This document shows, piece by piece, positions 1-35,490 of a DNA stretch of 35,490 bases (position 1 is the first letter of the stretch; every line of letters starts with the position of its first letter). The position numbers and the translations under genes are program-made. The DNA is from Anaeroplasma bactoclasticum. Its GTDB lineage: Bacteria; Bacillota_I; Bacilli_A; Acholeplasmatales; Anaeroplasmataceae. Below the pieces are notes generated by a model. That model worked only from the letters and a program-made list of their open reading frames with translations. It searched no databases and was not told where the DNA came from. The stretch spans positions 1-35,490 of the forward strand of contig JAMPGQ010000017.1 of assembly GCA_023663825.1 (NCBI GenBank). Reading direction: 5' to 3'.

Positions 1-95
1 CATGGATTTTTCCTTCTTTATACCCCCCTTATTTCATTTTGGGGGAACTCAAATTAATTAATTATTTTAAATCATTTTTTAGGATTTGAAATTTC

Positions 96-143
96 AACAA
101 AATAAAAGATGCTTAGAAACACATTTCCATGTTCACAAGCATC
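96..143 (-). terminator. Rho-independent terminator of the DUF3137 gene
   Basis: On the minus strand GATGCTT (143-137) pairs with AAGCATC (114-108) around an inner, imperfect stem, and is followed by TTTTATTTTG. It lies just downstream of the DUF3137 gene, whose 3' end it fits. To its left (23-45) a C-run and a G-run could form another hairpin without a T-tract; its role is unknown. Confidence 0.75.
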
Positions 144-152
144 TCAAGTCTT

Positions 153-1049
153 TTATCGTTCAACATTAAATTTATCTGAATCCATATGGAATTCATTAAT
201 AATGGAAGCCCCAATTAAAATATCTGATTTAATCCGATTTATTTGCTTATCATCTAAAGGCTTAGATACACTTACTTCTAAAGAATCACCACTATTATTA
301 ATCAAAATATAGAGATTTCCTTTTGTAAACACATAATATAGGCCGCCCTTATACATTCTTTCTAACTCTAGCATCTTTTGAATCATAACTGGAGTTAAGA
401 TATAAAAGGCATCTTCCTTAGAATTGGCGTAGCATTTAAAGCTTTTATTAAAATCTATTACCTCTGTTTCAAAAGAAAGTAAAGGTTTGTATTGAAAGCC
501 TTGAACAGGATGATTAACTACCTTTAACTCTATTGGTAAATCTCTTTGGAAATCTATCTTAATAATTCTTCCCTTAAAATAAGTTTGATAAGATGTCTGT
601 GTATGTCCTTGGCCATCAGTTGTTTCATGCCTTTCTTCTAGTACACAATCGCACATCTCATATGGTACACCGTTGTAGGTACATGAAATATAGTCTTCCA
701 TACGATAACGATCTGGAGCACTAGCCACCTTTAAAGAATTAATCTCTTGAATAGAAAGTCCGTCATTCATTCTATAAACGGCATCAACACCCAATTCATC
801 TTTAATGAGCTTTGTAACAACAAGCTCTTTAAATTTTTTCTTAAACTTATTTACTTGCATTGATGTGACTACAATAATGATTATACCTATAATCATAAAC
901 ACAAACAATAAGAAAGGAATCCAAAAGAATGTGGCTACACCAACAGCAATTAATCCAAAAGCGACTATATATCCTATTTTGCTTTTTTTATTTATAGTAC
1001 TTCTTTCCTGTTCTAATTTTTCTAATTGATTTAAACTTTTATTTTCCAT
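153..1049 (-). CDS. DUF3137 domain membrane protein
   Basis: 298-aa protein of the DUF3137 type; function unknown. The N-terminal ~25 residues are charged and coiled-coil-like. Two adjacent hydrophobic segments follow (about residues 25-70), then a soluble domain of about 220 residues on one side of the membrane. The central part contains YISCTYNGVPYEMCD and a stretch ending in FKGRIIKIDF, both resembling other DUF3137 proteins. I chose the ATG at 1049 and not the GTG 12 nt upstream, because that GTG lies inside the AAGGTGAG ribosome binding site. The gene stands alone with its own terminator. Family assignment is from overall pattern recognition, not a search. Confidence 0.7.
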   Translation of the reverse strand: MENKSLNQLEKLEQERSTINKKSKIGYIVAFGLIAVGVATFFWIPFLLFVFMIIGIIIIVVTSMQVNKFKKKFKELVVTKLIKDELGVDAVYRMNDGLSIQEINSLKVASAPDRYRMEDYISCTYNGVPYEMCDCVLEERHETTDGQGHTQTSYQTYFKGRIIKIDFQRDLPIELKVVNHPVQGFQYKPLLSFETEVIDFNKSFKCYANSKEDAFYILTPVMIQKMLELERMYKGGLYYVFTKGNLYILINNSGDSLEVSVSKPLDDKQINRIKSDILIGASIINEFHMDSDKFNVER

Positions 1050-1121
1050 ATTTCTTCTCACCTTATTACATTATATAGAAATTAAGATAAAAACTAAAGA
1101 AAAAAATGAATATTTCTAGTT

Positions 1122-2243
1122 TCATCCTATTTTTTTGATAAAAGAACGTCTTTTTTTATGTAATACATTATCGAAGTTCTTCCATTGATTTTGAATATTT
1201 ACATTATCTTCCAAGTTTAAGTTTGTTTCTGCATATTCTACAGTTTTATTAGACAGCATTTTTAAGAGCTGCACTAAAATTATTCCATTGATTCCTTTGT
1301 TTTGATATTCCTTAGAAATACCAATCAAAGCTAAATCTATAATTTTAGGATTGTGAATGGCACGTAAGAGTCTTAAAATGGCTAAAGGAGTTAGATGTCC
1401 TTTCGATTTTTGAATTGCCTTTGCTATAGATGGAAAGCATACCCCAAAACCTACAACATTATCTTTGCTATCAACGATGATTCCTGCATATTTAATGTTA
1501 ATAATTAAACGAAAGCTCTTCAATAAGCTCTTCTTTACCTTCGGTGTACAGGGCACTGTTTGATATAGTCCTGTATATGTTGAATCAAGCAAAGCAAATA
1601 GTTTATCTGCATAGCGCTTTAGAAGCTCCTTTGTATTTTTCACTTGAGCTAATTGAAGACCATATTTATCTAACATACGAAGACTAATTTTTTCTATGCG
1701 CTCATCAATTTCTTTCGGATAAAATAATTTACGCTCAAACCAATCAACCTCTTTTATAAATCCATATGATTCAATAAGCTTTTGATAATAGGAATAATTA
1801 TACTGTTCCTCAAAGGTGGAAAGCTCATCAAAGCCTTCAATTAATAGTCCTTCTCTTTCTAAATCAGAATATCCTAGTGGACCTACAACCTCTGACATTT
1901 GATTTTCCTTTGCAAAAGCCTCTATAGCCTGAAACAAGGCATTTGCCACCTCCTGATTATCAATAGAATCAAAGCGAGTAAAACGAACTCTTTTTTGATT
2001 CCATTTGGCATTACTTGCATATTGTAAGATACCTGAAATTCTTCCTACCATTTTTTTATTTAAATAAGCATTATAAAACACAGATTTAGATTGATCACTA
2101 TAGAGATGATTCTTTTTAAATAAGTTCATTTCATCCGCATAAAGAGGGGGAACAAAAAAAGGATTTTTTTTATAAAGCTTTAATGGAAAATTAACAAAGT
2201 CTTTTCTTTGTTTTCTAGTTTTTACCTCAACAATTTCGAGCAT
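1122..2243 (-). CDS. GNAT-like acyltransferase, YghO-type
   Basis: 373-aa protein resembling the long two-lobed GNAT proteins annotated as YghO-like or N-acetyltransferase. The N-terminal motif on RKDFVNFPLKLYKKNPFFVP and the following PPLYADE are characteristic of that group. The C-terminal part has a GNAT-like core: VVGFGVCFPS, then ALIGISKEYQNKGINGIIL, resembling the acetyl-CoA pyrophosphate-binding loop. Substrate unknown. The ATG at 2243 is preferred to the GTG at 2252, which is part of the AGGTG ribosome binding site. That site overlaps the last codons of the upstream degV-like gene, so the two are probably cotranscribed and translationally coupled. Confidence 0.7.
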   Translation of the reverse strand: MLEIVEVKTRKQRKDFVNFPLKLYKKNPFFVPPLYADEMNLFKKNHLYSDQSKSVFYNAYLNKKMVGRISGILQYASNAKWNQKRVRFTRFDSIDNQEVANALFQAIEAFAKENQMSEVVGPLGYSDLEREGLLIEGFDELSTFEEQYNYSYYQKLIESYGFIKEVDWFERKLFYPKEIDERIEKISLRMLDKYGLQLAQVKNTKELLKRYADKLFALLDSTYTGLYQTVPCTPKVKKSLLKSFRLIINIKYAGIIVDSKDNVVGFGVCFPSIAKAIQKSKGHLTPLAILRLLRAIHNPKIIDLALIGISKEYQNKGINGIILVQLLKMLSNKTVEYAETNLNLEDNVNIQNQWKNFDNVLHKKRRSFIKKIG

Positions 2244-2248
2244 GATTA

Positions 2249-3115
2249 TCACCTGTGCTTTGCGTGAAAGCTAATTCCTACTGTATCTGGTCCACAATGT
2301 GCACCTGCAGTTGGATTTACCAATATATATTCTATATCTAGATCTTTATTTAAACGAGATTTTAGCATTTCTCCTAATTTCTTAGCCATTTCCATAGCAT
2401 CAGTATGACCTATAACAATAGGATGATTTTCAATATCATCTGCAAGTTCTTCTACATAATCTACTATTTTCTTTAAACTACCGACTCTTCCTCTTCCCTT
2501 ATTTACTGCTTGCATTATTCCTTGTTCATTCATATTGATAATCGGATGAATTCCAAAAATAGTGCCCATAATCGCTGCTAAATTACTCACTCTTCCACTC
2601 TTACTAAAGAACTTTAAATCATCAGCGTAAAAATATGTTGCATAATGATCTCTTTCTACTGTAGTCCATTTTATGATTTCTTCTATGCTTTTATTCTCCT
2701 TATAAAGGACACTTATTTCTCTAAGTAAAGGGTAACTACCTATTGTGATAGCTTTTGTATCAACAGTATAAATCGTTTGATTCGGATAAAGTTCCTTTAA
2801 TTCCTCTATTGCTATATGCATTGCGTTAAATGTTCCTGTCATTGCTTTAGAAAAATGAACATACAAGATATCCTTCCCTTGAACTAAAAATGGTTCAAAA
2901 TAAGCCTTATACTTCTCTGGGCTTAAGCCAAAAGTCTTAGGTACAATCCCTTTCCTCAATAAATTGTAGTATTCCTTATAGTCATATCCCTCATCCTCAC
3001 AAGGATAAAAAGCTTCACCTGAAATACTATAAGGCATACTAATCAATTGATACCCCAAAGCCTTTGCCATATCCAAAGTGATGTCGGTATCTGTATCTGT
3101 AAAAAGTACAAACAT
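2249..3115 (-). CDS. DegV family fatty-acid-binding protein
   Basis: 288-aa DegV/FakB-type protein. These proteins bind a fatty acid and, with FakA kinase, feed exogenous fatty acids into phospholipid synthesis; no FakA is in the window. Seen in the sequence: TDTDTDITLDMAKALG at the N terminus, the FGLSPEKY and YVHFSKAMTGTFNAM motifs typical of the lipid pocket (the FakB SxxxSGT region appears as SKAMTGT), and the C-terminal AHCGPDTVGISFHAKHR. The ATG at 3115 has GGAG seven bases upstream; the longer frame to 3157 lacks this. Its TGA stop overlaps the ribosome binding site of the downstream GNAT gene. Confidence 0.88.
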   Translation of the reverse strand: MFVLFTDTDTDITLDMAKALGYQLISMPYSISGEAFYPCEDEGYDYKEYYNLLRKGIVPKTFGLSPEKYKAYFEPFLVQGKDILYVHFSKAMTGTFNAMHIAIEELKELYPNQTIYTVDTKAITIGSYPLLREISVLYKENKSIEEIIKWTTVERDHYATYFYADDLKFFSKSGRVSNLAAIMGTIFGIHPIINMNEQGIMQAVNKGRGRVGSLKKIVDYVEELADDIENHPIVIGHTDAMEMAKKLGEMLKSRLNKDLDIEYILVNPTAGAHCGPDTVGISFHAKHR

Positions 3116-3194
3116 AAAACTACTCCTCTCAAATTTGTCGAAAATTGACACTTTCATTTTACCATTAAGTTGTCATTTTGTCATCTTTTTTTTA

Positions 3195-3229
3195 AAAAGA
3201 AAAATCCTGCCTAATGATATCGACAGGAT
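3195..3229 (-). terminator. Terminator downstream of small XRE gene
   Basis: On the minus strand ATCCTG (3229-3224) and CAGGAT (3209-3204) form a stem followed by TTTTC and a second T-run. It lies about 30 nt after the stop of the XRE gene and upstream of degV, separating the two units. Confidence 0.7.
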
Positions 3230-3258
3230 AAAAGGTTCATTTTTTTCTATAAAATTAC

Positions 3259-3537
3259 TTAAAATCTTTTATTTAAATGATAAACGATTTCTTTCAATTC
3301 ATTGCATATTGCATCTACTTTTTCGTTTAAAAAATCATCACTTATTTGATCTACACCTAATAAATAGTCTGTTGAAACATTCAAATATTCTGCCATTTTC
3401 TTTATAATATCACTATTCATTAAAGTATTTTCATTAATATAATTATCTAAAGTTCTTCTTTCTATTTGTAAATCTTCAGCTATCTTTTTTCTTTCTAGTC
3501 CACGTTTCGTTATAATTTCTGCTAATCTAGTTTTCAT
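3259..3537 (-). CDS. Small XRE-family HTH regulator
   Basis: 92-aa DNA-binding protein. Residues 1-60 form a helix-turn-helix of the XRE/Cro type (MKTRLAEIITKRGLERKKIA, then an RRTLDNY recognition helix), ending in the typical NVSTDYLLG. The last 30 residues are charged and helical and may dimerise. The start at 3537 has GGAG seven bases upstream. The gene is followed by a terminator and stands alone, next to a structured non-coding stretch (3690-3880) that could hold its target or partner; that link is speculative. Confidence 0.85.
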   Translation of the reverse strand: MKTRLAEIITKRGLERKKIAEDLQIERRTLDNYINENTLMNSDIIKKMAEYLNVSTDYLLGVDQISDDFLNEKVDAICNELKEIVYHLNKRF

Positions 3538-3896
3538 ATTTCTACTCCATTTCTTAATGCTTTCTTATATTCTAGCATTATATTCTTATGCTTTCCTTAT
3601 GTTAGAAATAAATACCTAAAAATAGAAAGAAAATGTAAAATATGGAATATTCAAAGTTGAATCATCTATAAAAAAGAAATAAATAAATCTATTTACTCAA
3701 GGAGGTAAAAACCTCTAATTTAGTGATTGTAAAAGCTATGCTATATTTCTATAGCTTAACTTCTACTCTACTAGGATTTGTTAGCCCTCTTGCAACATAA
3801 AGCCTATAGTTTTAGACTTCTTCTAGTTACATCTATATTGCAAGAGAAATGGAGCTGTTTGGGAAAAATAAAATCATACTTTTTTTAAATTTACTA
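3538..3896. other. Intergenic stretch with several stem-loops
   Basis: No convincing gene. Between about 3690 and 3880 three inverted repeats sit in series on the plus strand: GAGGT/ACCTC around AAAA, AAGCTAT/ATAGCTT, and CTCTTGCAA/TTGCAAGAG enclosing about 45 nt. A possible plus-strand promoter lies just upstream (TTGAAT, 17-nt gap, TAAATA, about 3657-3685). This could be a small RNA; no Rfam class was recognised. A 25-codon plus-strand frame from a GTG near 3723 lacks a well-spaced ribosome binding site and is not called. Confidence 0.4.
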
Positions 3897-3931
3897 ATAA
3901 AAAAATAGACAAGTGAAAATCACTCATCTAT
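3897..3931 (-). terminator. Terminator of the proS-kinase unit
   Basis: On the minus strand a 12-bp stem (3931-3920 with 3916-3905, two G-T pairs, loop of three) is followed directly by TTTTTTTATT. It starts one base after the stop codon of the P-loop gene and ends the proS transcription unit. Confidence 0.85.
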
Positions 3932-3932
3932 A

Positions 3933-4484
3933 TTACAAAGAAAACTTTCCTTTTATCATTTGTGCAACTACATTAGGTTCTAAATTTGTATTATCTATTC
4001 TAATAAAGTTTTTAAATGGAAGTTCATTTTCATAGCTTATGCATCTATGCTTCTTGTAATCCTTCATTAAGTACGATTCAGATAATTCAATATTTCGTTT
4101 AGAAGCCTTGTTCTTTAAACGATTTTCTGTTTTGTTTCGTTCTAAACGAACTTCTAAGGAAGCATCTAATTCCACATAATATATTTCTGCATTTTGTTGT
4201 TCAAAAATATCTGTAATTCCTTTGACGATTTTCCAGTCTTCTTGTTCCTCAAATGCCCACATAAATGTGAATACCAAGCCATAATTATCTGTTTTAGCAA
4301 ATTCTTCAAAAATGACATTTCTTAATTTTAGAATTGCCTCTTGATGAAAGCTTCCAAATACTTCTAATACCATTTCAATAGACATATGATTGTGGAACAA
4401 TCTTAAATCTGTAATCTTGCAAAGCTCTTGTCCAACTGTCATCTTACCAACTGCAGAATCTCCAAATATTAAAATAAGCTTCAT
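3933..4484 (-). CDS. P-loop nucleoside/shikimate kinase-like protein
   Basis: 183-aa single-domain P-loop NTPase. The Walker A motif GDSAVGKMT is at residues 8-16. FHNHMSIEMV follows, and VFTFMWAFEEQEDWK is in the middle. A basic segment RLERNKTENRLKNKASKRN (about 113-132) looks like the mobile lid of small-molecule kinases. This fits the AAA_18/shikimate kinase-like proteins often annotated 'AAA family ATPase'; the substrate cannot be read. It lies 18 nt downstream of proS on the same strand and shares its terminator, so it is probably cotranscribed, without implying a role in tRNA charging. Confidence 0.7.
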   Translation of the reverse strand: MKLILIFGDSAVGKMTVGQELCKITDLRLFHNHMSIEMVLEVFGSFHQEAILKLRNVIFEEFAKTDNYGLVFTFMWAFEEQEDWKIVKGITDIFEQQNAEIYYVELDASLEVRLERNKTENRLKNKASKRNIELSESYLMKDYKKHRCISYENELPFKNFIRIDNTNLEPNVVAQMIKGKFSL

Positions 4485-4502
4485 TTTAACACCTGTTTCT
4501 TT

Positions 4503-6203
4503 TTATATTTCTTGTACAGCTTTTAAAATGATTTGTAAAGCTTCCTCTAATGGTAATTCCTGTTTTTCTAAAGTGGCTCTATTCTTTAATTCAACAATAC
4601 CTTCATTACTTCTTTTACCACAGATAATCATATACGGAATACCCATAAGCTCCCAATCCTTAAATTTAAAACCAGGCTTTGCATTTCTGTCGTCTAAGAT
4701 AACCTCTGATTTTTTACATAATGCATCATATGCTTTTAAGCTTAAGGCTTGTTGATCTGCATCATTAAAGTTAATTGGAACAATGACTGCATGATAAGGA
4801 GCTACATTTAAAGGCCATTTAATACCATATTCATCATGGTATTGTTCAACAATAGACTGTAATGTTCTTGAAACACCAATGCCATAACACCCCATAACCA
4901 TTGGAACATTTTTTCCTTCTTCATTTACATAAACACAGTTCATAGGCTGGCTATACTTTGTTTGAAGCTTAAAGATTTGTCCAACCTCTATACCACGCTC
5001 TTGACCCATAGGCTTTTCACAGACAGGACATAAATCTCCAGCAATATTTTTTCTTAGATCACAAACAGTACCTGTAAAGTCTCTACCATAATTTACATTC
5101 TTATAATGATAGTCTCTTTCATTGGCACCAATGACAAAATTAGATAACTCTGTAACTTCTTCATCGACATATACCTCACAAGGTAAATCCTTTGGCCCAA
5201 CAAAGCCATGGACACTTTTCAAGCTTTCAATTTCTGCATCACTAGCAAGTTCTAAATAGTTCTCGTTAGAATTTAAAGCATTCACTAGCTTGATTTCGTT
5301 GACCTCACGATCTCCTCTTACCACTACAGCAACCAATTTTTCATTTACATAATCATGATAGATTAAGGTTTTAGCTGTCTTCTTAGAATCTACTCCTAAA
5401 AAGCTAGATATCTCTTCAATCGTTCTTTGATTTGGTGTATGTACTTTTTCTAAAGGTAATGCCTCTTCTTTAGGTTCTTTAACTAGCTTGGCTGTAGCCT
5501 TTTCAACATCTGCAGCATACCCACAGGCATCACAGTAAACAATTTCAGACTCTCCAATATCAGATAATGCCATGAACTGATGAGAGCCATTGCCACCAAT
5601 ATTTCCTGTATCTGCTAAAACAACTTGATAATGTAGTCCTAAACGAGTAAAGATTTTAGAATAGGTATCATACATATTCTGATAAGAAACATTTAATCCT
5701 TCTTCATCTTTATCAAAGGTATAAGCATCCTTCATTAAGAATTCTCTACCACGCATTAAACCAAAACGAGGACGTCTTTCATCTCTATACTTTGTTTGAA
5801 TCTGATAGATATTTAAAGGTAGATTCTTACTAGATTTTACTATGTCACGGACTAGAGTAGTAAAGACCTCTTCATGAGTTGGTCCTAAACAAAACTCACG
5901 CTCATGACGATCTGTTAAACGCATAAGCTCAGGACCATACTTACTCCAACGCCCAGATTCCTCCCAAAGCTCCTTTGGCTGTAAGGCTGAGCATAAGATT
6001 TCCATAGCTCCTGAAGCATCCATTTCTTCTCTTATGATATTTTCAATTTTATGTAAAACACGTAAACCTAAAGGTAAAAATTGATATACTCCTGCCACCT
6101 GAGCCTTAATCATTCCAGCCCGAAGTAATAAGATGTGAGAATCAATCTTTGCCTCCTGTGGAGCTTCCTTTAGAGTTGCAATTAACATTTTACTTGCTTT
6201 CAT
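4503..6203 (-). CDS. proS: Prolyl-tRNA synthetase, bacterial type with editing domain
   Basis: 566-aa class II aminoacyl-tRNA synthetase that charges tRNA(Pro). GPTHEEVFT and the class II motif 2 region RDERRPRFGLMRGREFLMKD are clear. The YbaK-like insertion that hydrolyses Ala-tRNA(Pro) lies at about residues 230-380 (TAKTLIYHDYVNEKLVAVVV, RGDREVNEIKL). The class II motif 3 region (VMGCYGIGVSR) and the C-terminal anticodon-binding domain (NVAPYHAVIVPI) follow. Length matches the bacterial ProS type. The ATG at 6203 is used because AAGGAAG precedes it; the in-frame extension to 6233 overlaps this region. It is divergent from RNase J. No T-box leader is visible. Confidence 0.97.
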   Translation of the reverse strand: MKASKMLIATLKEAPQEAKIDSHILLLRAGMIKAQVAGVYQFLPLGLRVLHKIENIIREEMDASGAMEILCSALQPKELWEESGRWSKYGPELMRLTDRHEREFCLGPTHEEVFTTLVRDIVKSSKNLPLNIYQIQTKYRDERRPRFGLMRGREFLMKDAYTFDKDEEGLNVSYQNMYDTYSKIFTRLGLHYQVVLADTGNIGGNGSHQFMALSDIGESEIVYCDACGYAADVEKATAKLVKEPKEEALPLEKVHTPNQRTIEEISSFLGVDSKKTAKTLIYHDYVNEKLVAVVVRGDREVNEIKLVNALNSNENYLELASDAEIESLKSVHGFVGPKDLPCEVYVDEEVTELSNFVIGANERDYHYKNVNYGRDFTGTVCDLRKNIAGDLCPVCEKPMGQERGIEVGQIFKLQTKYSQPMNCVYVNEEGKNVPMVMGCYGIGVSRTLQSIVEQYHDEYGIKWPLNVAPYHAVIVPINFNDADQQALSLKAYDALCKKSEVILDDRNAKPGFKFKDWELMGIPYMIICGKRSNEGIVELKNRATLEKQELPLEEALQIILKAVQEI

Positions 6204-6238
6204 AAGATAAACACTTCCTTTTTCATAAAACACAACAA

Positions 6239-6244
6239 ATTATA
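6239..6244 (-). promoter_or_regulatory. Probable -10 box of proS promoter
   Basis: On the minus strand the perfect hexamer TATAAT lies about 36 nt before the proS ATG, giving a leader of roughly 30 nt. The -35 region is poor (AT-rich, no good TTGACA match at 17 nt). The short leader rules out a T-box here. Confidence 0.5.
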
Positions 6245-6368
6245 CCATACTATAACTATAAAATCTATTCTAATAAAAGCATTTTCTTAAAACTTTTTAA
6301 CACTTTTTCTTTTCATTTTATAAAATATAGTGTAAAATAAAATAAATCAATTACGATGGAGGAAATAT

Positions 6369-8063
6369 ATGGATAAGATTATTGCCAAAAATGAGCTGGG
6401 GATTTTTGCTTTGGGCGGACTCGGTGAAGTTGGAAAAAATATGTACTGTATTGAGTATTTAAACCAAATTTTCATCATAGATTCAGGTATATTATTTCCT
6501 GATGAACACCTATTAGGCGTAGACTATGTCATCCCTGACTATACCTATTTAGAACAAAATCAACAAAGAATCATGGGTCTTTTTATTACTCATGGGCATG
6601 AGGATCATATTGGAGGAATTCCGTTTTTATTAAAAAAGGTTTCGATTCCAAAGATTTTTGCTGCTGGAGTTGCAGTAGATTTAATTGAAAGTAAGTTGAG
6701 TGAATATCCTGACCTTTTGTCAAAAGTACAAATTGTAGAGTTTAAATCCCATTTTACTTATAAGTTTAGAGGCGTAGAGGTTTCTTTTATTCGTTTAAAC
6801 CACTCTATTCCTGATGCTTATGCTATTGTGTTTACAACTAACCTAGGTGTAATTATGCATACAGGTGATTTTAAAATTGACTTTACACCTGTTGGTCCTG
6901 CTGCGGAATATGAAAAGCTTGCTACTTTAGGACAAAAAGGAGTTCTATGCTTACTTGCTGATTCTACAAATTCTTTAAGAGAAGGATTTACTGAATCTGA
7001 AAGAAAAATTGGTGCTTCTATTAAGGATTTATTTTCTAAGGTGGAAGAAAGAATCATTGTTGCAACATTTGCTTCTAATATGTTTAGAATCGAACAAATT
7101 ATTGAAGCCTGTGTAGAATCTAAAAGACATATTGCTATATTTGGACGTTCTATGGAAAAAGCGATTGAAATTGGACAACAGATTGGTTATATCAAACCAC
7201 CAAAGGGTACAATTATCGAAGCTTCTGAAATCCATAAATATAAACCTCATGAGCTATGCTTCTTATGTACTGGATCCCAAGGTGAGCCTTTAGCAGCCTT
7301 ATCTAGAGTTGCAAGTGGAACTCATAAAACTATCAAGCTTATTCCTGGAGATACAATCATCTTCTCTTCTAGTCCAATCCCTGGTAATCAAGAGGGTGTT
7401 AATAAAACAATTAACCTATTATTTAAGAATGGGGCAAATGTTATTACCCATTCTCCTCTTGCAGATACGCATACCTCAGGTCATGCATCTATGGGAGAAC
7501 AAAAACTTATGCTTTCCTTAATAAAGCCTAAGTACTTCTTACCTATCCATGGAGAATATAGAATGCAAAAGGTACATGGTAATACCGCAATTGAATGTGG
7601 TGTAAATAAAGAAAACATTTTTGTATTAGAAAATGGTGAGGTTGTAGCATTTAGTGAAGAGGGTGCACGTCTTGCAGGTAAAGTACCTTCTGGTGAAGTT
7701 TATATTGATGGTACAGGAATCGGTGATATTTCTTCTAATATTATCAGAGAAAGAAAATACTTGTCCGAAGATGGTATGTTTTCTTTAGTCATTACAGTAG
7801 ATGTATTTAAAAAAGAAATTCCAATTGAACCTCAGGTTGTCTCTCGTGGATTTATCTATATGAAGGATAGTGAAGCATTAACAAAGTCCATTGTATTAGA
7901 AGCCACAAAATTTTTAAATACTGAAATGAAAAAAATGAAGGTATTGAACTTCAATACCTTAAAGTATAGCTTAACAGAATTTTTAAATCATTTGATTTAT
8001 ACAAAAACTGATAGAAAGCCAATTATAATACCTGTATTTATGCAGATTGATACAAGACCTTAA
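6369..8063 (+). CDS. rnj: Ribonuclease J
   Basis: 564-aa metallo-beta-lactamase/beta-CASP ribonuclease with 5'-to-3' exonuclease and endonuclease activity, central to mRNA decay in Bacillota. The metal-binding motif HGHEDH is at residues 75-80. Further metal ligands appear in HTGDFKID. The beta-CASP region includes FASNMFRIEQII and LCTGSQGEPLAALSRVASG, and the late HxSGHAS motif and PIHGEYRM are present. A C-terminal domain follows. GGAGG lies seven bases before the ATG. Its terminator is embedded in the 3' end of the convergent racemase gene. Confidence 0.96.
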   Translation: MDKIIAKNELGIFALGGLGEVGKNMYCIEYLNQIFIIDSGILFPDEHLLGVDYVIPDYTYLEQNQQRIMGLFITHGHEDHIGGIPFLLKKVSIPKIFAAGVAVDLIESKLSEYPDLLSKVQIVEFKSHFTYKFRGVEVSFIRLNHSIPDAYAIVFTTNLGVIMHTGDFKIDFTPVGPAAEYEKLATLGQKGVLCLLADSTNSLREGFTESERKIGASIKDLFSKVEERIIVATFASNMFRIEQIIEACVESKRHIAIFGRSMEKAIEIGQQIGYIKPPKGTIIEASEIHKYKPHELCFLCTGSQGEPLAALSRVASGTHKTIKLIPGDTIIFSSSPIPGNQEGVNKTINLLFKNGANVITHSPLADTHTSGHASMGEQKLMLSLIKPKYFLPIHGEYRMQKVHGNTAIECGVNKENIFVLENGEVVAFSEEGARLAGKVPSGEVYIDGTGIGDISSNIIRERKYLSEDGMFSLVITVDVFKKEIPIEPQVVSRGFIYMKDSEALTKSIVLEATKFLNTEMKKMKVLNFNTLKYSLTEFLNHLIYTKTDRKPIIIPVFMQIDTRP

Positions 8064-8638
8064 GGGCTAGAGATTTTTCTAGCTCTTTTTATGTCCTCTA
8101 ATAACATAGGGATTTGATTTAAAGTGGGTAATGGATAAGCTTCTAGTGGTATTGCTAGAAAATGGGTACAGCCTAATAATAAAAGATCAGTTTTTAAGTT
8201 CTTTAGCTCATCTAAATAAAAACTGATATCCTTCTTCTTTTCTATTGCTTCTATAAAATCTGTTCCGTCAATTACATTCACTGAATAGTTTTCCTTTGCA
8301 TAAGAGATTGTTGTATTAGAACCTATCAAAGTATGATTCGGTGTCAAATAAGGAATAAAATAATCAAATATTCCAATTACAGGAACTTTTAAATTGTATT
8401 TTAAAAACGAATAAGCCAAAATGGAAAGAGTATTGCATGCAAGAACGATGAGCTCTGCTCCCTGTTCTATTAAGCATTTTGAAAGATAATAAGCTCTTTT
8501 TAAAAGAATCTCCTTAGGTTTATTTCCATAAGGAAAAAAGCCTTGATCTAAAAATATAATCAGTTGGTCTTCCTTATTTTTAATTTGCTTAGCAACAGCA
8601 AGACCACCCTTACCACTATCAATTATTCCTATTTTCAT
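8060..8638 (-). CDS. murI: Compact glutamate racemase-like protein
   Basis: 192-aa protein of the Asp/Glu racemase family, which makes D-glutamate for peptidoglycan. The hallmark sites are present: the N-terminal DSGKGGLAV (Asp7), PYGNK, the first catalytic cysteine in ACNT (Cys68), and the second in LGCTH (Cys157, His159). Usual MurI proteins are 250-270 aa. This one lacks a block of about 60 residues between GSNTTISYAKE and LGCTH and has a shortened C terminus. It may be an active minimal form or a divergent relative. The stop overlaps that of rnj by three bases in convergent orientation. Confidence 0.75.
   Translation of the reverse strand: MKIGIIDSGKGGLAVAKQIKNKEDQLIIFLDQGFFPYGNKPKEILLKRAYYLSKCLIEQGAELIVLACNTLSILAYSFLKYNLKVPVIGIFDYFIPYLTPNHTLIGSNTTISYAKENYSVNVIDGTDFIEAIEKKKDISFYLDELKNLKTDLLLLGCTHFLAIPLEAYPLPTLNQIPMLLEDIKRARKISSP
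8064..8090 (+). terminator. RNase J terminator inside the racemase gene
   Basis: GGGCTAGA (8064-8071) pairs with TCTAGCTC (8078-8085), followed by TTTTT, starting right after the rnj stop. The same bases encode the C terminus of the convergent racemase gene. Confidence 0.8.
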
Positions 8639-8790
8639 ACCATCACCATTTAAGTTTATGTATGCTATTTAAAATATAGGTTGAAAATGCTCTAATATTT
8701 TGAAGATTAATTTCGGTTATTATTTAGCACTTGTAGTAAAGAGATAAAAAGATTACATCGTTTTATGATTACTGCACATATATTCATACC

Positions 8791-8842
8791 AATATAAAAG
8801 GAGCTATGAATCCCAATTTATCATTAGGTTTTTCATAGCTCC
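8791..8842 (-). terminator. Terminator after the downstream abiF RNA copy
   Basis: The 11-bp perfect stem GGAGCTATGAA/TTCATAGCTCC encloses an inner CCTAA/TTGGG stem (one G-T pair) and is followed by TTTTATATT on the minus strand. It ends the abiF locus. Confidence 0.8.
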
Positions 8843-8897
8843 TCCCTAAGGGATATCCTTAGGTTCGGCCAGAAAATATTATTTCTGGACTGCATTA
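8791..8897 (-). ncRNA. abiF-associated structured RNA, downstream copy
   Basis: Read on the minus strand: hairpin CCAGAAATAATATTTTCTGG (8888-8869, 7-bp stem), linker CCGAA, hairpin CCTAAGGATATCCCTTAGG (8863-8845, 7-bp stem), then a long terminator hairpin (GGAGCTATGAA at 8842-8832 with TTCATAGCTCC at 8810-8800) and TTTT. The linker and second hairpin are nearly identical to the copy upstream of abiF; the first hairpin keeps only CCAG/CTGG. It starts about 30 nt after the abiF stop in the same orientation. Structured RNAs called abiF are known beside Abi_2 genes; membership was not tested. No good own promoter is seen. Confidence 0.7.
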
Positions 8898-8928
8898 TTA
8901 ATATATGTTAATATTAAAAAAATATGAT

Positions 8929-9801
8929 TTATTTTAATAATTCTATCCAATTTTTAGGAAATCCAAATTGTTGCAATGGCTTAAGAGTTTTCTCTTTTGT
9001 ATTTTTTGTCATCTGAGTAATAATCATCTTCAAAGTCTCTCCCCATACTTTTTTATTTAAACACAATAATTTCAAATTATATAGTTGCAGAAACAATAAA
9101 TCCTGATTTAGAGAGGAAAAACCAATTTTCATTTTTTGGTCGTTAGTTAAATTAGGTTTGGTGGAATATTTTTTATTATTCAATATGTCCAAATGACAAC
9201 AAACATTTCTGATATTTTTGGCACATGTTATATTTGATGAAAATGTTGAAATACTAGTGTGATTGAATTCTTTTATTACTATTCTTTCAATGTCTAATGA
9301 AAATGTTCGAAAAAAATATATAGTTTCGCCAAAAGTTAGTTTCTGAATAATGGCAGAAATTGGCAATCTAACCCTAGTACTTTTAATGAAATATTTTTGT
9401 AAGAAAACATCATTTGGCGCCTTTCGAAAAGCTTGCTTTATATTTTCTATTTTCTTTTTAAATTCATTCTTATGCTTTATATTTTGAAAAAAACTATCTT
9501 CATTATAGGGATACTTGCTATTATAAAGCATAAAAATTGCTTTTGTCAAAATAGATTTAAAAGTTATTTCTATAGAGGAAACAAGATTAAACAACTGAAT
9601 TCTTAAAAAACTATCAAATTGTATTTTTTTAATTATACGCTCAAAATTGATATTTGGCCAGTCATTTTTAGAATAAGGGAAATATCTTTTTATGCGATTA
9701 ATGTCGTTAGTATTCAAAAAGTTTATCACATTAGCAGTTTTTTTGAATTTAATGTTGCAAAACTCCAGGTATTCAACATTTGATTTAAAATCCTTATTCA
9801 C
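8929..9801 (-). CDS. abiF: Abi_2/AbiF-family HEPN abortive-infection protein
   Basis: 290-aa protein of the Abi_2 family (AbiD/AbiF), phage-defence proteins that block growth of infected cells. The N-terminal half holds the family's long helices (VNFLNTNDINRIKRYFPY-like segment, then RIQLFNLVSSIEITFKS). The C-terminal half has a HEPN ribonuclease signature RNVCCH (R-x4-H, residues 198-203) after a conserved SAIIQKLTFGETIYFF segment. GTG is the start at 9801, with GGGAGG nine bases upstream. Structured RNA copies flank the gene on both sides in the same orientation. The upstream one has a promoter and ends in a terminator that abuts this ribosome binding site. Family known; RNA partnership inferred from layout. 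Confidence 0.85.
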   Translation of the reverse strand: MNKDFKSNVEYLEFCNIKFKKTANVINFLNTNDINRIKRYFPYSKNDWPNINFERIIKKIQFDSFLRIQLFNLVSSIEITFKSILTKAIFMLYNSKYPYNEDSFFQNIKHKNEFKKKIENIKQAFRKAPNDVFLQKYFIKSTRVRLPISAIIQKLTFGETIYFFRTFSLDIERIVIKEFNHTSISTFSSNITCAKNIRNVCCHLDILNNKKYSTKPNLTNDQKMKIGFSSLNQDLLFLQLYNLKLLCLNKKVWGETLKMIITQMTKNTKEKTLKPLQQFGFPKNWIELLK

Positions 9802-9820
9802 CTTTTATTACCTCCCACAA

Positions 9821-9880
9821 AAAAAGCCCTAAGGATATCCTTAGGATTCGGCCAGCTCAGGGAATCCCGTCTGGATCTAC
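9821..9880 (-). ncRNA. abiF-associated structured RNA, upstream copy
   Basis: About 60 nt on the minus strand. A first hairpin (9874-9852) has outer CCAG/CTGG and an inner GGG-ATT-CCC stem. The linker CCGAAT and the perfect palindrome CCTAAGGATATCCTTAGG (9845-9828) follow, then GC and seven T residues. A well-formed promoter sits just upstream (9887-9915), so an independent short transcript is likely. The GGGAGG ribosome binding site of abiF begins a few bases after the T-run. This matches the layout of RNA antitoxins placed before HEPN toxins; I recall an Rfam class named abiF in this context but could not test it. Confidence 0.75.
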
Positions 9881-9886
9881 GAACAC

Positions 9887-9915
9887 ATTATAGCATCTTA
9901 CAAAAAATAAATCAA
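9887..9915 (-). promoter_or_regulatory. Promoter of the upstream abiF RNA
   Basis: On the minus strand TTGATT (9915-9910), a 17-nt spacer, then a perfect TATAAT (9892-9887). Transcription would begin near 9880, at the 5' edge of the structured RNA and about 80 nt before the abiF start codon. Confidence 0.75.
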
Positions 9916-10284
9916 GACATTTATCAAAACTTTTTTGTGTCATCAATACTTTTATGAGTATTTCTATCCAACCGTTTCAAGCTATGGATGACTGCAAAAC
10001 TTATATAAGTCCTCTATATTTTATCTGCAAAATCTTTTAAATAGACTCTAGCAATATTAAATATTAAGCATAAAAAAAATTAACTTAAAACACATTTCAG
10101 CAAGAATTTAAAAATGAAAAATACCCTTAACAAATTACTTAAAGTAAAACATTAAGGGCTAGCATTAAATAATTTTCAACCAAAGTGAATAAGTGTTTTT
10201 ATCATTATAGATTTAATTTATAAGTAATGGTATCAAAGCCATGTGCTATTTTTTCTTTATAAAATTCTTAAGCATCATTGAAAT
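9916..10284. other. Intergenic stretch without a gene
   Basis: About 370 AT-rich bases between the abiF RNA promoter and the methyltransferase stop. Apart from the terminator at 10112-10158 no gene, repeat or known RNA is recognised. Confidence 0.6.
10112..10158 (-). terminator. Terminator downstream of the methyltransferase
   Basis: On the minus strand CCCTTAA (10158-10152) pairs with TTAAGGG (10130-10124), with an inner TTACTT/AAGTAA stem, followed by a T-rich tail (TATTTTTCATTTTT). It lies about 130 nt after the methyltransferase stop. Confidence 0.7.
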
Positions 10285-11064
10285 TTATTTACAAATGAAT
10301 ATGCCATATTCCTTTGGAACTTTCAAAATTCCATCAACCTTGTTTTGGCCTAAAACTTTTCTTATGACATCTCTTTTTAAATTACTAATACTCGTTATAC
10401 TAGGAAGTGAGTCAATATAATCTAGCATATCTTCAATGTTTGTGACCTCTAATGCATCAATATATTCCTGCATTTCTATTGACATAAAATATTGTTCAAG
10501 GATTTGCTTACCATTTTGAAGTGTAAAATTCTTATTTACTCTTTCTTCTACTCCATATGGCTTTAGTAAATTGGCAATGTAGTGTACAATACCATGCTCA
10601 CCATAGGTAGCACAATAAAAACTACCTCCATCTTTTAGAACTCTTTTCACTTCAGATAATCCCTTTTTCAGATCTGGAACATGGTATAGCATCATATTTG
10701 CTATTACTATATCAAAACTATTTGATTCAAAAGGGATATCTTGAATATCAACAACTTGATAAGCCACATTATGTATATTTCCTATCTTATTACGAGCAGT
10801 TTCAATCATTCCTTCTGAAATATCTGTAAGTACAAGTTCTGAACATTTACTTAAAAGACTTATATTGTTTTTCCACATATCTCCTGTACCACAACCAAGC
10901 TCTAATACTCTCATTCCCTCAGTTATATGATAATAAGACGTAATCCAATTTCCAAATCCTTGCTTATTAACAGAATATTTATTATGAATAGATTTTCTCG
11001 TATTCAGGTTTGTTGCGGTTTTGTATTGATTTTGAACAACTTCTTTATCATTTATTTCGCTCAT
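10285..11064 (-). CDS. Class I SAM-dependent methyltransferase
   Basis: 259-aa Rossmann-fold methyltransferase. Motif I is VLELGCGTGD (about residues 53-62), an acidic residue closes strand 2 (LVLTDISEGMIE), and NMMLYHVPDLKKGLSEVKRV matches the Methyltransf_11/25 type used on small molecules or quinones. The N terminus (VVQNQYKTATNLNTRKSIHNKYS) is typical of single-gene methyltransferases of Clostridia and Bacilli. Substrate unknown. Start supported by GGAGGTAAC before the ATG. Monocistronic, with its own promoter and terminator. Confidence 0.85.
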   Translation of the reverse strand: MSEINDKEVVQNQYKTATNLNTRKSIHNKYSVNKQGFGNWITSYYHITEGMRVLELGCGTGDMWKNNISLLSKCSELVLTDISEGMIETARNKIGNIHNVAYQVVDIQDIPFESNSFDIVIANMMLYHVPDLKKGLSEVKRVLKDGGSFYCATYGEHGIVHYIANLLKPYGVEERVNKNFTLQNGKQILEQYFMSIEMQEYIDALEVTNIEDMLDYIDSLPSITSISNLKRDVIRKVLGQNKVDGILKVPKEYGIFICK

Positions 11065-11093
11065 ATGTTACCTCCGTAACTTACTATTAATCG

Positions 11094-11128
11094 TGCTACA
11101 TTATAGCAAAACCATAATAAAAAAGCAA
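11094..11128 (-). promoter_or_regulatory. Methyltransferase promoter with overlapping inverted repeat
   Basis: On the minus strand TTGCTT (11128-11123), 17-nt spacer, TATAAT (11105-11100). The -10 box lies inside a short inverted repeat TGCTA-TAATG-TAGCA (11108-11094), which could be an operator or chance. The expected leader is about 30 nt. Confidence 0.6.
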
Positions 11129-11167
11129 GGACAATGTTTTAGAGATAAGGCATCATTGAAAATATAA

Positions 11168-11206
11168 AAGTCATTAATATAAGGAAAATCTTATGTCTAA
11201 TGACTT
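11168..11206 (-). terminator. Terminator at the end of the lipoprotein/Sel1 cluster
   Basis: On the minus strand AAGTCATTA (11206-11198) pairs with TAATGACTT (11176-11168), with an inner ATAAG/CTTAT stem, followed by TTTATATTTTC. It is about 130 nt past the extended reading frame of the 634-aa lipoprotein. The 11207-11338 interval between them holds only short palindromes. Confidence 0.7.
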
Positions 11207-11413
11207 GAGTTGTTTGTATTAAGTTTTAGTTTAGAATACCTGTGATACACAGAACGAGCTATCAGCTTTAGACATATTAGAAGAGTAATACTCGCTTCTA
11301 TCCCTTATTCATAAATCTTTATCAATCAATTTCATATTTTAATTTGTTTGAATATACTCTTCTGTAGTTAAAGTAAATGAATTTACTCCTTTTAGGGTAA
11401 GTTTTAGATAATC

Positions 11414-13318
11414 TTATCCTTGCAGTTTCTCTTCTAATGAAGAGGTTGCACCATAGCCTTGAACATCATTTAATATAGTACTATTAAAATTACTACTATT
11501 AGGTAGTTTGCTTCCATTAATTTTTAAAGCTAATTTACCATCTAAATTTTCTTTTGTAAAAGATACTTCTTTACCATCTTTATCTACTAATTTAACTTCT
11601 GTTGTAAAAGGAACATCTAAACAAATTCTTACTTCATTCGTTGTTTTTGATTTAAAGAAAAAATATACTTCTGTTTCATCTAATGTTGAGGATATACTAG
11701 AACTTATGGACTTTTGTTCATAAGATACAGAGTTACAAAATAAATAGTCAGTTTGCTTAGAAATCTGATTTAATATCCCCTTTACTATTACATCATATGC
11801 TTTATAATCATATACTTTTGCCATATCATTAACAGAAAAAGAAGTATTTGCTAATTTGTTCATATGATTTAAATAATCATCATAAATATTCGAAAATCCA
11901 AGACTATGACCTCCACAACCTGGAACTTGATATAAATCATATAATCCAGTTTCCCAATTGTAATGACGTCTACCTGACCAATATTCATAATAAGATGAAC
12001 TAGCTGCCAAATATGAAGCTTTTAATATGTCATCACCTAGATTACCCAAATAAATATCATTTTCAAATATTTTTGTGCCAATAATACGATTACTAATTAC
12101 ATTCAAAATTATTTCCTTATAATCTATGATATAGTTATTTATAAATGTTATACACTTTAATAAATCCGTATACTTTGCATTAATTATCTCTTCTTCTGAA
12201 GGTAATTCATTATAAGATTTTAATCTATTTGCTAAAATATAAGCTATATATGTTTTTAATTTATTACTTACTGTACCATTCCGAAAAGCTTCTGACCAAT
12301 TCCATGGCATTGTTTTTTCATCCGTATTATAACTAAAAGCATAGTAATATTGAATATTCCCTTTCTTCTCATATTTCCAAGTTGGAGTACCATAGATGGC
12401 ATTTTGAAAAGTAAGTAATTTCGCATGATACATCCTCAAAAAATCAGAAGTATATTTCATTTCTTTGTGATATATAGTTGGAGCACCTAAAGTTTCAAAA
12501 GTATATTGTAATGAAGTTTCACTAGTGAAATTTCCTGCTACATTTTCTGAACATATAGCTGCATATCTTTTATCATTTAGTGTAATATAATGTGAATGTA
12601 TTTTGCTATCAAATTCTACCATTTCACCATTTTGCATTTCTATATATCCTTCTTCAATATAAGGATCTTCTTTTGGATGAGTGCTAGAACCTCTAGGATA
12701 AGGTAAATATCTATATACAGGATATTCCTTTGAAGAATCAAGACTTTCACTAAATACATTCATAGAGTTATATGTTGTAAATGTCACATTATTAAGATTA
12801 TCCTTTATTGCATAAGTTTCGTTCTTGTTTGTATCCCCATATACATATTCTAGACGACTAATGATTTCTTGAGCCAACATATCAATTTGACGATCTACAA
12901 GTTTCGAAAATTCTACTTTATTCCCATTTTCATCTAGCACTATGCTGCTTGTCCCACCCATAATGATATTGGGTTGGAGTAAGTCCATACTTATCCAACT
13001 ATAGATAGGCTCTACTTTATTTATTTTTTCTTGTTTCTTATAAGTACATATAGAACAATCTTGTTCCTTTAGTCCTTCTTTTGAAGTGGTTGCTTGTTCT
13101 ATTTCTTGCCATTCTCCAAAAGAATGATTAGCTTCTTCACTTCTTTTACCACAACTACATTCTTTCCAATGCTTAGAGTCATTCTTACTCCAAGTAGATG
13201 AAAAAGAACATATATGGTTATCTTGTGATGGAGAATTAGTTTTCTCTCCACAAGAAGTAACTAAAGTGGCAGATAATATAAATATTATCAAAACTAAAAT
13301 GAATTTTAATCCCTTCAT
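11414..13318 (-). CDS. Large lipoprotein with His/Cys repeat
   Basis: 634-aa predicted lipoprotein: charged start MKGLKF, hydrophobic core, lipobox LVTSC with Cys23 as the lipidated residue. Residues about 35-95 form one HxW...C-x-C / HSFGEW...C-x2-C repeat (KHWKECSCGKR, then DCSICTYKK), also seen twice in the neighbouring lipoprotein and common in surface proteins of Erysipelotrichia-like bacteria. It probably binds metal through Cys and His (inference). The remaining 500 residues are Tyr/Asn-rich and unrecognised. After the TAA at 11414 the frame stays open for 25 coding-like codons (to 11339), so the C terminus may be cut by a nonsense change. Confidence 0.8.
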   Translation of the reverse strand: MKGLKFILVLIIFILSATLVTSCGEKTNSPSQDNHICSFSSTWSKNDSKHWKECSCGKRSEEANHSFGEWQEIEQATTSKEGLKEQDCSICTYKKQEKINKVEPIYSWISMDLLQPNIIMGGTSSIVLDENGNKVEFSKLVDRQIDMLAQEIISRLEYVYGDTNKNETYAIKDNLNNVTFTTYNSMNVFSESLDSSKEYPVYRYLPYPRGSSTHPKEDPYIEEGYIEMQNGEMVEFDSKIHSHYITLNDKRYAAICSENVAGNFTSETSLQYTFETLGAPTIYHKEMKYTSDFLRMYHAKLLTFQNAIYGTPTWKYEKKGNIQYYYAFSYNTDEKTMPWNWSEAFRNGTVSNKLKTYIAYILANRLKSYNELPSEEEIINAKYTDLLKCITFINNYIIDYKEIILNVISNRIIGTKIFENDIYLGNLGDDILKASYLAASSSYYEYWSGRRHYNWETGLYDLYQVPGCGGHSLGFSNIYDDYLNHMNKLANTSFSVNDMAKVYDYKAYDVIVKGILNQISKQTDYLFCNSVSYEQKSISSSISSTLDETEVYFFFKSKTTNEVRICLDVPFTTEVKLVDKDGKEVSFTKENLDGKLALKINGSKLPNSSNFNSTILNDVQGYGATSSLEEKLQG

Positions 13319-13321
13319 ATT

Positions 13322-13882
13322 CTAATTCTCCATTGCTTCATTTTTAATGTCTATATCCACATTTAATGCTTTTAATCTATCTGCTGAAGCAGAAACACCA
13401 CTATCCAATGCTTCCTTATATAATTTAGTTGCTAAAGCTATGTCTTTTGTTGTCCCCTGTCCTAATTCATAACATAAACCCAAATAATATAAGGCCTCTG
13501 GATGTTTTTCTTTTGCAGCACGATTGAACCATATATATGCTTGTTCATAATCCTTTGGTTTTCCTTGCTCCAAATAAAAGCATTTTCCAAACATAAATTG
13601 AGCTTCAGTATAATTCCCTTCAGCTGCAATTCTATAATTAATCGCCGCTTTTTTCAAATTTTTTCTCACACCTAATCCATTGTAATAGCAATTAGCGATT
13701 TTATAATAAGCTTCGAAATTCCAATACCGATAGATTGTTTTCTTGTACATACGAAAACCTTCATATAAGTTTTGAGGAACTACAACTCCTTCACTATAAA
13801 AATCACCAAGTTTACATAGCGCTACACTACTATACTTTTTTGCCGCTTTTTTATACCAATAAAGACCTAGTTCATAGTTCAT
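13322..13882 (-). CDS. Sel1-repeat protein, C-terminal part of a frameshifted gene
   Basis: 186-aa frame with about four Sel1-like repeats (LYWYKKAAKK..ALCKLGDFYSEG, then ANCYYNGLGV, FGKCFYLEQG, LGLCYELGQG). Its apparent ATG is created by a 7-nt tandem duplication (GTTCATA twice on the plus strand, 13870-13883). Removing one copy and restoring one base in the homopolymer at 13950-13955 joins it to the upstream Sel1 frame as one gene of about 330 aa. No ribosome binding site fits the apparent ATG as a designed start. The frame stays intact to its stop, which is followed closely by the 634-aa lipoprotein gene. Confidence 0.75.
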   Translation of the reverse strand: MNYELGLYWYKKAAKKYSSVALCKLGDFYSEGVVVPQNLYEGFRMYKKTIYRYWNFEAYYKIANCYYNGLGVRKNLKKAAINYRIAAEGNYTEAQFMFGKCFYLEQGKPKDYEQAYIWFNRAAKEKHPEALYYLGLCYELGQGTTKDIALATKLYKEALDSGVSASADRLKALNVDIDIKNEAMEN

Positions 13883-13921
13883 AATCTATATGTCCTCCTT
13901 CTCCGTCAACATAAAAATCTC

Positions 13922-14308
13922 CTAAAGAGCACATTGCATTAATATAACCTTTTTTGCAGCTTTTCTACAATAATAAACTGCTTGACTTAAATCTTGCTCT
14001 ATTCCCTCTCCATTAGCATAACAAACTCCAAAACTATATTGTGCGCCTATAGTTCCTTGATCCGCAGCTTTCTTATACCAATAGACTGCCTGTTCATATG
14101 ATTGCTCTACTCCTTCCCCATAATAATAGCAAGAGCCTAAATTGCACTGAGCTAAAGCATTTCCTTGTTCTGCTGATTTTCTAAACCAACAGACTGCCTG
14201 TTCATATGATTGCTCTACTCCTTTACCATTTGAATACATATATCCTAATTTATATTGAGCAATTGCTTGGCCTTTGTTTGCTTTTCTTATCAATTTATTT
14301 GCATTCAT
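13922..14308 (-). CDS. Sel1-repeat protein, N-terminal part of a frameshifted gene
   Basis: 128-aa frame with three clear Sel1 repeats (AQYKLGYMYSNGKGVEQSYEQA, repeated with AQCNLGSCYYYGEGV and AQYSFGVCYANGEGI). After AAKK the frame runs out (VILMQCAL), but a one-base shift at a run of six T (13950-13955 on the plus strand) continues the repeat as GYINAMCSLGDFYVDGEG. There is no signal peptide. GAGGAATCC precedes the ATG. It lies 18 nt after the GGN-repeat lipoprotein gene, so cotranscription is likely. It may be inactivated, phase-variable, or a sequencing error. Confidence 0.8.
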   Translation of the reverse strand: MNANKLIRKANKGQAIAQYKLGYMYSNGKGVEQSYEQAVCWFRKSAEQGNALAQCNLGSCYYYGEGVEQSYEQAVYWYKKAADQGTIGAQYSFGVCYANGEGIEQDLSQAVYYCRKAAKKVILMQCAL

Positions 14309-14326
14309 AATGGATTCCTCATTTCT

Positions 14327-16336
14327 TTAATCAACTGCATGTGCTTCATCATCTTCTCCGGATATATCAATTATATAAATTAATTTTCTTTCTCCATCAA
14401 AACCATCATACCCTTTACTTCCAGAATTATAATTTCCTTGATGATTTCCTGTAGTACCACCAGCAGCACCGCCTGTTCCTTTGTCAATTGTTTCTTTTTT
14501 TAATTTGGTTGAAAAATAGCATAGTGAAAATTTCGTATTGGCTGGTCCTAAAATATAAGTTTCCTCTATATCTCCGCCATTTCCGCCATTACCACCTGTT
14601 CCACCAGTAGCAGGATTGATATTATCTTTGTCAACATTACCTCCATTGCCTCCATTGCCACCTGTTCCTCCAAATCCCAAATCATTGGTTATAACTCTTT
14701 GGAATTCCACAAATTTTCCACCTGTAAGAACAATATTGCTATTAAATGGAGTCTTTGAAGTTCCACCATTTCCGCCATTACCACCGTTTCCACCATTAGA
14801 TGGTTGTGTTAGAAATGCTTGATCTCCTATTCCACCATTTCCTCCATTTCCTCCATTTCCACCATTACCACTTACAAATAAAATGGCAGATTGAATTGTA
14901 TTCATTTCAAAGTTTATTTTACTTCCTTGAATACAATAGCCACTATCAGCACCATTACCACCACTACCACCAGTGCCTGCAGTTCCCTTGCCTGACTTTG
15001 TTGCCCCTTGAGCACCATTACCGCCTTTACCACCATTTCCAGCAATTACAGATAAAGTGGTATCATAAGGTATTTTTTTAAAGGTGACATTTATGGAATG
15101 AATTGCTGTTCCACCTGTTGTTCCGCTTCCTCCAGCGGAGCCTGTAGATGTAGCATTTGCTCCATCAAAACCATTACCGCCTTTAATCTTTAATACTCCT
15201 TCTGCATTAATAATTAGATCATTGGATTGAATTGCCTTTCCTCCAATTGAGGTTGAGTTTTTGGAATCGGCACCATCTATTTCACAATATCCATTTGAAA
15301 AAATTTCCAGGGTTGTACAGTCTAATGCTGAACATTCACATGAACTAGCTTTTAAAATAACATTATTTAAATGCAGATTTATTTTTTGATTTCCTGAATA
15401 TTTAATAATACTATTCTTATCTATTGCAGATACTGAAGCATTTGTAATATAGATATTAAGCGTACTAGTACGAGAGTTCACAGATAAAGATAATGCATAT
15501 GATTTAATATTTGTAGCTTGCTCAGTTATAATACTTGAACCATTTATATATACAGCTGCATCTGTACTTAATATATTAATTATTCCATTATTTTCAGTTT
15601 CAAGATCAATCATACGGACTGAACCCGTTTTAGCAATTAAAGTAATTTTCTTTGTTGTCGATAATACTGTGCAACCAACTTCTATCTTCTCGTTTTCTTT
15701 TGTATTCTTGGTTGGAGTAATCTTACAACTTCCATCATTACTAACTTCGAGACTTGCAGTTCCAGAAAGAATTTCCCATTTTATTGCATCACATGGTTTA
15801 TCAGTCGGAGATATTTGAGCTGTAAGTACACTATAAGAACTTAAATACAAATCATTTCCTGTACTGGAAACTATTTCTTCCAAAACCCAATTAATTTTCT
15901 TATATTTACAAGTAGTGCATATTTCATTTGTATCAAATGTATGAGCACCTTTATCAGATACTAAATCTTTATGCGTACAAGTAGATTTATGCCAATGATG
16001 ACTAGAATCATTGCTCCAATCCTTTGAATAAGTATGTGCGTTTACTTGCTTCTCTATTGTTCTAGTTTCTTCATATTTACAAACAGAACAAGTTCTTGAT
16101 TCAATGCCTGTTGTAGTTTCAGTTGCTGCTTTGTTAGTAAGCCAATCTCCAAAACTATGGTTTTCTTTTTCAGTTTTTTCTTCCTTATGATTGCAGGTAG
16201 CTTGATGCCAGTGTCCTGTAGCATCCTTTTCCCAACTTTCTGAATATGTGTGCTTATGACCACATGATGTTATTAAACATACTCCTATAACCATAAAGCC
16301 TATTGATAATATAACTTTTAATACTATATTTTTCAT
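14327..16336 (-). CDS. Lipoprotein with His/Cys repeats and GGN-repeat domain
   Basis: 669-aa predicted lipoprotein. The signal peptide has lipobox LITSC (Cys25). Two His/Cys repeats follow (about 29-95 and 101-148: HTYSESW..HWHQATC..CSVCKYEE and HTYSKDW..HWHKSTC..CTTCKYKK). Next are an Ig-like or BIG-like stretch (about 150-240), a beta-rich, polymer-like domain (240-380), and four long Gly-rich blocks of GGN/GGX triplets (about 385-470, 490-525, 555-590, 617-640) separated by short beta segments. Such GGX runs can form polyglycine-II bundles. It is anchored outside the cell. GAGAGG precedes the ATG. The function is unknown; adhesion or a surface scaffold is a guess. Confidence 0.8.
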   Translation of the reverse strand: MKNIVLKVILSIGFMVIGVCLITSCGHKHTYSESWEKDATGHWHQATCNHKEEKTEKENHSFGDWLTNKAATETTTGIESRTCSVCKYEETRTIEKQVNAHTYSKDWSNDSSHHWHKSTCTHKDLVSDKGAHTFDTNEICTTCKYKKINWVLEEIVSSTGNDLYLSSYSVLTAQISPTDKPCDAIKWEILSGTASLEVSNDGSCKITPTKNTKENEKIEVGCTVLSTTKKITLIAKTGSVRMIDLETENNGIINILSTDAAVYINGSSIITEQATNIKSYALSLSVNSRTSTLNIYITNASVSAIDKNSIIKYSGNQKINLHLNNVILKASSCECSALDCTTLEIFSNGYCEIDGADSKNSTSIGGKAIQSNDLIINAEGVLKIKGGNGFDGANATSTGSAGGSGTTGGTAIHSINVTFKKIPYDTTLSVIAGNGGKGGNGAQGATKSGKGTAGTGGSGGNGADSGYCIQGSKINFEMNTIQSAILFVSGNGGNGGNGGNGGIGDQAFLTQPSNGGNGGNGGNGGTSKTPFNSNIVLTGGKFVEFQRVITNDLGFGGTGGNGGNGGNVDKDNINPATGGTGGNGGNGGDIEETYILGPANTKFSLCYFSTKLKKETIDKGTGGAAGGTTGNHQGNYNSGSKGYDGFDGERKLIYIIDISGEDDEAHAVD
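14550..15170 (-). repeat. Degenerate 9-bp repeats coding for Gly-Gly-Asn
   Basis: Runs of a nine-base unit (GGTGGAAAT-like with synonymous variation) occur in blocks near 14575-14680, 14760-14870, 14950-15050 and 15110-15180. Third-position variation shows the protein pattern is kept by selection and not only by recent slippage. Slippage could still change block length between strains. Confidence 0.7.
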
Positions 16337-16361
16337 ATTTTAACCTCTCATATAATAATGT

Positions 16362-16411
16362 AGGGGCTGTAAAAAAACCTAGGTTTTAGAAAACAGAGTT
16401 TTACAGCCCCT
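16362..16411. repeat. Palindrome with IS1182-like end sequence
   Basis: AGGGGCTGTAAAA (16362-16374) is inverted as TTTTACAGCCCCT (16399-16411), with TTTT after it on the plus strand. The GGGGCTGT end is the same as the outer end of the IS1182-like remnant at 20981-20988. It could be a minimal IS-derived element (MITE-like) reused as a transcription stop between the 42-aa ORF and the lipoprotein gene. Confidence 0.55.
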
Positions 16412-16420
16412 TTTTATGAA

Positions 16421-16549
16421 TTACCACTTGCTTTTATAGAATTGGCAAGAAGTTTGATTCCTGTTAGTACTCCAATTTTTCAAATAATGAAAGCACCATT
16501 CTACTCCATTCTTAACTCCGAAATATTCGCATGAACTACATGTTGGCAT
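16421..16549 (-). CDS. 42-aa cysteine-rich small protein
   Basis: 42-aa frame too short for most gene finders. The start ATG has a strong AGGAGGTGAG six bases upstream. The peptide has four Cys in a C-x2-C (MPTCSSCEYFG) ... C ... C arrangement, with Trp and Tyr-rich surroundings (VEWCFHYLKNW, SCQFYKSKW), suggesting a zinc-bound or disulphide mini-domain. No signal peptide. It is the last gene of the Sel1 run, 18 nt after the 296-aa gene and just before the palindrome at 16362. Not recognised as a known family; the ribosome binding site and Cys spacing are the support. Confidence 0.6.
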   Translation of the reverse strand: MPTCSSCEYFGVKNGVEWCFHYLKNWSTNRNQTSCQFYKSKW

Positions 16550-16567
16550 TTTACTCACCTCCTCATT

Positions 16568-17458
16568 TTAATTTCCTATATTTAACAATCTTAATATGGC
16601 TCTTTTATCGCCATTTTCAGATGCTAAGCTATAATACTCTCTTGCAAGTTCAATATTCTTAATTCCTCCTATGCCTAATTCATAACAGACTCCTAGTCTA
16701 AAATAAGCAGGAAGATATTTTGCCTCAACGAGTTCTTTATACATGACAAAAGATTTAGTCTTTTCTAACTCATTGCTAAAGTAATAATCAGCCAAAAGTT
16801 CTTTTGCATCCAAATTACCTTTTGAAATAGATTTATTCAGATATTCTAAAGCCAAATCGACATTTTCATATCCAAAATCCTTATTCAAATATATTAGTCC
16901 TAAATAATATTCTGCAAGTGAATCATTAAATTTTACTGCAGATTGAAAATACTTTATTGCTAAATAAATATTTTGAATATTCTTGCAGAATAAGAAAATA
17001 TATCCAGCGTTAACCATTGCTTCAGAATTATTTTCTTTTGCAAGAACTTCATAAATTCTTAAAGCCTTTTCCACATCATTTATATTTGGTGAGTTTTGAT
17101 AGAGTGTTGCAAGGTTAAACCCTGCTCTGTGATGTCCCATTTCATAAGCTTTTAAATATAACTTTTCTGCTCGATTGAAATCCATAGGATATTTTATACC
17201 TCTCTCATAGCAAACACCTAACACAAATATGGCTTCTATATCATCTTTTTCCACTAATCCTTCTATTTCATTAAAACGTGAAAAGAAAAGTTCCTCTATA
17301 TTAGAATCTTTCAAAAATCCCATAGATAATAAGATGTATGATCCATACAGGCATAAAACATCTACTTGATTAGATTGAAAAATTTGATAAGCATTCTCTA
17401 AATCTCCACTCTCTAATAATTTTTTTCCTCTAATGTAATATTCATGATTCATTACCAT
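16568..17458 (-). CDS. Sel1/TPR-repeat protein
   Basis: 296-aa helical-repeat protein. About seven degenerate Sel1/TPR units run through it (FVLGVCYERGIKYPMDFNRA, AGFNLATLYQNS, AEYYLGLIYLNK, FRLGVCYELGIGG). No signal peptide and no catalytic domain: a cytosolic protein-protein adaptor in family terms. The first ATG (17458) is used because AGGAG lies seven bases before it. It overlaps the stop of the upstream 133-aa gene by seven bases, so the two are translationally coupled. Confidence 0.8.
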   Translation of the reverse strand: MVMNHEYYIRGKKLLESGDLENAYQIFQSNQVDVLCLYGSYILLSMGFLKDSNIEELFFSRFNEIEGLVEKDDIEAIFVLGVCYERGIKYPMDFNRAEKLYLKAYEMGHHRAGFNLATLYQNSPNINDVEKALRIYEVLAKENNSEAMVNAGYIFLFCKNIQNIYLAIKYFQSAVKFNDSLAEYYLGLIYLNKDFGYENVDLALEYLNKSISKGNLDAKELLADYYFSNELEKTKSFVMYKELVEAKYLPAYFRLGVCYELGIGGIKNIELAREYYSLASENGDKRAILRLLNIGN

Positions 17459-17853
17459 TTATGCACTCCTATTTTACGGAAATTGGATTTTTTACGATAA
17501 GTATTATTCAAACAATCATTTTCTTTTAAATCTTTATCTTTTTTTATTGTTTTTATTAAAATCTTTAAATTAACAAATTCTAATTGTTCATATGAAGATT
17601 CTTCTATCCAACTTAGTAATTCTTGATGGACATTGATTAAATATTGCTTAGTTTCTATAGTTGGTTTAGAAGGTCCTACAATAGTTCCATTAGCTAAAAC
17701 ATAGAACAATTCTTTTTTTGAGTTATAATATAGATAAGTATTTCTGAAATGTAAATATATCAAATTTTGACATTGAAGATATGCATCATTTCCACTTGAA
17801 AATATTGCCACATATTTAAAATTTTCCGCGTTTGAATAAAATAATTTTATCAT
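17452..17853 (-). CDS. Unrecognised 133-aa basic protein
   Basis: 133-aa protein without signal peptide or membrane segment. The N-terminal 70 residues look beta-rich and aromatic (NLIYLHFRNTYLYYNSKKEL, then FYVLANGTIVGPS). A helical stretch (KQYLINVHQELLSWIEE) and a strongly basic tail (KKDKDLKEN..RKKSNFRKIGVHKW) follow. Not recognised as any family. It sits between two Sel1 genes with overlap at its 3' end and a 3-nt gap at its 5' end, so it belongs to the same operon. It may be a partner of the Sel1 proteins (inference). Confidence 0.65.
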   Translation of the reverse strand: MIKLFYSNAENFKYVAIFSSGNDAYLQCQNLIYLHFRNTYLYYNSKKELFYVLANGTIVGPSKPTIETKQYLINVHQELLSWIEESSYEQLEFVNLKILIKTIKKDKDLKENDCLNNTYRKKSNFRKIGVHKW

Positions 17854-17856
17854 ATT

Positions 17857-18690
17857 TTATTTTCTCCAATCATAATCTTCATATGGAGTATTTTCCACAC
17901 CATTTCTCTGTAGCTTAGATACTTTTTTATCTAATCTCTTTTTCCAATATCTTTGGAACCAATTTTTATTTCCAAATACCTTAACTAATTTTGGACTTAT
18001 TGCATAATATATTTTTATAAATGTTCTACCATACCATGTTTTTCCTAAGGTATTATCTCTATATCTTCTTAACGTCCATACTTGTGGACAATCATAAGAA
18101 CCATATACACATGTAGCAACATAGCAGCCATTTTTAGAAGTTGTTGTTGAACTATTAGTCGACTTAAATACTGTATTTAATGCTACTTTGGCTTTGGCAT
18201 GTCCTTGATTAGCAGCTCGTGTGCACCACATTTTGGCCTTATTAACATCCATAGGTACTCCTTCACCTTTGAAATACATTAAAGCTAAATTATTTTGCGC
18301 TGAGGCATGTCCTTGATTTGCTGCTTTTTCATACCATGAAGCTGCAATTAAATAATTTTTCTCTACTCCGTTTCCATGGTAGTACATATATCCTAAATTA
18401 TATTGAGCGGCAGAATCATTTTGAGCAGCTGATTTTTCATACCAATATCGTGCCATATCATAATCTTGGGAACACCCCCAGCCATTATCATATAATACTC
18501 CTAAATGATACTGTGCTTCAGCAACTCCATTCATTGCAGCTTTCTCCAACCAATACTTAGCAATTACATAATTTTGAGGAACACCAAACATACCATGTAA
18601 ATAGACACTAGCTAAATTATTTTGAATTTCTATATTGCCATTATTGGCAATTTCAGCAAGTTGTTTTAATTGTGATTCATCTAAATACAT
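17857..18690 (-). CDS. Sel1-repeat protein with CFI-box C-terminal domain
   Basis: 277-aa protein. Residues about 10-175 hold four to five strict Sel1 repeats (AQYHLGVLYDNGWGCSQDYD, AQYNLGYMYYHGNGVEKNY, AQNNLALMYFKGEGV). A Ser/Thr linker leads to a C-terminal domain from NGCYVATCVYGSYDCPQV through RRYRDNTLG and RTFIKIYYAISPKLVKVFG. That pattern matches the 'CFI-box' C-terminal domain (CFIATAAYGS-type), here with CYVATCVYGS. The last 90 residues are about 92% identical to those of the next gene. No signal peptide. Its start codon follows the upstream stop directly (TAGATG), so coupling is likely. Confidence 0.85.
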   Translation of the reverse strand: MYLDESQLKQLAEIANNGNIEIQNNLASVYLHGMFGVPQNYVIAKYWLEKAAMNGVAEAQYHLGVLYDNGWGCSQDYDMARYWYEKSAAQNDSAAQYNLGYMYYHGNGVEKNYLIAASWYEKAANQGHASAQNNLALMYFKGEGVPMDVNKAKMWCTRAANQGHAKAKVALNTVFKSTNSSTTTSKNGCYVATCVYGSYDCPQVWTLRRYRDNTLGKTWYGRTFIKIYYAISPKLVKVFGNKNWFQRYWKKRLDKKVSKLQRNGVENTPYEDYDWRK

Positions 18691-19920
18691 CTATTTTCTC
18701 CAATCCAAATCTTCATATGGAGTATTTTCTACACCATTTCTCTGTAGTTTATTTACTTTCTTATCCAATCTCTTTTTCCAATATTTTTGGAACCAACTTT
18801 TATTTCCAAATACCTTAACTAATTTTGGGCTTATTGCATAATATAGTCTTATAAATGTTCTTCCATACCATGTTTGTCCTAAGGTATTATCTCTATATCT
18901 TCTTAATGTCCATACTTGTGGGCAATCATAAGAGCCATATACACACGTAGCAACATAGCAACCATTTTTAGAATGTTGCGTACTAGTTTTTTTAAAAGCT
19001 TCCACTGCCTCTTGTGCATCAGCATCCCCAAGATTTGCTGCAGCCTCATAATAGGAATATGCTTTTGGATGGTCTTTAGAAACTCCATATCCAAATTCAT
19101 ACATCGCTCCCAACTTAAATATTGCTGGAGCATAATTTTGTTCCGAAGCTTGATTTAAGCAATATAATGCCTTATCGTAATTTTGGGAACAGCCTAGTCC
19201 TGCTGCGTACATTGAAGCTAACTCTGATTGTGCTGCTGCTAGTCCTTGATTAGCTGCTTGCTCAAAATAATACTTTCCTTTTTGGTAATCTTGTGGACAA
19301 CCTTGACCATTTGCATAAATAACTCCTAAATTATATTGGGCTTCTTTCAAACCTAAATCTGCGGATTCCTTAAAATATTGCATTGCCTTTGTCAAGTTTT
19401 GTGAAACACCTAAGCCTTCTTGGTAAAAACACCCTAGATTATATAGTGCTCTTCGTTCTTTTAAACTAGCAGCTTGTTCATAACATTCTTTAGCAGTGGC
19501 ATAATCATTATTTTCGCTAGCTATGATTCCTAAAGAATAAATTGATTCTTTATGCCCTTGCTTTGCAGCTTGTTCAAACCAATACTTTGATAAAGATAAA
19601 TCTTTTATTTCTTCTATTGGTCCAGAATATGCCTCTCCTAGATTGCATTGTGCCACTACATATCCTTGTCTTGCAGATTTTTCTAGCCATTCCAATGCAA
19701 TTTTAACGTCATTTTCTCCTTCTGCTTTTTTAAATAGTTCCATAGCCAATTCATTTTGTGCTTCTGCTGAACCTTGATTGGCTGCTTGTTTTAACCAATA
19801 CATTGCTTCCTCATCAGATGTTACACCTATGGATTTTTTGCCTAACCATAGCTGTGCATTCATGTCCCCTTGTTTCGCAAAAGGAGTTATTTCTTCGATT
19901 GTCATTTCTTCATAATTCAT
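18691..19920 (-). CDS. Sel1-repeat protein with CFI-box C-terminal domain, longer paralogue
   Basis: 409-aa first gene of the Sel1 operon. About eight Sel1 repeats (AQLWLGKKSIG, AQCNLGEAYSGP, RALYNLGCFYQEGLGVSQNL, AQYNLGVIYANGQGCPQDYQ, IFKLGAMYEFGYGV and others) span residues 10-310. The same CFI-box C-terminal domain follows (CYVATCVYGSYDCPQVW to the end). GGAGGCATCC precedes the ATG at 19920. The repeats differ strongly from those of the downstream paralogue while the C-terminal domain is nearly identical, so that domain was either duplicated recently or kept the same by gene conversion. The operon runs on through five genes to the 42-aa ORF. Confidence 0.85.
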   Translation of the reverse strand: MNYEEMTIEEITPFAKQGDMNAQLWLGKKSIGVTSDEEAMYWLKQAANQGSAEAQNELAMELFKKAEGENDVKIALEWLEKSARQGYVVAQCNLGEAYSGPIEEIKDLSLSKYWFEQAAKQGHKESIYSLGIIASENNDYATAKECYEQAASLKERRALYNLGCFYQEGLGVSQNLTKAMQYFKESADLGLKEAQYNLGVIYANGQGCPQDYQKGKYYFEQAANQGLAAAQSELASMYAAGLGCSQNYDKALYCLNQASEQNYAPAIFKLGAMYEFGYGVSKDHPKAYSYYEAAANLGDADAQEAVEAFKKTSTQHSKNGCYVATCVYGSYDCPQVWTLRRYRDNTLGQTWYGRTFIRLYYAISPKLVKVFGNKSWFQKYWKKRLDKKVNKLQRNGVENTPYEDLDWRK

Positions 19921-19961
19921 TTGGATGCCTCCTAAATTTTTTATTTTGAATTATTGTTCAT

Positions 19962-20100
19962 CCACCTATTAAGATAATTTATGGTCTTTTTTAGAAAGAA
20001 AGTAATTGTATTTCAAGGAAATTATTGCAAAATATTCCTAAAAATGATAAAATTAGACCATAAATTATTTAAAACAACCATCTATTATCTTAATAGGTGG
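19962..20100. repeat. Inverted duplication of the transposase 3' end
   Basis: CCACCTATTAAGATAAT (19962-19978) is perfectly inverted at 20084-20100, and AATTTATGGTCT (19976-19987) at 20055-20066. The right arm is the transposase's last codons plus trailer; the left arm lacks about 18 nt between the two blocks. The arms flank 67 nt and could fold into a large cruciform upstream of the Sel1 operon. Confidence 0.75.
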
Positions 20101-20895
20101 TCTTTTTATGAAGTAATAGGACTTACGAAGAGATTCATTAGGACCAAGTTTTCTTTTCTTTTTAAGAATTTTTTCATAGTCAACAACAGGAATAGATTCA
20201 GGTTTCAAATCAGCAGGAGCAATCCAACAGTCAGTTTTAGCTTTACCTTCAATTAAAGTGAATAGCTTTCTAATATTATAGCCAAGACAAATTAACATAA
20301 ACTCCAAAGAAAGATAGGTAGCCACTTCCTTAGAAACGAAAGTATTTTTATTATCAGAGATAGGGAAATATTGTATAAGTAATTTCTTAATCTTATCAAA
20401 AAGCTTTATTTTAAATTTAGTAGGCTTATAAACAAATTTATATTTATTAGCATTAGCTTCAATTTTAGTACCATCAATGAAACAATCATCTATGCAGAGA
20501 TTATATTTGAGAAGAATAGTTTTAGTGATAGCGGCAAAGATGGCTTCAAAGTGTTTAACAACTACGTTGTTAAGAAACTTAGAAATAGTAACATAGGATG
20601 GAGTTTCTTGATTTAAGATGTAGATAAATCTCAAATCAAATTTAATACTTTCTTCAATTTTTCTTAAACTACCTGAGTGTTTTGAAAAGGCATAGATAAT
20701 AGCAGCAAATAATCTATATGGGTTATAGGAGTTTCTACCTCCTAAGCTCTTATCCTTATTTGTTTCTTTGTATATTATCTTACCTACACCAGATTCTTCT
20801 AATACCTGTAGAAAAGAATCAATTTTTTCTCTTTCCCCTCGACTTAGTTCAGCGGTAGGAAATAATTGGTCTTGATAGATTGTGAAAAAAGACAT
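20065..20895 (-). pseudogene. IS1182-type transposase with internal deletion
   Basis: 276-aa frame from the ATG at 20895 (GGAGG upstream). The N-terminal domain (SGVGKIIYKETN, GGRNSYNPYRLFAAIIYAFS, RKIEESIKFDLRFIYI) and the start of the catalytic domain (CIDDCFIDGTKIEANANKYK, with the first Asp) are present. The frame then jumps in phase to the post-catalytic segment (SLEFMLICLGYNIRKL). Full IS1182 transposases are about 450-550 aa, so roughly 200 residues with the remaining catalytic acids are missing. It is not expected to transpose. Confidence 0.8.
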
Positions 20896-20942
20896 AAAAA
20901 GCACCTCCTGATACTTTAATTGTATCAAAAAGGTGCCTTTCA

Positions 20943-20980
20943 CACAAAAAAGAAGCCGTTAGAAACTTTTTAGTTTCTTA
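20943..20980 (-). terminator. Terminator between integrase and IS remnant
   Basis: On the minus strand GTTAAGAAACT pairs with AGTTTCTAAC (about 20982-20957) with loop AAAA, followed after GGCTTC by TTTTTT. It is part of the IS end and would stop transcripts leaving the integrase. Confidence 0.6.
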
Positions 20981-20995
20981 ACAGCCCCTGATTTG

Positions 20996-21655
20996 TTATA
21001 GAATTTGAACTATTTTATTCATCTCTTGAATCTTATATTCAAGTAAAGAATGGGCATATCTATTGAGAGTTATAGCTACATTGGTATGTCCTAGAATTTC
21101 AGATAATGTCTTAATGTCCATACCTAGTTCTAAAGCTCTAGTGGCAAAGGTATGCCTTAGACAATGGAAATTATAATGTTTGATTTTACATTTCTTTAAT
21201 ATTGATTCAAAGCTTCTTTGATAGCTTCTAGTTTCTACCATTGTTTTTCCTCTTGTATGAATGATAAATTTACATATAGATTTATTCCTATATATCGTAA
21301 GTAAGTTGATAAGTTTATCAGGTAATGGAATAACTCTATTGGATTTCTTGGTTTTTGGGGATTCTACTATGAAGTCTTTCTTTCTATCTTTCCTAAGTGT
21401 ATAGGAAGTTTTTTTTATATATAAATACTTTTTATTAAAGTCTATATCCTCCCAAGTCAATGCAAGAAGTTCTCCTAATCTAATCCCTGTATAAAGACAA
21501 ATGATAATACCTAAATAGTTATTCTTATTACTCTTTAAACAATATTCTTCTACTACCTTTTGTTCTTCTCTAGTTAAGGCACTCACTTCCTTTTCTTTTG
21601 AAGGGGGTAATTTAATTGTAGATGTTGGATCTTTAAGTATAAAATCCAAATTCAT
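20996..21655 (-). pseudogene. Tyrosine recombinase, catalytic part of a frameshifted gene
   Basis: 219-aa frame with the whole catalytic domain of a phage/ICE-type integrase: Arg in YTGIRLGELLAL, H-x2-R in HCLRHTFATR, His in LGHTNVAI, and the Tyr nucleophile in LNRYAHSLLEY. The natural gene starts upstream in another frame; the reading frame AFHLAMNLDF shows that its first Met is internal. The 3' end abuts the IS1182-like element (gap about 6 nt), so the IS landed next to the gene without clearly truncating it. Probably inactive owing to the frameshift, unless that is an assembly error. Confidence 0.8.
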
Positions 21656-21924
21656 CGCAAGATGGAATGCTTGTTTAATACAGACACAATACTAGATACT
21701 GTATTAGAAGCTAATGCTTTGTGTGTAATAAGATTTCCCGAATTCAGTTTGTCAATGACATAATCCTGTAGGAGTGTTGGGGTGATGGATTCTAATTCAT
21801 AGTTCCCTAGTATGGGATTGATATGGAGTAAAGTAATCTCCTGATATTTACTAAAGCTCCTTATCTTTAGAGTAAGTTTGGCATATTTATTTAGCCAAAG
21901 ATTTAATAATTCTTTTAGTTTCAT
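21652..21924 (-). pseudogene. Tyrosine recombinase, N-terminal DNA-binding part
   Basis: Frame of 90 aa from the ATG at 21924 (AAAAGGAG upstream). It holds the SAM-like core-binding domain of integrases (LNLWLNKYAKLTLKIRSFSK, ITLLHINPILGNYELESIT, LASNTVSSIVSVL). It then ends in NKHSILR at a TGA. Adding one base at the short T-run 21674-21676 restores VLKQAFHLAMNLDF and joins it to the catalytic part. Together they give about 310 aa, slightly short for ICE/phage integrases because the N-terminal AP2-like arm is missing. Confidence 0.75.
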
Positions 21925-22098
21925 GTGTGTGACTCCTTTTTGCATAATTATATAGCAAAAACACAAAAACTTAGAAATATTAGCTTTGTAAAACGAATTG
22001 AATTATGAAATGAAATTGGTCTTTAAGTGCCTGGTAATGCTAGGAGATATGTTCAATCTAAATTGTGAAATATATTTTTTTGTTACACAACAAATATG
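21925..22098. other. Integrase upstream region, candidate attachment region
   Basis: About 170 bases without a gene between the integrase start and the terminator pair. An attachment site is often found beside an integrase gene, but no repeat of it is seen elsewhere in the window. A GTGCCTGGTAATGCTAGGAG stretch (22028-22047) is richer in G+C than its surroundings; its role is unknown. Confidence 0.35.
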
Positions 22099-22134
22099 AA
22101 AAAACTACCTTACGCCCGCCAAAGCAATAGGTAG
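22099..22134 (-). terminator. Terminator of the alaS-exonuclease operon
   Basis: On the minus strand CTACCT (22134-22129) pairs with AGGTAG (22110-22105), with an inner GC/GC stem, followed by TTTTTT. It is about 105 nt after the exonuclease stop. Confidence 0.75.
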
Positions 22135-22140
22135 AATTAT

Positions 22141-22188
22141 TAGGTAGATAAACAAAACCAGATAGTTTTACCTAGCCTTGTTTTTTTT
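22141..22188 (+). terminator. Plus-strand terminator-like hairpin
   Basis: TAGGTA (22141-22146) pairs with TACCTA (22169-22174), with inner AAAC/GTTT, followed by GCCTTG and eight T residues. No plus-strand gene lies upstream. Its TAGGTA/TACCTA arms can also pair with the arms of the neighbouring terminator. Confidence 0.5.
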
Positions 22189-22241
22189 ATTTTATGCTAA
22201 GAAATATGATTTGTTAATATTATTATACGCATAAATAAGGT

Positions 22242-23132
22242 TTAAAATTTTTCTTTGATTGTTGAATAAAAATCTGTCTTATGCTCTACATCTCTTTTAA
22301 ATGCATTAAATACAGCCATAGTTACATAAGAATCATTAAAGGCATCATGAACCTGAATTTCATCATTTTTATAATATGTTTGATATAATTTAAATAAGCC
22401 TGGTTCATTTTTTAAATGGTAGTACGTTTGAATCAATTTACATAGATTCACATATCTAATTCTACCACTCAAGTTTTCTACATTATGTATTTCAAAAGAA
22501 TCATTTAAAATTAGCTTATCATTCTTTCCAAAAATTAAAATACTAGGTTGATATTTTAAAATCAGCATTTTGAATTCATCATAAAATTCACTATACGGGA
22601 TAGCCTTGTGATGAAACTCTTCTCTACTCAAATTCAAAAAATCTAATGTTCTATTACTGATATCTTTATGAATCTTTGGTTGAATATAGTTATTATAACG
22701 ACAGATTTCATTGCCTTGTCCATTGACTAATACATAGCCTGCCTGGATAATCTCCATTTTATACCCTTTCCCTGAAAAATTATAAGATGGCATTGTCATT
22801 TCTAAATCTAAGAATAGAATATTTCCTAAGCTATTCAAGAAATCTGCTAATGAACTATTAAGTTCTTTTCTATCATAATACAATATTTTTTGAAACAAAT
22901 TGATGCGGTAGATTTGGTGAACATAGTTTACTAAATAGGCAGCAATTCCATTTTTAATAAAACCTTTCTCATCATCATAATCTAAATCTATATAAGTTCC
23001 TGGATATAAGTATCTTTTAAACTGATTAAACTGACTATTTTGAAAATGCAAAAAGAGAATTCGATTATACGTCTTTATTTCAATTAATCTATATTTATTT
23101 TGTGTTTTATAAACTCTACCAATAATACGCAT
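22242..23132 (-). CDS. DEDDh 3'-5' exonuclease family protein
   Basis: 296-aa protein. Residues 1-95 form an unassigned N-terminal domain. Residues 105-280 are a DnaQ/ERI-like exonuclease fold with all five catalytic residues: Asp109 and Glu111 in FLDLEMT, Asp205 in FGKNDKL, and His262 and Asp267 in VHDAFNDS. Family members trim 3' ends of DNA or RNA with two metal ions. The loop YNNYIQPK and the order of motifs favour the exonuclease domain of DNA polymerase III epsilon or RNase T relatives. It is the last gene of the alaS-ruvX-yrrM run, one base after yrrM, so probably cotranscribed. The exact substrate is not readable. Confidence 0.8.
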   Translation of the reverse strand: MRIIGRVYKTQNKYRLIEIKTYNRILFLHFQNSQFNQFKRYLYPGTYIDLDYDDEKGFIKNGIAAYLVNYVHQIYRINLFQKILYYDRKELNSSLADFLNSLGNILFLDLEMTMPSYNFSGKGYKMEIIQAGYVLVNGQGNEICRYNNYIQPKIHKDISNRTLDFLNLSREEFHHKAIPYSEFYDEFKMLILKYQPSILIFGKNDKLILNDSFEIHNVENLSGRIRYVNLCKLIQTYYHLKNEPGLFKLYQTYYKNDEIQVHDAFNDSYVTMAVFNAFKRDVEHKTDFYSTIKEKF

Positions 23133-23133
23133 A

Positions 23134-23763
23134 CTAAACCTTCTTTACTGAGATAGCAACACCATCTCCAAGTTCAAATATTGATGTATCATAATTTGAA
23201 TTTCTTAATAGATATTCCTGATATTTAGCTAGTTTGCGAATCAGTCCACGAACAGATCTAGATTGTGCTTCATAGTCATCCGTATTTACAAGCCCATGAA
23301 AACTCATATTATCAGAAACTACGATTCCATATGATGTTAATAATGGTGTATATAGTTCAAAAAACTTCTGATATTGTGCCTTGGCGGCATCAATAAAAAT
23401 CAAATCAAAAGACATATCTCTGACAAGCTCAAAAGCTTCTAAGGCATCACACTCAATCAAACAAATTTGTTGTTCAAATCCAGATCGTTGAATCGTATCT
23501 TTAGCAATCTCCACCATTTCATGATTTCTCTCAATGGTGGTAATTTGACTACCACAAACTCTTGCCATACGTGTTGCAGAATAGCCTATAGCTGTACCAA
23601 TTTCTAAAATATGTTTTGGTCTAGCAATCCTTATAATCTGTTCTAATAGAGCTAATCCCTCATCCACAATAATTGGAACATGGTGTTCTTGTGCATAGTT
23701 TTTTAGTTCAATATCTAAATCTGTCCAAACTAAGTTTAAGGGATTACTCTCCACAGTTTCCAT
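23134..23763 (-). CDS. trmR: YrrM/TrmR-type O-methyltransferase
   Basis: 209-aa class I methyltransferase of the COMT-like Methyltransf_3 family. In Bacillus the orthologue at this position (YrrM, TrmR) methylates 5-hydroxyuridine at the wobble position of tRNA. Motifs: ILEIGTAIGYSATRMA (SAM loop), TTIERNHEMVEIA, FDLIFIDAAKAQYQKFFE with the metal-binding Asp, and VVSDNMSFHG. The ATG at 23763 overlaps the last 20 bases of the DUF1292 gene. No strong ribosome binding site is seen there, so translation may depend on coupling. Symbol assigned by synteny and family, not by test. Confidence 0.8.
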   Translation of the reverse strand: METVESNPLNLVWTDLDIELKNYAQEHHVPIIVDEGLALLEQIIRIARPKHILEIGTAIGYSATRMARVCGSQITTIERNHEMVEIAKDTIQRSGFEQQICLIECDALEAFELVRDMSFDLIFIDAAKAQYQKFFELYTPLLTSYGIVVSDNMSFHGLVNTDDYEAQSRSVRGLIRKLAKYQEYLLRNSNYDTSIFELGDGVAISVKKV

Positions 23764-24079
23764 CACAGTCACAGTCTTCTGTTCCACAGCCACTACAGCC
23801 TCCACAATTTCCACTACATCCCTCAGCGTTTTGTTCGCCATAATAGTCATCTACAAGTCTTTCTAACATTTCCCATTCTTCATCTGTTTCAATTGCATGT
23901 AAGGTACCATTGCCTTTGCCTTCCTCTTCATAGCTAGCTGCAGAAAGCTGCTCCTCACCACGTGGCTGAAAAATAACATAATCTTTGTTAAACTCTTCAC
24001 TATGGTAGGTAAATAGGATGTCACAAGTAATCTGCTTGCCATCCTCCATAGTTAAAACTAATGTACGATCTTCCATCAT
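23744..24079 (-). CDS. DUF1292 protein with cysteine-rich tail
   Basis: 111-aa YrzB-type (DUF1292) protein, unknown function, conserved between ruvX and yrrM in Bacillota. The core is LTMEDGKQITCDILFTYHSEEFNKDY to EEWEMLERLVDDYY. After this an unusual Cys/Gly/Asp tail follows, starting GCSGNCGGCSGCG and ending DCDCDGNCGE, with eight Cys in 25 residues. Such a tail could bind metal. The first of two adjacent ATGs is used (GAGGAG four bases before it; the second is seven bases away and equally possible). Confidence 0.8.
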   Translation of the reverse strand: MMEDRTLVLTMEDGKQITCDILFTYHSEEFNKDYVIFQPRGEEQLSAASYEEEGKGNGTLHAIETDEEWEMLERLVDDYYGEQNAEGCSGNCGGCSGCGTEDCDCDGNCGE

Positions 24080-24093
24080 TATTCTCCTCGCTT

Positions 24094-24513
24094 TTAAAAA
24101 CTCATTTTATCTAAATAATTTTGTAAAATGACAACTGCTGCCATTTCATCCTTTTTCTTTTTTCTGTCTTCTCTTCTGACATTTCCAGAAATCATAGCCT
24201 TATCTACTAAAACTGTAGTTAAACGCTCATCTTCTAGTATAACCTTTAAATTGCCTTTTTCTTCAAGCATTGCTTTAAAATCGTAAGAAATTTGAGCACG
24301 AATACCTTGATCCCCGTTCATATGCTTAGGTAAACCTAAGACAACTGTAGTAACCTTTTCCTTTTGACATAACTCACATACATATTCTGCAGCAAGAATA
24401 TAGTCATCATCTGGAAAACGAAAGGTTTCTAAGGCTCTAGCTAAAAATCCTAGCTCATCAGAAATAGCAACACCTAAGGTTCTACTTCCTAAATCCAATC
24501 CAATTGTTCTCAT
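24094..24513 (-). CDS. ruvX: RuvX/YqgF Holliday junction resolvase or rRNA maturation nuclease
   Basis: 139-aa RNase H-fold protein. The catalytic N terminus MRTIGLDLGSRTLGVAISDE, the GLPKHMNGDQG loop, and LEDERLTTV and KKDEMAAVVILQNYL are the family signature. In bacteria YqgF helps process the 5' end of 16S rRNA and may resolve Holliday junctions. The ATG at 24513 overlaps the alaS stop (ATGA), and AAGGAA in the alaS 3' end serves as ribosome binding site. The frame's earlier TTG is not needed. Confidence 0.92.
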   Translation of the reverse strand: MRTIGLDLGSRTLGVAISDELGFLARALETFRFPDDDYILAAEYVCELCQKEKVTTVVLGLPKHMNGDQGIRAQISYDFKAMLEEKGNLKVILEDERLTTVLVDKAMISGNVRREDRKKKKDEMAAVVILQNYLDKMSF

Positions 24514-27116
24514 CTGCAAAGTTCCTTAGCCTTTGCGATAGCCGCATCTACCTTAGAAGCATCCTTACCACCAGCTTGGGCAAGATCCTTCTTACCACCA
24601 CCGCCACCTTGACAAAGCTTTGCAGCTTCTTTAACTAACATAGAGGCATCTAAAGACTTTGTTGCACAAACAAAGGTAACCTTCTCTCCATCTACACTTG
24701 CAAAGAAAACAACATCTAAATTCTTATTATTTCTTAAGGCACATGCCATATCCTTTAGTAATGCAGAATCCATTGCATCGACTTTAACAAATAGCTTGCC
24801 ATTTTCTATACTACTATCAAAACGATTTAAATCAGATAAAGCACTTTGACTCTTTTTGGCACTAAATTCTTTTTCTAACGCCTTCAAAGCAGCCTGAGCC
24901 TTTGCAAGTTCATTTCTCATCGCTAAGATATAACGATAACCCACTTCCTCTGGTTCTTTGAAATTATAACCAAAGCGTAAAGCAATTCCTTCAGAAGCAG
25001 ATTCTTTTAAAATTTCATGTGCCTTGTTTAAAATTGCCTCAATAGATTTAGAAACATTATCTGTATAGGCTTTAACATATTGCATAGCATTCTTAGAACT
25101 TGAAGCAGTAACTCTAAAGGTACCACTACCAATAGACTCTAAGGAATATATTGCAAAGCTTTCAATTTGGGATGTATTTTCTACATGTGTACCTGCACAG
25201 AACTCTTTAGAAATCCCCATATCAACTACACGAACCATAGAACCATATTTCTCACCAAATAGGGCCATAGCTCCTAATTCCTTTGCTTCTTCAATTGGTA
25301 ATACAAACGTATTTACCTTATGAGCCTCTAAAATATAGCGATTGACTAAATCCTCAACTGCTAAAATCTGTTCATCTGTTAAAGCAGTATAGTTATTAAA
25401 ATCAAAACGACAATAACTAGCACAAACCTGTGAACCTTGTTGGTGCACATGATTTCCTAAAACCTTCTGTAAAGCAGCCTGTAATAAATGCGCACTTGAA
25501 TGATTCTTTCTAGTTAAATCTCGATTAGGTTTATCCACAATCGCATCAACCTCATCTCCAACTTGGAATGGGTTTTCTTCTACGATATGCAAATGCTGGC
25601 CATTTGGCATTTTAATTACGTCTTTAACTTTTATGTCATTTATTGTCCCTTTATCGCAAAGCTGTCCACCAGAAAATGCATAGAATGGAGTTTCATTTAA
25701 AACAATACCCTCCTCAAATACACCGATAACCTTAGCCTTTTGACTGGTAGTACGATAGCCTGTAAAGGTGGATGGTTCTTTAAAATTCAAATATGTTTCA
25801 TTTTGTCCACCCATAGAATTTTCATCCTTACGGGCATTTCTAGCACGTTTTTTTTGTTCAAGTAAACATGCACTAAAGCCTTCTTCATCTACAGCCAAAT
25901 TCTTCTCTAAAGCATATTCCTTTGTAAGTTCAATTGGAAAGCCATATGTATCATATAAGGTAAAGGCATCTACACCTGAGATTACCTTATCTGCCTTTGC
26001 AGCAATAACATCAAAACGTTTTTCACCAGAAGCTAAAGTTGCTAAGAATTTTTCTTCCTCTGAAGAAATAATCTTCTTTATGATTGCAGCCTTCTCATGA
26101 AGATATGGATAATAGGGATCCATAATAGAGATAACCACATCAACCAACTCTGCCATAAATGGTTTTTCAATTCCTAAGGATTTAGCATATTTAGAAGCTC
26201 TTCTTAAAACTCTTCTTAAAACATAACCTCTTCCTTCATTAGACATAACTGCACCATCTGCCACCGCAAATGTAACTGTTCTCACATGGTCAGCAATGAC
26301 TCTAAACGCTCTTTGATCCTTATAAGTCACACCACTAATTTCTTCTGTCTTTGCAATAATAGGACGGAATAAATCGGTGTCATAATTTGTTTCTGCACCC
26401 TGCATAACAGAACATAATCTTTCTAGTCCCCAACCTGTATCGATATTCTTAGAAGGTAATTCCTTATAATCCTTACGGTCTACACCCTCTTTAGAACTGA
26501 ATTGTGAAAATACTATATTTCCAATTTCAATGAAACGGTCATTATCAATATCATTTGCGATAAGTTCTTTTCCACGCTTATCATACTTTTCTCCACGGTC
26601 AAAGAACATTTCAGTATCGGGTCCGCATGGTCCTTCTCCTATTTCCCAGAAATTGCCAGTTAACGGAATTAAATGCTCTTCACTAATTCCCTGTTTCATC
26701 CATAATTTCTTTGCCTCTAAATCCTCCGGATAATAAGTGATAAAAATCCTATCCTTATCAAAGCCAAACCACTTTTCGCTAAATAACAATTCATATGCAT
26801 AGGCAATAGCTTCCTTTTTAAAATAATCACCGATAGAGAAATTTCCTAGCATCTCAAAGAAGGTATGATGGTAGGTGTCTCCAACATTTTCAATGTCATT
26901 CGTACGAATGCACTTTTGCGCGTTGGTAATTCTTGGACACTCAGGAACAACTGATCCATCAAAATATTTTTTCAAAGGTGTAACACCAGCATTTGTCCAT
27001 AAAAGTGTTGGATCATCATGTGGAACTAAAGATGCTGAAGGCTCTACCTTATGCCCTTTAGATTTATAAAAATCTAGCCACATTTGTCTGATTTCACTTG
27101 ATGTCATTTTCTTCAT
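24510..27116 (-). CDS. alaS: Alanyl-tRNA synthetase
   Basis: 868-aa class II synthetase for tRNA(Ala), about the normal length. The catalytic core includes HHTFFEMLGNFSIGDYFKKE and GWGLERLCSVMQG. The editing domain has NHSSAHLLQAALQ (HxxxH) and the CAGTHV metal motif. The C-Ala domain ends in GGGGGKKDLAQAGGKD. GGAGG lies seven bases before the ATG. It is the first gene of the minus-strand run alaS-ruvX-DUF1292-yrrM-exonuclease. No T-box leader is visible upstream. Confidence 0.97.
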   Translation of the reverse strand: MKKMTSSEIRQMWLDFYKSKGHKVEPSASLVPHDDPTLLWTNAGVTPLKKYFDGSVVPECPRITNAQKCIRTNDIENVGDTYHHTFFEMLGNFSIGDYFKKEAIAYAYELLFSEKWFGFDKDRIFITYYPEDLEAKKLWMKQGISEEHLIPLTGNFWEIGEGPCGPDTEMFFDRGEKYDKRGKELIANDIDNDRFIEIGNIVFSQFSSKEGVDRKDYKELPSKNIDTGWGLERLCSVMQGAETNYDTDLFRPIIAKTEEISGVTYKDQRAFRVIADHVRTVTFAVADGAVMSNEGRGYVLRRVLRRASKYAKSLGIEKPFMAELVDVVISIMDPYYPYLHEKAAIIKKIISSEEEKFLATLASGEKRFDVIAAKADKVISGVDAFTLYDTYGFPIELTKEYALEKNLAVDEEGFSACLLEQKKRARNARKDENSMGGQNETYLNFKEPSTFTGYRTTSQKAKVIGVFEEGIVLNETPFYAFSGGQLCDKGTINDIKVKDVIKMPNGQHLHIVEENPFQVGDEVDAIVDKPNRDLTRKNHSSAHLLQAALQKVLGNHVHQQGSQVCASYCRFDFNNYTALTDEQILAVEDLVNRYILEAHKVNTFVLPIEEAKELGAMALFGEKYGSMVRVVDMGISKEFCAGTHVENTSQIESFAIYSLESIGSGTFRVTASSSKNAMQYVKAYTDNVSKSIEAILNKAHEILKESASEGIALRFGYNFKEPEEVGYRYILAMRNELAKAQAALKALEKEFSAKKSQSALSDLNRFDSSIENGKLFVKVDAMDSALLKDMACALRNNKNLDVVFFASVDGEKVTFVCATKSLDASMLVKEAAKLCQGGGGGKKDLAQAGGKDASKVDAAIAKAKELCR

Positions 27117-27281
27117 AAAAATACCTCCATCACAAATAACTTAACGTATAATATTTTACCAAATTATGCAAGTATTATCAAGAAATAAACCCTCATTCCT
27201 TACAAAACATTAACGAATTTTCTAAAAAAAATCTATTTTTAAGACAAATCCCATTTTTTTTAAATCAAAGAATATTTTTAG

Positions 27282-27287
27282 TATAAT
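27282..27287 (+). promoter_or_regulatory. -10 box of the small XRE gene
   Basis: TATAAT about 18 nt before the TTG start, giving a very short leader. A weak TTTAAA lies 17 nt upstream as possible -35. Confidence 0.5.
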
Positions 27288-27304
27288 AAAAATAGGTGAT
27301 ATCA

Positions 27305-27532
27305 TTGACACAAAAAGAATTTATAGAACTAATAAAGAAAAAAAGACTAGACCAAATGATTTTGCAAAAGGACCTAGCCAAAATGATTCCTATATCAAAA
27401 ACTGCTTATTCAAAAATTGAAAATCATCTCCAAAATCCATCTATCTTTGTTATCCAAAGACTTGCTGAAATTTTTGATATTGATTTAAATATTTTAAAAA
27501 ATCTGCCTAAGGATTTCATAAATTATGATTAA
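27305..27532 (+). CDS. Small XRE-family HTH protein
   Basis: 75-aa Cro/CI-type DNA-binding protein, almost entirely one HTH domain: QMILQKDLAKMIPISKTAYSKIE as the helix-turn-helix, then NPSIFVIQRLAEIFDIDLNIL. TTG at 27305 is chosen because AGGTGA sits five bases before it; a GTG at 27296 lies within that ribosome binding site. It is on the plus strand between the divergent alaS and the convergent recD2 units. Target unknown; autoregulation is usual for such proteins. Confidence 0.8.
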   Translation: MTQKEFIELIKKKRLDQMILQKDLAKMIPISKTAYSKIENHLQNPSIFVIQRLAEIFDIDLNILKNLPKDFINYD

Positions 27533-27714
27533 ATATGTAATATTTTTTAAAAGAAAACAAACAAGTTGATGAGTTCTTTTACTATAAAAAAATAATGTAG
27601 ATAATTGGTATAAAGCGAAGTTTCAATTTAATTCTACCAAACCCCTAAACTAAAACTCAAATAAAGATGTTATATTTTCTATTATAAAAATGAAAGGGAC
27701 ATCAGTCCCGTTTC
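27533..27714. terminator. Hairpin GGGAC/GTCCC ending the recD2-side transcripts
   Basis: Mostly featureless A+T. A short stem GGGAC-ATCA-GTCCC at 27696-27709 is followed on the minus strand by TTTCATTTTTATAA, which suits a terminator for the mnmA-recD2-small ORF unit. A weaker plus-strand T-tract follows too, so it may serve the XRE gene as well. Confidence 0.5.
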
Positions 27715-27828
27715 TTATTCTATATTAATTTTTTTCAAGACTTGTTTCATTGGTTTTTTAATACAAGTGCATTCACTTAGCATCATACCAACAAGCATAC
27801 CTAAGCCTAGCATCATTAATTTTTTCAA
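27715..27828 (-). CDS. 37-aa small membrane peptide
   Basis: 37-aa frame starting with TTG at 27828, in a short frame missed by length cut-offs. A hydrophobic, Met/Gly-rich segment (KKLMMLGLGMLVGMMLSE) precedes a basic tail (IKKPMKQVLKKINIE), typical of a single-pass small membrane peptide. GGGTGA precedes the start by six bases. It lies between recD2 and a terminator. Moderate confidence because short hydrophobic frames are common by chance in A+T-rich DNA. Confidence 0.45.
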   Translation of the reverse strand: MKKLMMLGLGMLVGMMLSECTCIKKPMKQVLKKINIE

Positions 27829-27881
27829 TTCTTTTCACCCATTCATAGTATGAGTTATTTAACCCTTTCTATAATGGAAAT

Positions 27882-30149
27882 TTATTCCATAAAGCTATAT
27901 GGAGTAATATCTTCCATATCGTATTCTCCTAAAGTGTCAAAAGGAATTGTCGCATCTAAAATCTTAACCTCATTTTTACGGATACCTTGTAATAGATTCA
28001 GTAAGCCTGTCTGTCTTTGAGGCTCTAAAGTTTTCACTGCTTCTTTTAAGGTATTGACATCTCCTAAAAGAATTAACTTCTTTTTGGCACGAGTCATCGC
28101 TGTATAAATAATTTTTTTTCTAAGCATCATATGATAATTTGGTAAGATAGGCATAATGACATTATCATATTCACTACCTTGGGATTTATGAATTGATATT
28201 GCATAGGCAAGTCTTAAATTATCCACCTCTTTGGCTGGATAAGAAACCATACGTCCATCAAAATCAATTAATAAAGTATCCTTTTCATTGACCTTAGTAA
28301 TTCCTTTTATAATACCAATATCTCCATTCATCAATTGTAGGGTTGGATCATTTTTAAGCTGTAATACCTTGTCATTTTTCTTCAAAACTAAATACTCCCT
28401 AACAAGCTTTTCTTGTTCAGGATTATATCTATTTGTGATAGCTTCATTAACTGCATCTATTCCTGCAACACCTGCATACATTGGAATTAAAATCTGCATA
28501 CCTGCCTGTAAATCACTTCCTGTTGCAAGATAAGCATCAATCATTTTAAAAAGCATTTGATTTAAACTTTTTGCATCACAAGGATAAAAATATACCTCTT
28601 TTTTATCACTAAAAACTCTAAAATCGACATCTCCTGAAAACACCATGTGAGATAGTTTTACAATATTCGAATCTCTTGCCTGACGCATAATTTCAAATAG
28701 CTTTACTGTCATAAATAGATTAGATGCAATTAAATCATGAAATACATTTCCAGGTCCTACAGAAGGTAACTGATTTTCATCTCCAACAAGGATGATTCTA
28801 GCACTTAAAGGAATGGCCTTGAAAAGAGAGGCAGCAAGGTTGATATCAATCATAGAAGACTCATCTACAATCACTAAGGAAGAAGAAAGCGGACTATCCT
28901 CTGAATAGGTAAATCCTCCTTCATAATTATAGCCTAATGCCTTATGAATTGTTGTAGCCTTAAAGTTTGTTACCTCGCTCATACGCTTAGCTGCTCTACC
29001 TGTTGGAGCCATCATTGTAACTTTATAGTTTAGTGTATCACAAGGGAAGGTTAAATTATTTAATATTGCATAGCTTCTAAGAATACCATTAATAATAGTT
29101 GATTTACCTGTACCTGGACCACCAGTGATAATCGTAAGCTTATTGGTTAGAGCTTTATAGATAGCTTCTTCCTGTAAATCCGTATAGGTGATAGATATAT
29201 CTCTTTGAACTTCTTTGATTGCTTCTTTAATTTTATCTGGTTTAAACTCTCGAGTATGATGTTTTTTTAACTTTTGAATTGCTTCTGCACATCTAATCTC
29301 ACTTTTATATAATAAAGGATCATAATATCTATCCTCATCTTGAATAATCTTTTCATTTAGAACTAAATTAGCTAAAGCTTTAGATAGTTCATCCATTGTA
29401 ATTAACGGATTGCTACCAAGTAGCATATAGCTTGAATTTAAAAGTTGCTTAGAGGTTAAAAAGGTATAGCCCTGTTGATAACAAACTGTATTTAAGGTAT
29501 AACGAACAGCTTCCCTTAATCTTAATGGATCATTTTCCATAAAACCAAGATTTAAGGCTAAAGCATCACTCTTCTTAAATCCAAATCCTTCTACATCATA
29601 AATTAAGGAATAAGGGTTATCCTCAATACGCATTGCAGCTTCAGTTCCATAGGCATCATAAAGCCTATATACCATCTTATTTGTTAAGCCATAGCTATAA
29701 AGTTTAATGACAACCTGTTCAGTTGCATAGTTTTGTTTTAAGGTTTCAACAATAACCTTCTTCTTTGCCTCATTCATTTGTTTAACAGAATTTAAAACAG
29801 AAGGCTCATCCATAATCTTTTGAATACAATCTGTACCTAACTCTTCTACAATGTTTTTAGCTAGCTTTTGTCCAATACCAAAAAACTTATCACTTGATAG
29901 ATAAGCAATAAGTCCATCTTCCGAAAAAGAATTACTTCTTGTATAAGATTCTACCTTAAACTGCTCTCCATACTTCGCATGCTTACTATATTCTCCTACA
30001 AACTCATATTCTAAGCCTTCCTCTAACTCTATAAAGGACCCCACAATGATGATCTCTTTATCCTTGGTCTTCACTCTTGCAACCTTATATAAGGAATCTT
30101 CACTTTTATAAATATAAGAATCAATACTACCATAAATAATTTTGCTCAT
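27882..30149 (-). CDS. recD2: RecD2-type SF1 helicase
   Basis: 755-aa 5'-to-3' DNA helicase of the RecD2 group, found in bacteria without RecBC, acting in repair and replication-fork maintenance. The N-terminal domain ends in helix-hairpin-helix motifs (FFGIGQKLAKNIVEEL and VEGFGFKKSDALAL). Walker A is GGPGTGKST (about residues 343-351), motif II VDESSMID (429-435), then GDENQLPSVG, SIHKSQGSEYDNVI and TAMTRAKKKLIL. The ATG overlaps the mnmA stop by one base (TGATG), so expression is coupled. Length fits the family. Confidence 0.95.
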   Translation of the reverse strand: MSKIIYGSIDSYIYKSEDSLYKVARVKTKDKEIIIVGSFIELEEGLEYEFVGEYSKHAKYGEQFKVESYTRSNSFSEDGLIAYLSSDKFFGIGQKLAKNIVEELGTDCIQKIMDEPSVLNSVKQMNEAKKKVIVETLKQNYATEQVVIKLYSYGLTNKMVYRLYDAYGTEAAMRIEDNPYSLIYDVEGFGFKKSDALALNLGFMENDPLRLREAVRYTLNTVCYQQGYTFLTSKQLLNSSYMLLGSNPLITMDELSKALANLVLNEKIIQDEDRYYDPLLYKSEIRCAEAIQKLKKHHTREFKPDKIKEAIKEVQRDISITYTDLQEEAIYKALTNKLTIITGGPGTGKSTIINGILRSYAILNNLTFPCDTLNYKVTMMAPTGRAAKRMSEVTNFKATTIHKALGYNYEGGFTYSEDSPLSSSLVIVDESSMIDINLAASLFKAIPLSARIILVGDENQLPSVGPGNVFHDLIASNLFMTVKLFEIMRQARDSNIVKLSHMVFSGDVDFRVFSDKKEVYFYPCDAKSLNQMLFKMIDAYLATGSDLQAGMQILIPMYAGVAGIDAVNEAITNRYNPEQEKLVREYLVLKKNDKVLQLKNDPTLQLMNGDIGIIKGITKVNEKDTLLIDFDGRMVSYPAKEVDNLRLAYAISIHKSQGSEYDNVIMPILPNYHMMLRKKIIYTAMTRAKKKLILLGDVNTLKEAVKTLEPQRQTGLLNLLQGIRKNEVKILDATIPFDTLGEYDMEDITPYSFME

Positions 30150-31279
30150 CAGTATTTTCTTCTTTCTTCACCATAATAAACCTGATCAATAATGGCACCA
30201 CCCAAACAAATCTCTCCATCATAAAATACGACAGCTTGACCTGGTGTCACTGCCCTACATAATCCTGGGTAAAATACTTTAATTGTATTCTCATCTACAT
30301 ATGTCATCGTTACAGGAATATCCTTTTGACGATATCTAAATTTAGCTGTATATGGATGGTTTTCTAATAATGGATCACAAATCCAGTTAAAATCCTTTGC
30401 TGTACACCAGTTTGATTCTAAATAGATACTATCATGACCTTGACCAACGATAAGCTCATTCTTTTCTAAATCTTTTCCACAAACAAACCATGCTTCACTT
30501 TTGAATTCATTAGAACCGCCTATACCTAAGCCTTTTCTTTGACCAATAGTATAATACATTAAACCATCATGGGTACCTATAATCTTGCCCTCAGGTGTAA
30601 CCATATTTCCTGGTTTAGCAGGTAAATAATTTTTTAAAAACTCTTTAAAATTACGTTCTCCAATAAAGCAAATTCCAGTAGAATCCTTTTTGGTAGCAGT
30701 ATAAAGATTTGCCTCTGCTGCAATTCTTCTAACCTCAGGCTTTGTCAAATGTCCAATTGGAAATAAAGCTTTTTTTAATTGTGCTTGAGATATCATACAC
30801 AAAAAATAGCTTTGATCCTTATTATCATCTACTCCACGTAAAAGATAGCTTTTATCCTTTTCATGGCGAACTCTTGCATAATGCCCCATCGCAATATATT
30901 CTGCTCCTAAGGAGTCTGCCTTCTTTAAAAAAGCATTAAACTTAATATATTTATTGCACATAATATCTGGATTTGGAGTTCTTCCACTTTTATATTCATT
31001 TAAAAAGTAAGTAAACACCGTGTCCCAGTATTCTTCTATAAAATCAATGCGGTGTAGGGGAACATTTAACTCTTCTGCTACCTTAACTGCATCCTGGTAA
31101 TCTAACTCCTGTGGACATACATCATTATTTAAATCTGGATTACCTAATATATCATTATTCGTTGCAGAATCCCAATTTCTCATAAACATTGCTTCTACAT
31201 CATAGTTTTCATCCTTTAATACCTTAAGTGCGACACTAGAATCTACACCACCAGATAAACCTAATATGACCTTTTTCAA
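30149..31279 (-). CDS. mnmA: tRNA-specific 2-thiouridylase
   Basis: 376-aa enzyme that puts sulphur on the wobble uridine of tRNA(Lys, Glu, Gln). PP-loop SGGVDSSVALKVL at the N terminus, first catalytic Cys in NPDIMCNKYIKF, second in STGICFIGERNFKEFL, and a C-terminal beta-barrel with FRYRQKDIPV and GQAVVFYDGEICLGGAII. TTG at 31279 is taken as start because AAGGTGGTG is placed six bases before it; the in-frame GTG at 31291 lies inside that site. First gene of the mnmA-recD2 pair, conserved near alaS in Bacillota. Confidence 0.93.
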   Translation of the reverse strand: MKKVILGLSGGVDSSVALKVLKDENYDVEAMFMRNWDSATNNDILGNPDLNNDVCPQELDYQDAVKVAEELNVPLHRIDFIEEYWDTVFTYFLNEYKSGRTPNPDIMCNKYIKFNAFLKKADSLGAEYIAMGHYARVRHEKDKSYLLRGVDDNKDQSYFLCMISQAQLKKALFPIGHLTKPEVRRIAAEANLYTATKKDSTGICFIGERNFKEFLKNYLPAKPGNMVTPEGKIIGTHDGLMYYTIGQRKGLGIGGSNEFKSEAWFVCGKDLEKNELIVGQGHDSIYLESNWCTAKDFNWICDPLLENHPYTAKFRYRQKDIPVTMTYVDENTIKVFYPGLCRAVTPGQAVVFYDGEICLGGAIIDQVYYGEERRKY

Positions 31280-31376
31280 GAGCTTCACCACCTTATACAG
31301 AAATATTTTAGCACATAGTAACAGAATAATCTAGAAAAGACTTTATTTTTTTTGTATAATACGTATGGTGATATCT

Positions 31377-32135
31377 ATGCAAAATGAAAACGAACATACC
31401 TATGATAATGGATTTCATCCTAAAGAAGTTCATTTAAAACCAAATTATAAATTCTATAATCAAAATATATTCTTCCGTTTTTTCGCTTGGCTTACTGTCC
31501 TTTTTACTAGATTATGGTTAATCTTCCCAAGATTTTTTATGGGAGTAAAAACACTAGGCAGAAAAAATAAAAGAAAGGTAAAAGGTGCAGTTATGGTTTC
31601 TAATCATATTCATCCTTTAGATGCCTTCTTCTTGGCAGCTACAGTGTATGGCAGAAAAGTTTATGTGACAATGCTAGAAAGTAATTTAGGCTTTGGAATA
31701 GTATCTCGATATATGCGTATGGCAGCAGCTGTTCCAATTCCAACAGAACGCAGACAATTAAGACGCTTTAGTGAAGACTCAGAAAAAGCATTGAAGAAAG
31801 GAAAAAATATTTTATTTTATCCAGAGGCCGCCTTAATGCCTTATTGTGATCATATTAGAAACTTCTTACCAGGAGCTTTTCATTATGCAGTAAGCGCGAA
31901 TGCCCCTATAATGCCTTGTTGCTTTACCTTTCATAAACCAAAAGGAATTCAAAAGCTCTTTAGACGGAAAAAGCCTGTAGTTCATTGTAATTTCTTAGAG
32001 CCTTATTTTATCACTCCTAGAGAAACTCGAAAAGAAACGATAGAAGCTACGGCTCAAGAGGTTCACAAAATTATTGAAGACTATTTTATCAAGCATAGTG
32101 ATTATTATTATAAGGACGGTCAAAAAATAAAGTGA
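31377..32135 (+). CDS. PlsC-type 1-acyl-glycerol-3-phosphate acyltransferase
   Basis: 252-aa membrane-associated acyltransferase likely making phosphatidic acid or a related lipid. The catalytic NHIHPLDAFF (H-x4-D) is about residue 80, with the second block AAVPIPTERR and the FYPEAAL block, here without the usual EGTRS. One hydrophobic segment lies before the motif (FFRFFAWLTVLFTRLWLIFP). The ATG at 31377 has GGTGATATCT just before it. A perfect TATAAT lies close upstream (about 31354-31359), giving a very short leader. Confidence 0.82.
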   Translation: MQNENEHTYDNGFHPKEVHLKPNYKFYNQNIFFRFFAWLTVLFTRLWLIFPRFFMGVKTLGRKNKRKVKGAVMVSNHIHPLDAFFLAATVYGRKVYVTMLESNLGFGIVSRYMRMAAAVPIPTERRQLRRFSEDSEKALKKGKNILFYPEAALMPYCDHIRNFLPGAFHYAVSANAPIMPCCFTFHKPKGIQKLFRRKKPVVHCNFLEPYFITPRETRKETIEATAQEVHKIIEDYFIKHSDYYYKDGQKIK

Positions 32136-32137
32136 AA

Positions 32138-32161
32138 GTTCTACAATTAGTAGAGCTTTTT
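32138..32161. terminator. Bidirectional terminator between plsC-like and GNAT genes
   Basis: GTTCTAC (32138-32144) pairs with GTAGAGC (32150-32156), followed by TTTTT on plus and a T-rich tail on minus. It serves two convergent genes. Confidence 0.75.
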
Positions 32162-32650
32162 CTATTTAAAGTATAATCCATAGATATCTAAATAGGCATA
32201 AGGAAATTGTTTGCTACCTTCTTTTTGAAAACCATATTTTTTATATAATCTAACTGCCTTAGTATTACATGCATCTGCTAAAATACCTAACCCTTCTACT
32301 CCCATTGTTTTTGCTTCTTCTATCATAGATATTACTAAATAAGATCCGTAATGCTTACCAACATAGCCTTCCTTAACCATGACTCTACCAAAGCTTTGGA
32401 GGTTTTCCTTTTTAAATGTATGAGGAGGATATTCTACTTCTGCAGGATGAAAACAAGCGTATCCTACAATTTCTTCATCTTCTTCAAGAACCCTTCCATA
32501 GCCTTTTTCTATATCCTCTAAAATCATTTCATCAAAAGGATAACCATCTAGCCATATCGGAAGATTTTCTTCTATGATTCTTTTTTTAACTTCATTTTTC
32601 ATTTGAATGATTTCTTCTAAGTCCTTATGCTCTGCAACACGATATCGCAT
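32162..32650 (-). CDS. GNAT family N-acetyltransferase
   Basis: 162-aa single-domain acetyltransferase. MRYRVAEHKDLEEIIQMKNEVK at the N terminus, strand pair VLEEDEEIVGYACFHP, the acetyl-CoA loop GRVMVKEGYVGKHYGSYLV and the GILADACNTKAVRLYKKYGFQKEG motif are standard GNAT features. Substrate not readable. AGGTGG lies before the ATG. Convergent to the acyltransferase gene. Confidence 0.88.
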   Translation of the reverse strand: MRYRVAEHKDLEEIIQMKNEVKKRIIEENLPIWLDGYPFDEMILEDIEKGYGRVLEEDEEIVGYACFHPAEVEYPPHTFKKENLQSFGRVMVKEGYVGKHYGSYLVISMIEEAKTMGVEGLGILADACNTKAVRLYKKYGFQKEGSKQFPYAYLDIYGLYFK

Positions 32651-32800
32651 AGATTTCCCACCTTTCTTTTAATCATTATACCATGTTTATCAAAGTTTGA
32701 AAAATACTTTTTAAACTTGTCAGAATCAATGTGTTTTTGAAGAAGACATTTTATTTGAATGCCTTACATTTTATGATATGATACTAGTAGGTGATGTCTC

Positions 32801-33721
32801 ATGAAGGAATATGAATCTTTGGAGTATCAAGACAGTAAAGAAATTCTTAATAGTACAATTTTAGGCTTCTTTATAGGACTAGCAGTCATTGTTCCTGGAA
32901 TTAGTGGATCTACGATGGCAATTATCTTTAAGCTTTATGACAAACTTTTATATGCCATAGGAAATATTTTAAAAAAGTTTAAGCTCTGTTTTATATTTTT
33001 AATTCCCATTGTTCTTGGAGCATTCTTAGGGTTTGGTTTAGGATTTTTTGCCATACAAAAACTATTAAAAGTTTTTCCTTTCGCAATCGTGGCATTTTTT
33101 GGAGGATTGATGATTGGTGCATTCCCTGCAATATCATATGAAATCAAGGAAGAGAAGGTTACTTTACCTAAAGCACTACTTTTTCTTTTAGGATTAGGAA
33201 TCCCTTTGGCAATTAGTATAACCTCAACATTTATCAGGGGCGGAAATCAAAGCTTCGAGGATATAAAATTTTACCACTATTTATTATTTATCGTTATCGG
33301 CTATATGATTGCAATCACACAAGTGGTCCCAGGCTTGAGTGCAACAGCTATCCTAATGGCCTTTGGCTATTTTATTCCTCTAATGGAATCAGTTAGTTTA
33401 ACTTATATAAAATCCAATCCAATGATAATCGGTATTTATCTTTGTTTGATAATAGGCTTTGTTATAGGAATGATTTCTTTTTCTGGGTTTCTAACTAAAG
33501 TATTTGATAAGAATAGAAAGTTAGCATTTTTTATGATCGTAGGTTTATCTTTAGGTTCTATTCTTTCTATGTTTTTCAATCCAGATATCTATGAGACCTA
33601 TCAGTCCTGGGTTCATGGGAATATGTCCTTTGGATTAGATTTAGGATTTGGTATATTATTATTTATTATTGGAATTTTAATAGCTGCAAGTTTTTTAAAA
33701 TACGAAAAAAGACAGAAATAG
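32801..33721 (+). CDS. DUF368 membrane protein, undecaprenyl-phosphate translocase family
   Basis: 306-aa polytopic protein with about eight to nine hydrophobic segments. Two related motifs, VPGISGSTMAII (about residues 30-42) and VVPGLSATAILMAFGYF (about 175-192), form the internal repeat of DUF368. Members (PopT) were shown to move undecaprenyl phosphate back across the membrane for envelope synthesis; the assignment here is by family. GGTGATGTCTC precedes the ATG. A tight +strand pair with the following transporter gene (60 nt apart) suggests one operon. Confidence 0.85.
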   Translation: MKEYESLEYQDSKEILNSTILGFFIGLAVIVPGISGSTMAIIFKLYDKLLYAIGNILKKFKLCFIFLIPIVLGAFLGFGLGFFAIQKLLKVFPFAIVAFFGGLMIGAFPAISYEIKEEKVTLPKALLFLLGLGIPLAISITSTFIRGGNQSFEDIKFYHYLLFIVIGYMIAITQVVPGLSATAILMAFGYFIPLMESVSLTYIKSNPMIIGIYLCLIIGFVIGMISFSGFLTKVFDKNRKLAFFMIVGLSLGSILSMFFNPDIYETYQSWVHGNMSFGLDLGFGILLFIIGILIAASFLKYEKRQK

Positions 33722-33781
33722 ACATTCCTCTTGTCAAGCAATAGAAAAAGGTTTAAAATATTTTGTTGTGAGGTGAAAGTT

Positions 33782-35065
33782 ATGCTATGTTTATGCTTAG
33801 TTATCATAACCATTTGCTTAATTATTGCATCTATATTATTTTTCCCTACCGTAAAGATTGGAAATCATCAGGTTAGCTGTTATTGGGTAATCTCCTTGAT
33901 TTCAGCAGGAATACTCTTTCTTTTTAGACAAACTACATGGGAAAATATATGGGGAAGCTTTACTGCAAATACAAGTATGAATCCATTAAAAATTCTAGTT
34001 TTATTTATCTGTATGACGATTCTTTCCATCTTCTTAGACGAAATTGGATTTTTTAGATATATAGCTGTTGCATCTGCAAACAAATTAAAGGGAAGTCAAA
34101 TAAAACTTTTTTTTGGCTTTTATGCATTAATCTCAATTTTAACAATTTTCACATCAAATGATATAATCATTTTAACCTTTACGCCATTTATCTGTTACTA
34201 TGCAAAGAATACAAAAATCAATCCAATCCCCTATTTGGTTTTAGAGTTTGTAGCAGCTAATACTTGGAGTATGGCCTTAATTATAGGGAATCCAACAAAC
34301 ATCTATTTGGCAAGTGCATTACATATTGATTTTTTATCCTATTTAAGAATTATGATACTACCTACAATTATTGCGGCAAGTATTTCACTTTTCCTCTTAT
34401 TTTTAATGTTTAGAAAAAATTTAAAAAAGCCAATGGAAGAATTTAGAGAAGAGATTAAAAAACCAAATTTGGTTCTTCTTATTATAGGTTTAGTCCATCT
34501 CTTTGGAGCAACAGTTCTTCTTGCAATTGCTTCTTATATTCAGTTTGAAATGTGGATTATAGCTTTATCCTTTGCTGGTAGCCTATTACTTATAACTACA
34601 CTATATCTAGTCACAAGAAAGGAAAGGATAACTCCAATTCAATTTACTTTGCTTAGAGCTCCATGGAGTTTAATTCCTTTCGTATTATCTATGTTTGTCT
34701 TAGTTCTATCTTTAAATCAACAAGGAATCACTAAGATAATAGAAGATTTACTATTAAAGCTTCCACCCATATTTTCTTATGGCATAGGTGGAACAATCAC
34801 TGCAAATTTAATTAATAATATCCCTATGAGTGTATTTTTTTCTAATCTTTTAACTAGTGCTCCTTCTACTGCAATTTACGCAAGTATAATTGCTTCAAAT
34901 ATTGCAGCATTTATCACTCCGATAGGGGCACTTGCGGGAATAATGTGGATGAAACTGCTTAAAACATATGACATCAAGTTTAGTTTCAAAGATTTTTCCT
35001 TCTATGGTTGTATTATAGGAATTCCTTCTCTTTTAGGAGCACTTGCAGTTCTCTATCTATTTTAA
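33782..35065 (+). CDS. ArsB/NhaD/SLC13-type transporter
   Basis: 427-aa transporter with about ten to twelve hydrophobic segments. SNDIIILTFTPFICYYAKN, ANTWSMALIIGNPTNIYLA and the NLINNIPMSVFFSNL repeat-like motifs are the signature of the ArsB/NhaD/citrate (IT) superfamily; the NPTN motif is diagnostic. Substrate (arsenite, a dicarboxylate, or Na+/H+) cannot be told. ATG at 33782 is preferred (GAGGTGAAAGTT before it); the longer frame to 33731 begins in the upstream region. No arsR/arsC genes are near. Likely cotranscribed with the DUF368 gene. Confidence 0.78.
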   Translation: MLCLCLVIITICLIIASILFFPTVKIGNHQVSCYWVISLISAGILFLFRQTTWENIWGSFTANTSMNPLKILVLFICMTILSIFLDEIGFFRYIAVASANKLKGSQIKLFFGFYALISILTIFTSNDIIILTFTPFICYYAKNTKINPIPYLVLEFVAANTWSMALIIGNPTNIYLASALHIDFLSYLRIMILPTIIAASISLFLLFLMFRKNLKKPMEEFREEIKKPNLVLLIIGLVHLFGATVLLAIASYIQFEMWIIALSFAGSLLLITTLYLVTRKERITPIQFTLLRAPWSLIPFVLSMFVLVLSLNQQGITKIIEDLLLKLPPIFSYGIGGTITANLINNIPMSVFFSNLLTSAPSTAIYASIIASNIAAFITPIGALAGIMWMKLLKTYDIKFSFKDFSFYGCIIGIPSLLGALAVLYLF

Positions 35066-35129
35066 TGATAGATCAAATGATTTAGCTCTATTAATAGAAA
35101 CTTTAACCTTTACTATGCCTAAATATTAA

Positions 35130-35324
35130 AGAAATACTAATTTAAGTTCACATAAGATTAGACATTATTATGCAACGGAATTATTAAAGAACGGAGCAGA
35201 CATCTATAGTGTTAAAGAACTTCTAGGACATAGTGATCTAGAAATGACACAACGTTATTTAGACTTTACTGATGAAGAAATCAAGAAAAACAATTTCAAA
35301 TTCAACCCATTAAATAATCTTTAA
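35130..35324 (+). pseudogene. Tyrosine recombinase C-terminal fragment
   Basis: 65-codon frame, without a start, ending TAA at 35322-35324. SSHKIRHYYATELLKNG (H-x2-R), VKELLGHSDLEMT and the Tyr in TQRYLDF are the last catalytic motifs of a XerC/D or integron-like recombinase. The N-terminal three quarters are missing: a stop lies at 35127. It is followed by the CAAGCATGGT repeats. A decayed relic, not an active gene. Confidence 0.75.
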
Positions 35325-35330
35325 CTTTTT

Positions 35331-35484
35331 CAAGCATGGTGAGGTTGCTGACCATGCTTGAAATTCCTATAAAACAAAAAAAATAGGTCGACTTCTCAAA
35401 ATCCAAAATCCTTTGAAAAATCAACCTATTTTCAATGTATAAATTAAAAATTACTTACCATAATTTCTAATTTCAAGCATGGTG
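35331..35484. repeat. CAAGCATGGT inverted and direct repeats
   Basis: CAAGCATGGT at 35331-35340 is inverted nearby (ACCATGCTTG, about 35349-35358), and the 15-mer ACCATGCTTGAAATT is inverted again as AATTTCAAGCATGGT near 35470-35484, so three copies bracket a 110-nt AT-rich segment. The spacing and 3' flanks differ from a T-tailed terminator. The set continues past the window edge. Confidence 0.65.
35377..35436 (-). terminator. Minus-strand terminator at the right edge
   Basis: On the minus strand AATAGGTTGA pairs with TCGACCTATT (10-bp stem, one G-T), followed by TTTTTTTTG. It suits a minus-strand gene beyond the window edge and lies between the two inverted CAAGCATGGT copies. Confidence 0.7.
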
Positions 35485-35490
35485 CGGGTA

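Follow-up and report, generated by a model that had tools for sequence, protein, structure and literature searches.

An abiF gene encoded between two homologous copies of an abiF-type RNA in Anaeroplasma bactoclasticum

Cas13 has been proposed to derive from AbiF toxins that have RNA partners. The locus described here raises the question of why such a toxin gene should have a structured RNA on either side, and whether this layout is a working arrangement or the residue of a duplication. It lies in a 35,490-nucleotide stretch of contig JAMPGQ010000017.1 of Anaeroplasma bactoclasticum (assembly GCA_023663825.1), hereafter the window. The reading favoured below, which the sequence makes reasonably likely, is that of a type III-like toxin-antitoxin locus: the gene of an AbiF HEPN RNase would be flanked on each side by a copy of the RNA that the enzyme binds. 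The features are collected in Table 1.

Table 1. Features of the abiF locus, in window coordinates
Feature	Position	Strand	Basis or remark
RNA1 promoter	9887..9915	(-)	TTGATT, 17 nt, TG-extended TATAAT; scan 10/12 matches
RNA1, upstream abiF-type RNA	about 9819..9880	(-)	sequence, fold, terminator scan
RNA1 hairpin 1	9874-9852	(-)	
RNA1 linker CCGAA	9851-9847	(-)	
RNA1 hairpin 2	9845-9828	(-)	followed by the U tract
Ribosome-binding site GGGAGG of abiF	9811..9816	(-)	sequence; directly 3' of the RNA1 terminator
abiF toxin gene	8929..9801	(-)	290 aa, GTG start, Abi_2
CATATATTAATAATG, conserved -10-like block directly 5' of RNA2	8893..8907	(-)	identical in G009
RNA2, downstream copy	about 8795..8892	(-)	sequence; fold z = -7.8
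RNA2 hairpin 1	8888-8869	(-)	
RNA2 linker CCGAA	8868-8864	(-)	
RNA2 hairpin 2	8863-8845	(-)	
RNA2 third hairpin	about 8844-8801	(-)	followed by UUUU

The assignment of the protein to Abi_2/AbiF, made in the first-pass annotation together with its RNVCCH motif, stands on several lines of evidence. The protein scores 82.6 bits against Pfam PF07751 (Abi_2; cut-off 25.6 bits, E 6e-23), PADLOC calls it AbiD (3.6e-37), and the HEPN RNase motif RNVCCH, of the R-x4-6-H form, occupies residues 198-203. Its nearest solved structure is PbAbiF (PDB 8vz6, E 2.3e-7), with which the RN-CCH motif aligns. An AlphaFold2 model built from two sequences has a mean pLDDT of 45, too poor for the dimer fold to be judged. 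The gene is the only Abi_2 gene of the 2.06 Mb genome, and the locus does not have the make-up of a CRISPR-Cas13 system, as there is a single Abi_2 domain in the 290 residues and two RNA copies without an array. A tblastn search with the protein returned two distant plasmid matches and no phage match, and viral contigs yielded nothing when queried with the RNA pattern or with the proteins of the window, L009 and L041. Elsewhere in the window, genes for Sel1-like repeat proteins cluster at positions 11414-19920 with those for large lipoprotein-like proteins, the C-termini being near-duplicate in the 18-19 kb region, and remnants of mobile elements lie at positions 20065-21966, namely part of a transposase (DUF772) and the two ORFs of a split phage integrase.

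The upstream copy, RNA1, opens with a hairpin of the form CCAG-A-CGGG..CCUG-AG-CUGG, which contains an asymmetric internal loop. The CCGAA linker is followed by a U, by the second hairpin CCUAAGG-AUAU-CCUUAGG, then by a C and seven U. The terminator scan identifies hairpin 2 and this U7 as an intrinsic terminator ahead of abiF, and both hexamers of the promoter are kept in two related genomes, G009 and G002. On the minus strand the order is promoter, RNA1, terminator, ribosome-binding site and GTG, that is, an RNA gene directly 5' of an RNase toxin with a terminator in between, as in type III systems; the tandem RNA array of such systems is absent, a single copy lying 5' and a single copy 3' of the gene. 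In the proposed mechanism RNA1 would be transcribed from its own promoter, most transcripts ending at hairpin 2. A minority would read through into abiF, a step suggested by the layout and by the precedent of Clostridioides difficile RCd22. RNA1 would act as both antitoxin and attenuator, binding AbiF and blocking its RNase as RCd22 does and PbAbiFr is reported to do, and the toxin transcript would never be made without an antitoxin RNA in cis.

The downstream copy, RNA2, is homologous to RNA1 and lies in the same orientation across the gene. The first-pass annotation had described an RNA-like element on each side of abiF in the gene's orientation, with correct positions and motifs, and its shared CCGAA and CCTAAGG/CCTTAGG hairpin recur as described, the hairpin 2 loop being one C longer in RNA2 (CCUAAGG..CCUUAGG). 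The sequence common to both copies, CTGGCCGAA(T)CCTAAGGATATCC(C)TTAGGG, is unique to this locus in the 2.06 Mb genome; the pattern CTGGCCGAAN{0,2}CCTAA (CTGGCCGAA..CCTAA) has exactly two occurrences genome-wide and its reversed control none. Within the 35 kb window the best match to RNA1 besides itself is RNA2 (score 46, against at most 37 elsewhere), and the similarity between the two sides of the gene is significant at p = 0.0017 when pairs taken across loci serve as the null. The first hairpins, of which only the outer CCAG/CTGG had been described as shared, differ in kind: RNA2 has a continuous 7-bp stem, CCAGAAA..UUUCUGG, without an internal loop, both in the window genome and in G009. 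Both earlier suggestions, a duplicated RNA or two partners distinguished by their first hairpins, hold as descriptions, since the copies are homologous and hairpin 1 differs in kind. The long third hairpin of RNA2 and the UUUU behind it are separate parts, which had not been distinguished.

Both RNAs are under constraint within the genus and are kept far better than neutral sites. G009, a same-genus genome (Anaeroplasmataceae), encodes an AbiF protein 87% identical to that of the window, with RNAs on both sides of the gene. Its RNA1 matches that of the window at 51/53 positions, compared with 35/53 (66%) at the 4-fold sites of abiF and 57/95 in the DNA 5' of the promoter. The only changes in RNA2 fall in the hairpin-1 loop, at one leader base, at one base pair of hairpin 2, where A-U replaces G-C by a compensatory change, and at a 1-nt indel in the hairpin-2 loop. 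These are the only two genomes of the window lineage with both RNAs. G002 keeps RNA1 intact next to an abiF cut to an N-terminal remnant, and RNA2 is absent. G009 additionally contains a solo RNA without abiF, 5' of a racemase gene (L019, G009:C13, 37200-37345, minus strand), whose 5' part is RNA1-like (55 and 40, against 14) and whose 3' part is RNA2-like (93-95, against 44). Such a chimera is the expected product of recombination between the copies that removes abiF, and the solo RNA is therefore likely a scar of that event.

The RNAs of this locus lie outside the reach of the existing Rfam model. The first-pass annotation had named the Rfam abiF model as a check on both copies; RF03085 matches neither RNA1 nor RNA2, at the gathering score or at E 10, while the positive control phiC2 is matched at 37.6 bits. 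The same two settings gave no abiF match at 40 other loci of the host class, and both copies of one genome, G163, are weak matches (23.9 and 25.3 bits). Most AbiF-linked RNAs of the class are thus missed by the model, so the rule that AbiF has an RNA partner is broader than annotated.

Is the bracketing peculiar to this genus? The sequences 5' and 3' of each Abi_2 gene of the class were compared, with pairs across loci as the null and hairpin interiors compared separately; many of the searched genomes are fragmented and some may be metagenome assemblies. A same-strand RNA pair was found at 9 of 100 AbiF loci, belonging to the window genus, to G163 and G414 (family f9), to G453 (f17) and to G410, G209 and G179 (f14), including L078, a second locus of G410 added by eye. 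Mapped on a tree of the 100 proteins, the nine bracketed loci require four changes, at least two of them forced by well-supported branches; within the class, same-strand bracketing of AbiF is spread over four separate clades. None of the 21 plasmid and phage loci tested is bracketed. Bracketing is a minority arrangement, and its earlier description as "less usual" is right as a frequency, yet the layout is recurrent and conserved. Because the same layout is found in at least four distant AbiF lineages, it probably represents a working design, in which each toxin gene is provided with two antitoxin RNAs, rather than a duplication that arose by chance. A chance or recent functionless duplication is very hard to credit: two-copy repeats are common and the window lineage by itself offers a small sample, but recurrence in four clades, the lack of further occurrences of the motif in the genomes and the covariation described below, whose counts contradict it, stand on the other side.

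Several repeats around abiF genes were set aside in this survey. The up/down repeats of L066 and L217 are not RNA, that of L217 being the start of a recombinase gene, and that of L215 was taken as terminator-like; none was counted. The repeats of a racemase 3' end in L003 and of a guaA-like 3' end in L038 are not RNA either and were not counted, these two loci being classed as bracketed on their RNAs only. In both, the 3' end of the adjacent gene is present as a direct repeat on the two sides of the abiF module, over 83 bp for the racemase in G009 and about 124 bp for the guaA-like gene in G414, as if the module had been inserted there. To note, the distant viral AbiF locus L217 (an IMG/VR contig) has an upstream RNA with the f14 core AAACTTTCGAAG and a different stem (GGTAG/CTACC).

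The f14 clade is the strongest evidence for the recurrence of the layout. The family was searched with the L041 AbiF, yielding loci of 47-95% identity, and in each of the 24 whose flanks are both readable one RNA lies upstream of the gene and one downstream. When 42 of these genomes were scanned for the pattern, 24 pairs with a spacing of about 950 bp were found bracketing the gene, together with few solos; the controls gave no hits, and one pair, in G613, surrounds a broken abiF. The 27 distinct f14 RNAs fit a 10-pair structure in 270 of 270 cells, with no broken stem pair, whereas sliding the partners by one column lowers pairing to at most 56%, and double-change cells number 32, against 9.2 +/- 2.2 after shuffling. 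Between the upstream and downstream stems of the same locus 47 of 168 pairs differ, 35 by double changes, 12 by single changes and none by a broken pair. An Abi_2 protein is nearly universal in f14 (266 of 291 genomes match); at the loci sampled (L034, L036, L044 and others) the main copy has no evident upstream RNA, usually has another open frame directly 3', and is seemingly a housekeeping AbiF.

These data bear on the origin of RNA2. The second copy likely arose from a tandem abiF that was lost, and it might persist as nothing more than the leftover upstream RNA of that gene, kept since the loss of an antitoxin is costly. A short copy of the abiF start codons stands behind the downstream RNA of L173 (G179), and the G002 remnant and the G009 solo RNA illustrate that RNAs outlast their toxins. 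Retention in 24/24 loci across the f14 divergence, with compensatory changes and a -10-like box, does not resemble decay, and simple persistence of a leftover is considered decidedly unlikely.

The box in question is a TATAAT, present before 22 of 27 downstream f14 copies as compared with 17% in shuffles, at about the spacing of the upstream -10. The CATATATTAATAATG block of the window occupies the position equivalent to the conserved TATAAT before the downstream copies of other lineages. No clear -35 accompanies this block, and none is evident before the f14 downstream copies. The upstream stem is richer in G-C pairs than the downstream one at 22 of 24 f14 loci, which would follow from an additional duty of the upstream copy as a terminator; the downstream copy would be free of this duty. 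That the two copies serve as mere terminators is rejected, as RNA2 of the window and the copies of one f14 subclade carry a separate terminator 3' of the RNA. RNA2 could instead be a cis element of the abiF mRNA, either a 3' AbiF-binding site, through which the toxin would cleave or hold its own message, or a stabiliser or terminator, and would not be a trans-acting antitoxin. The downstream RNA indeed lies 30-50 nt past the stop codon without a good -35, a U tract ends it in some lineages, and processing of the cognate RNA by AbiF has been reported (review PMC12737573). The TATAAT conserved at a homologous distance suggests a start of its own, however, and the separate terminators just mentioned do not fit such a role, which is judged unlikely. 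Antisense copies, moreover, could not act likewise in cis on the sense message. These occur in L028 and L178, where the second copy overlaps the abiF stop codon, with an identical inner core and a changed stem; L177 looks like a degraded version of this layout.

RNA1 and RNA2 of the window may be non-equivalent: as hairpin 1 of RNA2 has no internal loop, RNA2 may not inhibit AbiF as RNA1 does. Pushed further, the two could be opposites, RNA1 inhibiting AbiF and RNA2 competing for the same site as a decoy or trigger. The continuous hairpin 1 of RNA2 in the window genome and in G009 would fit such opposition, as would the inhibition by single-stranded bulge bases reported for PbAbiFr (PMC12737573). 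In f14, on the other hand, the internal loop and the core AAACTTNNGAAG are common to the two copies (one downstream copy has AATCTT), so opposition is not general, and it is regarded as improbable. Bracketing could also define a distinct class of AbiF loci with two non-equivalent RNAs, in which copy number and position diversified before CRISPR-type arrays, though this is put forward as a speculative idea. Equally tentative is its functional counterpart, an upstream antitoxin/attenuator combined with a separately regulated downstream RNA, for example a 3'-end RNA or a trigger RNA changing AbiF activity.

In the preferred reading, that of two antitoxins per toxin gene, RNA2 would be a second, selected AbiF-binding RNA, obtained from the 3' part of the read-through transcript, from a weak promoter of its own, or from both, and the two motif copies per locus would serve a homodimer holding two RNAs. 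What the sequences themselves establish is that the copies are homologous, constrained and recurrent; that they are expressed, bind AbiF and neutralise it, and that the locus takes part in phage defence, are proposals.

Among these systems, the abiF RNA RF03085 is likewise a small hairpin RNA adjoining an Abi_2 gene in the same orientation, as are RNA1 and RNA2. RNA1 shares with it an outer stem, a single 5'-side A, an inner stem and a longer unpaired 3' side; the window RNA differs by its additional conserved linker and second hairpin, and the covariance model reports neither copy. ToxIN, TenpIN and CptIN, whose toxin fold is unrelated to that of AbiF, also place an RNA antitoxin 5' of an RNase toxin, from which an attenuating terminator separates it. 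Unlike in the window, their antitoxin repeats all stand upstream in tandem and none downstream (PMC5086642). PbAbiF-AbiFr (PDB 8VZ6), the solved structure closest to the window protein and one that has the RN-CCH motif in common with it, is a homodimer with two RNAs (PMC12373285). The accounts of it consulted make no mention of bracketing, and no description of this layout was found in the literature covered, the original abiF-motif (NAR 2017) and PbAbiF papers being outside its scope.

The closest parallel is AbiFCd-RCd22 of C. difficile (PMC12373285), an Abi_2/AbiF HEPN toxin with an RNxxxH motif and two abiF motifs per locus, in which a structured RNA with its own promoter lies directly 5' of the toxin and a terminator separates the two. 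RCd22, which contains the two abiF motifs, binds and neutralises AbiF as an RNA antitoxin; it mostly ends at the terminator before abiF, and read-through yields the toxin message (PMC12373285). Both of its motifs, unlike those of the window, reside in one upstream RNA, and both are RF03085 matches (37.6 and 19.5 bits). Bracketed loci offer a natural system for asking why there are two RNA motifs and whether both occupy the dimer, and they bear on the way in which RNA copies around a HEPN nuclease increase in number. Two motifs per gene may well be the common theme, arranged in tandem in C. difficile and bracketing the gene in the window.
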